Virus record (IMG/VR): IMGVR_UViG_3300047510_002037
Location: 1 to 64,000 of that record
DNA from: a virus
Length of the DNA: 64,000 nt
Reading direction: 5' to 3' (one strand)
The notes under the pieces are model-generated. The model made no database searches and was not told the DNA's origin. It was given only the letters and a program-made list of their open reading frames with translations. Positions 1 through 64,000 of the stretch are shown piece by piece (within the stretch, counting starts at the first letter, position 1; each line of letters opens with the position of its first letter). The translations under genes and the position numbers were made by a program.

Positions 1-449
1 TCTTTATTATAATCATAATTTTGTTCACCAAAATACATTTCATCCTTATAGCTCATCATAGTTTTCTTATGAACTTTCTCTAATGATGAAATTATTCCTC
101 TTAAATCTCGAATAGTATAGATAATCTTTATGTCTGGGAATAGATTAAATAGAAAATCTAATTCATGAGACCAGCTTCTGCATTTATCAATGTAAATATC
201 CGTATCGCAAATAGTATCAATCCAAGAATTAACACCCGATCTACAAAAATTTTTAATTAAATCATAAGAAGTTTCAGCGTCATATTGAGATTCACGAACA
301 GCATCAGTGAATTGATTTTGTGCTGATTGAACTATCGATCCCAATATGGAATCTGGAGATATAGTAACATGTGGATTTTGATTTAATACATTCACTAATA
401 AAGTGGACCCCGTTCTAGGAAGTCCACACATACAAACAAATTTTCTCAT
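1..449 (-). CDS. Sulfotransferase family protein (3' end outside window)
   Basis: The reading frame starts at an ATG at 449-447 and is open to the window edge, so only the first 149 residues are visible. Residues 9-18 read GLPRTGSTLL, the 5'-phosphosulfate-binding loop of PAPS-dependent sulfotransferases, and a later TIRDLRGIISSL segment fits the 3'-phosphate-binding motif. The family moves a sulfuryl group from PAPS to a hydroxyl or amine; the acceptor cannot be told from sequence. The ATG overlaps the gp46 stop as ATGA, so it is probably translationally coupled to the recombination genes. Sulfotransferases are known in some marine T4-like phages. The family call is firm; substrate and role are not. 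Confidence 0.85.
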   Translation of the reverse strand, partial: MRKFVCMCGLPRTGSTLLVNVLNQNPHVTISPDSILGSIVQSAQNQFTDAVRESQYDAETSYDLIKNFCRSGVNSWIDTICDTDIYIDKCRSWSHELDFLFNLFPDIKIIYTIRDLRGIISSLEKVHKKTMMSYKDEMYFGEQNYDYNK

Positions 450-2158
450 GATTTTTTATATGAAAAGTTCTTGATTTTTTCAAACTTTATTGTTGAGTTG
501 AATTTATCATGTAGAGATTCTTTATGAGATATAATAAAAACGTTAGCGTCTTTAATTACATATCTGATTATTTTTAAGAAGTCTTCTGTCCCAAATCCAT
601 CTAGAGATGAATCAAATACTTCATCTAAGATTAATAGGTTTGTATTTGTAGAATTTTTAAACTTAGCAACTTCTCTCCACGTAAATAAAAGTGCTAAGTC
701 AATTCTTTGCTTTTCACCTTCACTAAACGAAGAGTACGAAAAATCTTCATGAATTGGTGATTGGACGGTTTCGTTAAATTCTTCATCAAGAGTAAAATTA
801 ATATAAAAATCCATCATCTGAAGATAACGGTTAACTTGCTGATTTATCAGCGGCAAATACTTCTTAATGATTTTGGATTTAACTCCACCGTCTTTGAGTA
901 AACTATACGAAAAATCGCAATAGTTTATTGTATCTTTTTTAGAAGCGAGCTCGTCGTATGTAGTTCTTAAATTGTCTTTGAAGGATTCTAACTTCTCATG
1001 TTCAGAATTTCTGTTTGCAAGGTTCTCGGTAATTGTTTGAATTTCAGATTCAAGATTTCGGATTTGTCTCCGTAATCCATTAATCTTAATATTGTTTTGA
1101 GAAATACCATTCGTTAGTTTTGAAATCTCCTTCGTTAGAGTATTAAATTGACGCTCTCGCTCCTCTTCCTCTTTAATTGCCTCCTCCAGTTCTTTATAAC
1201 CAGATTGCAACTCTTTTGCTTTATCTTGAGCGTCCTTAATTCTATTTATTCTGAAGGTCTCCTCGATTGACTGAGTACATGTAGGGCATACCGTATTCTC
1301 AGTAAAAAACTTATGCTCTTGTGTAATAGTAGATACTTTTTGAGATATTTTACCTTTAAGGTTTCCTAACTTGCGAAGTTTCTCCGCGTATCCAGTAATA
1401 GCATCTTGCTCTCGAATGAGTTCTCTAAGTGGATCTTCTACAGATTCATTATCAGACATTAAATATCCAATCTCTTCCGTAAGAGACATAATGGAAATAT
1501 TTTTTTCTTCTATATTTTTCTTACCTAAGTTTTCAATTTCTTCGATAAAGTTTTTTTGCATTTCAACTTTATCTTTGATCGTCTCTTTCTTTAATTCAAG
1601 TGTTTTAATTTCTTCTTTAAGAGTGCGAATTTTTTCCTTAATGATAATGTTCATTGAAGAAAAAATTTTAATATCCAATAAATCTTCAATAACTTCCCTG
1701 CGACTTGGAGTTGGAAGTTGCATAAATGGAACAAAATTACTACTACCCAAAATTACAATCTGAGTAAAGGATTTGTAATTCATTTTCAAAATGGATTGTT
1801 CCAGATACTTCTGTTGATCTACTGCAGAAGAGTTTTGATCCAGTTTTGATCCGTTTCTATAGATCTCAAATACATTTGGTTTTATTCCTCTAACAACTTT
1901 CCAAGAAATAGATCCAATAGAGAATTCAATTTCAACTAGACAGTCTCTTTCATTAGTAGAATTTACCAGCTGAGGTTTATTAATCTTCCTAAAAGATTTT
2001 CCAAATAAACCAAAAGTAAGAGCATCAAGAATTGTACTCTTACCAGCACCATTAGATCCTATGATTAGTGTAGTATTATTTTCATTTAATGTTATTTCAG
2101 TAAATTGATTTCCCGTAGAAAGAAAATTTTTCCAACGAATTTTTTCAAATAGAATCAT
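446..2158 (-). CDS. 46: gp46 recombination endonuclease subunit (SbcC/Rad50-like ATPase)
   Basis: This is the ATPase half of the gp46/gp47 nuclease that resects DNA ends for recombination-dependent replication and helps degrade host DNA. At 570 residues it is close to T4 gp46 (560). The Walker A motif GSNGAGKS is at residues 34-41. Long charged coiled-coil arms flank a zinc hook CPTC at 291-294. The ABC signature SFSEGEKQRIDLALL and Walker B LLILDEVFDSSLD lie near the C-terminus. It starts inside the 3' end of the DUF3110-like gene (14-nt overlap) and its stop overlaps the sulfotransferase start, so the group is a tight operon with gp47 upstream. Confidence 0.97.
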   Translation of the reverse strand: MILFEKIRWKNFLSTGNQFTEITLNENNTTLIIGSNGAGKSTILDALTFGLFGKSFRKINKPQLVNSTNERDCLVEIEFSIGSISWKVVRGIKPNVFEIYRNGSKLDQNSSAVDQQKYLEQSILKMNYKSFTQIVILGSSNFVPFMQLPTPSRREVIEDLLDIKIFSSMNIIIKEKIRTLKEEIKTLELKKETIKDKVEMQKNFIEEIENLGKKNIEEKNISIMSLTEEIGYLMSDNESVEDPLRELIREQDAITGYAEKLRKLGNLKGKISQKVSTITQEHKFFTENTVCPTCTQSIEETFRINRIKDAQDKAKELQSGYKELEEAIKEEEERERQFNTLTKEISKLTNGISQNNIKINGLRRQIRNLESEIQTITENLANRNSEHEKLESFKDNLRTTYDELASKKDTINYCDFSYSLLKDGGVKSKIIKKYLPLINQQVNRYLQMMDFYINFTLDEEFNETVQSPIHEDFSYSSFSEGEKQRIDLALLFTWREVAKFKNSTNTNLLILDEVFDSSLDGFGTEDFLKIIRYVIKDANVFIISHKESLHDKFNSTIKFEKIKNFSYKKS

Positions 2159-2423
2159 TGCTTTTAGTCAATTTTGGTGGAATTACAAGATCATTTTTTG
2201 TTATTATAGCATACTCATATCCATGAATATCGCAGGTTTTTATTAAGACTTCATCATCTACTTCTATAACGTTCATTAGGGGATAATCCTCCTCCTCCAA
2301 CATTATAGAAAATCTCAACGCATCATCTTCTTCTTCAAAAATATAGAGTACACTATTTCCTTCTTCATTAACTACAGAATATGCACCTTCATCTTCTTTA
2401 CCATAAATTGTAAGTATAAACAT
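2145..2423 (-). CDS. DUF3110-like small acidic protein between gp47 and gp46
   Basis: A 92-residue acidic protein. Its pattern GAYSVVNEEGNSVLYIFEEE, then DDALRFSIMLEEEDYP and a Cys in the second half, resembles the DUF3110 family of cyanobacteria and plants as I remember it; no search was run. No catalytic residues are evident and the function is unknown. It starts 1 nt after the gp47 stop and overlaps the gp46 start by 14 nt, so the three proteins are probably made together in similar amounts. An accessory role to the nuclease is only an inference from position. If the family call holds, it points to a cyanobacterial host or gene source. Confidence 0.7.
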   Translation of the reverse strand: MFILTIYGKEDEGAYSVVNEEGNSVLYIFEEEDDALRFSIMLEEEDYPLMNVIEVDDEVLIKTCDIHGYEYAIITKNDLVIPPKLTKSNDSI

Positions 2424-2424
2424 A

Positions 2425-3465
2425 CTACACTAATTCGCAAGCTTCTTTATATACCTCCGAAATCATTTCTTGAATTTTTGCTTTATCAAGATTTATTTCA
2501 GACTCTAATATATATCTATTCAGTATGGATAGCGTGTCTTCCGATTCGAAGGCTTCAAATTCTTCATTTGCTTCGATCTGAAAGTTTTCTACTACCTTGA
2601 GTTCCGCAACATTTGAAGAATATAATTTATCAATAAACTTTTCAAACTTTTTAATATCCGTTTTCTTACGAACTATTACCCTAACAATCTTGTTCTCATA
2701 TTCACGAGAATCAAACGTTTGATAAGGAGTGTCTTCATAATAGATATTATAAAATAACCTATGAGGATTATTAATTGGTTCGTGATTTACAGAATCAGTA
2801 TCGAAGATATGAAACCCTCTAGTATCTCCAACATCTGTCCAGAACATTTCATATGGATTTCCTAGATAGAAGACCGTCCCGTTATCCGATCTAGTGTGAT
2901 AGTGTCCCGAGTAGACACGCTCGAACTTACCAAATAGTTTGCTTTCCAAACCATGCTCCATGAGGATTTGTCGATTAACTCTAAATCCCTGGAGTTCAAG
3001 GTGCCCCATCGCACACTTGCAAGTTGTATTTTTAATAAGTTTAAGAGTGCGTTCTTCATTTTCTTGATTAATCCAGGGTATAAAAAGTACGGGTAATTGA
3101 CCCAACATCACTTCAGTTGGATCTGAATAAACAGTTACGTTATCGTATTCGCGCAATAACAAATCAACTGCATTTACATCATTTGTATTTTTATAATATG
3201 CAGTATGATTACCAACAATTGTATGAACTTTTACTCCCATCTCTTGAAGACGGTCATAGTAATTATTCTTTGCCCACGATAAAGCAGAGAAATCAATTCC
3301 TTTACGACTATCAAAAGTATCTCCCATATCAACAACAGTAGTAATCCCTTGCTCTTCGAGTGTAGGGAAAAATACATCATTGTAAAACTTTAGGAAATAA
3401 TCGTGAAAGAGTTTTGAATTCTTTCTTGCTCCAAAGTGTTGGTCAGTAATAATTGCTACTTTCAT
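2425..3465 (-). CDS. 47: gp47 recombination endonuclease subunit (SbcD/Mre11-like)
   Basis: The metallophosphoesterase half of the gp46/gp47 complex, acting on double-strand ends for recombination-dependent replication. Length 346 residues, against 339 for T4 gp47. Phosphodiesterase motifs are in order: ITDQHFG (D8, H10), VDMGDTFDSRKG (D46, D49), GNHTAYY (N86, H87) and SGHYHTRSDN with the final metal-binding histidines. The start codon directly follows the gp55 stop, placing it in the gp55 transcript under the sigma70-type promoter at 3985-4013. Confidence 0.97.
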   Translation of the reverse strand: MKVAIITDQHFGARKNSKLFHDYFLKFYNDVFFPTLEEQGITTVVDMGDTFDSRKGIDFSALSWAKNNYYDRLQEMGVKVHTIVGNHTAYYKNTNDVNAVDLLLREYDNVTVYSDPTEVMLGQLPVLFIPWINQENEERTLKLIKNTTCKCAMGHLELQGFRVNRQILMEHGLESKLFGKFERVYSGHYHTRSDNGTVFYLGNPYEMFWTDVGDTRGFHIFDTDSVNHEPINNPHRLFYNIYYEDTPYQTFDSREYENKIVRVIVRKKTDIKKFEKFIDKLYSSNVAELKVVENFQIEANEEFEAFESEDTLSILNRYILESEINLDKAKIQEMISEVYKEACELV

Positions 3466-3960
3466 TCAATAACGAAGTTTTGAGTGTACAGCGTCTTTAA
3501 TGGAATTATAGTCGCTATAATTACTTCCGTCAAGTGAGTTGTCATCAAAAACTTGATCAAATCCTGTTCTTTCTAAGATTTTATTTTTGATCTCTAACTG
3601 CTTTTTCTCTTTCTGAATACGACGAAGGAAAGCATAGTGAATAATTTGAGTAAAGTAAGCAAAGGGATTTTGTGACTTCTCTGGATTGAAGTTATGAATA
3701 TATTGAACGCAGTTCTCAATTCCATCGGAAATCATGTCTTCCTTGAACATATAGTTCACAAAGTTTGGTTTGAAGGAAAGGTGATTAGCAATCTTCAGGA
3801 AACACTCTCCAATGTAGCGAGGAATAGGAGGTTTTGGTTTATCCTGGGCAAGTGCTAGATCGACACTCTCTCTATAGGAAATTAAAGCAGCTAGAAATTC
3901 CTTGTTGTTGACGTAATGTTCAGACCTCTTTCTTTTGGTCATATTTGTAGTGATAATCAT
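3466..3960 (-). CDS. 55: gp55 late-transcription sigma factor
   Basis: The 164-residue protein matches the short phage-type sigma factor that directs host RNA polymerase to late promoters with the TATAAATA -10 element; T4 gp55 has 185 residues. Recognisable is the region-2-like core with GIENCVQYIHNFNPEKSQNP and FAYFTQIIHYAFLRRIQKEK, where T4-type gp55 contacts the core enzyme and melts the -10. It is the first gene after a sigma70-type promoter and is followed without gap by gp47. It would read the many ATAAATA boxes before structural genes in this window. Confidence 0.93.
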   Translation of the reverse strand: MIITTNMTKRKRSEHYVNNKEFLAALISYRESVDLALAQDKPKPPIPRYIGECFLKIANHLSFKPNFVNYMFKEDMISDGIENCVQYIHNFNPEKSQNPFAYFTQIIHYAFLRRIQKEKKQLEIKNKILERTGFDQVFDDNSLDGSNYSDYNSIKDAVHSKLRY

Positions 3961-3984
3961 TTTGTATCTACCTTATATGTAGAT

Positions 3985-4013
3985 ATTATAACATTTCTCC
4001 TCAGAGTTGACAA
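3985..4013 (-). promoter_or_regulatory. sigma70-type promoter for gp55-gp47-gp46 operon
   Basis: On the minus strand TTGTCA (4013-4008) and a perfect TATAAT (3990-3985) are separated by exactly 17 nt, 25 nt before the gp55 start. The -35 lies in a near-palindrome AGTTGTCAACT (4005-4015), a possible operator. A 6-bp inverted repeat ATCTAC/GTAGAT (3966-3984) falls at the expected transcript start. The surrounding 107-nt gap (3961-4067) holds no other gene. Host polymerase could thus make the late sigma factor before late transcription begins. Confidence 0.8.
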
Positions 4014-4067
4014 CTTTAAAAATAATAACTATAATACCTTTGTTGGGTTTGAAGAAAAATAATAGCT

Positions 4068-4457
4068 TTAATTATTCTTAAATATCTTTTCTAATATTTC
4101 TTTAGCATCAGATATATTAGCTACGTATCCCATTTCTTTAGATATTTTATTCTTTCTGCTAGAAAATTTATCGTTATCTCTTACATAAGACTGATAGATT
4201 GATATTATTTGAATGTCTGATGATTCTGAGATTGTAATAACGTCAGACATTTTTATGATAAACATATCATCGGATGCTGTTTTTAGCCACGGTTCTACTT
4301 TATAACCAGATAACGAGCTTCTTATTACAATAGGAGATAATACTACTGGGTTTGTAATAAGAAGAAACGTTTCGTGATTTTCTTCCGAAACAGAAACTTT
4401 TGCAAATATTTCTTCTCCGGTTTTTAATTTAATAGTAGCATAAAAATCTTCTTCCAT
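4068..4457 (-). CDS. Conserved-type hypothetical protein downstream of uvsW
   Basis: A 129-residue protein I do not recognise beyond its position, which is shared with marine T4-like phages. The first half (TIKLKTGEEIFAKVSV, then a run of beta-strand-like hydrophobics) looks like a small beta-barrel of Sm or SH3 type, which would suit nucleic-acid or protein binding. The second half (MSDVITISES, DAKEILEKIFKN) looks helical. Its ATG shares one base with the uvsW stop (TAATG), implying coupled translation. The fold guess is inference. Confidence 0.75.
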   Translation of the reverse strand: MEEDFYATIKLKTGEEIFAKVSVSEENHETFLLITNPVVLSPIVIRSSLSGYKVEPWLKTASDDMFIIKMSDVITISESSDIQIISIYQSYVRDNDKFSSRKNKISKEMGYVANISDAKEILEKIFKNN

Positions 4458-5929
4458 TAGTTTTTAAAATTTAAAGTGATTATTTCATAATTAAATTTTT
4501 CTTCGTTATAAATTTTAATTCTTTCTATTAGATGATTTAACGTATAATTTTTTCTAGAGTTCACTGTGCAATCGTCAGATATATCATAAAGCATTGCCTT
4601 TGTTTTATTTTTTCCTTTTCTAAGGACTCTTCCTATTGATTGTAGATTTCTTATTCTGGATTTGCTGGGAGAAGCAAAGATAACATTATGCAAATTTCGA
4701 ATGTTAATTCCGGTAGAAAACGTTCCGTAAGATGCAACAATAATTGCGTTATTCTCTCTTTCAGTAATTTCTCTAACCAATTCTCTCTCTTCAGCATCAA
4801 CTCCACCATGTACAAAAAATACCTTACGGTCATCTTTCTTATTCTTATTTATCAAATTAAATAATGGTTCTCCATGAGTAGAAACTCTACTATACAAAAC
4901 TAATGTATTTCCCTTTAAATCTAAAGTTAAATTTTTAATAAAATTGTTTCTTTTATCATGAGAGATTAAATATTGAATCTCATCTTCATAAGTTTCAAAC
5001 TTTTGCGGATTATGCTTTAGAACCAAACATTGAATATCTAATTTAGATAGATGTCCCTGCTCCATCAATTCTGCGGTTCTAGTTACTTTATATGATGGTC
5101 CAAATAAACCCTCAAGAACCCATTTATGAGTTTGTGTTCCATCCAATGTTCCAGTAAATCCAAATCTATATTTTGCATGATGAGATTTGCTCATTATTGA
5201 TATAAGAGATTTGCTCTTGAACAAATGAGCTTCATCGCCTATAATTACATTGTATTTTTCGAAGAATGATCTTTCTAATTTGTAGATAGATTGCCAAGTA
5301 GAAACTGTAACAGGAAGATCACTATACTTCTCTCTACCCGAATATATTTGATGACAATATGAATCTGCGTCCCACCCGTAATCACGAAAATCCCCGACTA
5401 TCTGAGATACAAGAGATGTCGTTGGAACAACTAAAAGAATTTTTTGACCTTTATCCACATAATACCGCACGAGGGCGTAGATCATCAGACTTTTTCCTGA
5501 CGCAGTTGGACTTATCAATAACTTTCGATTGTGCCGTAAAGCATCATATACTCCCTCTATTTGATACTGTCTTGGGGAATGAGAACAAATAGAATTCATA
5601 TAGTCCTTCACTCCTTCAAATGAAATAGTTTCATTTACTTCATATGGAAGACCATAGAACTTATTATCTTTAAATTGATACTTATACCCGTAATTATCAC
5701 AAAAACTTATAACTTTATCTAATAAACCAACGTAAATTTGTTTTGATCTCATATCGAATAAATGGATCTCTCCATTCCAATTTCTTCCTCTATATTGAGG
5801 CATGAATTTTGCATTGGGTACTTCAAACTTAAAATAGTCTCTTAGTTCATATTCGATATGAGGTTCAGTTGTAATTTTTAGGAAAACCTCATTGGACTTT
5901 TCTATAATCAGATTTGCACTATCAACCAT
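4457..5929 (-). CDS. uvsW: UvsW recombination helicase
   Basis: Superfamily 2 DNA/RNA helicase that in T4 unwinds R-loops, drives branch migration and shifts replication from origin to recombination mode. 490 residues against 503 in T4. An N-terminal DNA-binding domain occupies about residues 1-110. Then come the Q-like RQYQIEGV, Walker A SPTASGKS (140-147), DEAH box (232-235), the FTGTLDG motif III region, and motif VI QSIGRVLRKGKNK near residue 450. It overlaps the uvsY stop by 8 nt and precedes a small hypothetical with a 1-nt overlap. Confidence 0.96.
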   Translation of the reverse strand: MVDSANLIIEKSNEVFLKITTEPHIEYELRDYFKFEVPNAKFMPQYRGRNWNGEIHLFDMRSKQIYVGLLDKVISFCDNYGYKYQFKDNKFYGLPYEVNETISFEGVKDYMNSICSHSPRQYQIEGVYDALRHNRKLLISPTASGKSLMIYALVRYYVDKGQKILLVVPTTSLVSQIVGDFRDYGWDADSYCHQIYSGREKYSDLPVTVSTWQSIYKLERSFFEKYNVIIGDEAHLFKSKSLISIMSKSHHAKYRFGFTGTLDGTQTHKWVLEGLFGPSYKVTRTAELMEQGHLSKLDIQCLVLKHNPQKFETYEDEIQYLISHDKRNNFIKNLTLDLKGNTLVLYSRVSTHGEPLFNLINKNKKDDRKVFFVHGGVDAEERELVREITERENNAIIVASYGTFSTGINIRNLHNVIFASPSKSRIRNLQSIGRVLRKGKNKTKAMLYDISDDCTVNSRKNYTLNHLIERIKIYNEEKFNYEIITLNFKN

Positions 5930-6359
5930 ACCCAGCCTGAAACTTAATTACTTCGATTGCATTCTTAATTTGATACGTTCTGTTTTGTATCATTTTTAAA
6001 ATACTCTCAATATAATTTAGCATAGTTTCATAGTAGTCTATTTTCAAACAAATATTTGAAAGTGATTTGTCTGCATCCAGATACTTTTGTAGTGTTTCTT
6101 TATCTCTGATTTTCTTTGGGAATGGATTTTCTAGGTAAACGTCTGGATCTGCTTTACCTGTGTAATATTCATACCTTTCGTGTCGTATATTTCTTCTTTG
6201 CTGTTCTGCCTTCTTTTTTAGTAGAATAATATTATTATAAAGATCGAAATATTTTGCATGTAAAATTGGAATATTTAAGGATTCTGTATGTAGATTATCT
6301 GGATCAATTTTGGAATCTCTTTCCCACATGGTTTGGATCGATTCAAGATCAAATGTCAT
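5922..6359 (-). CDS. uvsY: UvsY recombination mediator
   Basis: 145 residues, close to T4 UvsY (137). The protein loads UvsX recombinase onto gp32-coated single-stranded DNA. The sequence is mostly helical and basic in the middle (LLKKKAEQQRRNIRHERYEY), with a hydrophobic heptad-like C-terminus as in the hexamerising region. Position between gp3 and uvsW is the standard marine T4-like order. ATGA overlap with the gp3-like stop upstream and 8-nt overlap with uvsW downstream indicate one transcript. Confidence 0.92.
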   Translation of the reverse strand: MTFDLESIQTMWERDSKIDPDNLHTESLNIPILHAKYFDLYNNIILLKKKAEQQRRNIRHERYEYYTGKADPDVYLENPFPKKIRDKETLQKYLDADKSLSNICLKIDYYETMLNYIESILKMIQNRTYQIKNAIEVIKFQAGYG

Positions 6360-6925
6360 AGTCTCTTATCTTTTGCATCAAATAGGTTATATAAAGTATA
6401 CTTGAATGTTACTTCCGCTGTAAAGTATTCTACCCCAGTGTCTGTTGCATCAAATTCTAGTGCTGATAAATTTACTGGGAATAAATCATTAAACTGCACT
6501 TTAAATTGAGTTTTATATGAACTATTGAATACTAATAATGTACCATCCGAATATATATTCATTAATTTTGAATCTCTAGTATCGACATACTTATATTCTC
6601 TTTGCAAATCTCTGATCTCTTTTAGACTTTCTGGAAATCCCAAACCACGCATCCAATTTTGTATTTCCATATAATTCTCTAGATTTTCATCTACCAAAAA
6701 TCTTAGAGAAAAATCATCAAAAGATAACTTATCTCCAGGAATATCAATATCTTTTAAGTATGATGGTTGATTAGCAACTCCTAAAGAAATTCCAGGAATA
6801 TTTGATGTGTTACTGAAAAAAGCAACTTTTGGTGCTCTAGTCAGAGTAAATTTAAATCCTGTTGGAGCTAAAAAGTTTCTATTTTTTATTTGAGAATCTA
6901 AAAATCCTTTAGATATACCAGCCAT
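6356..6925 (-). CDS. 3: gp3-like tail completion / tail tube terminator protein
   Basis: A 189-residue protein in the gene 3 position between gp23 and uvsY used by marine T4-like phages; T4 gp3 has 176 residues and caps the tail tube. The middle (IDIPGDKLSFDDFSLRFLVD, then NYMEIQNWMRGLG) has the same strand-helix pattern as tail tube gp19, with which terminators share a fold. The C-terminus LEFDATDTGVEYFTAEVTFK parallels the end of gp19. A tube initiator (gp54-type) is the alternative. An AAGGA ribosome site precedes the ATG. Confidence 0.65.
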   Translation of the reverse strand: MAGISKGFLDSQIKNRNFLAPTGFKFTLTRAPKVAFFSNTSNIPGISLGVANQPSYLKDIDIPGDKLSFDDFSLRFLVDENLENYMEIQNWMRGLGFPESLKEIRDLQREYKYVDTRDSKLMNIYSDGTLLVFNSSYKTQFKVQFNDLFPVNLSALEFDATDTGVEYFTAEVTFKYTLYNLFDAKDKRL

Positions 6926-6941
6926 TTTTTCCTTTTCTAAG

Positions 6942-6948
6942 TATTTAG
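6942..6948 (-). promoter_or_regulatory. Possible late promoter for gp3-like gene
   Basis: CTAAATA on the minus strand, a one- or two-base departure from the TATAAATA late element, lies 17 nt before the gp3-like start and just after the terminator at 6951-6976. A promoter is needed here because transcription should stop at that terminator. The match is weak in AT-rich DNA. Confidence 0.4.
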
Positions 6949-6950
6949 AT

Positions 6951-6976
6951 AAAAAAAGAGGGCCCGAAGACCCTCT
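6951..6976 (-). terminator. Intrinsic terminator after the 89-residue gene
   Basis: Minus-strand stem AGAGGGTC / GGCCCTCT (57-64 with 69-76 of the 6900s), loop TTCG, followed by seven T residues. One pair is G-U, which forms only in minus-strand RNA and so supports that orientation. It is nearly the same sequence as the terminator at 7307-7334. Confidence 0.9.
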
Positions 6977-6979
6977 TGT

Positions 6980-7249
6980 TTATTTTACTCGCTCACAGTA
7001 ATAACCATACTGTTTAGTTTCTTCACAAAATACCCGTTCAGATTTCCACTTAATTCCTTTTTGAGAAAGACCTTTTGGAAATCCTGGACGACCTTTATCA
7101 TTATCAAGATCTTCTTTTGATACTGCTTTAAAAAACCAACCACCAACTGGAGTACTATACCAGGGATAGTTTGCAGATTTACCTTTTCTGTTTGAAAGAG
7201 ATTTGAATTTATAATTATGTACTGGACCGCCAGTAATTATAGAAGACAT
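6980..7249 (-). CDS. Unknown 89-residue protein in a self-contained cassette
   Basis: I do not recognise a family. The protein is basic and aromatic-rich, with GKSANYPWYSTPVGGWFFKA in the first half and a C-terminus holding two cysteines (VFCEE, YYCERVK). No signal peptide, membrane segment or catalytic motif is visible. Its transcription looks separate from its neighbours: a near-consensus sigma70 promoter (7275-7303) starts it 18 nt or so before the ATG, one terminator lies before that promoter and a near copy lies just after the stop. This is moron-like architecture between the late capsid gene gp23 and gp3, suggesting early expression and perhaps a host-directed role; both are inference. 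Confidence 0.8.
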   Translation of the reverse strand: MSSIITGGPVHNYKFKSLSNRKGKSANYPWYSTPVGGWFFKAVSKEDLDNDKGRPGFPKGLSQKGIKWKSERVFCEETKQYGYYCERVK

Positions 7250-7274
7250 ACTTTTAAACTGTGACTATGATCAG

Positions 7275-7303
7275 ATTATAAGATAAGATGTTTGTTTAGT
7301 CAA
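7275..7303 (-). promoter_or_regulatory. sigma70-type promoter for the 89-residue gene
   Basis: Minus strand TTGACT (7303-7298), 17-nt spacer, perfect TATAAT (7280-7275). It begins 4 nt after the gp23 terminator T-run. The expected transcript start is about 7268, giving a short leader to the ATG at 7249. No strong ribosome-binding site is visible. Confidence 0.88.
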
Positions 7304-7306
7304 CCC

Positions 7307-7334
7307 AATAAAAAAGAGGGTCCGAAGACCCTCT
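7307..7334 (-). terminator. Intrinsic terminator after gp23
   Basis: Perfect 8-bp stem AGAGGGTC / GACCCTCT with TTCG tetraloop on the minus strand, followed by a T-rich tail (5 T, A, TT). It lies 24 nt after the gp23 stop and would end the heavily transcribed capsid message. Confidence 0.95.
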
Positions 7335-7357
7335 GAACAGACCTTATGGATCTTAGA

Positions 7358-8743
7358 TCACATGAGGTTCTTAACTGCAACTCTTCTATAGTAACGGTTG
7401 CTGTTGGTGGTGAGAGCACCTTCGCCAACATCTGTACCCTGTGCGAATGGGTTAGCAACGATACCATAGCGAGTCTTAAAGCCGATCTTAGGCTGGAAGG
7501 TGTTCTCGCCAACTGCACGTACCATCTGGAGAGGAACGTAAGGGCAATAGAACAGACCTGCATCATAAGGGGAAGAACCCTTATAACCTACAACGTAGTA
7601 CTGGTTAGCAGCGTTGTTTGCAGCATATGGATCGATATAAACTCTCCACTTACCCATTAGAACACCAGCGAAGGTGTTACCAGTGTCGTCAACGTTGAGG
7701 TTTGCATTTAGAGCTGGGGTGTAATCAAGTACACCAGCCATGCTTAGTGCGGAAGCAACGTCTGCGGAACACATGATAACGTTGCCCTTTCCTCTACGAG
7801 TTCTTTGTGCGATCTGGTTAGCATCGCGCTCGATTTGGAAGAGTAGACCTTTGAACTTCTCAACTGACCAACGACCGTTGGAGTCGATATCTAGGTCAAA
7901 TACACCTGGAGTTGCTGTGTTTAGAGTAGCACCCTGCTCAGCAGTCTTGTAGATGGTTCTGATAACTTCGCGGTTGATCTCAGCAAGAATCTCTGTTGAG
8001 AGAATATTTGCGAGTTCTGCTTCAGCATTCAGACCATGGATTGCCTTGAGGTCTTGTGCTAGCTCTAGTGAGTACTCAGCCTTGAGTGCTCTGGACTTAG
8101 CAGTTACGGTGACTTTCTCGATTGAGAATGCCATCTCGTTGAACTGATCAGATACGCCAAGATTCTCAGCGTAATCTGTACGCATACCCTGACCAACATT
8201 GTAGTCGGTTTGAGTTGCTGTTGAAGTTGGGTTTAGAACAGCTGGGTTTGAACCTGCCTGAGCAGTAGTACCCATACCAACACCACCATTGGTCCAACCA
8301 TTGGTGTTGTCGTATCCTGTATCTTGACCAGAGAATGCAGTATCTGCTTCATTGAAGAATGCTTCAGTACCACTCTGGTTAACATACTTGGAGCGCATTG
8401 CGAAGATGAGTCCAGTAGGACCACTCATTGGCTGAACGCCTGCGAGATCGTATGCAACGAGGTTAGGCATTGCACGACGAATTAGGGAGATCAGAACAGG
8501 GTCGAAACCTGCAACTGTCTGACCGCCAGCTGAAGTGTAACCACCATTACCAACAGCGTTGGTTGGTGCTTCAGAAAGGAATGAACCAGACTGCTCGAAT
8601 GCAGACTGCTCTCTTAGAAATCTTTCTTGGTTTTCTAGCAGGGTTGCGGTTACCGCTCTACGATGGGAATCCTTGATTTGATCAAGACCCTCATAGTTGA
8701 GGATAGGTGCCCACTTTTCCTGCAGATGCTCGTTATTGAACAT
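7358..8743 (-). CDS. 23: gp23 major capsid protein
   Basis: HK97-fold hexamer subunit of the T4-type head, 461 residues (T4 gp23 has 521; marine forms are shorter). The N-terminal delta region (1-58, rich in E, Q and R) ends in FLSE, followed by APTN; LxE before A is the gp21 protease consensus, so cleavage after E58 is predicted. Downstream blocks VAYDLAGVQPMSGPTGLIFA and MRSKYV are typical gp23. A strong AAGAGGT ribosome site precedes the ATG. No TATAAATA box lies in the 52-nt gap to gp22, so the message may come from upstream promoters; a perfect terminator follows. Confidence 0.98.
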   Translation of the reverse strand: MFNNEHLQEKWAPILNYEGLDQIKDSHRRAVTATLLENQERFLREQSAFEQSGSFLSEAPTNAVGNGGYTSAGGQTVAGFDPVLISLIRRAMPNLVAYDLAGVQPMSGPTGLIFAMRSKYVNQSGTEAFFNEADTAFSGQDTGYDNTNGWTNGGVGMGTTAQAGSNPAVLNPTSTATQTDYNVGQGMRTDYAENLGVSDQFNEMAFSIEKVTVTAKSRALKAEYSLELAQDLKAIHGLNAEAELANILSTEILAEINREVIRTIYKTAEQGATLNTATPGVFDLDIDSNGRWSVEKFKGLLFQIERDANQIAQRTRRGKGNVIMCSADVASALSMAGVLDYTPALNANLNVDDTGNTFAGVLMGKWRVYIDPYAANNAANQYYVVGYKGSSPYDAGLFYCPYVPLQMVRAVGENTFQPKIGFKTRYGIVANPFAQGTDVGEGALTTNSNRYYRRVAVKNLM

Positions 8744-8795
8744 TTGCGTTTACCTCTTAAAAAGTGTGTTTGTTTACGTTTGATTAATATTAAAT

Positions 8796-9962
8796 TCAGC
8801 CTTGGCGAAATGCTGAAAGTGTCTTTAGGTAAGCAGCCATGTTACCTGAATATGATTCAGGAGCTCTGTCTACACCCTCAGATAGGGTTTCAGATTTTGC
8901 TGTTTGAGAAACTGATCTTGATGAGAAATATGATTCTCTCAATGTTTCCAGTTTTTCACGATATTCTTCCTCACTTTCAAACTCAACACTTTCGGCAAGT
9001 GAAGCGAGCTTTTCTTTCTGAGTGTCTGCTAGACCCTCGGAAACCTGATCAAAGATTCCATCTGCAACCGCCTCTGCGAGACGCTTGTTTAGGGAAACGT
9101 TTTTCTCAATTTGCTCGTTGAGTTTTGTCTCCATTTCATCAAGTTTTTCTACCATGCTCTCTAGAACATTATATTTATCTTCAGGGATTGATACATAATG
9201 TGCTTCAAAAAGGTCCTTGAGACCAGTCATGAAGGATTCGGTTAACTCTTCCTTCAGACCATTTTCAACAGCGAGTTTATTTTCATCGATCCACTCGCCA
9301 GAAACATATTCAAGATAAGAATCAACTCTTTCAGTAAGAGCTGATCTAATTTCTTCAACTTCTTCTTGGAGAGCAATCGAATATTGCTCTTCCAATGAAG
9401 AGGTGATTTCAGAAACTTTAGAATTGATAGCTGACTCAAAGATTGTCTTTGCCTTTTCTTTGAACTCTTCTGAAAGTTCTACTTCGGTATCAATATTCAG
9501 TAGTGCATTGAGATCTTCTTCAATTTCATACTCAATGGTTTCTTCTACTTCTTCCTCTGCAGCAACTTCTTCCTCTTCTTCTGCTTCTGCTTCTTCTACC
9601 TCTGCGGTAACTTCCTCATCATCTTCTTCAGTAATAACTTCGTCATCAAGCTCCTCTTCTTCCTTCACAGCAGAAGACTTATTGAGGGTCTTCATTCCAT
9701 CAGCAGCACCAGCTCCTTTGTTTACTACATTCTTAACTTGCTTAAGAGTAGCACCAGGAGTTTTTAATTTTGATGAATCATCATCAGACTTATAATTTTC
9801 TGGTGTTGGGCCACCCAGATCTTCCCAACCGCCAGTTTGACCATCAGGGATTCCTGTTGTTAGTTTGCCCATTGGATCAGCAGCTGAAGCTCCACTGTTA
9901 ACAGCGGTTCTGGATTGCTTAGTGCCTGCTTCCATTTCTTGTAAATTGTTACCACGAGACAT
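8796..9962 (-). CDS. 22: gp22 prohead core scaffold protein
   Basis: Main internal scaffold around which the gp23 shell assembles, later degraded by gp21. At 388 residues it is longer than T4 gp22 (269); the extra length is mostly a highly acidic Glu/Asp tract at about residues 100-150, followed by coiled-coil-like helices to the end. Order gp21-gp22-gp23 is the T4 order. A GGAG ribosome site and two overlapping late promoter boxes (9997-10007) precede the ATG. Confidence 0.88.
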   Translation of the reverse strand: MSRGNNLQEMEAGTKQSRTAVNSGASAADPMGKLTTGIPDGQTGGWEDLGGPTPENYKSDDDSSKLKTPGATLKQVKNVVNKGAGAADGMKTLNKSSAVKEEEELDDEVITEEDDEEVTAEVEEAEAEEEEEVAAEEEVEETIEYEIEEDLNALLNIDTEVELSEEFKEKAKTIFESAINSKVSEITSSLEEQYSIALQEEVEEIRSALTERVDSYLEYVSGEWIDENKLAVENGLKEELTESFMTGLKDLFEAHYVSIPEDKYNVLESMVEKLDEMETKLNEQIEKNVSLNKRLAEAVADGIFDQVSEGLADTQKEKLASLAESVEFESEEEYREKLETLRESYFSSRSVSQTAKSETLSEGVDRAPESYSGNMAAYLKTLSAFRQG

Positions 9963-9996
9963 TTGAACTCTCCGATTAACCTTGAAATTTAATCTA

Positions 9997-10007
9997 TATT
10001 TATTTAT
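9997..10007 (-). promoter_or_regulatory. Tandem late promoter boxes before gp22
   Basis: ATAAATAAATA on the minus strand gives two overlapping ATAAATA elements 35-45 nt before the gp22 start, in the 57-nt gap after gp21 (9963-10019). Confidence 0.7.
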
Positions 10008-10019
10008 TAAAATATAATT

Positions 10020-10670
10020 TTAAAGACTATTTAGAAAATTATTGAATAAGTCTAACTTATGTTCTTCTAGTCTTTTTTGATCAACTAAAGTGTTGATTCT
10101 ACGCTTAGTTTGCTCTGCAAGTTTTTCACGAAGAATACCACCATCCCATACCCATTCTTTTCCTTCCATAATTCCTTCAACAAAAGCATCTGGAGCGGAA
10201 GGATCTGCTACAATATCTGCAGCAGTCGCAAGCATAAAGTCATCACCAACAACATTGAATCCTTCTCTTGTTGGTTTTAATGACCCAATACCACGAGAAG
10301 AAACGCCTAGTTTTACTCCTTCGCTAATAAGAGATTCTGCAATTTTACCCATTGGGGTTGAAAGAATCTTTGCTTTACCAATAAAATTATTTCCACTTTC
10401 TTTCAATGAAACAATTTTATGAGAAACTCTATCTAAATTAACAGTAGGACCATCAGGGTGTCCCAACTCACCAAGAGCTCTTCCTGCTTGAACATGTGCT
10501 TCATTATATCTACCAACTTCACGTCTAAGAGTTTCCATTGGATACATGCGACCATTTCGGTTCTTTATATTTCCCTGTAAGAAAACCCCTTCTATGTACA
10601 ATGATTTTTTTCCGTTATTTTCTTCAGTAATAAAATTTACTGATTCTATTTCTTCTCTGATTAGTTTCAT
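10020..10670 (-). CDS. 21: gp21 prohead core protease
   Basis: Serine protease that matures the T4-type prohead by cutting gp23, core and internal proteins after LxE or IxE; 216 residues against 212 in T4. The conserved GELGHPDGPTVNLDRVSHKI holds the catalytic His (H71), and GVSSRGIGS the nucleophile Ser (124 or 125). The domain GNIKNRNGRMYP at 33-44 is typical of the family. It starts 5 nt after the small protein upstream. Predicted targets seen here are gp23 (FLSE-A) and the 105-residue protein (FLSE-S). Confidence 0.97.
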   Translation of the reverse strand: MKLIREEIESVNFITEENNGKKSLYIEGVFLQGNIKNRNGRMYPMETLRREVGRYNEAHVQAGRALGELGHPDGPTVNLDRVSHKIVSLKESGNNFIGKAKILSTPMGKIAESLISEGVKLGVSSRGIGSLKPTREGFNVVGDDFMLATAADIVADPSAPDAFVEGIMEGKEWVWDGGILREKLAEQTKRRINTLVDQKRLEEHKLDLFNNFLNSL

Positions 10671-10675
10671 GGTTC

Positions 10676-10945
10676 TTAGTTGGTGAGTCCTACTTTAGCG
10701 GCTAATACTGTTCCAGCAGATGCAAAGATTACATCAGTTGAAGCCTTTTGAAGGAATTCAACTGACCCGGTTGCCAATGTAAATGTATTGGTAGTTGCAG
10801 CACCGACAGCAGTTGAGATGCTTACCGTAGCTGCTGCTCCTGAACCATTATATAATCTTACACAGGTTGCTTCACTAATACTAGAAGCGGCACCTGCAGT
10901 TGTAGGCATTGCAACTTCTGTTGCAATTATTTTTGTTCTTTGCAT
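10676..10945 (-). CDS. Small virion-type hypothetical protein between gp67-like and gp21
   Basis: 89 residues, rich in Ala, Thr, Ser and Val with alternating polarity, suggesting an all-beta fold (SSISEATCVRLYNGSGAAAT, then a strand-rich end TVLAAKVGLTN). I know the type from head clusters of marine T4-like phages but no defined function. Location inside the prohead operon suggests a head component. It has its own late box (10971-10977) and a TAGGA ribosome site. Confidence 0.75.
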   Translation of the reverse strand: MQRTKIIATEVAMPTTAGAASSISEATCVRLYNGSGAAATVSISTAVGAATTNTFTLATGSVEFLQKASTDVIFASAGTVLAAKVGLTN

Positions 10946-10970
10946 TGTTATAATAAAGTCCTATAATAGT

Positions 10971-10977
10971 TATTTAT
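10971..10977 (-). promoter_or_regulatory. Late promoter box before the 89-residue virion-type gene
   Basis: ATAAATA on the minus strand, 26 nt before the ATG at 10945, overlapping the stop of the gp67-like gene. Confidence 0.65.
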
Positions 10978-11147
10978 TATTCCGCGTCTTCTTCAGATTC
11001 ATCTTCTAACCCAAAAACTACAGATGCTACTGTAGGTCTTAGATCATCAATTTTTTCTGAAGATTTTGTATATAAAATATCTTTAATTTTATCACTAATT
11101 TCTGAAGGTGCTTCGTCAGACATAATCATGTTTATTAGATCTTCCAT
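10977..11147 (-). CDS. 67: gp67-like prohead core protein
   Basis: A 56-residue acidic helical protein in the T4 gene 67 position between portal and protease. I chose the ATG at 11147 (MEDLINMIMSDEAP); the frame could be extended to a TTG at 11168, but that leaves only 5 nt after the perfect TATAAATA box at 11181-11174. Features are SDKIKDILYTKSSEKIDDLRP and a very acidic tail EDESEEDAE, as in T4 gp67, a small acidic core component (80 residues). The assignment rests on position and composition. Confidence 0.6.
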   Translation of the reverse strand: MEDLINMIMSDEAPSEISDKIKDILYTKSSEKIDDLRPTVASVVFGLEDESEEDAE

Positions 11148-11173
11148 AAATTTTTGAATCAATTTCAATTACT

Positions 11174-11181
11174 TATTTATA
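11174..11181 (-). promoter_or_regulatory. Perfect T4-type late promoter TATAAATA
   Basis: Exact TATAAATA on the minus strand, overlapping the gp20 stop and 27 nt before the gp67-like ATG. Confidence 0.8.
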
Positions 11182-12823
11182 TCTCGGATGCTTCTACATC
11201 TGAGGCATCTATTTCTGGTTCAATGGGAACTTCTCCAGATGCACCATCGATAGAATCTCCAATTGGTTGTCCAGTTTCGGGATCAACAGGAGCATTTGGA
11301 TCTGGAATAATTCCAGCTTCAATTTCTTGTTGAATTAGAATATCCTGTTCGATAATTTCTTCATCAGTTTGGCGAAGAATTTTGCGACGAACGTAATCTT
11401 GAGAATAATATTTACCAATGTATGGTTCTGCAGTAGCAACCATATTCAATCGTTCAGTCATCAACTCAGCTTCTTTTAGTTCTGAGAAATGATTATCGTA
11501 TAGAAAATCATACTGAATATGCTGCTCCATGGTTTCCCAATCTTCTGGAGTAACAATGTTTTTTAAAATAAGTTGAGTCTTGAGCATATCATTGAACATA
11601 TTTGAGAATCTCTTTCTCAAACGTCCAACAAACTTGGTGAACTTCAATTCATCTCTCAAAATTTCTGAAGAACGACCTAAATTAAATCCACCTTCTCCGT
11701 CCATTCTTGATGGTGGTACATTGAGAGAGCGATATAATTTCTTTTTAAAATACTCAATATCTGTAATTTCTCCAAGATTTTGACCGCCTGGTAGTGTAGT
11801 GATTTCAGTTCCTCTACCACCTTCACGGCGAGGAAGCCAGAAGTCCTCAAGCATACTCATATATTTCTTATCATCACGAATTTCTCCAGTTGATGCATCA
11901 TATACAAGTTTATTGCGATAACGCATCATAACATCACGAAGATATTGTTCTGCTTTTACCTTAGGTAAATTGCCTACGTCGATATAGAAAATTCTACGTT
12001 CCGGAGCACGAGACAATCTATAGATAACAAGTGAGTCTTCAATCATACGAAGTTGATTTAGTGACTTAATTGCTTTGTGGAGATATGAGAGAACTGTCCC
12101 CTTATTTCTATCCACTAGACCAGAAGTGCAGTAGGTAATTGAATCTCTAGAAAATTTTACACCGGCACTTGATGATGAAGTATTGCTTGTTAATTGAGAT
12201 CCTGCATTATTACTTCCCTTTGAATTGTATATAAAATATTCATCTATTTCTGGAAATGTAAATGATTCTTCGTCAGAATTTCTTCTAACTAATCCATCAT
12301 TTTTCTTATCTTTTCTTTGCTGTCTAACATAACGCATTTTTAATGCGTCAATATATCTAAGTTCTTGAATTCCGTCTTGTGGATTTTTTAAATCTATTAC
12401 TTTATGATAATAAAGTCTTCCATCAATATACCAATTTCTATAGATCTCATGTGATTTTTTATCAAAATCTAATAAGTCTAATATGTGTTTAAATTCTTCT
12501 CTTATTTTCTTTTTTATACCATCACTAGCATTTAAATTTGATAATTCAATCTGAACGGGAACATCATTTGTATCGGAAACAATAGCTTCATTTACAATAT
12601 CTTCGATTGCACTATCCACCTCTGGGTGAAGTGCCATTTCCCTATATCTTTTAATTAGATCAAATTCTGTTCTATAAACACCTTCAATATCTACATAAGA
12701 ACCAAAAAATCCACTGGTTAAATAATGGTCAACCCCGTCCTCATTATTTTGAGGAACGGGGGAAACTGTAGATGGTGATTTTTTGTTATTATCTTCTATT
12801 GAAAAACCAAATAATTTAGCCAT
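11177..12823 (-). CDS. 20: gp20 portal protein
   Basis: Dodecameric portal vertex protein, the site of head initiation, DNA entry by gp17 and tail attachment. 548 residues against 524 in T4. Conserved blocks include LHPEVDSAIEDIVNEAIVSD, YRLSRAPERRIFYIDVGNLP and FWLPRREGGRGTEITTLPGG, all typical of gp20 and used as its PCR marker region. The C-terminal tail is acidic and proline-rich (PDPNAPVDPETGQPIG). A late box sits 27 nt before the ATG. Confidence 0.98.
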   Translation of the reverse strand: MAKLFGFSIEDNNKKSPSTVSPVPQNNEDGVDHYLTSGFFGSYVDIEGVYRTEFDLIKRYREMALHPEVDSAIEDIVNEAIVSDTNDVPVQIELSNLNASDGIKKKIREEFKHILDLLDFDKKSHEIYRNWYIDGRLYYHKVIDLKNPQDGIQELRYIDALKMRYVRQQRKDKKNDGLVRRNSDEESFTFPEIDEYFIYNSKGSNNAGSQLTSNTSSSSAGVKFSRDSITYCTSGLVDRNKGTVLSYLHKAIKSLNQLRMIEDSLVIYRLSRAPERRIFYIDVGNLPKVKAEQYLRDVMMRYRNKLVYDASTGEIRDDKKYMSMLEDFWLPRREGGRGTEITTLPGGQNLGEITDIEYFKKKLYRSLNVPPSRMDGEGGFNLGRSSEILRDELKFTKFVGRLRKRFSNMFNDMLKTQLILKNIVTPEDWETMEQHIQYDFLYDNHFSELKEAELMTERLNMVATAEPYIGKYYSQDYVRRKILRQTDEEIIEQDILIQQEIEAGIIPDPNAPVDPETGQPIGDSIDGASGEVPIEPEIDASDVEASEI

Positions 12824-12849
12824 TATTAAAGTGTAAACTAGATTAATAC

Positions 12850-12856
12850 TATTTAT
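12850..12856 (-). promoter_or_regulatory. Late promoter box before gp20
   Basis: ATAAATA on the minus strand, 27 nt before the gp20 start; it abuts the gp19 stop. Confidence 0.7.
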
Positions 12857-13521
12857 TAAACAATAGCAACTCCAGTTTGATCGGTAGCACCACCACTGGT
12901 TTGCTGAGATCCAGCAGTCCAGTATTGAACTTGGAACTCTACAGTGTATTCTTCGATGGTATCGGATGAATCATATGATAGATCAATCTGAGATACATTT
13001 GTTGGGAATACATCATAGAATAGATATGTTCTCAGTGGAGTAATACCAGAACCACCGACTAAATCATAGTTTTGGTTTGAATTGTCCATTCTGTTGCTAG
13101 CACCTCTACCGAGTTGATGAACAACAGCATTTGTCATATATGAAGTTGGATTTGTTGCACCAGTGTTATTATCTAACTTGCTGATGGAATTCATCCAAAG
13201 TTCGAACGCAGATCTCAGTTTGAAATCTTCGTCATTGATAATGGTAACAGTCCATGTATCGAAGGTTCTGTCTCCAGCAACCTTGAGGATTCTTCCTCTA
13301 AATGGAACATCAATTGGAGCAATGTTTGATGCTGGAAGAGCAGCTGCTTTGCATAAGAAATTGAAAGCTTCTGCTTCTCCATTAGCACCAGTTGCCCAAG
13401 TTGCACCAGAGTTTGTAGCAGCGGCTGGGAATGAAGGAATATTTACTTCAAATAGATTGGGTCTAGCGCCGCCACCTGCTAATTTTGATTTGAAATCTGT
13501 GATAGTTCTTAAAGTAGACAT
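12856..13521 (-). CDS. 19: gp19 tail tube protein
   Basis: Forms the inner tube of the contractile tail. 221 residues, longer than T4 gp19 (163) through loop insertions. Conserved T4-like signature: RPNLFEVNIPSFP near the N-terminus, then FLCKAAALPASNIAPIDVPF, AGDRTFDTWTVTIINDEDF and the C-terminal DTIEEYTVEFQVQYW. A strong GGGAGG ribosome site precedes the ATG. No late box is visible in the 35-nt gap to gp18, so it is probably co-transcribed with the sheath gene. Confidence 0.96.
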   Translation of the reverse strand: MSTLRTITDFKSKLAGGGARPNLFEVNIPSFPAAATNSGATWATGANGEAEAFNFLCKAAALPASNIAPIDVPFRGRILKVAGDRTFDTWTVTIINDEDFKLRSAFELWMNSISKLDNNTGATNPTSYMTNAVVHQLGRGASNRMDNSNQNYDLVGGSGITPLRTYLFYDVFPTNVSQIDLSYDSSDTIEEYTVEFQVQYWTAGSQQTSGGATDQTGVAIV

Positions 13522-13556
13522 TTTAGTAGTCCTCCCTTTTTAAGTTAAAATAATAA

Positions 13557-15776
13557 TCAAACTCTTCCAGCCACTTCTTCGAAGCTTACACCTGTACGGG
13601 TTGCTACGAAAGTTAGTGTTACGAAGTTAATTGACTTGGCTGGTTTTAGGAAGATGTCTGCTCTAAATTCATTGTTATCAATAACATCGGGAGTGTTATT
13701 GGTTTCATCACAAATAACCAGGAAGTCATAGACTCCTCTCTTAGCTTGAATATCTCTAAGATAAGGTTCTACAATGTTAACGAAATTAGCTCTGGTGATT
13801 TGATCATTAAGTTCGAATAACTGAGCTTCTGCTGCTTTTTGTAATGCTTGCTCAACCGTCAGGAATAAACGACGAACGTTAATTCTGTCGAATGCTGAAG
13901 AATATCCAAGAGCAGTTTTATCACCAAAGAGAAGAATTCCAATTCCTGGTTGATTAACAATTGCGTTAATTCTTCTTGGATAGAGTTGATCTCTTTGTGC
14001 TTTATTTGGGTTGTATGCTAGTTTAATTGCATTGTTTAAAATTCCTCTTTGCTGACCAGCAGGTGAGAACCATGGATATGCAACTAAGTTTGTTCTAACC
14101 ATCATTCCGCCAACATCACCATTACATGGGATATATCTGAATTGATTATTAAATCTATCATACATGTACTTATAACCAGTATCAAATACTGCGTATGATG
14201 AAGAAGGAAGTGGACTAAAGAATCTAATTAAGTTGTCGGTTTGAGTATCGGAATTTGTGATACCAATAATACCCTTTCCATCTGCTCCTCTGTGTGGAGA
14301 AATGCAAGCAACGCAATCTTTTCTCTGATTTGCGATGGACATCACATAATTTGCTTTTGCTTGTGATTCTTCTAAAGTTCCAAAACCAGGACCATTTAGA
14401 ATGAAGTCAACTTCGATTTCATCCTTGTTTGAGAAGAGACTATATGCTGAAATTACATCACCCAATTCAACGGAATAACCATTATTAGCAGAATTGTAGT
14501 TGTTACCATTTGTTAGGGTATATGTAACATTTCCAATAGCACTGAATGTAACACCCTGAGTTTCTTGGTTCCAAATGCCATCAGCAATTGAAATTGGACT
14601 AAATGATTCTGATTTTACACCAGAATATGTTGTAAATCCAGTAGCAACAGGTGTAGTACCATTTTGAGAATCATATTCATCTGAAGGATTAGCGCCAGCA
14701 AAAATATAATCTGAGAAGTTAGCTAGATAATTCTTCCACCAGATCTTCTGTGGAGAATTGATTGCGGAAATTGAATCAGTTGCCTTCGAAAGATTTACAT
14801 GCTTTTCTAGAAGATTTCCTTGAATTCCTGTGATCTTTCCTTCATCATCAAAAATCGCAATATGTAGCGCGTCATTTTTTGAACTTCTATCTAACGAATA
14901 TCCATTAGAAATTGGTTTTGGTGCAATTGATTTCCAATAAATTGTGCTATTAACTAATCCAAGAGTTTGCGAATCATACCAATCAGCGACCGATGTTGCC
15001 TGCGATGTGTTTACGTTGGTTCCAGAGTTATTTACGAATGTTAAAGTATCAAGTCTAACTATGGAAGATAGTCTATCATTTTCAGAATATGTTATTGGTG
15101 TTTCCACCCCAGTGGTGCTAGCAAGGGAAACGATCTTAACGTCAACTTTACTTGCTCCGGTAGAAGCATCTGTTGTAACACCAGTAATTATTCCTTTAAG
15201 GTAACCATTAAATACTGAGGTGCTTCCTGATCCAGCTGAAACGCTGTTTATACCGACTGTAACACCATATCCAATTACTGCTCCAAGTGCAGATGGATTA
15301 GTTGTTGCAATTCCGATTATTTGATCTGCTTTATCATCAATTAAACAAACCTTTAGACCATTTGCCCAGACTCCTGGATTTTTTGCTGCATAGGCAAAAG
15401 TTACAGAATCATCGGAGTGATTATCATCATAATCATCGTAGTTGTAAATTTTTAGATCATTTGAGGCAGATACATCAAATCCTGCGTTAGCATTGTTTAG
15501 TTCATCACCAGCACATCTTACAACCTTAAGAACACCACCGTATGATAAGAATGAAGATGCTGTGAGCCAATACTCATACTGTCCATCTTCATTTTTTGGT
15601 TTTCCAAAAATATTAATTAATTCTTGTTCGGTGTTGATGTCTATTGGTACTTCAACTGGACCGATGGGAAAGGGGCCTGCAATAGCACCAATATTATCTA
15701 AAATATTTTCAGCTCTCCCAACTGTTAAATCAACTTCCCTAGTAAGTACACCGGGAGATAATTGAGGAGTCGCCAT
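13557..15776 (-). CDS. 18: gp18 contractile tail sheath protein
   Basis: Subunit of the contractile sheath, 739 residues (T4 gp18 659). The N-terminus LSPGVLTREVDLTVGRAENI and the C-terminal blocks FGDKTALGYSSAFDRINVRR and FNNQFRYIPCNGDVGG are characteristic. The extra length lies in the middle surface domains. An AGGAG ribosome site (15783-15787) and a late box at 15812-15818 precede it. The smaller tube gene follows after 35 nt. Confidence 0.98.
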   Translation of the reverse strand: MATPQLSPGVLTREVDLTVGRAENILDNIGAIAGPFPIGPVEVPIDINTEQELINIFGKPKNEDGQYEYWLTASSFLSYGGVLKVVRCAGDELNNANAGFDVSASNDLKIYNYDDYDDNHSDDSVTFAYAAKNPGVWANGLKVCLIDDKADQIIGIATTNPSALGAVIGYGVTVGINSVSAGSGSTSVFNGYLKGIITGVTTDASTGASKVDVKIVSLASTTGVETPITYSENDRLSSIVRLDTLTFVNNSGTNVNTSQATSVADWYDSQTLGLVNSTIYWKSIAPKPISNGYSLDRSSKNDALHIAIFDDEGKITGIQGNLLEKHVNLSKATDSISAINSPQKIWWKNYLANFSDYIFAGANPSDEYDSQNGTTPVATGFTTYSGVKSESFSPISIADGIWNQETQGVTFSAIGNVTYTLTNGNNYNSANNGYSVELGDVISAYSLFSNKDEIEVDFILNGPGFGTLEESQAKANYVMSIANQRKDCVACISPHRGADGKGIIGITNSDTQTDNLIRFFSPLPSSSYAVFDTGYKYMYDRFNNQFRYIPCNGDVGGMMVRTNLVAYPWFSPAGQQRGILNNAIKLAYNPNKAQRDQLYPRRINAIVNQPGIGILLFGDKTALGYSSAFDRINVRRLFLTVEQALQKAAEAQLFELNDQITRANFVNIVEPYLRDIQAKRGVYDFLVICDETNNTPDVIDNNEFRADIFLKPAKSINFVTLTFVATRTGVSFEEVAGRV

Positions 15777-15811
15777 GTTTTTCTCCTGATAGTTTCAGAT
15801 TATCTAAAAAA

Positions 15812-15818
15812 TATTTAT
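15812..15818 (-). promoter_or_regulatory. Late promoter box before gp18
   Basis: ATAAATA on the minus strand, 36 nt before the gp18 ATG and downstream of the inverted repeat at 15830-15855. Confidence 0.7.
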
Positions 15819-15829
15819 TAAAAAATCAC

Positions 15830-15855
15830 TTTACGCGGGGGAAAATGTGCGTAAA
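15830..15855 (-). terminator. Possible weak terminator between the zinc peptide and gp18
   Basis: 7-bp inverted repeat TTTACGC/GCGTAAA with a 12-nt loop, followed on the minus strand by AGTGATTTTTT. The large loop and the gap before the T-run make it weaker than the two terminators near gp23. Confidence 0.4.
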
Positions 15856-15859
15856 CATA

Positions 15860-16090
15860 CTACCAATCAGGATATTCCCACATATATCCTAAATTAGATG
15901 TCTTTCTTTTTCTCAAAACTCTGTTTATTGTACAATCTTTACATTCGTAGGAAAATGATGATGCAACTGCTCCTCTATCTTTGCGTGTTCTATAGAAACA
16001 GTCTATAAGGTTTTTTATTTCTCCACATACCCTGCATTCTCTATCGTATAATAAAAGATGTCCAAACTTTACCTGATTATCTAAGTCCAT
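15860..16090 (-). CDS. Zinc-ribbon peptide downstream of gp17
   Basis: 76 residues if started at the ATG at 16090, which shares one base with the gp17 stop (TAATG); an ATG 15 nt upstream is also in frame. Two CxxC pairs, CRVCG and CKDC, about 25 residues apart, would bind one zinc, and the spacing with a basic middle (YRTRKDRG) resembles the zinc-binding part of endonuclease VII/HNH proteins. No HNH catalytic histidine block is visible, so nuclease activity is doubtful. Similar small peptides accompany the terminase in marine T4-like phages. A DNA-binding helper of packaging is an inference. Confidence 0.75.
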   Translation of the reverse strand: MDLDNQVKFGHLLLYDRECRVCGEIKNLIDCFYRTRKDRGAVASSFSYECKDCTINRVLRKRKTSNLGYMWEYPDW

Positions 16091-17736
16091 TATTTGTACT
16101 CCCACATATAAGACATATCTCCATATTCATCCGTAAACCATCTATCTCCACTAGAATCAACAAAACTCTCAGAATCTAACCCATCAACTATAAAACCAAA
16201 TGGAGACATATCTTGCTCTATCTGATTTTTTTGTTCTTCATACAAACGCTTTCTGATATCTTGATCTGTAAGTTCCTTAAAATACTCTTGTGCAACTAAC
16301 CAAGCATAGATGACTAGACACATCGCTAAGTCATCATTACAACCCTCTTCTGCTTCAAATGAATTATGCTTTGAAATGAAAGTCGTAAGTTCTGATATTA
16401 TTTCATAATCTTTAAAGAGTAACTTATCACTCTCAATCATTGCTTTAAGATTTAAAGCACCGACTTTTTTTACAGTTTTGGACATCTTTACTCCAAGTTG
16501 AGTCTTCTTCCCAGAGAAACCTTGTCCTACAATCTGCCCAGCACGCCCTCTCATAGAGCACATTAGTACATTTTGATACTCTAGATCGTAATGTAATAAT
16601 GACGCTACCTGATCGCCTATATCATTGACCTCACAGAGAATATACGCACTATTATAATTCTTTGCAACTTCCCAAATTATATTTGGGAATAACATAGGTT
16701 TAATTTCATTATTCCTGTATTTTGCTACAATTCTATGAGGAAATTGTGTTATATCTACAACTACAAATGCGGAGTAATCTTCACTAACTCCTCTAGCGAC
16801 ATCCACTGTAATTATATAATCGTGGTTTTCTATTACTGGTTCGTATACATCCAATCCCGCACTTTTTTTGATTGGATCTTCGTAAACAAAACTTTTTAAT
16901 TTACTTGGTGAAATAAGAGTATCGACGGATCCTAAAAATTCACACTCAAATTCGATTTTGAATTGTTGATCGGATGTGTTTGCAATGGTTTGTTTTTTCC
17001 ATTCCTCATCTCTTCCAGGAACTTCCGACCAATGAACATCAGTTGGTACATATTCATTTTTACCTTTTTCTGCATCATGCCACATTCGGTAGAAATGATT
17101 CATACCATGTGGAGTTGATACGATAATTACTTTCGTGTTTTTACCGGAAGTAATAGTAGGATAAACAGATGCAAAGAAGGAATCTGCGATATGGTTTGGA
17201 ACGAAAGCGAACTCATCGAGAAAGAGGATATTGAACGACATGCCTCGGACAGCACTTGCAGACGTAGAAGCAGCCAGAATCTTTGATCCATTTTCTAGTT
17301 CAATGTTTCCTTTATTCCATGCTATTATACCCTGTTGCATCCATTTTGGTAAGTTTTCGTAGGCAGTTGCTAACCTACTTAACAATTCTCTAGCAGTTGC
17401 CGCTTTGTTAGCAAGAATACCAATATTTACACTATCGTTGAAAATAAGATAATGTAAAAGATACGAAACAACAGTGGTAGATTTACCAGTCTGCCTAGGC
17501 ATTTTGCAGATGTTAAATCTATTTTTGTGGAAATTGTTGATTAATTTTTCTTGGAAATGATATGGCTCAAACTGTGTTAACCCCTCATCAAGGCTTACAA
17601 TCTTTACATAATTTTTAGCAAAATATACCGGATCTTCCTGACATTTTACGAACTCAAGAATTTGATCTTGAGTAAATTCAATTTGAGTATTTGCCTTCTT
17701 TAAATTTGGATTACCAAGATATACACTATCAGTCAT
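16090..17736 (-). CDS. 17: gp17 terminase large subunit
   Basis: Packaging ATPase and headful nuclease that docks on the portal. 548 residues against 610 in T4. Walker A-like MPRQTGKST at 79-87, Walker B ILFLDE at 170-175, coupling motif STPHG at 208-212. The RNase H-fold nuclease has acidic residues D312 (TVDVARG), E369 (CEVND) and D468/D469 (CNDDLAM), matching the T4 triad. It is separated from its partner gp16 by about 22 kb of accessory genes. Its stop overlaps the zinc peptide start. Confidence 0.98.
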   Translation of the reverse strand: MTDSVYLGNPNLKKANTQIEFTQDQILEFVKCQEDPVYFAKNYVKIVSLDEGLTQFEPYHFQEKLINNFHKNRFNICKMPRQTGKSTTVVSYLLHYLIFNDSVNIGILANKAATARELLSRLATAYENLPKWMQQGIIAWNKGNIELENGSKILAASTSASAVRGMSFNILFLDEFAFVPNHIADSFFASVYPTITSGKNTKVIIVSTPHGMNHFYRMWHDAEKGKNEYVPTDVHWSEVPGRDEEWKKQTIANTSDQQFKIEFECEFLGSVDTLISPSKLKSFVYEDPIKKSAGLDVYEPVIENHDYIITVDVARGVSEDYSAFVVVDITQFPHRIVAKYRNNEIKPMLFPNIIWEVAKNYNSAYILCEVNDIGDQVASLLHYDLEYQNVLMCSMRGRAGQIVGQGFSGKKTQLGVKMSKTVKKVGALNLKAMIESDKLLFKDYEIISELTTFISKHNSFEAEEGCNDDLAMCLVIYAWLVAQEYFKELTDQDIRKRLYEEQKNQIEQDMSPFGFIVDGLDSESFVDSSGDRWFTDEYGDMSYMWEYK

Positions 17737-17741
17737 AAAAA

Positions 17742-19016
17742 TTACCTTTGTTCAATCCAGTTCAATACCGCAAGTGCTTTTTTGTTGGTGTTTGGACTTG
17801 CACAAACAAGTGTATAAGTATCACTAATTGTTCCAATACCACTTCTACCTAACTGAAGTGCTGCTTTAATATCAAGATCAACTAACGCACCACTACCATT
17901 AATTACAAAACCACTCAAAAGATCACTTCCACCAGATACTGCGGTTTGAGTGATATTATACTGCATAAAGGAGTTTGGATCGGGATGATCCAACCAAGTT
18001 CCTCCAGTCAGTGTTGCATTTTGTAGAAGTTGCCAATAAACATTCGTATTATCATCAGTTGCTGCCTGTAATGATCTCAAAAGCATTACACCAGTTAGAT
18101 TATTAGATTTTAAACGAATGCTTATAATTGGATAATATGTATTTGCAGATGCCATCGTTGTCCCTGTGATGGGATTTGATATACTCAAAAGAGTTCCAAG
18201 TTTCTCTGGTTCTCCTTCCTGAATAAGAGAATTGGAACCTTGATAAAGATAATGAGTTCCTGCAACACCAGTTACATTTTCTATCTCAAGACGAATGGGA
18301 AGGAATGGAGTAGAACACCAAACTCTATCTTGAGTGTTTGAGTTATCAAAAGTATGACTTTTAATGGTTTCACCTTTCATTAACCATTCAAAATTTACCG
18401 TTCCAGCACCATACCACTCATAACTTATAGAAATCATCTGTTGTTTTGTTGGGTCTGCGACTACACCAGTCCAACCATTACCATCAAACTTTTCACCATT
18501 CCAATCATCTCTACCAACTCTTATTTCTGTGGTAATTCCAGTTGTAGATGTGCGAATTACATATGAATATGTTCCCCCATCATCCTCAAAATAAGCACCA
18601 TTATAATCATCAAACAATCCAAATCTTCTACGAATACCTACCTTTGGTTGTTCTAAACGAATTGCGAATGCAAGTGTTGCTGGTCTTCCAGGAATGTATC
18701 TCATTACATTCTTGGTCTGTCTGATGATTTTACTTCCAACAGTAGAACCAACTTCCATAATCACATTACTAGCAGAAACATTATGAGTTGCAGTTCCAAC
18801 TCCAACGATTCTCTCATCCCAAACATCGGTCTCTTTACCATACTGGAAGGTATTAAAGAAAACTGTTTGGAACGGAGCAACTTTTAATCTGTTGTTATTG
18901 GAAAACTGAGGTCTCCAGTCTGTCTGGTTTCCCCAGTGATCTGCGATATTAAAAGTTTCAAAAAGACTTCTTTCTTGGTCTAAAAAATCTTGTGTAGTTT
19001 TTTTCCAAATAGCCAT
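17742..19016 (-). CDS. Virion-type beta-rich protein upstream of gp17
   Basis: 424 residues. The N-terminus (MAIWKKTTQDFLDQER, then NTFQYGKETDVWDERIVG) and the block RRRFGLFDDYNGAYFEDDGG followed by DDWNGEKFDGNGW are familiar from virion proteins of many marine phages. The alternating strands suggest a lectin- or laminin-G-like jelly roll. No enzyme motif is visible. It is 5 nt upstream of gp17 and 3 nt after the predicted internal protein gene. A role as particle surface or receptor-contact protein is inference. Confidence 0.7.
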   Translation of the reverse strand: MAIWKKTTQDFLDQERSLFETFNIADHWGNQTDWRPQFSNNNRLKVAPFQTVFFNTFQYGKETDVWDERIVGVGTATHNVSASNVIMEVGSTVGSKIIRQTKNVMRYIPGRPATLAFAIRLEQPKVGIRRRFGLFDDYNGAYFEDDGGTYSYVIRTSTTGITTEIRVGRDDWNGEKFDGNGWTGVVADPTKQQMISISYEWYGAGTVNFEWLMKGETIKSHTFDNSNTQDRVWCSTPFLPIRLEIENVTGVAGTHYLYQGSNSLIQEGEPEKLGTLLSISNPITGTTMASANTYYPIISIRLKSNNLTGVMLLRSLQAATDDNTNVYWQLLQNATLTGGTWLDHPDPNSFMQYNITQTAVSGGSDLLSGFVINGSGALVDLDIKAALQLGRSGIGTISDTYTLVCASPNTNKKALAVLNWIEQR

Positions 19017-19019
19017 GAA

Positions 19020-19337
19020 TTAAATCCACTCTAATTTTGATGGGTGATATCTTTGTACGTTTTTAATGTTAAAGTTCTTTTCTTCTGCTGGATAAATTTG
19101 ATGAACAATTGATCCAGGATATTGTCTCTGAAGTTGCTCACCGAGTTCTTGTTTAGATGGTAAACCAGATTTAGTCACCAACTCTAATCTATAAAGATTT
19201 CCTTCCCATACAATATCAGCAACATAATTTTCTCCAACCTGTTGAGGTTGATCTGGTTGAGAATTTATATAAAGATTTCCGTTGAAATCTCCGGAGATAT
19301 TTACAGACTCAGATAAAAATTGATTGAAGCTTTTCAT
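19020..19337 (-). CDS. Predicted internal head protein with capsid-targeting-like N-terminus
   Basis: 105 residues. The first residues MKSFNQFLSES match the pattern of the T4 internal-protein capsid targeting sequence MKTYQEFIAEA, which leads proteins into the prohead core and is removed by gp21. L8-S9-E10 before S11 is an LxE cleavage site, the same FLSE found at the gp23 maturation site. The mature part (VWEGNLYRLELVTKSGLPSK to the end) is one small domain that also occurs in the adjacent 459-residue protein. Such proteins are ejected with the DNA in T4. The family comparison is from memory; packaging is a prediction. Confidence 0.65.
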   Translation of the reverse strand: MKSFNQFLSESVNISGDFNGNLYINSQPDQPQQVGENYVADIVWEGNLYRLELVTKSGLPSKQELGEQLQRQYPGSIVHQIYPAEEKNFNIKNVQRYHPSKLEWI

Positions 19338-19338
19338 T

Positions 19339-20718
19339 TTAGTTACAGTTCCAACGACGAAGGGCTTTGTTGATTCTTGAATCTGGATCTCTTGAAGTTT
19401 TCGCAGAGGTCAATTTTGATTTCATACCTTTCATTCTACGGCAAAAGGATTTTCGACGATCAGCCCTTTTGCCAGTAGGCTTTTTTTCAGTTACTGCAGT
19501 TTGTAGTTTTGAACCTGGATTCTCCCTACGATATGCATTAACTGCCTTCTGGCTCAAACCATCAGTTTTATCATTACGATTTACAGATTGCCAGTCTTCG
19601 ATCTGTAAAAATGGTTCTCCCGGTTGCCTTTCAATAACCTTAAAGTGTGTTACTTTAGATCCTGGATATACTTTTTGGATCTGCTCTTCAACTTCTCTTC
19701 TATTTGGTATTTTTGATTGTGGGAAAAATACTCTGAGTGCATAAGTAGATCCTTTCCAAGTCAAAACAACCATTAAAAGATTGCCATTTTTTGTTGGTAT
19801 TCTTACCGCTTCTTCTAATCCAGATTCATCACCAGAAAGATAATCGGCAGCAGTATCAATGTAGTCTGCTGCTTTAGTGATCTTTGATTGTACCCAGGCT
19901 TCTAGATTTCCTTCACCTTTACCTACTTTTTGCTCAAGTCTTTTTAGTGCATTATGAATAGTATTTAGTTCTGAACGAGCCATTGAATACTCTTCATCCT
20001 TTACCGATACCTTATCCCATGCTTTTTCACCATATGAACATTCTGATCTACCTTCTCTTTTATCACATAGAGGGCAGTATCTCTTCTCTTCAGTTGATTC
20101 TACTTTTAGCTTGTTTGGCTTAATTAGATCAATTACCTCAACGAAAGAATTACCATTTAAATCTTCAATCGTAGTTGACTCCCCACGAAGTTGACGATAA
20201 TGCGCCTTCTTTTCGGCACCAGAAGAGTGCTTAAGCCATGGATCATCATGATCTATTTCTGAAGTTTTCTTTTCTGGTTGCTTTGGTTTTGCTGAAGACT
20301 TATAGGCTACTTTAGATGATTTATTTCTAGTGGAAACGTAAATGTTTCCACCACTACCAGTTTTGCCAATTACCTTACGACCCTTTACCTTATCAATTAA
20401 TTTTCCAACTAATCCCTCGTCAATATCTTCACCACTAGATGTTGATTCAAATGCAATTCTTTTTTTGCTATGTTTAATTTCACCCTTCTCCTTTTTCATA
20501 AGAATATTGGTCGATTTTTGTATGTGTTCTTTACCGGGAGATTCGTCTGGAACTTTCTTTTTTGGATTATCATAAACATCAACATCACCATCAGCATCAC
20601 GATCAACATACTGAACTGTTGCGTGATGAACTAATTGCTTTAGATCCAAATTGGGATCTAATTGATGTTTCTTTCCCTTTAAATGTGGAGTTTTATGAGT
20701 GAATTTTTGATAATCCAT
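19339..20718 (-). CDS. Mosaic protein with zinc-like knuckle, duplicated domain and DUF6321 C-terminus
   Basis: 459 residues of joined modules. An EF-hand-like DRDADGDVDVYD at 39-50; a lysine-rich linker; CPLCDKREGRSEC at 215-227, perhaps metal-binding; a helical block at 240-295 (GNLEAWVQSKITKAADYIDT); a WKGSTY domain at 321-376 paralogous to the next gene; and a basic C-terminus 387-459 (GLSQKAVNAYRRENPGSKLQ, then KSFCRRMKGMKSKLTSAKTS) that I recognise as the DUF6321 type common in marine phages. LEEA at 301-304 is a possible gp21 site. A head-internal DNA-associated role is plausible from charge but unproved. Confidence 0.7.
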   Translation of the reverse strand: MDYQKFTHKTPHLKGKKHQLDPNLDLKQLVHHATVQYVDRDADGDVDVYDNPKKKVPDESPGKEHIQKSTNILMKKEKGEIKHSKKRIAFESTSSGEDIDEGLVGKLIDKVKGRKVIGKTGSGGNIYVSTRNKSSKVAYKSSAKPKQPEKKTSEIDHDDPWLKHSSGAEKKAHYRQLRGESTTIEDLNGNSFVEVIDLIKPNKLKVESTEEKRYCPLCDKREGRSECSYGEKAWDKVSVKDEEYSMARSELNTIHNALKRLEQKVGKGEGNLEAWVQSKITKAADYIDTAADYLSGDESGLEEAVRIPTKNGNLLMVVLTWKGSTYALRVFFPQSKIPNRREVEEQIQKVYPGSKVTHFKVIERQPGEPFLQIEDWQSVNRNDKTDGLSQKAVNAYRRENPGSKLQTAVTEKKPTGKRADRRKSFCRRMKGMKSKLTSAKTSRDPDSRINKALRRWNCN

Positions 20719-20735
20719 ATCTCTACTATTTTAAG

Positions 20736-20742
20736 TATTTAT
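20736..20742 (-). promoter_or_regulatory. Late promoter box before the mosaic gene
   Basis: ATAAATA on the minus strand, 18 nt before the ATG at 20718. It would serve the run through the 105- and 424-residue genes to gp17. Confidence 0.65.
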
Positions 20743-22890
20743 TCAAATATTTAAATCTCTTATTGATTTAATTTGTAGTTTTAAATCATCAATTTGACCT
20801 TGCTGTTCTTTAATAGCTTCGATTAATACCGAAACTATATTTTGATATGCTACAGACTTAACTCCATCGTTTTCGTGGACAAGATCTGGAAGAACTTTTT
20901 CAACCTCTTGTGCGATTAATCCAATAGAATGTGTCTTATCACTCCTATAATCAAATTCAACTCCACGAAGATTTTGTACTTTTTCTAAAGCACCGTCTAT
21001 TGTTTTAATATTTTCTTTTAGAGATTCATCTGAGTTCGCAGTAACTGTTCCTCCACAAACCAAGTTAGTTCCATTGAAAGTTAGGTTTGCTGAACCAACT
21101 GCTTTGTTCAAACTGTTCTTATAAAGAACTTGGTTAGCGTTACCAATAGTATCAATATCTCTACCACCAGGAATATTAATTGTAGCAGTTGTACCAACTA
21201 AAGTTACACTACTTACACCAGCTCCTGTAAAATTGAGTACAGTTGCTCCAGATCCAACATAGACCCCTGCTGTAGCAACACCAACCCCTGCCTGCAATCC
21301 TGTTAGTCCAGTACCATTTCCACTTATAGTTCCAATGACGGTTAAGTTACCTTGTACTGTGACATTATTAGTCAAACCAACAATTTCTCTACCACCATCT
21401 CTAGTAACATCAATTTGATTTGGTGTGCCGTCAACAAATAAAACTGCTGCCCCACCCGCAGAAGTACTTGCTAAACCTACTGCTCCTGATGCAACAGTAA
21501 ATTCTGGAGTATTAAAAGATGCAATTCCCTTTACAGAAGATGTTGCTAGTGTATGAGTATTACTTGTTATAACTCCACTTACTCGTCCATATCCATCAAC
21601 GCTTAATCCACTAATGAATGATCCTGTACCAGATGTCAGATTGCTTCTTGACGTAGCTACTGTGGCTAAATCAATGCTATCAGGATTCATTACGATTCTG
21701 GAAGAACTAGCAGTTACTGCATCGATAACGTTTCCGGTTTTTACTAAACCATCACCTGCAATAATTTCTCCAGGACTACTGAATTGTGTGAATTCGATTG
21801 CAGATACACCGATAGAAACAGTTCCTTTTGTGATAAGAACGAAACCACCACCAGCATTGACTTCACCGCCAATAACGAACGAGAACGCACCAGCAGTAAT
21901 TTCTTCAGGTTCGTCGAAGTCAACTGCTCTTGTATATTCAAACGAAGTACTTACAGTACCAACTCTAGTTACTGTATAGTAACCATTTTCAAAGGTATTT
22001 CCAAATCCAAGAGGTCCACCCTGATCTTTGATTAGAATACGATCCCCAAGAATTGGGAAATAAGTATCGATAGATGTTATACCAACATTAACACCCCATA
22101 ACTTTGCTCCAACACCGCTTGGAGATGCTGACACGTTATTATAGTACGCATTTATTGATACTGTTGATGCAGCAGATACAGCTTTCTGAACTGTTAGACC
22201 AGCAACAGTAAAATTATCTACATATGATTTTGATGCTAGTTCTTCTGGGGCAATGGGAATAATAGTGTCTAAACTAACATATGATCTTTGAGAATAAAGA
22301 TAACTAGATATCCCAACATCTCCTACGATATCGAGAGTTCTATTCATTGATGATGTTCCAATACCAACTCTCAGTGTAGAGTCATTATAATAAAATGTTT
22401 GAGCTCCACCAAAGTCTCCATTATCATTATATTGAATTTGTCCATCAAAACCTGCTGCAGTTACTTGGTCAACAGTTATAGTAGCAATATTTCCAGATGC
22501 AGCTGCAGTTACTCCAGTACCAACAAAATTAACTGTCTTAATGCTTCCCGCAGCACCTACAATTGTGCCCTCATCTTGAACAGTAATTCCTTGGAAAGAT
22601 AAAATATCCTCAAGAGTTGTCCATTGAACCGAAGATCCGCCAACAGAAGTTAAAAGTTGGTTATTCTCCCCAGAATTCCCTTGGGAGTCATAAAGTTCTC
22701 TCCTAATTCGTATAGTTCTAGTATCAACATCGGCGGTCAAATCAAATCTACTAGTAGTTCCAATTCCAATGCTTCCACCAATGGCTACATTACCAATAAC
22801 ATTTAGTACAGTCTTACCTTCACTGTAATTGCTTATACCAATACCTAGGTCTCTCTGCTTTCCTGATAAAAATCTACCGTAGTTACTCAT
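20743..22890 (-). CDS. Fibre/appendage protein with C-terminal S74 autocleaving chaperone
   Basis: 715 residues. The N-terminus (MSNYGRFLSGKQRDLGIGIS) and long beta-rich body with VGIGTSS-type turns are typical of trimeric marine phage fibres. Residues 620-715 are a complete intramolecular chaperone domain (peptidase S74): SDESLKENIK with the expected Ser620 and Lys625, the core IGLIAQEVEKVLPDLV, and the YQNIVSVLIEAIKEQQ helix. In known S74 proteins the chaperone drives trimer folding and then cuts itself off before the Ser. This intact copy is the internal reference for the broken one at 46810-47143. Confidence 0.88.
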   Translation of the reverse strand: MSNYGRFLSGKQRDLGIGISNYSEGKTVLNVIGNVAIGGSIGIGTTSRFDLTADVDTRTIRIRRELYDSQGNSGENNQLLTSVGGSSVQWTTLEDILSFQGITVQDEGTIVGAAGSIKTVNFVGTGVTAAASGNIATITVDQVTAAGFDGQIQYNDNGDFGGAQTFYYNDSTLRVGIGTSSMNRTLDIVGDVGISSYLYSQRSYVSLDTIIPIAPEELASKSYVDNFTVAGLTVQKAVSAASTVSINAYYNNVSASPSGVGAKLWGVNVGITSIDTYFPILGDRILIKDQGGPLGFGNTFENGYYTVTRVGTVSTSFEYTRAVDFDEPEEITAGAFSFVIGGEVNAGGGFVLITKGTVSIGVSAIEFTQFSSPGEIIAGDGLVKTGNVIDAVTASSSRIVMNPDSIDLATVATSRSNLTSGTGSFISGLSVDGYGRVSGVITSNTHTLATSSVKGIASFNTPEFTVASGAVGLASTSAGGAAVLFVDGTPNQIDVTRDGGREIVGLTNNVTVQGNLTVIGTISGNGTGLTGLQAGVGVATAGVYVGSGATVLNFTGAGVSSVTLVGTTATINIPGGRDIDTIGNANQVLYKNSLNKAVGSANLTFNGTNLVCGGTVTANSDESLKENIKTIDGALEKVQNLRGVEFDYRSDKTHSIGLIAQEVEKVLPDLVHENDGVKSVAYQNIVSVLIEAIKEQQGQIDDLKLQIKSIRDLNI

Positions 22891-22913
22891 TTTCTTATTA
22901 CCTTAAACTAAAA

Positions 22914-23252
22914 TTAGAAGTTGGATGTTTCAAGAATACTGACTAAGAATTTCAAGTCAGTTCCATTGCTACCAGATATTGAAATTTTATCCCCAGTTTC
23001 TAACACCAATTTACCTGGAAGAAGATTTACTGTATCTCCCGATGGAACAGGAAATGCCGTAACGATAGGAGTTGATGTTGCGCCTCTTTTATAATAAAAA
23101 GTAATCGTATGCGTTGTTGCTCCAGTATTTACGCATTGAGCTAATAAGAATACTGAAGTATATCCTGTTGGTGCAGTATATAGTTCTGTTTCAGATGTTG
23201 GAACTGTTTGTGTTACAGTTCTAAAATTATTAATTGCAATTTGTGCAGCCAT
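22914..23252 (-). CDS. Small beta-sandwich virion-type protein
   Basis: 112 residues, Thr/Val-rich, with repeated strands (ELYTAPTGYTSVFLLAQCVN, TGDKISISGSNGTDLKFLVS). This pattern is familiar from small accessory virion proteins that sit next to fibres. It starts 4 nt after the 1683-residue gene stop and precedes the S74 fibre by 23 nt, so it is in the same transcript. Function not identified; decoration or attachment of the fibre is inference. Confidence 0.65.
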   Translation of the reverse strand: MAAQIAINNFRTVTQTVPTSETELYTAPTGYTSVFLLAQCVNTGATTHTITFYYKRGATSTPIVTAFPVPSGDTVNLLPGKLVLETGDKISISGSNGTDLKFLVSILETSNF

Positions 23253-23256
23253 TTAA

Positions 23257-26200
23257 TTAATCTCCTAGTGCTAGAATGAATGGGGTTACATTATTAAATA
23301 AACTCTTCAGATATGCTCTACCAGAAACTGTTCCACTCGCTTGGTTAATAACAACGCCATCACCAATTCGGAAGTTTCCTGCTTGATCAGTGCTAGTATA
23401 TGTAGCCTCTCCACCATCTTCCTTAACAACCTCATTTTCTTGTATAGGAACTCCACCAACAGCAGGTCTTGCTGTAAAGATATTTGTTCCAGCACCAATG
23501 TATTCAAACGAGATTGTGGTTGCGATTTGTAGACTTTGGCGAGCCAAATAGACTGTATCTCCAATTGATACATTATTATTTAAACCTTGAACTGAAGTTA
23601 TAGTTGTGATTCCCGCATTTGGGAAAGTTGCAGCAGAAATCTTATAGTATAGTGGGTCAATCTTACTAACAACTGCAGAACCTGCGGATCCACCACCAGA
23701 CAATGGGGCAGAAACTGTTATAGAAGGTTCTGTTTCATATTGAGTTCCAGAGTTAATTAAAGTAATGTCTGTGATTCTTCCATCCAAAACTGTTGGAATT
23801 GCTTGTGCAGTAATTCCGTTAGGTCCGGTTGGAGCATCAATAGTTATATCGACATCGTTAGCGTTTTGGTATCCAGAACCACCATTGGTTACAGTAATTG
23901 AATTTAGTGAATAGTATAGTTTTCCAATATAGAAAACCTCACCATCATATGGTCTGTATGTACCAACACCACTTACAGTCAATTCAATATCACCAATAGA
24001 ACCAGCTATAGCAACGTTAGCACTCTTTCTATAAATTGATTTAGAATCAACTCCACTAATACCTCTAGATACTAGACCTTTATTTCCAAAAGAGGCATTA
24101 GAGTTTGTTAGGTCGCATTGTCCACCAGACTGAGTTACAATTGCTTCATTGCAGCAAATAGTAAAGATAGAAACTAACTGTGCATATGCTCCATTTGAAA
24201 TAGAAACTCCAATACCATTTTGATTATATTGAGTATATGAGTCAACACTCATCGATCCCTGTACACCAATATCATCTTCATCTCCTGGTTCTGCTGGGAA
24301 TCCATCAATTTTCATTCCAATACTATCTGGAATAAAGTTTGTGCAGTTTCTAATATATGGCCCTTTGAAAATTTGACCAGTTCCTGGTGAGAACGATGGA
24401 TCGTTCTCAATTTCACTACCAGCTCCGTTATTTCCTGGATAAGTTGTTTTTATTCCAGTTGGATTTTGTGCGGATCTAAAGACTGTTAAACCAGATCCAA
24501 CGATTGTAGTTACAATTCCAATGCATGACCTCATAGCAGAAACTACATTATAACATCCAGCTGGACTTTGGTTAGTTCCAACTAGTGGATCAATTTGAAT
24601 ACCAAGATCTTTTACTTGAGTATTGAATGTTTGGAATGGTCTAAACTTAAGGATTGATCCCCCACCATAGTATGTGTGTTGTATTTCAGTTCCACCGAGA
24701 GTAACTTCGAAGGTATTAACCCCAACAATTCTTTCTACTGGGAATATTTGTCCATGTGTATTATCTGGGAAAATAGTGGTTGTGATACCAGAATTTACTG
24801 TACCGCCACCAACATAAGTGTGATCTAATGTTGATATACCGACATTTACAGTAAATCTTCCTGATGTGAATAGTTGTGGATATGAATTTAGATTACCGTT
24901 AGTAACAGAAGTTGTTAATATTGAAATTAGATTATCAATGTTGGATTTAACATTAGCACAAGAATTTGGACTTGTATTAAATCCAGTTAGTGGATCTGCT
25001 GTAATTGTTAGATCCTTAAAGTTTAATTGATTTGTAATTGCTAGTTTTGAATAATCTCTAATAGAATTGAATGCAGTAACTGATGGTGCTTCCTCTCCGA
25101 TTAATCCATTTGTTAATGGATCTCCATTAGCATCAAAATACGCTCTTGTCGCTTCTCTAATATACTTGTTGGTTCCAAATCTAAGATCTTTTATAAGAGC
25201 ATCGACAACATATGCAATATCCCTTCTGCACTTACTTTCACCACTTAAGAATAAACCATAATTTATTTTAATAGCATTCAGGGTTAGTAAGTTCCCAGAA
25301 CCAATTGGTTCGGTGATAATAGATGTTAATGTATCTAGAGTTGACTGAACATCTGAACAAGCAATTGAACTTGTATTTGCTACGGAAATATTACCATCAC
25401 CATATACTGATGATCCGATGGAAACTCCAGTATCTTTTATTGTAAGTTGATTGGTTATTGCAGACTTCATCAAATCTCTTGCTGCTTGGAATGCTTCAAT
25501 CGAAGCTGATTCCTCTCCAACCAGTCCATTTGATATTGGAGCACCAGATCCATCAAAATACTGTTTAATAAATTCTATTGAATATCTATTCCCTCCAGTG
25601 AATATATCTGTAGAAACAGCATCTACAAAATATCCAAGATCTCTCTTGCATTTTGTTTCAGTTAAAATAACACCAGAGTTTGCTGGATTAGCAATCATAG
25701 TATCCCAAGCAGAAGTTACTATTTCTGCTTTATTTTGTTGGATGAGTCTATAAGCATCCTTATATCTTGAATATTGTGTTGTCTGATTATCATCTGGAAA
25801 ATAGAAATCAGAATGGGCAATCGCAATAGATGCTAAAGATTTATCAATAATTTCCAACCTATTACCAGATATTAAATTAGCAGCATCTGCGTATCTGTGA
25901 TCAATTGCTGTTGAAAGTATTGTAAAATCATATCCAAGATTACCACTTGGATATAATGCAGTGGATGGACCTCCTCCACTATTGCATTCAAATACTAAAT
26001 TCTCTAGTCTAACTTTTTCGCCTGGCTCTGCATAAAAACCTATAGCAGTTGTGGATGCAATACCAACAACTCTAATTGTTGATATACCAGTAATTCTGTC
26101 GTATGTTGCAGTAGAAACTCCAAACGTTGGAGTATATAATCTAGTTACCGTTCCCCCTCCAACATAACTATGGGAAATAGTTGATGGTCCAACATTAACA

Positions 26201-28308
26201 TTAAAACTCGTTCCAGAAAGAACATCTGATACGGTAAAATCATATCCAAGATTACCGCTTGGATATAATGCGGTGGATGGACCTCCACCAGAATCGCATT
26301 CATAGACTAGATTTTGAAGTCTTACTCTATTTCCGACTTTAAAGTTATTATTTGCTGAGGTTTCTATAGTGGTAATACCACTTATATTATCATATGTTGC
26401 GCTGATAACATTTATTGGTGTTCCTGGGGAACCTTCTGGACACGTAAATGCAAATCCATCTAATTTTACAGAATCATATTTTTGAAGACCATGATTTGGG
26501 ACTGTAACTGTAGATAATCCTGTTTTTTGATCATATATTATGTTTGTTGCTGGTATAGTTAATCCAATGGAAACTCCACCCCATGTAGAATTATTAATAA
26601 CGTTTCTAGCAATATTGAAAGAATAATCCAGTGTTTTTATTGTCTGTTCTCTTTCCAGTGGATTTTTTAGAGTATTGAGTGCAAATTCTCCAGTACTCTC
26701 ATCAAAATATGTTTTACCAGCCGCAACACATTTAGAATTACCACCTCTAGTAATATCATAACAAACTGCTTTCCAAATATTTCTAATATCCCTAGAGCAC
26801 TTAAATGTATCTAAGTTTATTCCAGTAACTGTTACTATTCCCGCAGTAGATCCAGTTCCTACAGCTGTTGTAACAATACCAGCAAGATATGAAATACTAT
26901 TAGCAACACCTACACACCAACCAGTTCCTCTAACGAACTTATTCCCAGACTGATCATATTCAACTCTTGTTTGAATACGAGTCGGGTCAAATGCTTGAGT
27001 ATAAGTTGATTGATAATTTGTATATTTCTCAACAGTTCCGCCAGTACTGTATGTGTGCGGAATAGATGATATTCCAACGTAGACTTTGAATGTATTTACG
27101 CCAACATATTCTTCTACTTTAAAGAAGTATCCATACTTACCATCTGGGAAAGTATTAGTTGTAATACCAGAACCACCAGGACACGTAAACTTAACTCCAT
27201 TTAGTTTGATGATATCACCAGTTGTTACTCCATGTCCAACTGCAGTAACTGTTGATAATCCAGTTAGATTATCATAGATAAATCCAGTAATATTTGTTGT
27301 TGATCCAGATGCAACACTACCATATGGCTTATTATTGATTACGTATGTTGCAATACCTACGGCATAATTAATTGTATCAACTGTCGCCGTAGAAATTCCA
27401 TATCCGTTTATATCTACTCCCGTAATATGGAGTAAAGCCCCACCAGATGAAAAATATGAAAGTGCTGCTCCAACAGACTTTTCGTTACCTGTCGCTTTTA
27501 AATCATATGCAATGGATTTGAAAATATCTTTAATATCATCCCTACAATCTTGGTCTGTTGTTGGAACTTCAAATACGGGATTTTTATAATCAGTACTAGT
27601 CAGGAATCCAACAGCCTCACCAGCAATAAAATCTAAGTTTGCTTCTAACAATACAGCAGCATCTTGTGCTACGTGAGTTCCAGCATATCCGCTATATCCA
27701 CTTGTTAAGAATCCAACTGCTTCTCTAGCAATAAAATCTGAATTATATCTAATTAATCTAGCAGCATCAAAATATCTGTCTGGAGATACTCCTTCTAAAG
27801 GTCTAAAAGCAATAACAGCAGCACCTTCTGTAGCTGGAGGTCCAACAAAACTTAAGTCGGTAACGTGAACACCATCATTTACATGAAATAAATCTTTATT
27901 TGAATTTTGTGGTGTTACTAAACAGTTTCTTAATTCTAATCCCTCTACCGATACATTCTTTTTAAGAAGAATTGGGTTATTTTCAATATATTGTCCAGCA
28001 TAAACTTTAATAGTATCAAATGAATTTGCTATTGCTGCAGCAGCTTTAATAGATGCTTTTGCATCTCGTTCATTTAAACCACTATTAGCATCATTTCCAT
28101 TTTTAGTTACAAATATTGTTTTACCTAATGATCCACCAGCACCAACTGCAATAACTCTGGTAGCAATTCCAACTCCACCAGTGTCTTGCTTCAAGAAGAC
28201 TTGACCATCAAATGCATTAACAGCTAATTCACCAATTAGAAGTTGAGCATTTGTTGGAACTTTGCCTTCTACTGAAGATCTTTTTAACCTAATTATTGGA
28301 TCAGACAT
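23257..28308 (-). CDS. Large appendage protein with repeated CxRDI modules
   Basis: 1683 residues. The N-terminal domain IRLKRSSVEGKVPTNAQLLI (with GELAVN next) is the common particle-attachment region of marine phage fibres. Next is a right-handed beta-helix-like segment (NPILLKKNVSVEGLELRNCL). The body has at least four copies of a module starting C-x-x-D-I/L with VDA..DL..GGN and a Y-F ending; the same module is in the gp7-like protein. Two near-identical stretches with SGGGPSTALYPSGNLGYDF are 104 codons apart. The C-terminus carries GSGY-type beta repeats. Probably a long tail fibre or side appendage; no enzyme motif seen. Confidence 0.75.
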   Translation of the reverse strand: MSDPIIRLKRSSVEGKVPTNAQLLIGELAVNAFDGQVFLKQDTGGVGIATRVIAVGAGGSLGKTIFVTKNGNDANSGLNERDAKASIKAAAAIANSFDTIKVYAGQYIENNPILLKKNVSVEGLELRNCLVTPQNSNKDLFHVNDGVHVTDLSFVGPPATEGAAVIAFRPLEGVSPDRYFDAARLIRYNSDFIAREAVGFLTSGYSGYAGTHVAQDAAVLLEANLDFIAGEAVGFLTSTDYKNPVFEVPTTDQDCRDDIKDIFKSIAYDLKATGNEKSVGAALSYFSSGGALLHITGVDINGYGISTATVDTINYAVGIATYVINNKPYGSVASGSTTNITGFIYDNLTGLSTVTAVGHGVTTGDIIKLNGVKFTCPGGSGITTNTFPDGKYGYFFKVEEYVGVNTFKVYVGISSIPHTYSTGGTVEKYTNYQSTYTQAFDPTRIQTRVEYDQSGNKFVRGTGWCVGVANSISYLAGIVTTAVGTGSTAGIVTVTGINLDTFKCSRDIRNIWKAVCYDITRGGNSKCVAAGKTYFDESTGEFALNTLKNPLEREQTIKTLDYSFNIARNVINNSTWGGVSIGLTIPATNIIYDQKTGLSTVTVPNHGLQKYDSVKLDGFAFTCPEGSPGTPINVISATYDNISGITTIETSANNNFKVGNRVRLQNLVYECDSGGGPSTALYPSGNLGYDFTVSDVLSGTSFNVNVGPSTISHSYVGGGTVTRLYTPTFGVSTATYDRITGISTIRVVGIASTTAIGFYAEPGEKVRLENLVFECNSGGGPSTALYPSGNLGYDFTILSTAIDHRYADAANLISGNRLEIIDKSLASIAIAHSDFYFPDDNQTTQYSRYKDAYRLIQQNKAEIVTSAWDTMIANPANSGVILTETKCKRDLGYFVDAVSTDIFTGGNRYSIEFIKQYFDGSGAPISNGLVGEESASIEAFQAARDLMKSAITNQLTIKDTGVSIGSSVYGDGNISVANTSSIACSDVQSTLDTLTSIITEPIGSGNLLTLNAIKINYGLFLSGESKCRRDIAYVVDALIKDLRFGTNKYIREATRAYFDANGDPLTNGLIGEEAPSVTAFNSIRDYSKLAITNQLNFKDLTITADPLTGFNTSPNSCANVKSNIDNLISILTTSVTNGNLNSYPQLFTSGRFTVNVGISTLDHTYVGGGTVNSGITTTIFPDNTHGQIFPVERIVGVNTFEVTLGGTEIQHTYYGGGSILKFRPFQTFNTQVKDLGIQIDPLVGTNQSPAGCYNVVSAMRSCIGIVTTIVGSGLTVFRSAQNPTGIKTTYPGNNGAGSEIENDPSFSPGTGQIFKGPYIRNCTNFIPDSIGMKIDGFPAEPGDEDDIGVQGSMSVDSYTQYNQNGIGVSISNGAYAQLVSIFTICCNEAIVTQSGGQCDLTNSNASFGNKGLVSRGISGVDSKSIYRKSANVAIAGSIGDIELTVSGVGTYRPYDGEVFYIGKLYYSLNSITVTNGGSGYQNANDVDITIDAPTGPNGITAQAIPTVLDGRITDITLINSGTQYETEPSITVSAPLSGGGSAGSAVVSKIDPLYYKISAATFPNAGITTITSVQGLNNNVSIGDTVYLARQSLQIATTISFEYIGAGTNIFTARPAVGGVPIQENEVVKEDGGEATYTSTDQAGNFRIGDGVVINQASGTVSGRAYLKSLFNNVTPFILALGD
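25922..26325 (-). repeat. Direct repeat (about 92 nt, offset 312) inside the 1683-residue gene
   Basis: Copies begin at 25922 and 26234, 312 nt (104 codons) apart, with only a few differences in the first 60 nt. Both encode the STALYPSGNLGYDF segment, pointing to recent in-frame duplication. Confidence 0.8.
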
Positions 28309-28336
28309 TTACTTACATTCTTGGTATATACCGTAA

Positions 28337-28356
28337 ATCTTGATAGAAATCAAGAT
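28337..28356 (-). promoter_or_regulatory. Perfect hairpin in the leader of the 1683-residue gene
   Basis: 8-bp perfect stem ATCTTGAT/ATCAAGAT with a 4-nt loop, between the late box (28365-28371) and the ATG (28308). No T-run follows, so it is not a normal terminator; transcript-leader stability or an operator are options. Confidence 0.5.
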
Positions 28357-28364
28357 GCTTTATA

Positions 28365-28371
28365 TATTTAT
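28365..28371 (-). promoter_or_regulatory. Late promoter box before the 1683-residue gene
   Basis: ATAAATA on the minus strand, 57 nt before the ATG, the longest spacing of the set. Confidence 0.6.
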
Positions 28372-28382
28372 CAAAAAACTAA

Positions 28383-31316
28383 TTAATATTCTCCGCCATC
28401 TATAGTAAGATTAACCAAGTTTCTAGTAGATCCAGTACATGAAAGAATTTCGGATGAACCAGCACAATCATTTACAGTAATATTTCCAATATCAATAGAA
28501 GCATACTGAGATACTGTGAGAACATTAGATGACTCAGTTACTGTTGATGCAATTGCTACTTTAGATCTAGAATCATCCCAGAAAATAGCTGCTTTTCTAG
28601 AAGAACCATTATAATAATTCATTAACAAACCAACATCAATATTACTATCACTTGTTGGTTCAATTAAATCATTTGCATTAAGCGGATCTATTGCTAAACC
28701 AATATTAACTAAGTTATCACGTATTTTTACAATATTAGATCTAATTACCGTATCGGACCCTTTTACTATTAAATCATTATTTACTGTTAAATCAGATCTA
28801 ATACCAACAGATCCAGAAACTGGTGTTAGAGTTATTGCCTCAACATTATCAGAAGCTTCTATTCCATTACCTTGGATGTTAACTTTGCCGGCAAAAATAG
28901 TTCTAACAGCATCTTCAAGGGTTATATTAATAGCATTATTGGAAGCTCTTATATTATCACCATTTATTCTAATATCATCTTCAAATTGAACATAATTTGA
29001 TCCTAGTGTAATATTAAGTTGATCGCCAGAATCTAATATTTGATTGCTTTCAATTCTTAATTGTCCAGTAATACTAGTTTTTGTATTGCTAGTCATGGTA
29101 ATGTTAACATTACCATCAGATGCTTTTATATCATTACCATTAACTCTAATATCCCCCGCAAATATAGTTTCATTACCACCTTGCATAGTAATATTGGTCG
29201 TTCCGCCACCAGCAAGAATATTTTGACCATCAACTTGGATATTTCCTGCGAATCTTGTATTGTTTGAACTGAATAAAGTAATGTTTACTTGACCATCACT
29301 TGCTTGTATATCATCACCTAATATTCTTACATCTCCTCCAAATAAAGTTAATGGACTAGCAATAGATGTTACACCTGTGGGACCACCAAGAACAATATCA
29401 AATGCTTGATCAAAAGCATAAACATTAGTTACGTTTTCTCTTGCTAAATTTAGCTCAGAGTTTTTAACATCAATGATTGTACCGTTTAATGATAAATTTC
29501 CAGATAATTCTGTTAATGTATTTCCAGTAATTGTTATATTTTCTAAACCATTAGCACCTTTTATTGCTGCAGTTGTACCATTTCCAACAAGTCTTATATT
29601 TCCACTAAATTCAGTTTGAGTCGATCTTATTGTTGTATAACCAACAGTGCTTCCCATTGAAACTGAAAGTGCATCACCAAAAGCTCTGATTGAAGTTACA
29701 TCATTGTTAAAAAGTTGCAAATCTTCAGTATTTGTTATAGCTCCTAAAGAAGAACCATCCATCAATATATCACCATCAACAGCTAAAGTATTCGCTATTG
29801 GGGAATAATATAAACCACTATCTACATGTAAAGTTCTTTCTGGTTGAGAAATTGAGGAGTTTGTGAATGTTAAGTAATAATTAGTTTCCGTGTTAGCCAC
29901 TGATACATCAACTGCTGTGGCTCTAATTGCGGTTGTTGCTGTTCCTTGTATATCATTTATAAATGCCGCTACTCCTGTGGTTAACTGGTTGAAAAAAGTT
30001 GAATTGGAAGTAGCAGCGATACCCAATTCAAATGTTCCTTGAGCACCGGTTACGTCTATTCCATTAGTAAATAGTGCCGTTCCTCCAACTGCTACAGTAC
30101 CCAAAACAGTCAGATTAACATCTACAGATAAAGTATCATATGTTCCATTTGCTGCTCTAACATTTTCCCAACGTAGAGATTCTGATCCCAAATCATATGT
30201 ATCAGATGCATTTGGGATCAATCCAGAAACTAAAGTAGCCTGGACATTTAATAAACTTGATGAATCCAATCCCAAAACAATACTATTTGTATATACCTCA
30301 ATTTCCGCTGCACTAATACCAACATTATCAAAGATATTTACAGTACCAAAGAAAGTCGAAGCTCCACCAACATTTAATTTTTTAGTTACCGACAGACCAC
30401 CCTCAGTTACAATAGAACCTTCAGTTAAACTATTTGAGTCTTCATCTCCAGTTACTAATAATCTATTTTGAAAGGTTGATATTCCAGCTACATTAATTCC
30501 TTTGTTGAAGTTTACTGATTCAAAAGTTGCTTCATCTGTTGCTATTATTAATGTTGAAGTTGAAGGTAATCTAAGTAAACTGCTAACAAATAATTCAGGA
30601 GTTCTTACCTGACGAACATTCATTAAGGAAGATATACCAACAGTTCCATTAACAACAAATAAACCAGTACTAGTATCTGTAGAAGCAGTAGATACTGAAT
30701 GTGTTGGATTTATTATTAAGTTATTGGAAATAGTAGTAATACCTGTTAATGTATTATTTCCATATAAAATGCTATCAGATAAATTTATAAATCCTCTATT
30801 TGTTCCTCGTACTGTAGCAGCTATTCCGCTGATACGTGAAGTTGAACCTATCGTAATTTGTCCTGGAAGAAATAATGATCCCTCCTCTGGATTTCCAGAG
30901 TCTGGTTGTAAAATTACAAAATTTCCTAGTCTGGTAGTACCATGAACATATGCACGATCATAAAACTCTGCTGGTCCGCCTATATACGCTTCTGCTTTAG
31001 CTGATATTTTTCCATCTAAAAGTAATCCACCACCTGCTAAACCTACACCACCCCCTTCCGTACCTACAATTTTTCCGGATATTATTACATCAGTTAATCC
31101 AGCAGCAACATGAACCTTTGATCCTGGTAAAGATGTTCCTATTCCAATATTGGGAGAATGGAAGTTATCGTTCCAAAGAGTAGCACCTATTGATATAACA
31201 CCATCGTATGGATCAATACCTGTAGGAATAGTAATCGCACCATTATCGATCAGTTCAAAGTCATCGATATGCAGATAGGATGCAAATTGAGATAATTCTC
31301 TATTATTCCTAGACAT
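28383..31316 (-). CDS. Tail fibre-type protein with 30-residue repeats
   Basis: 977 residues. The N-terminus (MSRNNRELSQFASYLHIDDF) is a typical marine fibre start, followed by long beta-rich sequence with VGGTALF and GIST-type turns. Residues about 663-842 are six units of 29-31 residues ending in NITM/L and FAGD/N, each beginning I-x-V/I-N/D-G (DNA 28791-29330), likely a beta-solenoid or triple-stranded shaft. The C-terminus ends with CAGSSEILSCTG, two cysteines close together. No S74 domain is present. Own late box at 31340-31346. Confidence 0.75.
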   Translation of the reverse strand: MSRNNRELSQFASYLHIDDFELIDNGAITIPTGIDPYDGVISIGATLWNDNFHSPNIGIGTSLPGSKVHVAAGLTDVIISGKIVGTEGGGVGLAGGGLLLDGKISAKAEAYIGGPAEFYDRAYVHGTTRLGNFVILQPDSGNPEEGSLFLPGQITIGSTSRISGIAATVRGTNRGFINLSDSILYGNNTLTGITTISNNLIINPTHSVSTASTDTSTGLFVVNGTVGISSLMNVRQVRTPELFVSSLLRLPSTSTLIIATDEATFESVNFNKGINVAGISTFQNRLLVTGDEDSNSLTEGSIVTEGGLSVTKKLNVGGASTFFGTVNIFDNVGISAAEIEVYTNSIVLGLDSSSLLNVQATLVSGLIPNASDTYDLGSESLRWENVRAANGTYDTLSVDVNLTVLGTVAVGGTALFTNGIDVTGAQGTFELGIAATSNSTFFNQLTTGVAAFINDIQGTATTAIRATAVDVSVANTETNYYLTFTNSSISQPERTLHVDSGLYYSPIANTLAVDGDILMDGSSLGAITNTEDLQLFNNDVTSIRAFGDALSVSMGSTVGYTTIRSTQTEFSGNIRLVGNGTTAAIKGANGLENITITGNTLTELSGNLSLNGTIIDVKNSELNLARENVTNVYAFDQAFDIVLGGPTGVTSIASPLTLFGGDVRILGDDIQASDGQVNITLFSSNNTRFAGNIQVDGQNILAGGGTTNITMQGGNETIFAGDIRVNGNDIKASDGNVNITMTSNTKTSITGQLRIESNQILDSGDQLNITLGSNYVQFEDDIRINGDNIRASNNAINITLEDAVRTIFAGKVNIQGNGIEASDNVEAITLTPVSGSVGIRSDLTVNNDLIVKGSDTVIRSNIVKIRDNLVNIGLAIDPLNANDLIEPTSDSNIDVGLLMNYYNGSSRKAAIFWDDSRSKVAIASTVTESSNVLTVSQYASIDIGNITVNDCAGSSEILSCTGSTRNLVNLTIDGGEY
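28791..29330 (-). repeat. Six tandem 30-residue units in fibre shaft
   Basis: Units of 30, 30, 30, 29, 30 and 31 codons with consensus around I-x-x-N-G-x-x-I-x-A-S-D-G-x-x-N-I-T-L. They are divergent at DNA level, so old, and spacing is kept almost exactly, as expected of a structural coil length. Confidence 0.8.
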
Positions 31317-31339
31317 TTTGGTAGTATCCCGTTATAAGT

Positions 31340-31346
31340 TATTTAT
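31340..31346 (-). promoter_or_regulatory. Late promoter box before the 977-residue fibre gene
   Basis: ATAAATA on the minus strand, 24 nt before the ATG at 31316 and just before the upstream stop codon. Confidence 0.65.
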
Positions 31347-31646
31347 TTAAACAGTAACAGTACTTAAAGTTCCGCTATTATCTACAATTAAACGATATTG
31401 AGTTCCGTTTGGTGATGTTAAAACAAGTCCTACGGAAGTGTTAATTCCAACTTTCACATCTGCACTAAAAGTAGAAATTCCAGAAACACCTAGTTGGTTA
31501 GTTGTTACAATTCCAGATATGCTAAGATCGTTATTTATACTTACTTCTATAGCTTCAATATTTAAATTATTTGGGCTTGCTAAAGTTGGAGTACCAGAGG
31601 CACCAATCAAGTCAATTTGTTTTACTCCAAATTTCTTATCAGCCAT
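31347..31646 (-). CDS. Short fibre-type protein
   Basis: 99 residues (MADKKFGVKQIDLIGASGTP, then ISGIVTTNQLGVSGISTFSA). The GVSGISTF motif and strand pattern are those of the surrounding fibre proteins, so it looks like a small attachment unit or a trimmed fibre N-terminus. It has its own late box (31661-31667). Function not identified. Confidence 0.65.
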   Translation of the reverse strand: MADKKFGVKQIDLIGASGTPTLASPNNLNIEAIEVSINNDLSISGIVTTNQLGVSGISTFSADVKVGINTSVGLVLTSPNGTQYRLIVDNSGTLSTVTV

Positions 31647-31660
31647 TTTAGTTTTTTAAT

Positions 31661-31667
31661 TATTTAT
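31661..31667 (-). promoter_or_regulatory. Late promoter box before the 99-residue gene
   Basis: CATAAATA on the minus strand, 15 nt before the ATG, overlapping the protease stop codon. Confidence 0.65.
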
Positions 31668-33553
31668 GATTGAGTGAAAACAACACCAGACATAAAAACT
31701 CCACTGATGGATGGTGATGTATTATTATCATATGGATTATAAGATATTCTTTTTTCTGCACCTCTCATATTAAAACTACCAGTCCAATATTCTGTTGTGG
31801 TATCATCAGAATAATCATCTCTATATGCAGTAATTACTTTTGATCCATATTTTTTTAACCAATTCTTTACTTCAATTGAAGATGCGGATGGTTTTGTTTG
31901 CAAGTATAATGCTACCAAACCAGAAATTACTGGGGCAGCTGCGCTAGTACCATTAAAATTTGTATCAAAAAATCTATTATCATCTACTCTAGTATAATTA
32001 GTATATCCAGATATACCATTTGTTCCTGCCGTTAAAGTTTCATCTGCTGGAGACCAAACATCAATTCCTGGTCCGTTATTAGAATAACTTGCTTTTAATT
32101 CTATACCACTAACTATAGTATCATCCATTGCACCGACACAAATTACTGGATGATAATCATTTGTAGAATTAAATCCTATTCCTTGGGGATTCATCCAATC
32201 CCTATGATTACATGGAACAGTATTTGATGCAAATTCAGCTCTTGGGTCAGTAGTACCGAACCAAGAATCTCTCATATAGTTAAGTCTATCTGGATCATCT
32301 GATCCCATACCCAGTCTTTGATTATTATTACCAGCTGCTGCAACGTATACTACTCCGGATTGCATTAATTCATTACCAGCCTCATCAGTAGAATTTGATC
32401 TTGATGATGTTGACCAAGATTTAAATGCACCACTAACTTGGTTATTCAATCCATTTTTCATCGCAGTGACCTGATTAACAGTTGATGAATTTCCAGTAAA
32501 AATTCCTGTTGTATTTCTAAATTTAAATGTTACTGATGTACCTGAAGAAAATGCAGCTTGATAACCCCAACTTCCATTTATAACAGTTGGATTTTTTATA
32601 CCAGTAGTTTGATTAATTGGTTTATATGTGTGAAAGATCTTCATTAAATCATAACTCTGCTCAATTCCCATACCAACGTTATCGGAAATTGCAGGCATAT
32701 TCCAAATATTTGCTTCAAATGCTAACCCAAAATTTTTTCCAGCAGATAATGCAGCACATGCAGTTCCATGTCCACTGATTAAATTATTGGAACCATTCAA
32801 ACCTGTCCCCATGGAACTATTTTCAGTATATGATGCTGAAATAGAAAATGTTCCTAATGATGAAAATTGTGGAGATCTATTTCCAGAAGTGCTCCACCAA
32901 CTAAGTGCAGATGCCGTAGTTATTCCAGTTCTACCATCTGATTTTATATAAGTTAAATTATTGGTAATAAAATAATCTGGATCAATATAATATGGACCGT
33001 CTAAAACAACATCTCTAACTCTAGACTTTCCATTTGAATCTAAAAATTCTGGGTGATATTGAAGAACTCCGGAATCATGGATAATAATATCAACATTTTT
33101 GCCTGTTAATGAATAATTAACGTCTCCATATTTTGCAGTTATATCATCGCTAGTCCAAAATTCTATATTTTCCTTCAATCCAATCCTCTTTATTGCCCAG
33201 TTTGTTCTATTAAGTTCTGTCTGTCCAGATCCAACACCACCAGTGGTTAAATCTCTATAGATTTTAGTATCTTTTTTAAATCTAGGAGTCGCTGGTTGTG
33301 GATCGGGATATGCATCTCTATGATCAGTTGGAGATAGTTCAATCCAATCTATATATGGGTGCTTGGATATTGAATCAGCTTCATACTTATGTAAGGAAAA
33401 GGTTCCTCTAGTTGGACTATGATTTTTATCATCTACACATATAATTTCTCTGTTGGGAATATGTTCACACGATGAAATACCACATAATGTGTTATGTATC
33501 TCATCCCAATATTCTGGTGATTTTACTTTTAACGTGTAGTTTTTTAATGTCAT
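31664..33553 (-). CDS. Subtilisin-like serine protease (family S8)
   Basis: 629 residues with a complete catalytic set in order: D160 (VDIIIHDSG), H262 (GHGTACAALS), oxyanion-hole N409 (VAAAGNN) and S537 (GTSAAAPVISG). Residues 1-75, ending in HPYIDWIELSP, look like an I9-type propeptide, the intramolecular chaperone and inhibitor of subtilases. A long insert separates D160 and H262. No signal peptide is visible, which suits a virion component rather than a secreted enzyme. It starts 1 nt after the upstream fibre stop. A role in processing fibres or attacking host surface protein is inference; the protease fold is firm. Confidence 0.93.
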   Translation of the reverse strand: MTLKNYTLKVKSPEYWDEIHNTLCGISSCEHIPNREIICVDDKNHSPTRGTFSLHKYEADSISKHPYIDWIELSPTDHRDAYPDPQPATPRFKKDTKIYRDLTTGGVGSGQTELNRTNWAIKRIGLKENIEFWTSDDITAKYGDVNYSLTGKNVDIIIHDSGVLQYHPEFLDSNGKSRVRDVVLDGPYYIDPDYFITNNLTYIKSDGRTGITTASALSWWSTSGNRSPQFSSLGTFSISASYTENSSMGTGLNGSNNLISGHGTACAALSAGKNFGLAFEANIWNMPAISDNVGMGIEQSYDLMKIFHTYKPINQTTGIKNPTVINGSWGYQAAFSSGTSVTFKFRNTTGIFTGNSSTVNQVTAMKNGLNNQVSGAFKSWSTSSRSNSTDEAGNELMQSGVVYVAAAGNNNQRLGMGSDDPDRLNYMRDSWFGTTDPRAEFASNTVPCNHRDWMNPQGIGFNSTNDYHPVICVGAMDDTIVSGIELKASYSNNGPGIDVWSPADETLTAGTNGISGYTNYTRVDDNRFFDTNFNGTSAAAPVISGLVALYLQTKPSASSIEVKNWLKKYGSKVITAYRDDYSDDTTTEYWTGSFNMRGAEKRISYNPYDNNTSPSISGVFMSGVVFTQS

Positions 33554-33554
33554 A

Positions 33555-35420
33555 TTAGAGCATTGTCTGTCTTGTAAATCTATAAGTAGTCAATCCAGAA
33601 ACACCAACTTCTGGTGTTAATATTAATCTAAATTGACCACCAGTTACAGTAGAACCTACTGAAACAATCAGAGATGGGTCATACATGATCGCATATTCTT
33701 GAGAATATGCAGAAGAACCATTTTGCATCGCTAATATTTTTTGCGATTGAATGTAAGTTCCGTATCCAACATGAATTGTATATTCTATTGTTTTAAAATC
33801 ACTTGTGGATATTGTGAAAGAATCTATTGTATGTCCAATTCCGGCAGAAGAAATAAATGTTCCAATACCAGTCTTTACACCATAAATGTTTTCTAGTTGG
33901 AATGGAGTAACTGCAGTAGTATTTGATCCTACGTTGAGAGTTGATAAAACTGTTACGCCAGTTCCAGTTATAGACAAAGAGTTGGTAGTATTATCATTTC
34001 CAATAAAAACACTTCTTCCACTATCTGCTTGAATTTGAATATCATCTCCACCAACATTTACTATTTCACTAACATCGGATGAACTGTTCTGTCTGATGAC
34101 CAATCCATTTGGAGTACCACCAGAATATCCAAGCATAATTCTGCTAAGATTATCTAGTTTTACCTCACCGGAAGATAGAATCTCGGTTGCGCCACCAAAA
34201 GTAACTGTACCAGATAATGTAGAAACACCAGAAACATTTAAAGTTTCAAGAGAAGTATTACCTTTAACTGTAAGTTTACTTGTTGGATTTGTGGTTCCCA
34301 TTCCAACATTAGAGAGTGTATGAATTCCCGCTGCTGTTGATGCCCAGTAAGAATCTCCGCCACTACCAGACGCAGTAACTGTAACTATTCCCAATGATAT
34401 TGGAGATACTGTTATGTTGTTTCCAAAATCTATTGTTCCAGCGGTTCCAACCAATACACCAGAATCTCTTATTACAATACCTGATCCGGATCCAACAACA
34501 CCAATTAATCCAGATCCATCACCAATAAATTTAGTAGCAGTAACTATTCCAGATATTATTACATCAGAACTGGCTGTATTTCCCCTATCCAAAACATCTT
34601 GTAGAGTATCCGTTTCGTTATATGTTGTTAAATAACCTTGCGTAGCATGATTTCCCCAACCATATGCTGTATTCCAGTTTGAAATATTTGTAGTTGTTAT
34701 AGTGCTTGCAGCACCGGTAAAGGCAGTTCCTGCGGTCCCTTCAATATATACGGTAACTCCCGCTCCGCTTCCAACAGCAGTTACCGAAGCACCAACAAAA
34801 TTAATAGATGCTACTCCATTATCATTTCCAACAATTACACCTTCTTCTTGGATAGTAAACCCAAGAACACCATTACCACCAGCAGCTATAGCAGATGGAT
34901 TATATGCAACTAATTCTACAGTATCACCTTCAAAACAAGGTTCTGTTACAGTTACTGATGTTCCATTAGAAGCAGTATATTCTGTAATATCAGATACGCC
35001 GTTTCCTTTTAATTTTACACCATTAATATATACATCTAAAAATCCAACATTGTATGCATATGCAAATGTAGTTTGATCGTTTGTTGCAGTATATGTAAAT
35101 GTAGATCTTAAACTCGTTGGAAAACTAGCCCATTCAACTCCAGATCCAGTAGATCTTAAGTACTGCCCGGGAAGACCAGTTGTATCTCCAATAGAAATAC
35201 CATTACCAGTAAAATCCAATTCATTTGCTGTTAATATTCCACTTACTGTTGCGTTTCTAGTTACAGTTAAGTCAGTACAACCAATACTGCTTAATACATG
35301 CAGATCATAATCGGGAATACTTGTATTAATTCCTACCTGATCGGTTACTGCATCTGCATATAGAAGCAACTCGTTAACTTCTAAACCATTTTTAACTACG
35401 AAATTCTTTCCTACAGCCAT
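33555..35420 (-). CDS. Tail fibre-type protein upstream of the S8 protease
   Basis: 621 residues. The N-terminus (MAVGKNFVVKNGLEVNELLL, then DQVGINTSIPDYDLHV) is the common attachment head of marine phage fibres. Next come a block QEEGVIVGNDNGVASINFVG also seen in the S74 fibre, and a beta-rich shaft with GVSTLSGTVTF. The C-terminus (YAIMYDPSLIVSVGSTVTGG, ending YRFTRQTML) looks like a globular tip. Perfect TATAAATA promoter in front; the protease gene follows after 1 nt, so they are co-expressed. Confidence 0.75.
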   Translation of the reverse strand: MAVGKNFVVKNGLEVNELLLYADAVTDQVGINTSIPDYDLHVLSSIGCTDLTVTRNATVSGILTANELDFTGNGISIGDTTGLPGQYLRSTGSGVEWASFPTSLRSTFTYTATNDQTTFAYAYNVGFLDVYINGVKLKGNGVSDITEYTASNGTSVTVTEPCFEGDTVELVAYNPSAIAAGGNGVLGFTIQEEGVIVGNDNGVASINFVGASVTAVGSGAGVTVYIEGTAGTAFTGAASTITTTNISNWNTAYGWGNHATQGYLTTYNETDTLQDVLDRGNTASSDVIISGIVTATKFIGDGSGLIGVVGSGSGIVIRDSGVLVGTAGTIDFGNNITVSPISLGIVTVTASGSGGDSYWASTAAGIHTLSNVGMGTTNPTSKLTVKGNTSLETLNVSGVSTLSGTVTFGGATEILSSGEVKLDNLSRIMLGYSGGTPNGLVIRQNSSSDVSEIVNVGGDDIQIQADSGRSVFIGNDNTTNSLSITGTGVTVLSTLNVGSNTTAVTPFQLENIYGVKTGIGTFISSAGIGHTIDSFTISTSDFKTIEYTIHVGYGTYIQSQKILAMQNGSSAYSQEYAIMYDPSLIVSVGSTVTGGQFRLILTPEVGVSGLTTYRFTRQTML

Positions 35421-35449
35421 GGAGGTTCACTTTCCCCTCTAGTTTTTAC

Positions 35450-35457
35450 TATTTATA
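35450..35457 (-). promoter_or_regulatory. Perfect T4-type late promoter TATAAATA
   Basis: Exact TATAAATA on the minus strand, 30 nt before the 621-residue fibre ATG; would drive the fibre and S8 protease genes. Confidence 0.8.
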
Positions 35458-35463
35458 CTAAAA

Positions 35464-37905
35464 TTAATAGTATGGGTCCCAATCAGCAAATACACTATAA
35501 CTTCCAACAACATCCCTAATAATTTTTAATGTTACAATATCAAACGCTGGGTTTGACGTAGTAACTCCAACTGGTTGTGCTCCATTTCTCCAGAATTCAT
35601 TAGTTGGGGAACCACCATTAACGGTTATTGAAACATTACCAGTATCCCACCCTAAATTATCACCTTCGATGATTAAGGTTAATGTAGCCATATACGTTCC
35701 AGTAGTCGGAACATTAGTTAATGCTATTTCGCCAATTTGACCACTCGTATCTCCTGCTATTACAGTAGGCAATCCACTTTGAGAAAGATCAATAGTTAAT
35801 GTATTTGTAATAAGATTATATGTTACTCCTGTTGGGAATGCTCCATTATTTGCAACTTCTCCACCTACCTTTTGATAAATTAATCCGCCATGTGATACAG
35901 ATCCTGTTAATGTTGAAACACCAGAAACGGTTAATGAATTTAGATTACCTAAAGTTGTTAACGAAGAAACAGTAACTCCAGATCCGAGTGTTGTTGACGA
36001 TAACACTGAAGATGAATTTATTGCAAAATTATTTCCAGTTGTTAAATTAACAGTGCCTGAGAAAGTAGATGCACCAGAAACCAAAGTAGTTGCACTAATA
36101 TGAGAGATCGTTCCAACACCAGTATATTCTAGACTAGATCCTCTAATATGAGTTACCGTGCTTAATCCCGAGTATGATAAATTAGTTCCATTTAAGCTTG
36201 CTATAGTAGAAATCCCAGTATAACTTAGAGTCGTTCCTCTAATATTAGCAACAGTAGAAATTCCGGAATAATCTAGAGTCGTTCCTCTTGCATGAGTGAC
36301 TGTAGAAAGACCAGTATAATTTAATCTCTCTCCAGAAGAATTGGTGATAATTCCTGTTCTACATAGAACTGATTGATAGTCTAGTATAGTTCCAGTTACT
36401 GTGGTAATAGTAGAAAATCCAGCACTTAAACCACCAGCTGTAATTCCCCCAGAAACTGATAAAGATCCTAATGTTCCAACGGATGTTAATGATGAATTAA
36501 CGACACTAGAACCAAGAGTAGTTGAACTTAAAACTCCAGTTCCGTTAATTTCATATTGCTTACCAGAAACAAGATTCCAATCCTCGCTTGATGTTAAAGC
36601 ACTAGCGGAATTGTTCCAGGTTATAGTCTTACGAACTCCAGTTGAACCAATACCAATACCAGCACCATCAAGAAGTGCATTAGTTGCTACTGTTGTAGCA
36701 ATACCAACATTAAAGTCTGCTAGTTCAATAGCAGTTGAATTTATATAAGTTTGCTCACCATCAACATAAAGATCACCTGCAATTCTTACTCGTCCTGTAG
36801 ATCCTGTTGATGCTGGATCTATTATTATTTCAGATGGTCCTGTAATTCTATCATATAGAATTCTAATAGAAGTTGCAGCAGATCCAGTATGGAATTCTGT
36901 AGATGTTATAACTCCTACACTTGAAACATTTCTTGTATTTACGTTTGTTGCGTTCAGAGTTGTTGGGTTAAATACAGTAGCAGTTCCGATTGCAATTGTT
37001 GCTGACTGTGTTCCAAAAGAGGTAGAAGTTAGGTTTGTGATAGTTGCTGCTAATCCAACAATACTATCACCATCTAATGTAGTTGCTGCTATGGAAACTG
37101 CATTTACCGTTTGAGCATTTGATGTTGTAGTTATTGCTGTATTTACTGTTAATGTTGTAATATTTGCACTAGTTGTTGTTAATGCAGTTCCAACTATATT
37201 TGTTGCGCTTATATTTGAAATAGTTGCGTTAGTTGCAGTTAACCCTGTCGAAGTTAATGCCGTTGAAACTACATTACTACTATTCAGATTTGTTAGGGTA
37301 GATATTCCAGAGTAGTTTAAATTAATACCCTGTAGGTATGATACAGTAGATACTCCAGTGGAATTTAATGTGGTTGATCTTAAATTAACTACAGTTCCTA
37401 TTCCAGTATAATATAAATTTGCTCCGTCCAAAAGTAAAGCTGTGCTTATACCAGAATAATAGTATGATAATCCACTTAAATATTGAGCTGTAGATAATCC
37501 AGAATAGTATAGTCTTTGTCCAGATAAAGTTGTTAGTGTTGATAAACCAGATACACTAATATTTTGCAACTCTGCATATTTTGATATTGATAACCCAGTT
37601 CCTGCAAGAGAATCTACAACATTCAGTTGAATTATAGTTCCTATTCCAGTTACATTTAAACTATTAAAATTGTTTGGAGCAATTTCTAAAGCAGATTCAA
37701 AAGTTGCTAATGTTGTTGAATCTAAAGATAATATATTTTTAAGTTGAAATGATGAATCAACAACCGTAGTTGATCCAATACCAACACTGTCTCCTCCAAG
37801 AGATCCAGTTGCTGTGATAACGCCACTAATAACAATACCCCTATCAAATTCGGGAGCACCATTACCGTCTTTGTTTCTTATTAGGTCTACGTATAATGAT
37901 GACAT
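35464..37905 (-). CDS. Tail fibre-type protein with two arrays of 16-residue repeats
   Basis: 813 residues. Residues 119-214 are six units and a second region five units of exactly 16 residues, with consensus S/T-G-I/L-S-T-x-x-x-L-x-G-x-x-L-x-Y (DNA 37264-37551 and 36076-36315). Such constant-length GIST repeats suggest a beta-solenoid or triple beta-helix shaft. The C-terminus is globular with two tryptophans (NLGWDTGNVSIT, FADWDPYY). No catalytic motif. Late box at 37934-37940. Confidence 0.75.
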   Translation of the reverse strand: MSSLYVDLIRNKDGNGAPEFDRGIVISGVITATGSLGGDSVGIGSTTVVDSSFQLKNILSLDSTTLATFESALEIAPNNFNSLNVTGIGTIIQLNVVDSLAGTGLSISKYAELQNISVSGLSTLTTLSGQRLYYSGLSTAQYLSGLSYYYSGISTALLLDGANLYYTGIGTVVNLRSTTLNSTGVSTVSYLQGINLNYSGISTLTNLNSSNVVSTALTSTGLTATNATISNISATNIVGTALTTTSANITTLTVNTAITTTSNAQTVNAVSIAATTLDGDSIVGLAATITNLTSTSFGTQSATIAIGTATVFNPTTLNATNVNTRNVSSVGVITSTEFHTGSAATSIRILYDRITGPSEIIIDPASTGSTGRVRIAGDLYVDGEQTYINSTAIELADFNVGIATTVATNALLDGAGIGIGSTGVRKTITWNNSASALTSSEDWNLVSGKQYEINGTGVLSSTTLGSSVVNSSLTSVGTLGSLSVSGGITAGGLSAGFSTITTVTGTILDYQSVLCRTGIITNSSGERLNYTGLSTVTHARGTTLDYSGISTVANIRGTTLSYTGISTIASLNGTNLSYSGLSTVTHIRGSSLEYTGVGTISHISATTLVSGASTFSGTVNLTTGNNFAINSSSVLSSTTLGSGVTVSSLTTLGNLNSLTVSGVSTLTGSVSHGGLIYQKVGGEVANNGAFPTGVTYNLITNTLTIDLSQSGLPTVIAGDTSGQIGEIALTNVPTTGTYMATLTLIIEGDNLGWDTGNVSITVNGGSPTNEFWRNGAQPVGVTTSNPAFDIVTLKIIRDVVGSYSVFADWDPYY
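36076..36315 (-). repeat. Five tandem 48-nt units (16 residues each)
   Basis: Consecutive units beginning TGLST, SGIST, TGIST, SGLST and TGVGT with RGTTL or NGTNL in the second half. DNA similarity between units is visible by eye. Confidence 0.85.
37264..37551 (-). repeat. Six tandem 48-nt units (16 residues each)
   Basis: Units start SGLST, SGLST, SGIST, TGIGT, TGVST, SGIST, all 16 codons, same consensus as the array at 36076-36315 but more diverged. Confidence 0.85.
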
Positions 37906-37933
37906 TACTTAAACGGATATTTTAACTATATCT

Positions 37934-37940
37934 TATTTAT
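37934..37940 (-). promoter_or_regulatory. Late promoter box before the 813-residue fibre gene
   Basis: ATAAATA on the minus strand, 29 nt before the ATG at 37905. Confidence 0.65.
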
Positions 37941-38413
37941 TAAATTGTTGGAGCTTCTGGCCATAGAATATTCCATGGAAATCCTTTTTGCGTGGTTATG
38001 TTCCTCAATTGATCTCTATAGACTCTCCATTCTTTGATAAATTCTTTTGAATTTATCTCTTCCGATTCTGGTAATTGGGTCCAATCACACATATACAATT
38101 TCATATTCCTTTCATTTCTAACTTCTGCTGCTTTTTCAGCAGTAACAGCTTTTTTTTCACTTTCAGTCATAGAAATAAACTTCCATGTTTGTCTATAAAT
38201 TCCATCATTGCCCTTTACCGGGGAATCTTCAACTACTTTTGTAAATTTCTTTGGATGAGGTTGTGCGGTAAATTCATATACGCCAAATCCAAAAGGTTCT
38301 ACCACTTCCGGACTAAGAACTTCCGGAAATGATGTATTTCTAAATAACATCCGAAAATTTTTTTCATCAACTGGATGTCCAAATGGTACGCCATTGTCTA
38401 GTTGTATTAGCAT
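37940..38413 (-). CDS. Tail fibre assembly chaperone-like protein
   Basis: 157 residues. The C-terminal half has RNERNMKLYMCDWTQLPESE, then WRVYRDQLRNI and GFPWNILWPEAP, the pattern of the phage tail assembly chaperone family (CDWTQLxD, YRxxLRxI, FPxxxWP). Such proteins help adjacent fibres or adhesins fold and usually stay off the virion. Its place just after the glycine-rich adhesin gene fits T4-like adhesin/chaperone pairs. Late box 42 nt before the start. Confidence 0.75.
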   Translation of the reverse strand: MLIQLDNGVPFGHPVDEKNFRMLFRNTSFPEVLSPEVVEPFGFGVYEFTAQPHPKKFTKVVEDSPVKGNDGIYRQTWKFISMTESEKKAVTAEKAAEVRNERNMKLYMCDWTQLPESEEINSKEFIKEWRVYRDQLRNITTQKGFPWNILWPEAPTI

Positions 38414-38446
38414 TCTAAGAATTCTCCGTACAGTGATAATTCATGT

Positions 38447-39352
38447 TTATTGAGTATTTATTGAAGGAAATGCTCTGGAATTTCCAGGCCAAATTATTCT
38501 AACTGCTCCTCTTCCACCAGCACCTCCAGATAAGAATAGAGTTGGTACTCCAACACCAAATCTGATAAATCCAGATCTTCCTCCACCACCATAAAGTCCA
38601 CCATCTAAGTCTCCATTTTGACCACTACTTCCACCTCCAGATGGAGTAGCATTTCCTATTTGACTTGAAGATGATGCTCCTGTTCCACCAAATCCATCTG
38701 ATCCTTGACCATATAGACCAACACCTCCACCTGAAGAAGATCTAGCTGGTTGAGATGCGGTTGAAAAATATAGTGTCTGCCAGGAACCTCCACCACCTCC
38801 GCCAGCACCGCCTAGTCCAGGAGAACCATTAGATCCAATAGATGAAGAACCTCCTGATCCTCCATTTCCACCATCTCCGGTATATCCACCTGCACCTCCG
38901 CCACCAGATCCTTGCTGTCCTGCCGATCCACCGTTTCCTCCACCATTTCCATTTGCATAATTACCTCCTGTTCCATCTGATAATCCTCCATATGCTATTA
39001 CTGTTTCTTCATCATAAGTAAAACTGGAATATCCGCCATTACTCCCTAAAATTGGTGAAGCACTAGATCCAGAAGATTGACCACCTGCCCCGACTTCTAC
39101 AATGTAAGAAGAACCTGGATTTACTTGTATATTATTTTTATATACTAAACCGCCACCGCCACCGCCAACAACTGCACTCGAAAATACTGTTGGAGATGCT
39201 CCTCCACCAACAGCAACTACACTAACACTCCTTACTTTTGGTGGTGCAATCCAAGTATATACTCCTGGAGTATCGTATATTTGCTCGTCATCTGCAGGAG
39301 AAGCTGAGATTATTGCTGTTGAAAACAGCATCATTTGAGATATAAAATGCAT
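38447..39352 (-). CDS. Glycine-rich tip adhesin, probable receptor-binding protein
   Basis: 301 residues, very rich in Gly and Ser. After an N-terminal segment (MHFISQMMLFSTAIISASPA) and a YTWIAPPKVRSVSVVAVGGG strand, residues about 65-290 hold repeated GGGGG, GGAGG and GGSGG tracts separated by short hydrophobic segments. This is the organisation of T4-superfamily gp38-type adhesins with polyglycine sandwich tips, and of related marine proteins. The segments between Gly runs would be the host-range loops. It ends just inside the promoter box of the chaperone gene. Confidence 0.78.
   Translation of the reverse strand: MHFISQMMLFSTAIISASPADDEQIYDTPGVYTWIAPPKVRSVSVVAVGGGASPTVFSSAVVGGGGGGLVYKNNIQVNPGSSYIVEVGAGGQSSGSSASPILGSNGGYSSFTYDEETVIAYGGLSDGTGGNYANGNGGGNGGSAGQQGSGGGGAGGYTGDGGNGGSGGSSSIGSNGSPGLGGAGGGGGGSWQTLYFSTASQPARSSSGGGVGLYGQGSDGFGGTGASSSSQIGNATPSGGGSSGQNGDLDGGLYGGGGRSGFIRFGVGVPTLFLSGGAGGRGAVRIIWPGNSRAFPSINTQ
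38455..38461 (-). promoter_or_regulatory. Late promoter box before the fibre chaperone gene
   Basis: ATAAATA on the minus strand inside the last codons of the adhesin gene, 42 nt before the chaperone ATG. Confidence 0.55.
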
Positions 39353-39356
39353 TTTA

Positions 39357-39686
39357 TTATACTGATACTGTATCGTAAACTAAAATAGAACCTTCAACGA
39401 CTTTCATTAATTTATCTGTTGAATTTGTTTCGATAATAATATCAAAATAATTTCTTCCATTATCTAAATCTGATGTGATTGAACTCGCCATTGAAATGAG
39501 AACACTATTATCATCTTCATTAATATAGGTATCGAAAGTCTTGTAATTTTCTGAAGCTGGATGCTTCCTAATCTTAGCAAGTGCTGTTTGACTTGAAGAA
39601 TCTAAAGTTGTGACAGCGATAGATACTTTCTTTTCAAAATCGGTTCCTTTATATATTGTTATTGATGTTACTGAAGGAACGCTCAT
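39357..39686 (-). CDS. Small virion-type protein with Ig-like pattern
   Basis: 109 residues. The sequence IYKGTDFEKKVSIAV, then ALAKIRKHPASENYKTF and GRNYFDIIIE, ending MKVVEGSILVYDTVSV, is of a type common in marine T4-like phages and resembles the Ig-like N-terminal domain of baseplate-attached proteins (BppU-like). It begins the accessory block after gp16 and is 4 nt from the adhesin, so it may be the adhesin's attachment partner; that part is inference. Confidence 0.65.
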   Translation of the reverse strand: MSVPSVTSITIYKGTDFEKKVSIAVTTLDSSSQTALAKIRKHPASENYKTFDTYINEDDNSVLISMASSITSDLDNGRNYFDIIIETNSTDKLMKVVEGSILVYDTVSV

Positions 39687-39710
39687 TTTAGTAAAAATAT
39701 CTTATCTAAC

Positions 39711-40142
39711 TTATTTATTATCCAGTTTAGTAGACTTTAAAAGTTTGGATAACTCTGAAGTGGATCCAACAAATAAAGCATTAGTAACATTTGTTGGATT
39801 TTTGGATTTTGAATCCTCTTCTACTTCTTTGAGTTTTTTTTGCAGTTCCATTAATTTATCTGTTGCATCTGCAACATTTTTAATCAATTGACCTGCTACT
39901 TCATATGCCCTAGGCATTTCGCTTTCTTGAGCTAGTTCTAATATCCCATTGATAGCTTCCTGACCTTTTTCTATTAACGAATATAAATTTCCCCTAGTAT
40001 ATTCATAATCTTTTTTAATATCATCATTGGTACTTTTTGGTTTAGTATCTATGGACATATCTTTTATTTCTTCTATTTTTTTAGATACTATCTCTCCAGT
40101 CACATCAAAAGCAGCATCTAAATCATCGAAATTTTGTTTCAT
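39711..40142 (-). CDS. 16: gp16 terminase small subunit
   Basis: 143 residues from the ATG at 40142, which lies 1 nt after the gp15 stop; a longer frame to 40181 would overlap gp15 and was not chosen. Helical throughout, with the family block DYEYTRGNLYSLIEKGQEAI followed by GILELAQESEMPRAYEVAGQ, and a C-terminal coiled coil (KLMELQKKLKEVEED). T4 gp16 (164) recognises DNA and stimulates gp17. Unusually, gp17 is about 22 kb away across the fibre block. Confidence 0.93.
   Translation of the reverse strand: MKQNFDDLDAAFDVTGEIVSKKIEEIKDMSIDTKPKSTNDDIKKDYEYTRGNLYSLIEKGQEAINGILELAQESEMPRAYEVAGQLIKNVADATDKLMELQKKLKEVEEDSKSKNPTNVTNALFVGSTSELSKLLKSTKLDNK
39712..39718 (-). promoter_or_regulatory. Late promoter box before the accessory block
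   Basis: ATAAATA on the minus strand, overlapping the gp16 stop and 26 nt before the 109-residue gene; it could drive that gene and the adhesin. Confidence 0.65.
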
Positions 40143-40143
40143 C

Positions 40144-41148
40144 TTACACAAAGTCTCCATCAAAACCAAAATTATCTCCAAATTCTATTAAATCATTGTC
40201 TTCATCAGTAATTAGTTTTACTCCAGAACCAGATACATGCTCTGATGGAGATGTCCCATAAACACCTCTAGTAACTTTCAGTAAATTTGAATCTTTTGAT
40301 GTTACTTTTAAAGTTTCTTCACCTATAGTTATGTAAGACCCTTCTGTTATCAAGCTAGAATCAGAAACTTCTATGCGTGTATCACTTACAGTTACGTCTT
40401 TTGCTGTTGTAGTAGTATCATTTTCTGAATAACTTTTTGTTGCTGTTGGAGTAACAACATAAGAAACTTCTCTTCTCCTCTGAAGAGTCTCTGCTCCAGA
40501 TACAAGTCCGATAGAAACTTTTTTGATAATATCCTGAGAGGCAGAAGTAGATGTAGGTCCAAAGATGTAAGTTTTTGCTGTAAATGATAGAGTATAAATC
40601 AACGCTCTTCTTTTAGTAAAATCTCCTTCATATTCATCACTCATTGAAATATTATCTAGAATAACTGGTATATCTCTAGTTTCTCCTATCTGATCCACTA
40701 AATCGACGGTCACACTGTATTGTGGTTGAAAATATGGTAATATTTGCTCAATAATTTGAAGCATATCATCATTTATTTTTGTGTAAATTGAAAGTTCAAA
40801 TGTAACATTATATGGAACAGGCATGTATAATTTTCTTATATCCTTACCATCAGACTTACTCTGAGCTAAGAATGATTGTGCAGTAGTAACTTTTCTTCCA
40901 GGATCATAAGATATACCAGTCATTTCAAAAGACATTCTGGGTAAAGTCAATTGAACTGGTTTATTTAAATCTGGAGACTGCTCCAATCTAGCAAGAAATT
41001 TTTGCATAGGTCCATAAGCCAAAGGAACTTTGGTTATAGACTTTGTATTATTAGATTCATCTACTTTTGCTATTTTAATCTCATTAAATAATGATCCAAA
41101 AGCAATTATAGTCTTCCTTAGTATCTCGTTATAAAAATATTCAAACAT
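40144..41148 (-). CDS. 15: gp15 tail sheath stabiliser / tail completion protein
   Basis: 334 residues (T4 gp15 272). Matches T4 gp15 in MFEYFYNEILRK at the start, VPLAYGPMQKFLARLEQSPD, the ELSIYTKINDDMLQIIEQIL block and LPYFQPQYSVTVDL. The protein caps the contracted or extended sheath and joins tail to head. The C-terminal third (residues about 240-320) carries an added beta domain, SYITIGEETLKVTSKDSN and TRGVYGTSPSEH, also seen in other virion proteins here (SVVYKYELNG region of the 836-residue protein). Gap of 39 nt to gp14. Confidence 0.95.
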   Translation of the reverse strand: MFEYFYNEILRKTIIAFGSLFNEIKIAKVDESNNTKSITKVPLAYGPMQKFLARLEQSPDLNKPVQLTLPRMSFEMTGISYDPGRKVTTAQSFLAQSKSDGKDIRKLYMPVPYNVTFELSIYTKINDDMLQIIEQILPYFQPQYSVTVDLVDQIGETRDIPVILDNISMSDEYEGDFTKRRALIYTLSFTAKTYIFGPTSTSASQDIIKKVSIGLVSGAETLQRRREVSYVVTPTATKSYSENDTTTTAKDVTVSDTRIEVSDSSLITEGSYITIGEETLKVTSKDSNLLKVTRGVYGTSPSEHVSGSGVKLITDEDNDLIEFGDNFGFDGDFV

Positions 41149-41187
41149 ATTTTTAAATTTTATTTTAATATCTACTATTTAACACTT

Positions 41188-42582
41188 TTATGGATTTCCA
41201 AATGGATTTCTTTCAGAAAAGTCGATAATAGCATCACCTTCTATCTCTATATTTTTGTTATCTGCAAAAGGATCTGAAAAATCTAGTAAATCATATTTTG
41301 TTTGTGGTCTTATCATGTAAGATGCTGATGATGCAGAACCGACAATAACATCATTATTTAAAAATTCTCCAGTAAGTTGATACACTTTTAATGTATTTGT
41401 TAAAGAGTCCCAAGACTTTACTTTAGCAGTTGTGCCGCTAACTGACCCAGTTATAATTTCATTAAGTTTGTAGTTGCCAGATCCAGTCATATATGGATTT
41501 GATATTGTAATAGTTGGTGCGACAGTATATCCAATACCAGCATCAGTTATTAGAAGTTCAGTTATTGTTCCTGCAGTACTAACCACAGCTCTACCAACCG
41601 CTGTTCCAAATCCAGCTGGTGGTGCGCTAAAGGTCACTATCGGATCAACTACATATCCAGATCCAGCATTAGTTATAGTGATAATACCAACTATTCCGTC
41701 TGCAATTTCTGCGATACCTGATGCGCCACTTCCTTCTCCACCAGTAAAAGAAACTAATGGTGCTTTACTGTATCCATAACCAGTTTTAGTAAGTTCTACT
41801 CCTTGAACTCTTAATAAGCTGGAGTCGGTCTCGCAAAAATCTGTAATACCACTTATCATAGTGGCTATTCCAGCAGATGTTCCTCCAAAAGATGGAGATT
41901 TTGAGAAATTTACTATAGGTGCTGAAGTATAACCAGTTCCTCTGTTAGTTATAATAACTTTTCTAACACCGCCATTAACTATATTGGCGATAGCAGTTGC
42001 AGTTGATCCTGCACCAGACATAACATAAGTTCTAGTGTATCCCTCATTTACTACGTTATCATCAATCTCATCAACTCCAGTATCTAAAATTTCATTTCCA
42101 TATCTAAACAATTCGCATCTTAACTCATATACGTAATTTTTTTGTAGTTGGTAGAATGGTTTTTCGTGCTCTACAAATTTTATTTCAAATAACCTATCGC
42201 CCAATGGAAAATAAACCAAATCACCTTCTTTTGGTCTATTTGAAAGTTTTATATTTTCTTTATTCTCGATTAAAGGTTTTATATAGCTTTCATATCTTTC
42301 TTTTGATATAATTAAATTTAGATCATCTCTTGCTTCGACTCCAAATTTACTCATTAATACTCCAGCACCTTCATAACCTTCGTAAGTCTGCACATATGCT
42401 TCTATTGGATATGCATCAACAAACTCGGATTCTATTACCTCTCTTATTACAGTTTTTTCAGTAACATACATTCTTGGAATATAATAAACATCAACACCAT
42501 ACATCCTCAAATGCTCATTTATCAAATCTTGCAATAGATTTTGTTCTGATTTTGAACCTTGAAGGAAAAATGGATTTAACAT
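41188..42582 (-). CDS. 14: gp14 neck protein with inserted GxGY beta repeats
   Basis: 464 residues, far longer than T4 gp14 (256). Residues 1-165 match the family (MLNPFFLQGSKSEQNLLQDL, VDVYYIPRMYVTEKTV, DLVYFPLGDRLFEIKFVEHE), and so does the end (DLLDFSDPFADNKNIEIEGD). Between them, about 190-425, sit four GxGYxxAPxVxFS units at 215, 268, 307 and 349, then a GSVSGTTAKVKSWDSLTNTL module. These repeats recur in gp8, gp7-like and other proteins, so the neck carries an extra surface decoration. Confidence 0.95.
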   Translation of the reverse strand: MLNPFFLQGSKSEQNLLQDLINEHLRMYGVDVYYIPRMYVTEKTVIREVIESEFVDAYPIEAYVQTYEGYEGAGVLMSKFGVEARDDLNLIISKERYESYIKPLIENKENIKLSNRPKEGDLVYFPLGDRLFEIKFVEHEKPFYQLQKNYVYELRCELFRYGNEILDTGVDEIDDNVVNEGYTRTYVMSGAGSTATAIANIVNGGVRKVIITNRGTGYTSAPIVNFSKSPSFGGTSAGIATMISGITDFCETDSSLLRVQGVELTKTGYGYSKAPLVSFTGGEGSGASGIAEIADGIVGIITITNAGSGYVVDPIVTFSAPPAGFGTAVGRAVVSTAGTITELLITDAGIGYTVAPTITISNPYMTGSGNYKLNEIITGSVSGTTAKVKSWDSLTNTLKVYQLTGEFLNNDVIVGSASSASYMIRPQTKYDLLDFSDPFADNKNIEIEGDAIIDFSERNPFGNP

Positions 42583-42586
42583 TTGA

Positions 42587-43405
42587 TTATCCTATCATAT
42601 CGAATGGTGGAAGTTCATAATCAGAAGACATTTTTTCCATTAGAGAATCTATTTCTCTTTGAGCATCATCGTATATTTGTCTCCCATTTAACTCTACTCC
42701 CCCAGGAAGTTTTACTCCCTGGAATTTGATTAGATTCTGTCCCCATTGACGTTTTATGAGTGAAGTTAAATATAATTTTAAAAATCTATCATTCCATATT
42801 CTTGAAGAATTTGCCGGATCAGATACAACATAACAATCTATAACTAAGTATTTTCCTGGAGTTACTGAAGCCCAATCGATGTCCATATACAATTTTCCAA
42901 GTCTTTTATTAAATCTTATTTGCTTTTGCGTTGTTAATAGAAAGTCAATATCTTCTAAGTATGTTTTAGTCATTGCATAGGTTAGCAATTCAACTGCTCC
43001 CCAATAGTAAATATCATTTAAAAATAATTGATATTTTAAACTGAACATTCCACTAGAAACTGTATTCGATCCCTCAAAGTGAAATATTTTATTAATTCCT
43101 ATTACTGATTCTGGTATAGGTAGAAAATTGGAATTTTCTTCATAATCATAATTGATAGAGTTTTGAGTAACAGTTGTAGTTGTTATTCCAGAAGTACCTC
43201 TTGCCCTATCAATATCTTGTTGGGTTATTTCATATTTTAAAAAGGTTTGTGTTACACCATCAAAGTGTCTATCCTGGAAATATTGAATAGCATCATCAAC
43301 AAGATCATCTATTTGCTCATCTGCAACGTTTATTTCCAGTACAGGAGCACCAAGTTTTCTCAAACAATAATCTATTAGTTCTTGTCTAGTTGATGGTTTT
43401 GCCAT
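42587..43405 (-). CDS. 13: gp13 neck protein
   Basis: 272 residues (T4 gp13 309). Characteristic start TRQELIDYCLRKLGAPVLEI, then NVADEQIDDLVDDAIQYFQD, RHFDGVTQTFLKYEI and the YYWGAVELLTYAMTKTYLED block. With gp14 it closes the filled head before tail joining. Its ATG shares a base with the stop of the 56-residue gene upstream (TAATG), and gp14 starts 4 nt after its stop. Confidence 0.95.
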   Translation of the reverse strand: MAKPSTRQELIDYCLRKLGAPVLEINVADEQIDDLVDDAIQYFQDRHFDGVTQTFLKYEITQQDIDRARGTSGITTTTVTQNSINYDYEENSNFLPIPESVIGINKIFHFEGSNTVSSGMFSLKYQLFLNDIYYWGAVELLTYAMTKTYLEDIDFLLTTQKQIRFNKRLGKLYMDIDWASVTPGKYLVIDCYVVSDPANSSRIWNDRFLKLYLTSLIKRQWGQNLIKFQGVKLPGGVELNGRQIYDDAQREIDSLMEKMSSDYELPPFDMIG

Positions 43406-43575
43406 TATAGGTCTGAAATAACTTCTTGTTGTTTAAAGTATAATTTAATATAACACTTTGCAATATTTCTCAAAGTTTCAATATCATCTATACTATCTAT
43501 ATCTCTAGAAAGTTTTTCGTATTCAAATGATTTAGAAAGTTTATCTAGATCAATTTTGCTTGGATCGAATTTCAT
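43405..43575 (-). CDS. Small 56-residue hypothetical protein before gp13
   Basis: An open frame from ATG at 43575 to TAA at 43407-43405, reading MKFDPSKIDLDKLSKSFEYE at the start and CYIKLYFKQQEVISDL at the end. It is acidic and helical, overlaps the upstream gene by 26 nt and the gp13 start by 1 nt; without it there would be a 144-nt gap in an otherwise gapless operon. No family recognised. It has no credible ribosome site of its own, so coupling to the upstream gene is likely. Confidence 0.65.
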   Translation of the reverse strand: MKFDPSKIDLDKLSKSFEYEKLSRDIDSIDDIETLRNIAKCYIKLYFKQQEVISDL

Positions 43576-43789
43576 TTAATAATCCTCTTAGTGTATCTTT
43601 CAATTCAATTATTTCTCTTTTTAAGAAGTCAACTTCACTTTGCAAATTATTCATTATAAATGTTTCATTTTCTTTTTGTCTTTTTAGTGTAATATAATTG
43701 TTATATTCAACAGAATTTGTATTTAATATTGCATTTGATGATGTATCTCTTATAAGAGATACATGACCCTCTACTTTAGCTATTTCCAT
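43550..43789 (-). CDS. Small coiled-coil hypothetical protein
   Basis: 79 residues. The first half (MEIAKVEGHVSLIRDTSSNA, then ILNTNSVEYNNYITLKRQ) is a pattern I associate with a small protein next to the neck genes in marine T4-like phages; the second half is a heptad-like coiled coil (EVDFLKREIIELKDTLRGLL). It starts 5 nt after the 836-residue gene. Its role is unknown; a structural or assembly factor is suggested by position only. Confidence 0.7.
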   Translation of the reverse strand: MEIAKVEGHVSLIRDTSSNAILNTNSVEYNNYITLKRQKENETFIMNNLQSEVDFLKREIIELKDTLRGLLNEIRSKQN

Positions 43790-43794
43790 AGTAA

Positions 43795-46305
43795 TTATGC
43801 AAGTGCAATAACTCTAAGATCTCTTATTCTTATTGGGTATGTTTGATTTCTGGATGATCCAGTTAATTTTATACCAAAAGATCTAAATGATGGTAAATTA
43901 TTAATAGTAAATTCATAATCTCTAAATGCAAGTTCATTACTTAGGAATCCAAACACATCAGTTTTTGGAACCAAAGTATCAGAATTTCCATTACTCAATG
44001 AATCATTGATAACACTACCATTTTGTGCAATATTTGAGTATCCTGGGAATGGATAATAGATAAACTGCTCTCCAGCATTATTTGATATTCCGTAGAAAGC
44101 TCTTAGATCGCTATCTATGTTCACATATGCAGAAACAATAATTTTAATTGAGGTAGCTGGGGATTCTAGAGTTATTGGTTTTGTAGCATAAACAAATGAA
44201 TGTGGATCATCTTTTAGTGATGCAGTTCTTTCATCTGTTGCATAATTTTCAATAGGTCTATTAATTCTATTAGTAGTCAAAATAGCTGAAACTCTATCGA
44301 GGTCAATTACTGGAGAAACAAAATTACTAGTCGATGATAAATTTAAGGACATATTTAATGATTTATTTCCCTCAATACCATCCTCTGGAAGTCTATCAAG
44401 TTCGTTTATTCTAGAAGCTACAATTCTAGGTGACTTTAGATAATTTGTATCAGTCAATGAAATTTGATCAAATCCTTGATCAACAAAGGAAATTTCAGAT
44501 CCACCAACACTTCTACCAGAATATGTTCTAAGTGCTGCACTGATTGACGTTCCATTCAAAGTCATGGTTTGAACCAACGGCCTAATAATTTCAAAATTGA
44601 TATTTTGAGTTGCTTTTATGAAAGGACCGCCACAAGACTTTGTTTGTTTAAAATGTAATTCTGGTAATGTAAGTGGAGAATTATTTCTATCAAGTCCAGA
44701 TGTATTTGTATCAATTCTTACATGATAGTAATCCAAGTCAATAGGATTGGTAACAGTAGCATCTTGCAAAGTATGAACTTTGTTAATTCTTCGAAGTGAT
44801 ATTCCATTCAATTCGTACTTATAGACAACAGAACCAGCTGGATATTGATATGCTGGTGTTCCATCAATACCTCTTATGATGCCTGTTAATGTATTTCCCG
44901 AAACACCTTCATATGATAAGATTTCATCACCTATTTTAATATATCCTGGATTTGTTGAACTGACTCCAATATTTTCGAATGATGAAAATATACTAAATCC
45001 TGTATCTGGATCTGTTGCAATTCCTGTTAAAGGTATATTTTGTACTGTATCACTAGCATATCCGTTAACAAGTCTGGCGAAGGGTAAATCTGAAGTTACA
45101 TCGGATATTCTCACCAAATTTTCTGGAGCGTGCATTCCATGATTTGGATGATTTACTTTTATATGAAGTCCATCGGATTCAATATCAATATCAGATACTC
45201 TAACGTCAGATCCGGAGTTATAATTTATAGTAGTAGTAATACCTGAGTTATTTACATACTGTAAGGTATTTCCTGCACCAACTCTAAATGTTCCTTGTAC
45301 CTGATCCACTATTAACTGATTAATTCCTGATATATTAGATACGGATAATCTCAGATTTCTTCCTAAGATAGTGCTTCCCAAAGCATTTACTGTTACTACA
45401 TCTCCAACAGTATATCCAGACCCACCATTAACAATAGTCGCTCCAACAGCAACACCTTCTTGAATAGTTATGTTTGCGGTTGCATTTTTTCCATTCCCAG
45501 TTTCTGTTACTAATGGAACATCAAAGTACGTTAATCCGCCCAAAGATGGTGTATACCCAATACCCGAATTAACAATAGTTAAATTTCCAGAAGATGCACC
45601 AGCTGATCCAACTAAATTTGCTGTTGCATCGGAATCTTGCTGTAATATTGTATTTCCAACCTTGATATCAGGATCAGTTACAATCCTATTTAAATTTAAT
45701 CTTAATTTCTTGGAAGTAGTCTCTAAAGAATTTTTTGATAATTGCGCTATTTGATTATTCCCAAGCGCCAACTCTGGATTATAAAAATTAACATTACCAT
45801 CATTTGTGGTAAAATTAGCTCTGTATAAATTAAACTTTAAATCTTCATATTGATTTGCCGTCCAAGTCTGACCATTTTGTGATAAAAATAGAGAACCAGA
45901 ACTTGGTTGAGTACTTATTATGACCTGTTTAGATTCTTGTTGATTGATAAAGGTAACATCTGGTTCTCCAATATGTGATATCCAAACAGTATATTCGCTA
46001 GAATTTGAAGTTAAAACCAAAGCATGAAACTTATCTCCCTCAAGATATACTGGAGATGGAAAATTAACTCTTGTTGGTGCGGACGCATCTGGAGATGGAA
46101 GACATTTAGTTGGTTCTAAAACAACTTCGCTGAATGGGTAAATTTCTGGGGTTGGAAATCCAAGCTTCATAGGACGAAGTTGAACCGTAACGGGAACTTG
46201 TTTATCTATAGAATAAAAGAATATATCTACAGATGTTACGAAAATACCTGCCGGGTTTTCAACATAAAATGATTGCGCTAATGGATCTTGTATTTTTGTT
46301 GCCAT
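43795..46305 (-). CDS. Baseplate/tail-pin virion protein, C-terminal half of a DUF4815-type protein
   Basis: 836 residues. It opens almost at once with IQDPLAQSFYVENPAGIFVT, SVDIFFYSID and QPSSGSLFLSQNGQTWT. As I recall, these blocks follow the DUF4815 region in single-chain marine homologues. The middle has GSGYTVGDVV and GIGYTPSLGG beta repeats, the end NNLPSFRSFGIKLTGSSRNQ and RIRDLRVIALA. The 2153-residue protein upstream stops having DUF4815 similarity just where this begins, so the two look like halves of a split protein separated by the S74 fragment and SET genes. Assignment to T4 gp9, gp10 or gp11 is unresolved. Confidence 0.7.
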   Translation of the reverse strand: MATKIQDPLAQSFYVENPAGIFVTSVDIFFYSIDKQVPVTVQLRPMKLGFPTPEIYPFSEVVLEPTKCLPSPDASAPTRVNFPSPVYLEGDKFHALVLTSNSSEYTVWISHIGEPDVTFINQQESKQVIISTQPSSGSLFLSQNGQTWTANQYEDLKFNLYRANFTTNDGNVNFYNPELALGNNQIAQLSKNSLETTSKKLRLNLNRIVTDPDIKVGNTILQQDSDATANLVGSAGASSGNLTIVNSGIGYTPSLGGLTYFDVPLVTETGNGKNATANITIQEGVAVGATIVNGGSGYTVGDVVTVNALGSTILGRNLRLSVSNISGINQLIVDQVQGTFRVGAGNTLQYVNNSGITTTINYNSGSDVRVSDIDIESDGLHIKVNHPNHGMHAPENLVRISDVTSDLPFARLVNGYASDTVQNIPLTGIATDPDTGFSIFSSFENIGVSSTNPGYIKIGDEILSYEGVSGNTLTGIIRGIDGTPAYQYPAGSVVYKYELNGISLRRINKVHTLQDATVTNPIDLDYYHVRIDTNTSGLDRNNSPLTLPELHFKQTKSCGGPFIKATQNINFEIIRPLVQTMTLNGTSISAALRTYSGRSVGGSEISFVDQGFDQISLTDTNYLKSPRIVASRINELDRLPEDGIEGNKSLNMSLNLSSTSNFVSPVIDLDRVSAILTTNRINRPIENYATDERTASLKDDPHSFVYATKPITLESPATSIKIIVSAYVNIDSDLRAFYGISNNAGEQFIYYPFPGYSNIAQNGSVINDSLSNGNSDTLVPKTDVFGFLSNELAFRDYEFTINNLPSFRSFGIKLTGSSRNQTYPIRIRDLRVIALA

Positions 46306-46349
46306 TTCTAGTAATTACCCTTTCTCAAGAAAACTAAATCTTATCTTAT

Positions 46350-46383
46350 TATTTATTTTTCAATTCTTTTATTGTTTATTTAT
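46350..46383 (-). promoter_or_regulatory. Two late promoter boxes before the 836-residue gene
   Basis: ATAAATA occurs at 46356-46350 and 46383-46377 on the minus strand, 45 and 72 nt before the ATG, the second overlapping the SET gene stop. Confidence 0.6.
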
Positions 46384-46790
46384 CGGAGATTCTCAAAGTG
46401 GGATACATTTTCCTCCCCATAGTTTAAGGTTAGCTCATTATCAATATTAATATCATGAATAGCATAATGCCTCATAACCTCATTTACCTTATCAATTTCA
46501 TATTCAACATTTGGATTAAAGCTGTGATTGTACATTCCACAAAATCCCATACCGATAACATGATAATCGTCGTCAAATTTATAACTGTAATCTAAACATA
46601 TTTGAGTGTTGGTAATTTCATCCATAGGAACTTTAAAGTATGGAAATTCTTCTATAATTTCATACTTTTTTATCGGTTCTCTAGCAAAAACTCCCCACCT
46701 ATGAATTTCAGATCTTTTAATTATTAATTTATTAGCAAATAAAAGATTGTCTAAGTACAAAGATCTTGAAGATTCTAAACCCGTTCTCAT
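46380..46790 (-). CDS. SET-domain protein (predicted lysine methyltransferase)
   Basis: 136 residues forming a minimal SET fold. HRWGVFAREPIKKYEII (30-46) is the cofactor-binding GxG-type strand region, YNHSFNPNVEYEI (87-99) the NHSxxPN pseudoknot motif, and NELTLNYGEEN (118-128) the ELTxxY motif with the catalytic tyrosine near Y124. There are no pre-SET or post-SET cysteines. SET proteins transfer methyl from SAM to lysine. It sits among baseplate genes (GAGG ribosome site, 19 nt after the S74 fragment). Methylation of a virion protein is an attractive but unproved role; host targets are also possible. Confidence 0.87.
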   Translation of the reverse strand: MRTGLESSRSLYLDNLLFANKLIIKRSEIHRWGVFAREPIKKYEIIEEFPYFKVPMDEITNTQICLDYSYKFDDDYHVIGMGFCGMYNHSFNPNVEYEIDKVNEVMRHYAIHDINIDNELTLNYGEENVSHFENLR

Positions 46791-46809
46791 ATAAACAACC
46801 TCACTACTC

Positions 46810-47067
46810 TCATTTTTTAGTTTTCAAGTAATCCACTTCTTGTTTCAATTCTTTTATAGCTTCAATCATAACAGGAATTAACTGTTTATAATCAACCGCC
46901 AAATAACCATTTTCTTGTTCTTCAACCATCTCAGGAAATTCTTTTTGAACTTCCTGAGCGATCACACCATATGCGTTTCCAGTTACTCCTGTTATATCTT
47001 TCATTTTATCGTTCCATTCATAATATTTCCCATTTAATTTTGCAATTTTATCAAGATAAAACCCCAT
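46810..47067 (-). CDS. Separate C-terminal part of an S74 chaperone domain
   Basis: 85 codons from ATG at 47067. After MGFYLD it reads KIAKLNGKYYEWNDKMKDI, then AYGVIAQEVQKEFPEMVEEQ and DYKQLIPVMIEAIKELKQEV: the core and C-terminal helices of an S74 chaperone lacking the SDxxLK catalytic start. That start ends the 2153-residue protein in another frame. The frames overlap by 17 nt; an in-frame TAA lies just before the ATG. A CTAAATA late-like box at 47092-47098, 25 nt upstream, could start it. Either it acts in trans, or it is a decaying remnant or a +1 frameshift product. Confidence 0.75.
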   Translation of the reverse strand: MGFYLDKIAKLNGKYYEWNDKMKDITGVTGNAYGVIAQEVQKEFPEMVEEQENGYLAVDYKQLIPVMIEAIKELKQEVDYLKTKK

Positions 47068-50000
47068 TATTTAAATTAATACTAAACAATCTATTTAGTG
47101 CATTGTCGATGGGTTGAATGTTACTCTTGAGGTTGATATCACTCATACCCATTCCACCAGAAGGTGCGGGCGATGGACGTGGTGATGGACGTGGTGATGG
47201 ACGTGGCGCTGGCGCAGGCGCTGGACGTGGTGATGGACGTGGCGCTGGCGCAGGCGCTGGACGTGGTGATGGACGTGGCGCTGGTGCTGGTTGTGGTCTT
47301 GGTGATGGACGTGGTGCTGGTGGTGGGGATGGTCTTGGTGATGGTCTTGGTTCTGGTCTTGGTTGAGGTCTTGGTTGGACAACTGGGAATCCTCTTTGTT
47401 CAAACTTAACTTCACCTCTATCAGTAACTCTCTTAGCAGCTTTTGGTGTTTGTGTAATTACAAGAGAATTTTCCTTTTTACCTGAAATTTTTCCATCGTC
47501 ATTAACGTCAAATTTATCAAATTTAGGTGTTCCTGGTTTTAAAGTCTTGAGAACCTTTCCACCTGGAACTGATGAATCTTTAATTCTAAGATTACCATTT
47601 TTATCTTGAACTGTTACAACATTTGAAGTTTTCTTATCTCCACCAGTTGGTTTTGCTGGTTTGCCCCTTCCAGGAGCATTTTTTGGTGGAATTGGAACTC
47701 CTGCATCTTTGTATGCCTCTCTTGCTGCCGCTGCACCTTCTCTCTTTTTAATTTGTCTAAAATTATATTCTCTCGTTTTACCATTCTTGGTTGTAAATGG
47801 AACATAAGTAACTGCAGTAACTCCTCCTCTACTTCTTGTAACGTTCTTAACTTTAAATGTCTTTGGAGTTTCTTGTACAGGAGTTTTGTTGTGAGAGAGT
47901 AAACCTTCACAAATATAAGTGTGTGCATCATCAACTGTAATCTTAACTACATCACCATCATCAACTTGTTCAATTTCTAATAGTTTTTGTTCAGAAACTA
48001 CATCTCCAATTTGCATGTTTTTGCATTCTTTCCACAATCCATCAACATAGAATTTGTGAGAATCTGAGCAAATAATTTCACTAGTTTCAAACTTCAACTT
48101 AAATTTGGTAACATTATTCACTATTTCAACATAAGTAACCTGATAATCACCATATTCAAAAGTATTTTCATGGTAAGTTTTTACAAAATCACCAATTTGA
48201 AGTTCTCCTGCCTTCTTCTGTGTGCCGTCAGCAAGTAGAATTAGGCAATTTGGATCTGGACATGGCGGTGGTGGATCTCTCTTTGGATCATTAGGACTCA
48301 CTGGAGTTGCGGTTGACCCGCGAGGTGTCGGATCCGATGGTGATGGTTCTCTAGTTGGATAAACTGCAGGTGGTGGTGCAGGTTCTGGATCATTAATAAT
48401 AGTATTAATAATTTCATCAATTTCATCAGGATCAACTTCACCACCATCATAAGGAGCTGGTATAAAAATTGGAACGACTTGAGGAGGTGGTGGTTTTATG
48501 TTTCCAACAACTGTACTTGCTACAACCTCTGGTGGTCCAACAGAAACATCAGTTCTAGTATCAACAATTGTTGCGGTTTCAGTCTGTACATTTCTAACAG
48601 ACAAAACACTTTCTTGAACTACTTTTACTGTTCCTTCAGCATAGAATTTTTCTTCTGCACCAGTTACTGGAACTCCAATAACAGTAACATTTTTCTCTTG
48701 ACTAGTTATTCTAAAAAGTTTTGTTCCAGTTTCGAAAGTTGGATTAGATGGTACGTTTGGATTTGGAATAAAGAATGAACCAATAAGAGTACCGTTTCTA
48801 TCAGTAACCATTCTAATTCTAGAAACAGTAGCTACCGCTTTACTAGTTTCTCCTACTAAAGTCATTCCAACAGTAACATATCCATAATAATCACCTTGAG
48901 TTTTATTTGATAAACTGAATGTATCTACGTTTAATATTGTTGAAGATGAAGAATATGTATCAGGAACCAGTGTAGATGTATTATATGGATTTGTTATAAA
49001 AATATCTTCCGGGACATTATATGGACCATATTTGTGTGCAGCTGCTGCAACTCTAAATCTAATAAATTTATCTTCAAGCGGAGTAATACCATTTCCACTT
49101 TGAATTGGTGATGTGTTTAATGTCTTAACATTTTCTCCAACTTGGAACACTCCACTAACCATTTGAATTTCTAATAACTTTGGTACAATGTAACGATTAA
49201 CATCTACCTTATCAAAAAATGCATATACTTCAGTAAGTGGTTTTAATCTCTTAGCAGTAAATTCTATATTTCTTGATCTCATTGCTGGGATAAGATCTGA
49301 ACTTACAGTCACTTCTCCTACTTTGATACTTTCAAAGCTCTCTCTTTCTTTATATGCAACTCCAGTTTTTGTTGAAGTTCCGGTCTTTTGTGTTACTGCT
49401 AAATCTTCTCTGATTAAATCATAACCATTAACTACTGTTCTTGAACCAGCTGGAATTTTTGTGGATCCAGTCCATACAGTCTCCCATGCTCCCCAAGTCA
49501 CGGGACCAAATCCAGTTTGTTGATTGAATTGTGACGCTGTTAGCTGAGACTGAGTTTTTGTATATTTTCCTTGAACATCAATTACTCTAGGAGTTAATTT
49601 AACTTGATCTGCCCAAACATCAGAAGATGGAACTAATTGTATACTTCCCGCATAATACGCATTTCTAAATGATGTTACTGGAGCAACTCTACTTGCATAT
49701 CCTTGAGTTATATAAGCAACTTCTTCATACTGCAAAGTTACTAATTGTCCAGTTCTCTTAACACCTCTACCAATTAGATTTTGATCAAAACGTAAATCTG
49801 AAGTTTGTGCTGGAGAAGTGCTAATTCCTAGTGTATTTTCAGTACCAAGAACTAAATCTATCTGGGTAGTGAATGGTGCTGGTCTTAACTCTCCAAGTTT
49901 TGTATCTATACTATTTTTTACATCAGTCACTTTTAATTGTGGTTCAGCTGATGAAAAGTCATCAACAAAGAAACCAGACTTAAAGCGATTTAATCCATTT

Positions 50001-53000
50001 GCATCTCCAATAAACAAATTAGCAGTATCGCTTTCTAATAGTGAAAGTGATGTATAAAACTCTAAGTTTTTTATTCTATTCTCTAAGTCACGGATATCTT
50101 TCATTTGATATCTCTTATATTCAGCTAAATTAATATTAGCTTGAGATACGTCGCAGAGATATGCTGGTAATGATATTGTAGCAATTTCCAGTGATTCTGG
50201 TTTTCCTAAAGGAATTCTTGGATTTTCGGATGCTTCACCCTGAACTAAATGAAATTGTCCGGTTCTATCTAAAAATATTCTATCTATTCTTGGAAGATAA
50301 TATGAATAATTTAGAACAATAGATTCATCAGATGTAGCTATCGGATTTGTTGCTGAATTGTTATAATCAGCATCAATCCTTCTTCCAAAAAATTCAAATG
50401 AAGAGAATGCGTTTTCCTGTACTATGTACTCATTAACTCTTGGCCTGATATCGATTATATCAGAATGTCGGATACCATTAGTTGATGGTATATCACAATA
50501 ATCATAATCAGAATAAGAATTTACTGTTGTAATATCACCATCATCAGATGTATTATAAGTTGCGTGCTCAAAATATATTTTTAATTTTCTAGTTGGCTCT
50601 TTTGCATTTGGTTTTCTAACTAATCTCGAATAATCATATAGTGTTGATCTATAACCCGAATCTAAAGTAAAATCGGAAGTTATATCATTATCAGAACCTG
50701 TTAGTGTTACAATTGTTCCCTGAACATTGCTATTCTTAAAGGTTACTCTTTCCCCTTCAGTAAAGGATATTGTATTTAAATATATAAATCCTATTCTGGA
50801 ATCTGATATCCTTTCAGCATATATTGCTAAAGCACCACTTGTGCTTCCTAAAAATTCTTCTCCAATAAGAAGATCGGTTGTTTTTGCTGTATTTCCACTA
50901 AGGTTTGTTATAACCATTTTACGAATATCTGGTTCAGCAGTATCATCCGATTGATACACACCGTATATTTTTGTAACATCTGGCCAATTTAATGATATTT
51001 CCTCATCCTGAACTCTAGATCCATATGGGAAATTACCAAACTGAAGTCCATCATTACTTGTAGTTGTTCCTATACCAGAATAGGAATACTTTGATTTATC
51101 TATTATAATAGATTTTATTTTATTTTTTATTTTTTTCTTAGATTTTACCTTTGTTTTCGTTAATGTTGCTAATAAGGTTCCCGTAACATTCGTACCTAAT
51201 CCAACAATTGTTACTTCCCTATTTCCATCAGAAAATGCAAACTTATCTGAACTAAGTGGTTCTATAGTTCCATCATCTCTTGTTAAAACATATCTTTCTT
51301 CATCAAAAGGAAGAAAAATTCCATTACTTCCAGCTGAAATTGTATTAGTTTGATTATTTGTTATAGAAACGTCAAAAGATTTCTTTACAGTCAGAGAACC
51401 ATCGAGAACATCTACATTTGAAACGAATCTCTTTGGTAATGTTGTGTATAAAGTGCTATCGAGAGAATTTTGCAGAGAAGATTTTAGTACTCTAAAATCT
51501 GATGGTGTTATTTGTGATGCGGGTAGAATTCCATTGCATAGTCCAGTAACAGTTTGAACCGAACTAATTGTTATTGTATTTGTAGAAACACTTACTACTT
51601 TAGAGTATGTTATATCCTGATAGGATGGATTTGAATAGGCAACAATATTTCCTTCAAAAACATTATTAGTAAATGAATAATTAGAAGATCTTACTGTGGA
51701 TATACCTCCACTAGATGGAGTAATCGTTACTTGCCCAACATTTAGTGCAGGAGACTGCAATACATCAGCTGTAAATGGATATCCATTATCATTTAGTGCA
51801 TATATGGATTTTACATCAGATACAGAATACTGTTTTGTCGAAGTTGTTACTCTAGTATCCTCTATACCATCATATATCAATTTTTCTCCAATAGAAAATT
51901 TACCCCTTACATTGTAAGCAGTGATAATACCTGAATTTGTTACTGAATATCTTAGGAAAGCGGTTGCCCCACTTGCTTTTCCTTTGATATGAGTTGGTAC
52001 TTGTAAAGATAATGGCTCATTAATTGTAATATCAACATATGGATGGATGTCATATAATGATACATCCCATTGATTTAAGTCTGGGAATGCCGCATTGTAA
52101 CTTCCGGATTCTAATGCATAATCATATATTCTACATATACCAATTTCTTTACCTGGAGCAGTTGACTGAGATGCTCCCACTCTTTCATCTCTAAGAGATA
52201 AGAAGAACGATGTTGATAAACCTAATGTTGGACTACCATATACTCTATTTACAGTAAATGTTGGCCCAGTGTAATTAATTACACCTTGATTGTTTAATGT
52301 TCTAATGGTTCTTGGTTTTTCAAAATCTAATAAAACCGGAGAAATTACATCAACTTCATATCCCTTTATATAAGCTTTTAACGGAGATATTTTGTATATT
52401 CCCTTATTATCTGATGGTTTGAAACCCATATCAGTGGATTCTGTTTCAAAATATAAACCATCATTACCTTTTCTATTATTTAAGGAATGTCTCACAAATA
52501 ATGAAGGTGCTTTTACATAAAAATCACCTGATTGGTCATAGGTTCTTCTGGCTAGTTCATCTGCAATTTTGGTATATTCTGTATCTCTATTCTGAGTTAT
52601 TAGCACTCCATTCCTAACTTCCATTATTTGGACAAATTTTTCCAAATTGGTGGAATTAAGTGGTAATTTTATTAGTTCTGCCGTTATTGAAAATCTATCT
52701 GCTCCAGGTGCAGAAAAATTTGTAAATCCTTGGGCGTTGTCTACTAGGTTATCGTCATCATTATATGTTACAATTTCTTCACTTATTTCAAAACCAATTT
52801 TATATGATGGTTGATTTGTATATTGATCTAGAAGTAAGAATTCACTATCTACACTAACAAAATGCCCTCTAAGATAATATACGCCATCTTCAATTTTAAC
52901 ACCAGATCCAATTCCATTTGGATTTCCTTCAACAGTTAGAGCAACTCTAGATCCAGGTTGAAATACTATTGGATTTTCCAAATCAGGATCAATTCCATCA

Positions 53001-53512
53001 TCCTCATTTTCTGCTGTTGAATCATCAGTAGTGTCTGATGTATCAACTAGTTCTTCCACAATAATTGCTTCATTTGGAGCAAAACCAGTGAAAGATGATG
53101 ATCTGCTATCAGAACTTAAAAATGATATGTATAGTGTATTAATATTCCTAGTTGAATCATCTTCGGGAAGTATTCCCATTACAACTGCTCTTATTCCACT
53201 CTTAGCTCCTCGTATTGTTTTATTCAATAAAGAATACATGTAGGAATCAATGGGAGTTCCAAGATAACTTGCCTGAAGTAATACGCAAGGTAAATCTTGA
53301 ATATAAGTCGCTCCGCCACCAGTAACTAATGACCCTTCCTTGAAGAAATGATTTCCAAACTCTTCAATCTGACTTTGCAGCATAGACTGCAAAGTAGTTA
53401 ATTCTCTAGCTTGAACTGGATATCCAGGTTTGAATAAAACTTTATGATAATTATTGTCTCTTTTGAAATCGTCAAAATATGGAGAGATATTTAAGTCTAG
53501 TTCTTGTGGCAT
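47051..53512 (-). CDS. Giant DUF4815 baseplate/tail-pin protein with Hint domain and S74 start
   Basis: 2153 residues. The N-terminus (LNISPYFDDFKRDNNYHKVL, then FKPGYPVQARELTTLQSMLQ) is the DUF4815 signature of marine gp10-like proteins, which continues to about residue 1700 (SFFIPNPNVPSNPTFETGTK). Then come a proline linker, an intein-like Hint domain (1756-1875), a basic linker, an EF-hand-like DVNDDGKISGKK (2002-2013), a Pro/Arg repeat (2044-2117) and S74-type SDINLKSNIQPIDNAL (from S2124). It ends 13 residues later at TGA-TAA. The module order suggests a baseplate pin that cuts its own tail; starts 11 nt after gp8. Confidence 0.88.
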   Translation of the reverse strand: MPQELDLNISPYFDDFKRDNNYHKVLFKPGYPVQARELTTLQSMLQSQIEEFGNHFFKEGSLVTGGGATYIQDLPCVLLQASYLGTPIDSYMYSLLNKTIRGAKSGIRAVVMGILPEDDSTRNINTLYISFLSSDSRSSSFTGFAPNEAIIVEELVDTSDTTDDSTAENEDDGIDPDLENPIVFQPGSRVALTVEGNPNGIGSGVKIEDGVYYLRGHFVSVDSEFLLLDQYTNQPSYKIGFEISEEIVTYNDDDNLVDNAQGFTNFSAPGADRFSITAELIKLPLNSTNLEKFVQIMEVRNGVLITQNRDTEYTKIADELARRTYDQSGDFYVKAPSLFVRHSLNNRKGNDGLYFETESTDMGFKPSDNKGIYKISPLKAYIKGYEVDVISPVLLDFEKPRTIRTLNNQGVINYTGPTFTVNRVYGSPTLGLSTSFFLSLRDERVGASQSTAPGKEIGICRIYDYALESGSYNAAFPDLNQWDVSLYDIHPYVDITINEPLSLQVPTHIKGKASGATAFLRYSVTNSGIITAYNVRGKFSIGEKLIYDGIEDTRVTTSTKQYSVSDVKSIYALNDNGYPFTADVLQSPALNVGQVTITPSSGGISTVRSSNYSFTNNVFEGNIVAYSNPSYQDITYSKVVSVSTNTITISSVQTVTGLCNGILPASQITPSDFRVLKSSLQNSLDSTLYTTLPKRFVSNVDVLDGSLTVKKSFDVSITNNQTNTISAGSNGIFLPFDEERYVLTRDDGTIEPLSSDKFAFSDGNREVTIVGLGTNVTGTLLATLTKTKVKSKKKIKNKIKSIIIDKSKYSYSGIGTTTSNDGLQFGNFPYGSRVQDEEISLNWPDVTKIYGVYQSDDTAEPDIRKMVITNLSGNTAKTTDLLIGEEFLGSTSGALAIYAERISDSRIGFIYLNTISFTEGERVTFKNSNVQGTIVTLTGSDNDITSDFTLDSGYRSTLYDYSRLVRKPNAKEPTRKLKIYFEHATYNTSDDGDITTVNSYSDYDYCDIPSTNGIRHSDIIDIRPRVNEYIVQENAFSSFEFFGRRIDADYNNSATNPIATSDESIVLNYSYYLPRIDRIFLDRTGQFHLVQGEASENPRIPLGKPESLEIATISLPAYLCDVSQANINLAEYKRYQMKDIRDLENRIKNLEFYTSLSLLESDTANLFIGDANGLNRFKSGFFVDDFSSAEPQLKVTDVKNSIDTKLGELRPAPFTTQIDLVLGTENTLGISTSPAQTSDLRFDQNLIGRGVKRTGQLVTLQYEEVAYITQGYASRVAPVTSFRNAYYAGSIQLVPSSDVWADQVKLTPRVIDVQGKYTKTQSQLTASQFNQQTGFGPVTWGAWETVWTGSTKIPAGSRTVVNGYDLIREDLAVTQKTGTSTKTGVAYKERESFESIKVGEVTVSSDLIPAMRSRNIEFTAKRLKPLTEVYAFFDKVDVNRYIVPKLLEIQMVSGVFQVGENVKTLNTSPIQSGNGITPLEDKFIRFRVAAAAHKYGPYNVPEDIFITNPYNTSTLVPDTYSSSSTILNVDTFSLSNKTQGDYYGYVTVGMTLVGETSKAVATVSRIRMVTDRNGTLIGSFFIPNPNVPSNPTFETGTKLFRITSQEKNVTVIGVPVTGAEEKFYAEGTVKVVQESVLSVRNVQTETATIVDTRTDVSVGPPEVVASTVVGNIKPPPPQVVPIFIPAPYDGGEVDPDEIDEIINTIINDPEPAPPPAVYPTREPSPSDPTPRGSTATPVSPNDPKRDPPPPCPDPNCLILLADGTQKKAGELQIGDFVKTYHENTFEYGDYQVTYVEIVNNVTKFKLKFETSEIICSDSHKFYVDGLWKECKNMQIGDVVSEQKLLEIEQVDDGDVVKITVDDAHTYICEGLLSHNKTPVQETPKTFKVKNVTRSRGGVTAVTYVPFTTKNGKTREYNFRQIKKREGAAAAREAYKDAGVPIPPKNAPGRGKPAKPTGGDKKTSNVVTVQDKNGNLRIKDSSVPGGKVLKTLKPGTPKFDKFDVNDDGKISGKKENSLVITQTPKAAKRVTDRGEVKFEQRGFPVVQPRPQPRPEPRPSPRPSPPPAPRPSPRPQPAPAPRPSPRPAPAPAPRPSPRPAPAPAPRPSPRPSPRPSPAPSGGMGMSDINLKSNIQPIDNALNRLFSINLNNGVLS
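47162..47377 (-). repeat. GC-rich Pro/Arg/Ala tandem repeat
   Basis: The coding strand repeats proline codons alternating with Arg, Ser and Ala (RPSPRPAPAPAP-type units); a 36-nt unit occurs twice almost unchanged around 47209-47280. GC content is far above its surroundings. It forms an extended linker in front of the S74 start. Confidence 0.9.
47888..48247 (-). other. Hint (intein-like) domain, 120 residues
   Basis: Residues 1756-1875 of the DUF4815 protein. Block A begins with Cys1 (CLILLADGTQ, KKAGELQIGD), block B has the conserved His (CSDSHKFYVDG), block F is VKITVDDAHTYICEG and block G ends SHN. There is no homing endonuclease insert. The residue after the terminal Asn is Lys, not Cys, Ser or Thr, so normal protein splicing is not expected; N- or C-terminal self-cleavage, as in bacterial intein-like domains, is. 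Confidence 0.9.
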
Positions 53513-53523
53513 GGTGTTTTAAC

Positions 53524-55080
53524 TTAGAATTGCAAAATAACCTTAATGTCTTCTTTTTGGCTTTTTGATCTTGTGATCGAAGGTCTGTTATCTACATAAA
53601 TTATTTCACCTGAGTATTTCTTAACTTCTGGTTGAGAAATTCCCTCTTCAAAAAACTGGCCAAGGTTGTATGTCTTATTATTTATCGTGGTAGTTATCCC
53701 AGTAAAATCAACATCTATTGATAGATTACTTGATCCACCCTTAACAATTATCTCTCCCCCATCATCAGGAACGTCAGTAAATCTATTTAAGTTATATCCA
53801 TAAGTAGGGATTTTTTGACTACCATCACTATTAAATCCAACTAAGGATTTATCCTGCCAGTATTTTAAAACTCCAGTTGCATCATCATAAGAAACAACCC
53901 TACCAACAGCAGTACTTCCGACACCAATAGTCTGTGTTACAAAAGAATCTGGAGAAAAAGTAGTAAAGCTATATGCAATTCCTGTTAATTTTAATGCATA
54001 TAGAGCACTGACCTTATCAAGATTTAATAAAGTTTCAGAAGAACCAGATACTAATGGATTTCTAACGATTCCAACACGAGAAATTTGATTTCCTACTATA
54101 AAATCTGGATTTTCAGTATCATTTTCAATCCTAGTATACATTAGAACATTGGTTGCTCCCAATTCTCTATAGATGTCGTAACCATGTCCTCCAGTTGGTG
54201 GTATAATAACATCAAACTCTGGTGTAGTAATTCCTGGTGGAAATGTAGTTGCAGTTAAATCAACTCTTCCATGTGTATATCCATATCCACCATCAGAGAT
54301 AAAAATATCTTCAACTTTTGCATCATTGTTTACTATAATTGTTGCTTTAGCACCAAATCCATCACCTTTTACTGGAATATTTGTATAAGTAATACCTCCT
54401 GTTCCAAGTCCAACACCTCTATTTTTAATTGTAATTATTTTTAATTGTCCACTAGATTGTGCGTTCTGTCTTATTGGATCATTAACAATATCAGTTTCCC
54501 AATTTTTTGGAACTGGTATGAAATTAACAGAATCGAATTTTACAATATCTGATGGTTTAATAGTATAAAGATATTTCCAAATATACCCATCTCCACTATC
54601 CCCAGCAGACTTTGGTTCCAAATCAGTAAATAATGGTTCATCTAGAGATGGTTTTCCTTCAGGTGTTTCTGGAGTTGTACCATTTTGCAAGCAAATATAA
54701 ACTCTATAATCACTATTCATCACATAAAAATTGGATGAATACAAATTTGTTGCGTTTGATGGTTTTGCTAAGTTATTCCTACTGATATCATGCCTATACA
54801 TGTCGTAAGTAGTACCAGAATTCCAAGTTATTTTCCTTATAACCTGTCTGATATCATCAGCATTTATCTTTTTCAAGGCAATCATAGTATCCCATATATC
54901 AGACTCCTGTTCAAAAGAGTCTCTAGGGGATGGTGGATTTGAGTCCCAACTGGAGGAATAATCAGTTGGATTAGCTAATCCCAAAAAAGCATAAAATTTA
55001 TTATTTTCTGAGTCCTCGGCAAGGGACACGAAATTTTTTGCATTTAATATTCTAATTTGATCAGTTATTATTGCAGCCAT
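53524..55080 (-). CDS. 8: gp8 baseplate wedge protein
   Basis: 518 residues (T4 gp8 334). Family features: an N-terminal FYAFLGLANPTDYSSSWDSN followed by DIWDTMIALKKI, the DGYIWKYLYTIKPSDIVKFD block, and the C-terminal SGEIIYVDNRPSITRSKSQK ending DIKVILQF, which parallels the T4 gp8 end. The extra length lies in the middle, which contains a GYGYTHGRVDLTAT-type repeat and a GRVVSYDDATGVLKYW module shared with gp14 and the gp7-like protein. Late promoter at 55101-55108. Confidence 0.93.
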   Translation of the reverse strand: MAAIITDQIRILNAKNFVSLAEDSENNKFYAFLGLANPTDYSSSWDSNPPSPRDSFEQESDIWDTMIALKKINADDIRQVIRKITWNSGTTYDMYRHDISRNNLAKPSNATNLYSSNFYVMNSDYRVYICLQNGTTPETPEGKPSLDEPLFTDLEPKSAGDSGDGYIWKYLYTIKPSDIVKFDSVNFIPVPKNWETDIVNDPIRQNAQSSGQLKIITIKNRGVGLGTGGITYTNIPVKGDGFGAKATIIVNNDAKVEDIFISDGGYGYTHGRVDLTATTFPPGITTPEFDVIIPPTGGHGYDIYRELGATNVLMYTRIENDTENPDFIVGNQISRVGIVRNPLVSGSSETLLNLDKVSALYALKLTGIAYSFTTFSPDSFVTQTIGVGSTAVGRVVSYDDATGVLKYWQDKSLVGFNSDGSQKIPTYGYNLNRFTDVPDDGGEIIVKGGSSNLSIDVDFTGITTTINNKTYNLGQFFEEGISQPEVKKYSGEIIYVDNRPSITRSKSQKEDIKVILQF

Positions 55081-55100
55081 TTCTAGTAATTTTTGTTAAT

Positions 55101-55108
55101 TATTTATG
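55101..55108 (-). promoter_or_regulatory. Late promoter box before gp8
   Basis: CATAAATA on the minus strand, 21 nt before the gp8 ATG and overlapping the gp7-like stop codon. Confidence 0.7.
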
Positions 55109-58100
55109 ATAGGTAATTTATAGATTTTAGAGCATTAGTTCTTCTTACTATTGGGGAAGTTGAAATTCCCAATAATCCATTGTCTTTATATATTGAATAT
55201 TCTTCTGGATTTGGTCTAATTAAATTAGATACCTTACCCCAAGTATATTCTCCAAAAAATTCTCTTGATAAGAACTCATTAATTACTAATCCATTTAGAT
55301 CTTCTATAGGAGCAATAACTTTTATCCTATCAACAACTATTAAAGTTCCTTCTTCGGTAACAGTTACGGAAGAACCACTTCCTATAGCAAATGATGCATA
55401 TCTAGCAGTATCGGAAATTATCTCAGAAACATTTACTTGATATGGTTCAAGATCAATACCAGCAACTTGATATACATTATCAATGAATTGATTTCCTGTA
55501 ACCAATGCATTCCCACTAATATCTAAGGAAGTAACTCCAAAACCAATATTAGTTGAGTTGATTACAAAATAATCACCAATTTGAATAGTACTTTGATCAT
55601 ATATCTCACCAACAACACTAGCATCTCTAAGTGGAGAATTTTCATCAATGAATAATTCAAATACCAGTGCAGTTGATCCCACCCCTATAGATGTTGTACC
55701 AATTCCACTAATAAATCCAAAATCTCCAGAATATTCTACTTGATATGCAACTTCACTCTTAGATAGTGGTGGTGATATTAAAACTAATGGTGGATTATTA
55801 TCATCATATCCACTACCACCATCATTAATTGATATAAAATCGACCTTACCATCAACAATTACAGCTGTTGCCGAAGCGGTATTTATACCACTCTTTGGAG
55901 AATGTATTGATACTGTTGGTATGGTTGTATATCCAAATCCTTTATCTTGTATATTAATACTAGTAACTATTCCAGAAGTAACTGATGCTAAAGCATATGC
56001 AGATTTAGTATCATCTTGTGTTACTATATCTACAACATTAGTATATGTTTCTGGCGCATTTTCTTTTTTATCGTCAAAGAAAGTTTTTAAACTTTCTACA
56101 TAAACAAAAGTGCTACCAATACTTATATCAGAAATAATATTTGTAAATGGATTTATTTGAGCTTCATATAAGTCTCTTGATTTGGGAATAATTTGACCAT
56201 CTACGATAAGATCATTCTTTTGTCTACACCAGTTAACTGGTCTCTCTAAGAATGGATTCTGAATTATACCCTCTCCACCATATGGGAATGTCTCCACAGA
56301 ATCTGTAGCTGTAATATCTTTAACAGACCGTTCGGATTGATTTTCTTCAATGAAATCACTATGCAATCTTAATCTATCCCCAGGTTTTACTGTTTCTAGA
56401 ATATCTACATCCCTAACATCAATCGACCCCGTTCCTCTATAGAACAGTATCTTCGCAGTGTTTCCTGGTTTTGGTGGTTCTGGGAAACGTATAATACTTC
56501 CTCCCTTAAATATGTAACCAATTCCAGGAACTTGTAATATATCATTGATGAATACCAATAGAGTTGACTGAACATCAATCAGAGAACCAGTTTTTGATTT
56601 AATAGACTTTTGTATTCCATTGATTTTTATTGGGAATCTTGTTCTAAATCCATTAAATAGAGGACTTATATCATCCAAAACTGCAATATCACCTATTGTC
56701 CATCCAGTAAATTCGTCAGTATCTGTATCTGCTACAGTTACTTCAAAATTTTCAAAATTCTGTGTTGTTGGTAATGATAAAGTTGGATTTGAGTATGGAG
56801 ACTGTATCGTTGGTGCATATGCTGTTCCAAGTCCAATAATTGTAGTTATTATACCAACATAATTTCCTATGGTATACCAAACATCCGAGCAACAATTTTC
56901 GTCATATAATGAAGGACTGCATGATTCATCAAAATCAATGGATAAATCTTTAATCTGAGAAATAGATGATATACCAGATTGATATGATACTGGAACCGTT
57001 ACGTTGTTTATGATATATTGTGATATATTGGTAATATAATTATAACCTGCTATTGTTTCAGTCTTTTCACCATCAATATATGATGTACCACCAGCTCCGA
57101 TGTAGTATGCAAATCCAGCTTGAACGCTATAATAGTTACCACCAAAGGCTAAGTCATTTGAAATTGCATCTACAACATAACCAATATCTCTCTTACAAAT
57201 ACTTTCATCATAATCAGTGCTGGTCAAAATTCCTGGATAGGTATTTGTGATGAATCCTACCACTTCATTCTTAATAAATTCTTTGTTTACTGATAGTAGA
57301 TTTGCACCATCAAGTAATCTACCTCTATACTCTCTTGGTATACCAGTAGTTCCACCAACAGCAACTGTTAATATATTATTGATTTCATATCCAAAACCTG
57401 GATCTATTATTTCAAAATCAATAACACTAGAACCTTGTCCTACAACAACATTAACTCTAGCATTTTGACCCGTTGTTTTTCCAATTGAAGTTGTGGAATA
57501 TTCTAAATCAATATTTGAGTATGATAATGGGTCATCAAAGACGACTTCTGGTGGATTTGATGATGTGTATCCAGATCCTGGATTTGTAATTGCTACACTT
57601 ACAATTCTTCCATAACTTATTGACGCAATACCAATCTTATTATAACCATCAGAATAGTTAGTTGAAGTTCTTACTCCAACATTTACAGTTTGTATTCCAG
57701 AACGATAACCAGATCCAACATTGGTGATATAAATTGATTGAATAGTTCCCGAAGCAGATACAACAGCAGTACCAGCAGCTGCTACAAGAGTTTGATATCC
57801 AAATCCACCTACAGATCCAACTGCAGTAATTTTTCCGGATACTGGTAGTCCTGTTACTGAGATGTCCAAACCATCAGAATAAGAATTACCATCAAAATAA
57901 ATTGTAGTTGAATCATTTTCTTCACCAAGATAATAGTTTCCAGTAACACTAACCACACCGGTGCGTATAGGTGATTGGAATATATCTTTAACAGTAATCA
58001 GTGCATTACTTTGTTCTATTCCAGTTATATTTTCACCATCTACAGTCAATGTAAACGCTGTTGTTATTCCATTAAATTGATCTTGTATTCCATCAAAAAC

Positions 58101-61100
58101 ATAATTTCTTGAATATGGTTCTTCTGTCCCATCAACTATTCCAGATCTCATAAATGTTCTTCCGCTAAAAGTGGAATTTGTTGTAATTCCTGTCCAATCT
58201 CTAGAGTCTGGTCTATTTTCAGGAGATCCTAATGGATACTTACCATAAGGAGCCGATGCAAAGTTAATTACATTATCTACAATATTATAGTTTCCGACAA
58301 CTTTTATTATTAAATCACCGGCAGAATGATTTTGTAATGATGTTCCAAGCCATGGTCTATTAACGTATATTTGAGTGGAAGTTGTTCCATATCCAACTAT
58401 AGCAACTCTCATTAACTCATCATTTATTTTTATGAAATCGCCAGATTTGAAAAATTCTACGTTATTTGATACGTTAATAATATCATCTGTAGTAAGAATA
58501 TTGTACGCAAGGGTTGTTGTTGTTGCAGTAGATACAATTGGAGATTGTATCATATTGTCAATAGAGATTAATGCCTTTGCATTTTGCTTTTCGGCAGTAA
58601 TATAATGCTCAGAACCAAAACCAACAGAAGTTATTGTTAAAACTTCCGGTACTAACTTTAATGCATTTTGAGCAGAGGATGCAAATTTAACATTAAGATC
58701 AGTTTCTTTTACAATATAAAGATCTTCTGGTAATTTATCAGTCAATCCAATACCAGAAATAGTAGTAGTTGCTATTCCTATGGGCTCATTAAAGATCTCA
58801 TATGAATATTTTACTTTTTCTCCAGTAACAAAGAAATGTTGTGGAAGTTGTACTAAATTATTTGCAACGTCAATTATGTCTGAAGATTCTCCATTAAATT
58901 TCTTTTGGAATATTGGATTCCCTTTGTGGAATAACTCAAAAGATTTTCTAATTGCACTCTCAGTTCCTTCATATTCGCCATATCCAGTAGATACTCGTGC
59001 ATTATTCAAATCTATCTCATTATTCAAGTTAAATGTATCAACTATTCCTATAGTGTTTACATATACCCTAACCTCACAGTCTATTTCAGAATCTGCAGTG
59101 AAATAAATTTCTGTTGTAGATCCATTTAGAAAAGAAGTAATAATACCAATTTCACCATTAGTGGTTAATACTCCAAATTCAGAGTTATATGCTGAATTAT
59201 CATCAGATGCAACTACACATTCTGAAATTTGATATCTTTCATTAGTTAAGTCTTCAATACTTACAATTAAATATGCTCCATTATAATCATAGAATCCAGC
59301 ATCAAACTCCGCAATCTTAGTTGGTGAAGTGCTAGAAGTTGTAGATATACCAACATATTCGGAATTTAACTGAGAGGTGTTTAATGTTATTGATCCCTCT
59401 TCAATAAATCCTGATGCAGAGCTTGCTATAGACACTTGTAACGTGTTTACATCAGCATCTAACAATATATTTGGTATCAAATCGACTACTAAGTTTCCTG
59501 AACTTATATAAGCATTATATGTCCCAATACCCGAAACAGATTCTTCTGAGAATGATTCGGTTGTAATTTGACCATAATCTATAATCTCAACATTAGTTCC
59601 ATCATGAATAACAGTAATTTCGTCGAATTCAAATATATTTGACGAATCTTCAATCTGAACTAGAATTTTAGTTGCTCTGTAATCTAGAGGTATTGATGCT
59701 ATTGTTGTGGTTATACCTGCATTTAATGGAGTAAAAGTACTATTAACCTTAACAATATTACCAATCGAGGTGTTTCCTACTCCAGAAATGTAATCTTTAA
59801 CGTCATAACTTACAAAACTAAGATCATAATTATTAACTCTAAACTTGACTGGATAGAAAAGTAATCTAGCTTCATCGCCAAAAATATCAAAATCGAAAGA
59901 TCCTAATATTGGACCAGTTTCAACTCTACCATATTGGTTTATGTATGTTTGACCTCCATCATGAATAAAAGTAACAAGGTATACTTGTCTTTCTGAAGTA
60001 AATCTTTTATCCCTAGCGAAAATTAAGAACTTTCTTGATCTTATCTGTTCTAGTTTAAATGTTGTTACAACACTGTATGGATTTGGTCTTGGTCTATCAT
60101 TAAAATATTCACTAACATCATCAATTACTAATACTCTATTTCCAATAGATTCCTCATAATCCTGAAGATCTCTACTATTAAATATCATTCCATTAGATAT
60201 TAATTTTGCTCCGATTGTTTCTGTTTCATCAATAGCAATATCGAAATCATATACACAATCTAAATCTACTACTTCTGATATGAAAGCAATTGATAAGAAA
60301 TCGCCACTGTCTTGAGATGTTGATATTCCTGAGAAAGATAAATCAGAGGTTTCAATTACTAAATCACTAAACTTTTTAAATCCAGATAGATGGTTTAATG
60401 AATTAACAGTAGTGTCCCAATTTTGGAGTGGAATTCTTGATTTAATTGAATATGAGAAATTCTGATAATAATCTCCATCTTGAATTTTTTGGAAAGAATT
60501 ATTTAAAAATCCAGTTTCATCTTTCCATCCAGAGACTACAACAGAGGTTGCATCAACATTATATACCAGTTCATTGGTTGCTATCTCAGTAATTTCTGCA
60601 ACTGATCCACTCTTTGATCCTACAACACGTTCTCCTAGTAAATATGAATCTATAGTAGTAACTTTCAATAATTCATTAATTTTATCCCATCTAGAAACTC
60701 TTCCTACAACCTTACTCGTCAAACCAGTTATCTCTTCACCTTCAATAAAATCATTCTGCTTTATTGTTGCTGTAAAAATTGGAAAATGCTTTTCTAAAAC
60801 AACTATTCCACTGGAAGTTACCAAATCATATTGGCCTAAAATTTCATCACTAGAAACATAGTCTTGCATACTATAAGTTATAGTTGCATTTGAACCTCCA
60901 ATATTTGGATCAATACTCAGGATCTTGAATAAATTATAGTTAAATTCTGATGAATTAAATCCTCTACCCAAACTTCCTAAAGTACTTGTTTTACATCCTT
61001 CTATCAGGATGTTATCATTTACTTGGAATGGAAAATCATTTAAAGAGCTAAAACTAGTCCTAAAAGTAACCGTTACAATTTTAGTACTAAAGTTAAAAAC

Positions 61101-64000
61101 TATATTTTTGATAGAAAAACCATTAGAGTTATTAATAGGAATGAATTTTGGAGTATTATTTGATAAGCTATTTGTATTTTTGATGATAGTTACGCCAGAT
61201 TCTGTATTAGATAATATTAAATCAGTGAAAACTTCATTTGTTGCAGAATCTTTTACTATCAAATCCGGAGGAACAACATATCCTTTTCCATTTACAGATA
61301 ATTTTATTTGATCAAATGAATACTTTTGATTCAGAACTAATATATCTGGCAGTTTCGCTGTGGGTCTTAATGTTAGGTCTGATGGATAGTCAAATCCAAT
61401 ATCTTGTATTTTAAATCTATTATCCTTTCCTATACTATCACTTTTTGGTTTTATTTTCGCATCTTTTCCTGTTGAAGAGAAAACTTTAGCGAGTCCAACC
61501 AATCTTTGATAATTGTCTCCACCAGATTCCGTTACTATTTCTTGAATTTTTCCAGTAGTTGTTCTTGAACTGGTCACATAAGAAATAGATGCTGTTGTTT
61601 TATCATAGAAACTCTTTTCTGGAGTTATACCCATCTCCATAGAAAAGAATGTTGCTCCTGCAGAAACAACATTTGACCTTTGCGAATATCCACTAAGAGA
61701 AAAAACTAAACTATTTTTGAAATCAACATTTAAATTATCTGAGAATATTTGTCTCTTTGTGAGTGGTATATTTGTATTTTTTAATGGTACTAGATTGTAG
61801 TATATGGTATATGGTGTTTTATCTGTTACAACTAACTCAGCATATGCGTTCTCGCTGATCCCAATAGATCCATTATATGTTATCTGAAAATTTGTTTCTC
61901 CATCAGAAAGGTATTCATGTTTAAATTGATCGTCTTTATATAATTTAAATTCAAATGCAGAAAATCTTGATACTCCATCAATATACGACAAAGATGGGTC
62001 GTTTAAAAGAAATCTAACTTTCGAATTTCTTACTATTTCTATTGATGGATTTATTTTAAATAATTTACCTGAAGAAGTAGCAGAAGTTATGTTTATTACG
62101 TTAATATCATCTTTATCTACAATTATTGAATTGTAATATGAATTTGCAAGTTGAATTGTGTCTTTAGTAATGTATATAACATAATATATCTCATCATTAA
62201 CTAATCCACCAAGAGCATTGTTATCATCAGAAACATATATTACCTTATCTCCAGCAGCAAATCCATGGTTTTGTATACTAATAGTATTTTTATCTAAATT
62301 TATATCCGAGACATTGAATGATTTTGGATTTACCACCAATCTTCTATGTTTATCATTATATCTAATATCAATTTCTGTTGTTTCTACTGAAGTTAAACTT
62401 AATGATACAGAATCTCCAATAGTTAATCCATTATCCTCATCAGTATATGCTGTAAGTATATTATGATAAAGCTCGCTATTAATTATATTTTTATAAGTAG
62501 TTTTAAAGCTATGCTTATATCCAGTACCAACACCAACGTAAAATAATGTATCGGCACCAATATCAGTTGTTAGTCCAACAAATGAAGAATCAGTTGATAT
62601 TCCCAATTTAACAGTAGATAATCCAATAATGTTATTATCAATTTTCGCAACGAAAAGTGCTCCATCAATTTCATTTGATGCATATTGTAAAGATGTAGTT
62701 ATTCCATTAATATAAACGTTTATATCAGATCCATCATATGAGTTGTATATAACTTTATCACCAGTCTCTAAACCATGTTCTGGAATATAAATTGTTTTGG
62801 AAGATATAGTGATCTGTGTTAGTCCAATGCCAGGATTGACTAATGTTGCAGTATATCCAATTCCGGATATTGTACCCAAACCAACTGAATCCTGAGGGAC
62901 AAAATATATCTCTCTATTTAAACTTACATTATTAAGAGTGCTTCTTATTTGTGAATTTTTAACATAAAATTTTCTAGGAATTTCAATGAGTTTGCTATTA
63001 GCAGAATGAGCTGTACCAACAGTTTGATCATATTCTCTTTCAACCAATATTCTCAAATCTCTAGACTGGCGATTATCCAATCTTAATACTCTAATCTTTT
63101 CGGAATTGATTTGAAATATATCATTCTCACATAGATACGGAAATCTCAATTTTCCCGATACATTGAAATATGTTACTATTCCAGTAACTGAAGACGGTCC
63201 AACATTTGAATTTAATGTTATTTCTCTTGCATCTATTGTTAAAGATTCAAATGTATTAACAATTGCTTCGGATTGAGTCGAAAATCCAACCAATCTTACC
63301 TTATCTCTATTTTGTAACCCATGTGGAGTTGTGCAGAATCCAATTAGTCCATTAACTTCTGGTGATTGAGATACTTCAACATTACTAAAGTATTTTAGGG
63401 TATTTTGTACGCGATTAACATTCTTACCAACTAATTCAGAAACTACAGCTGAAGCTCCAACTCCACCAGTAAACGTATTATCGAAGAGTACCTGATCTCC
63501 CACTCTATAGTCGGTTCCGGGAGATAATATATCTACACCATCAATTCTTCCTTTGCTAGAAGCTTCAATTATAGAATAATTTTTTTCTAATTTAGTTGGA
63601 TCTAATAAGTATTCATAACCACTTTCTTGCTTATTTAAATTATAAGGAGTTATATTTCTACGCCACTTTGTAGCATTAATTCCATATTCATCCTGATTTG
63701 CTGTCCTTTCTGAATTAAAAGATATGTACTTGCTGAAATATGAATCTCCAATAATATATGGAAAAGCTGGTAGCTTACTCAATGCAAATGGACCTTCTTT
63801 TTGTAAGGTTGCTTCTAATGTTAAAAAGTATGCATAGGTTCCATTTGGAAATTCTGGAGTTATGCAAAATCTTCCATTTTTTTCATCTAAATCTCCTCTC
63901 CCAGTATATGAAAAATCCTCGATAAAAAATCCAAGAGGATAATTTGGTCTACTTCCAGTATCAATTTTTTCATAACCAGAAACCATTTGTCTAATTCTTC
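55104..64000 (-). CDS. 7: gp7-like giant baseplate wedge protein (5' end outside window)
   Basis: Open for 2964 codons to the window edge; a Met at 63986 is internal, because the residues around it (IRQMVSGY, then GDLDEKNGRFCITPEFPNGT and YAYF) belong to the end of the YHYH domain found in marine gp7 proteins. T4 gp7 has 1032 residues, so this one is about three times longer. Position before gp8 agrees with gp7. Inside are several GxGY beta repeats (GSGYRSGIQTVNV, GFGYTTIPTVSIHSP), a GEEITGLTSKVVGRVSRWDK module and one CKRDIGYVVDAI module (about 57110-57210). It probably organises the wedge and carries surface decorations. Confidence 0.85.
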   Translation of the reverse strand, partial: RIRQMVSGYEKIDTGSRPNYPLGFFIEDFSYTGRGDLDEKNGRFCITPEFPNGTYAYFLTLEATLQKEGPFALSKLPAFPYIIGDSYFSKYISFNSERTANQDEYGINATKWRRNITPYNLNKQESGYEYLLDPTKLEKNYSIIEASSKGRIDGVDILSPGTDYRVGDQVLFDNTFTGGVGASAVVSELVGKNVNRVQNTLKYFSNVEVSQSPEVNGLIGFCTTPHGLQNRDKVRLVGFSTQSEAIVNTFESLTIDAREITLNSNVGPSSVTGIVTYFNVSGKLRFPYLCENDIFQINSEKIRVLRLDNRQSRDLRILVEREYDQTVGTAHSANSKLIEIPRKFYVKNSQIRSTLNNVSLNREIYFVPQDSVGLGTISGIGYTATLVNPGIGLTQITISSKTIYIPEHGLETGDKVIYNSYDGSDINVYINGITTSLQYASNEIDGALFVAKIDNNIIGLSTVKLGISTDSSFVGLTTDIGADTLFYVGVGTGYKHSFKTTYKNIINSELYHNILTAYTDEDNGLTIGDSVSLSLTSVETTEIDIRYNDKHRRLVVNPKSFNVSDINLDKNTISIQNHGFAAGDKVIYVSDDNNALGGLVNDEIYYVIYITKDTIQLANSYYNSIIVDKDDINVINITSATSSGKLFKINPSIEIVRNSKVRFLLNDPSLSYIDGVSRFSAFEFKLYKDDQFKHEYLSDGETNFQITYNGSIGISENAYAELVVTDKTPYTIYYNLVPLKNTNIPLTKRQIFSDNLNVDFKNSLVFSLSGYSQRSNVVSAGATFFSMEMGITPEKSFYDKTTASISYVTSSRTTTGKIQEIVTESGGDNYQRLVGLAKVFSSTGKDAKIKPKSDSIGKDNRFKIQDIGFDYPSDLTLRPTAKLPDILVLNQKYSFDQIKLSVNGKGYVVPPDLIVKDSATNEVFTDLILSNTESGVTIIKNTNSLSNNTPKFIPINNSNGFSIKNIVFNFSTKIVTVTFRTSFSSLNDFPFQVNDNILIEGCKTSTLGSLGRGFNSSEFNYNLFKILSIDPNIGGSNATITYSMQDYVSSDEILGQYDLVTSSGIVVLEKHFPIFTATIKQNDFIEGEEITGLTSKVVGRVSRWDKINELLKVTTIDSYLLGERVVGSKSGSVAEITEIATNELVYNVDATSVVVSGWKDETGFLNNSFQKIQDGDYYQNFSYSIKSRIPLQNWDTTVNSLNHLSGFKKFSDLVIETSDLSFSGISTSQDSGDFLSIAFISEVVDLDCVYDFDIAIDETETIGAKLISNGMIFNSRDLQDYEESIGNRVLVIDDVSEYFNDRPRPNPYSVVTTFKLEQIRSRKFLIFARDKRFTSERQVYLVTFIHDGGQTYINQYGRVETGPILGSFDFDIFGDEARLLFYPVKFRVNNYDLSFVSYDVKDYISGVGNTSIGNIVKVNSTFTPLNAGITTTIASIPLDYRATKILVQIEDSSNIFEFDEITVIHDGTNVEIIDYGQITTESFSEESVSGIGTYNAYISSGNLVVDLIPNILLDADVNTLQVSIASSASGFIEEGSITLNTSQLNSEYVGISTTSSTSPTKIAEFDAGFYDYNGAYLIVSIEDLTNERYQISECVVASDDNSAYNSEFGVLTTNGEIGIITSFLNGSTTEIYFTADSEIDCEVRVYVNTIGIVDTFNLNNEIDLNNARVSTGYGEYEGTESAIRKSFELFHKGNPIFQKKFNGESSDIIDVANNLVQLPQHFFVTGEKVKYSYEIFNEPIGIATTTISGIGLTDKLPEDLYIVKETDLNVKFASSAQNALKLVPEVLTITSVGFGSEHYITAEKQNAKALISIDNMIQSPIVSTATTTTLAYNILTTDDIINVSNNVEFFKSGDFIKINDELMRVAIVGYGTTSTQIYVNRPWLGTSLQNHSAGDLIIKVVGNYNIVDNVINFASAPYGKYPLGSPENRPDSRDWTGITTNSTFSGRTFMRSGIVDGTEEPYSRNYVFDGIQDQFNGITTAFTLTVDGENITGIEQSNALITVKDIFQSPIRTGVVSVTGNYYLGEENDSTTIYFDGNSYSDGLDISVTGLPVSGKITAVGSVGGFGYQTLVAAAGTAVVSASGTIQSIYITNVGSGYRSGIQTVNVGVRTSTNYSDGYNKIGIASISYGRIVSVAITNPGSGYTSSNPPEVVFDDPLSYSNIDLEYSTTSIGKTTGQNARVNVVVGQGSSVIDFEIIDPGFGYEINNILTVAVGGTTGIPREYRGRLLDGANLLSVNKEFIKNEVVGFITNTYPGILTSTDYDESICKRDIGYVVDAISNDLAFGGNYYSVQAGFAYYIGAGGTSYIDGEKTETIAGYNYITNISQYIINNVTVPVSYQSGISSISQIKDLSIDFDESCSPSLYDENCCSDVWYTIGNYVGIITTIIGLGTAYAPTIQSPYSNPTLSLPTTQNFENFEVTVADTDTDEFTGWTIGDIAVLDDISPLFNGFRTRFPIKINGIQKSIKSKTGSLIDVQSTLLVFINDILQVPGIGYIFKGGSIIRFPEPPKPGNTAKILFYRGTGSIDVRDVDILETVKPGDRLRLHSDFIEENQSERSVKDITATDSVETFPYGGEGIIQNPFLERPVNWCRQKNDLIVDGQIIPKSRDLYEAQINPFTNIISDISIGSTFVYVESLKTFFDDKKENAPETYTNVVDIVTQDDTKSAYALASVTSGIVTSINIQDKGFGYTTIPTVSIHSPKSGINTASATAVIVDGKVDFISINDGGSGYDDNNPPLVLISPPLSKSEVAYQVEYSGDFGFISGIGTTSIGVGSTALVFELFIDENSPLRDASVVGEIYDQSTIQIGDYFVINSTNIGFGVTSLDISGNALVTGNQFIDNVYQVAGIDLEPYQVNVSEIISDTARYASFAIGSGSSVTVTEEGTLIVVDRIKVIAPIEDLNGLVINEFLSREFFGEYTWGKVSNLIRPNPEEYSIYKDNGLLGISTSPIVRRTNALKSINYLS

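Follow-up and report, generated by a model that had tools for sequence, protein, structure and literature searches.

The nearest known arrangement to the one reported here is that of lambda pO/OOP, in which a regulatory gene has a convergent promoter close behind its 3' end. In the available text of PMC5869508, the OOP promoter lies just 3' of cII, its RNA overlaps the C-terminal region of cII by 52 bases, and RNase III-dependent cleavage of the OOP/cII hybrid is suggested; pO also decreases pR transcription (PMC3985674, available text). Among T4-like cyanophages, S-PM2 expresses the antisense RNA CfrI (~225 nt), which the accessible parts of PMC2984593 and PMC5931967 describe as running opposite psbA and a homing endonuclease gene, at a different locus from the one studied here. 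In bacterial bidirectional promoters the -10 is shared and the starts are 7-25 bp apart (Warman/Grainger; PMC10268837, available text). T4-like cyanophages have no homologues of MotA, Asi, Alt and ModA/B according to the available portion of PMC2984593, which describes their control of early and middle transcription as unclear and notes sigma70-like motifs upstream of early-gene homologues in S-PM2 and Syn9. Sullivan et al. (2010) describe predicted sigma70 promoters in cyanophages, and their main text does not contain the word "antisense".

The locus analysed here differs from these systems in several respects. Unlike the T4-type early promoters of cyanophages, the predicted antisense promoter points against the genes. 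Compared with lambda pO/OOP, the putative target is an Sm-like gene in marine T4-like phages, a conserved terminator is missing, a covarying dyad marks the start site, a second copy is often present, and in many phages the -35 is common with that of the late sigma factor gene gp55. As in bidirectional promoters, one DNA segment would take polymerase in two exclusive orientations, but here it is the -35 that is shared; the starts predicted by the spacing rule (~4042 on the plus strand and ~3978 on the minus strand) are ~64 bp apart, and no shared -10 with starts 7-25 bp apart was found at the locus. Among the literature matches listed, none reports this antisense promoter in title or abstract; the promoter may be visible in the Syn9 transcriptome (doi 10.1038/ismej.2015.210).

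The window, i.e., the whole 64,000-nt stretch of DNA, was assigned to Kyanoviridae relatives, as a T4-like marine phage. Its minus strand holds 41 out of 41 non-overlapping ATG ORFs of at least 80 aa, and the gene order at the locus is gp46, a small gene, gp47, gp55, a 107-bp gap, the Sm-like gene, uvsW, uvsY and others (Table 1). The Sm-like protein scores 40.4 bits against PF16243, for which the curated cut-off is 29.4, and shows a weak sequence match (E 0.13) to the solved structure 3by7, which we take to be a cyanophage-type Sm-like protein. Given the PF16243 match, the public label "methylamine utilization" attached to this gene in many cyanophage records looks wrong. A search of the whole window with the Rfam curated families at gathering scores gave 0 matches.

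Table 1. Positions of genes and predicted regulatory features at the gp55/Sm-like locus of the window.
Feature	Position	Strand	Basis
gp55, late sigma factor	3466..3960	-	phrog_234, E 7e-68
Predicted gp55 promoter: -35 TTGTCA 4013-4008, 17 nt, extended -10 TATAAT 3990-3985; predicted start ~3978	3985..4013	-	sequence match, conservation
Palindrome AGTTGACAACT, coinciding -35 boxes of two divergent predicted promoters	4005..4015	both	
Predicted antisense host-type promoter: -35 TTGACA 4007-4012, 17 nt spacer, -10 TATAAT 4030-4035	4007..4035	+	12/12 match
Dyad ACCU-UUGUU-GGGU directly after the antisense -10; predicted start ~G4042 in the loop	4036..4048	+	fold, covariation
Predicted antisense RNA, through the whole Sm-like gene, possibly into uvsW	4042..4457	+	prediction; no conserved ORF or terminator
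Sm-like RNA-binding protein gene, predicted antisense target	4068..4457	-	PF16243 Sm_like, E 3.5e-10; phrog_471
uvsW helicase, next gene antisense to the promoter	4457..5929	-	phrog_16, E 2e-118

The original prediction placed a host-type promoter upstream of gp55. TTGTCA-17-TATAAT is indeed present on the minus strand, with a TG one base before the -10, and the promoter is kept in relatives: 117 out of 133 distinct intergenic regions carry TTGTCA at the common position together with a TATAAT-like -10. Overlooked at that time was a second putative promoter, on the plus strand, which runs into the Sm-like gene from its 3' side. Its TTGACA-17-TATAAT is the sole match to that consensus on either strand of the window, where 0.16 would be expected. 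The conservation set consisted of 164 loci, which hold the 133 distinct intergenic regions; they were retrieved through their resemblance to the gp55 or Sm-like protein of the window, and six phage records were added. All 133 regions contain an antisense TTGACA followed at 16-18 nt by a TANNNT -10 (best-scoring site in each, 10-12 of 12 positions). A conserved sigma70-type promoter, in the sense of TTGACA and a TATAAT-like element 16-18 nt apart, was thus found, although a match to the consensus does not prove that it would initiate transcription in vivo.

The antisense promoter was observed in 22 of 24 named records (the window included; Syn1 and S-RIM44 are identical here), the exceptions being ACG-2014f with TTGCCA and Melnitz-1 with no -10 at the right distance. 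It matches at 12 of 12 positions in Pelagibacter phages HTVC008M and Mosig and at 11 of 12 in S-RSM4, whose intergenic sequence is the same as that of S-WAM2. The strict pattern occurs in 51 of the 54 Syn9-type loci (duplicates removed) and a looser one in all 54, against 0 out of 55 in a control inside the gp55 ORF. The count is lower in pelagiphage-type loci (32 of 103; 44 duplicates were dropped from 147) because their -35 is often TTGACT; with one -35 mismatch allowed and TGT required after the -10, it rises to 77 of 103. In the gp55/Sm-like gap of Methylophilales phage Melnitz-1 (locus L304) the antisense TTGACA and TATATT are only ~6 nt apart, a 96-bp plus-strand CDS is annotated near the gap, and the antisense promoter seems to have been lost.

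Linkage to the Sm-like gene was analysed in 309 distinct Sm-like 3' regions; of 393 loci, 84 were set aside because the promoter pattern had served to retrieve them. Of the 309, 289 have the antisense module behind the 3' end of the Sm-like gene, and the number rises to 304, pelagiphages included, when the search begins 60 nt earlier; most of the 20 misses arise because the ORF reads past the true stop. By the same criterion only 2 of the 309 loci have the module inside the Sm-like ORF and 4 on the sense strand, and shuffled sequences gave a mean of 1.2. Without the TGT requirement the numbers are 307 at the site, 25 inside the Sm-like ORF, 12.6 in shuffles and 263 on the sense strand, the last of which we read as mostly the gp55 promoter. 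In the pelagiphage-type loci, searched over the last 260 nt before gp55, the module was found in 77 of 86 where an Sm-like gene ends no more than 400 nt upstream of gp55 and in 0 of 17 without an Sm-like gene in that interval. Conversely, 21 out of 22 loci in which gp55 lies 260-2000 nt away keep the antisense promoter. The distance from the antisense -10 to the Sm-like stop is 10-79 nt, and 30-39 nt in 258 of 372 loci (pattern-fetched loci included); as with OOP, the convergent promoter is just 3' of its presumed target gene. This putative promoter is thus linked to the Sm-like gene and independent of gp55. Its presence in phages of cyanobacteria and SAR11 makes it a concrete lead on early/middle control, and it would give a phage Sm-like protein its first regulatory context.

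These distances also bear on a promoter competition model, in which the antisense promoter would mainly draw polymerase from the gp55 promoter, throttling and timing the late sigma factor. We consider this rather unlikely. It would account for the coinciding -35s in the 117 regions noted above and for the Syn9-type loci, where the gp55 and antisense -35s are within ~10 bp of each other, and competition between overlapping promoters has been documented in E. coli (PMC12825309, available text). However, in 89 out of 107 pelagiphage-type loci (same-contig duplicates included) the gp55 -35 is 20-69 bp away from the antisense -35, and the loci with a distant gp55 retain the promoter all the same. 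Furthermore, the available text of the E. coli study states that basal transcription was too low for competition at 5 out of 5 promoters tested unless one side was activated. The sharing of a -35 with the gp55 promoter looks secondary.

Strong promoter matches on the reverse strand are rare in these genomes. In 11 complete cyanophage genomes, TTGACA-16/18-TANAAT has 112 forward and 14 reverse matches; the antisense site makes up 10 of the 14 and is the sole reverse match in six genomes. P-SSM4 has a TACACT variant at the antisense site and was not counted. In the two pelagiphages the counts are 3 forward and 3 reverse in one, 3 forward and 1 reverse in the other; each has one of these matches at the locus. 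Such a concentration could also be expected if the antisense transcript primed or activated DNA replication, either through an R-loop origin next to uvsW, in analogy to the R-loop at T4 origins, or through a pO-like interplay of replication and transcription. This is very unlikely in our view: the GC skew does not change at the locus, either in Syn9 (100-150 kb) or in the window, although T4-type replication need not show one. On the positive side, lambda pO affects replication (PMC3985674, available text). A second divergent pair of strong promoters ~100 bp apart was noticed in SynMITS9220M01 at 49641 (-)/49746 (+) and in S-SM2 at 58136 (-)/58240 (+).

The palindrome between the two genes had been proposed as the binding site of a repressor or of gp55 itself, acting as an operator that times gp55. 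The sequence AGTTGTCAACT lies at 4015-4005; with one mismatch allowed there are 2 matches in the window (the same site on both strands) where chance would give 1.80; taken by itself, the palindrome has no statistical significance. Its two halves are explained by the two -35 boxes, which coincide at this position with a one-base offset. The expectation that the palindrome is conserved held in part: TTGNCAA is kept in cyanophages, often as CTTGACAAG, which is what an operator would predict, but the symmetry is gone from many pelagiphage-type loci in which the antisense -35 is TTGACT. Moreover, gp55 uses a separate TTGACA in many cyanophages (for example Syn9, S-PM2 and S-CAM4), and the same antisense promoter is found without an adjacent gp55. 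A palindrome conserved independently of the promoter boxes, as would be expected of a dimeric-repressor operator, was not found in the named records, the pelagiphage-type loci or the gp55-distant loci. Since the gp55 promoter shifts position between lineages, the palindrome is better explained as one predicted -35 read both ways, a by-product of two putative promoters that overlap in some lineages. An operator function is thus highly improbable. The predicted antisense promoter, and not the palindrome, is the conserved object. In short, the gp55 promoter stands and the operator idea falls; the more important result is the conserved antisense promoter, which has a start-site dyad and is attached to the Sm-like gene.

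The start-site dyad directly follows the antisense -10, and the start at ~G4042 is predicted from the -10 spacing. A fold of the plus strand shows the 4-bp stem of the dyad; the whole 65-nt stretch folds no better than shuffles. The arms vary between phages and stay complementary (AACCT/AGGTT, AACTC/GAGTT, AAACC/GGTTT, AACGG/CCGTT, AGACT/AGTCT and CAGCG/CGCTG), and the loop of full stems ranges from 3 to 7 nt. At least 4 Watson-Crick pairs in 5-bp arms occur in 37 of 57 pelagiphage-type sequences vs 13.1 when the tails are exchanged between loci, and in 70 of 91 cyanophage-type sequences vs 57.8 (distinct sequences). In either group, 0 out of 200 tail exchanges matched the observed mean. The evidence for covariation in this putative element is strong, although the sequences are related and so not independent. 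YTGT follows the antisense -10 in 128 of 133 cyanophage sequences, a set selected without regard to it, and TGT falls in the dyad loop or closing pair of 23 out of 23 full stems, in the pelagiphage- and Syn9-type partly by construction since TGT was required there.

The dyad is not simply a 5' hairpin of the antisense RNA, because its 5' arm is upstream of the expected start. The wobble counts lean to the antisense strand, and a composition control explains most of this. The varying loop length speaks for a hairpin, and the agreement of copies within a genome for a factor that may read the sequence. If a regulator binds at this locus, the dyad at the antisense start would be a better candidate site than the palindrome. 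We also considered the dyad as a general trait of strong promoters, which was rejected: the fetched loci contain 65 promoters, 57 of which a regex placed outside the module class, and 1 of the 57 had a stem plus TGT, this lone case being the second copy of P-SSM4. One fixed dyad motif gave 4 matches in ten records, 3 of them in metagenome contigs; the low number is due to the difference of the dyad between genomes.

In 7 of 10 scanned genomes the gene-sense strand carries a clear further copy of the promoter with its dyad, picked by eye from several candidates in each: S-SSM5, S-PM2, S-CREM1, P-SSM4, Bellamy, S-SM2 and SynMITS9220M01. The ten-genome scan gave no convincing second copy in P-SSM2, P-TIM68 and Syn9, and a narrower scan gave none in HTVC008M and Mosig. 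In S-SSM5, 20 out of 20 nt after the -10 are identical between the second copy and the antisense copy. The second copies tend to resemble the antisense copy of their own genome: 4 out of 5040 pairings score as well, and the own copy is best or tied in 5 of 7, a test that leans in favour of this result since the copies were chosen by eye and some genomes are close kin. The genes behind the second copies are short and not the same in all phages. A phrog_1653 gene is found there in Bellamy, S-SM2, SynMITS9220M01 and several metagenome contigs, and other small ORFs elsewhere.

The identity in S-SSM5, and the similarity also seen in S-PM2 and P-SSM4, could be explained by a shared leader: the antisense RNA would have the same 5' leader as the early mRNA from the second copy and titrate an RNA-binding factor, possibly the Sm-like protein. 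A Shine-Dalgarno-like GAGG in the leader of Bellamy, S-SM2 and SynMITS9220M01 is consistent with such a decoy. We nevertheless regard it as unlikely, given that the second copies drive different genes in different phages and that the three cyanophages named above have no convincing one. A two-site circuit in Kyanoviridae is a tentative possibility, in which a phage-encoded regulator, or the Sm-like protein acting on the leaders, would read a genome-specific dyad straddling the starts of both promoters: the antisense one, which would silence Sm-like/uvsW mRNA, and the one in front of a small early gene. If true, early takeover would thereby be tied to the change to recombination and late transcription.

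The genes of the phrog_1653 family itself (64-72 aa, of unknown function) start directly behind the second promoter and its dyad, whose 3' arm contains GAGG, at metagenome loci L239:3541-3789, L550, L551 and L553-L555 and at Bellamy 56712, S-SM2 43249 and SynMITS9220M01 36828. The other second copies precede unrelated small genes at S-PM2 162737, S-SSM5 49468, S-CREM1 8328 and P-SSM4 51125; that of S-CREM1 has by eye a GIY-YIG-type endonuclease look, which we take as a presumptive assignment.

As to the product of the antisense promoter, a small plus-strand protein was considered and rejected: in 153 of 158 loci no ATG ORF of at least 10 aa starts in the first 60 nt, and with GTG/TTG starts an ORF of at least 50 aa is present in only 2 of 158. 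A short terminated sRNA was also rejected, since 12 of 158 loci have a terminator-like site in the first 400 nt and its position differs among them; the antisense RNA is for this reason not filed as a member of the OOP class. Synonymous variability is slightly low throughout the Sm-like gene (0.74 vs 0.81 in uvsW and 0.88 in gp55) with no special constraint at the 3' end, which disfavours a conserved RNA body inside the ORF. Antisense pairing does not need extra synonymous constraint.

With moderate confidence, we favour a model in which the host sigma70-type promoter downstream of the Sm-like gene fires against it, and noncoding antisense RNA or collision lowers Sm-like/uvsW expression. What the DNA itself shows is the promoter and how widely it is kept, its attachment to the Sm-like gene, the dyad and the additional copies; from these we infer activity, timing, the effect on the target and an acting factor. 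Host RNA polymerase would start at ~4042 (+) early in infection and make a noncoding RNA antisense to the Sm-like gene and perhaps to uvsW. Through RNA pairing or head-on collision, this would keep Sm-like/uvsW expression down until the late promoters take over. In many cyanophages, the window included, the -35 is common to the gp55 promoter and polymerase would have to pick one direction. The dyad at the start probably tunes the antisense promoter, perhaps via a factor that also acts on the second promoter of the same genome. The start sites are predicted to the base in phages with studied infection transcriptomes; for the antisense RNA they would lie at ~123,698 (-) in Syn9 (NC_008296.2) and at ~84,439 (-) in S-PM2 (AJ630128.1).

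Two further parts of the original prediction concern transcription of gp55 and the late genes. A stem was proposed at the gp55 transcript start; it is present in the window (7 bp at 3950-3985 on the minus strand, z -2.7) but it is not conserved, as a Watson-Crick stem of at least 6 bp was found at 7 of 159 loci, and it is missing in most relatives. The statement that all structural genes use ATAAATA was too strong: ATAAATA stands in the 80 nt upstream of 14 out of 41 ORFs, and an exact copy is missing from this interval in front of the major capsid gene. The window has 23 copies of ATAAATA, all of them on the gene-sense strand. The T4 late promoter element TATAAATA was not found at the -10 of the gp55 or the antisense promoter, neither of which has ATAAATA. 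Elsewhere in the window, strong hairpin terminators with TTCG-like loops at 6956-6977 and 7315-7334 flank a small gene (6980-7249), which has its own promoter, TTGACT-17-TATAAT, at 7303-7275.
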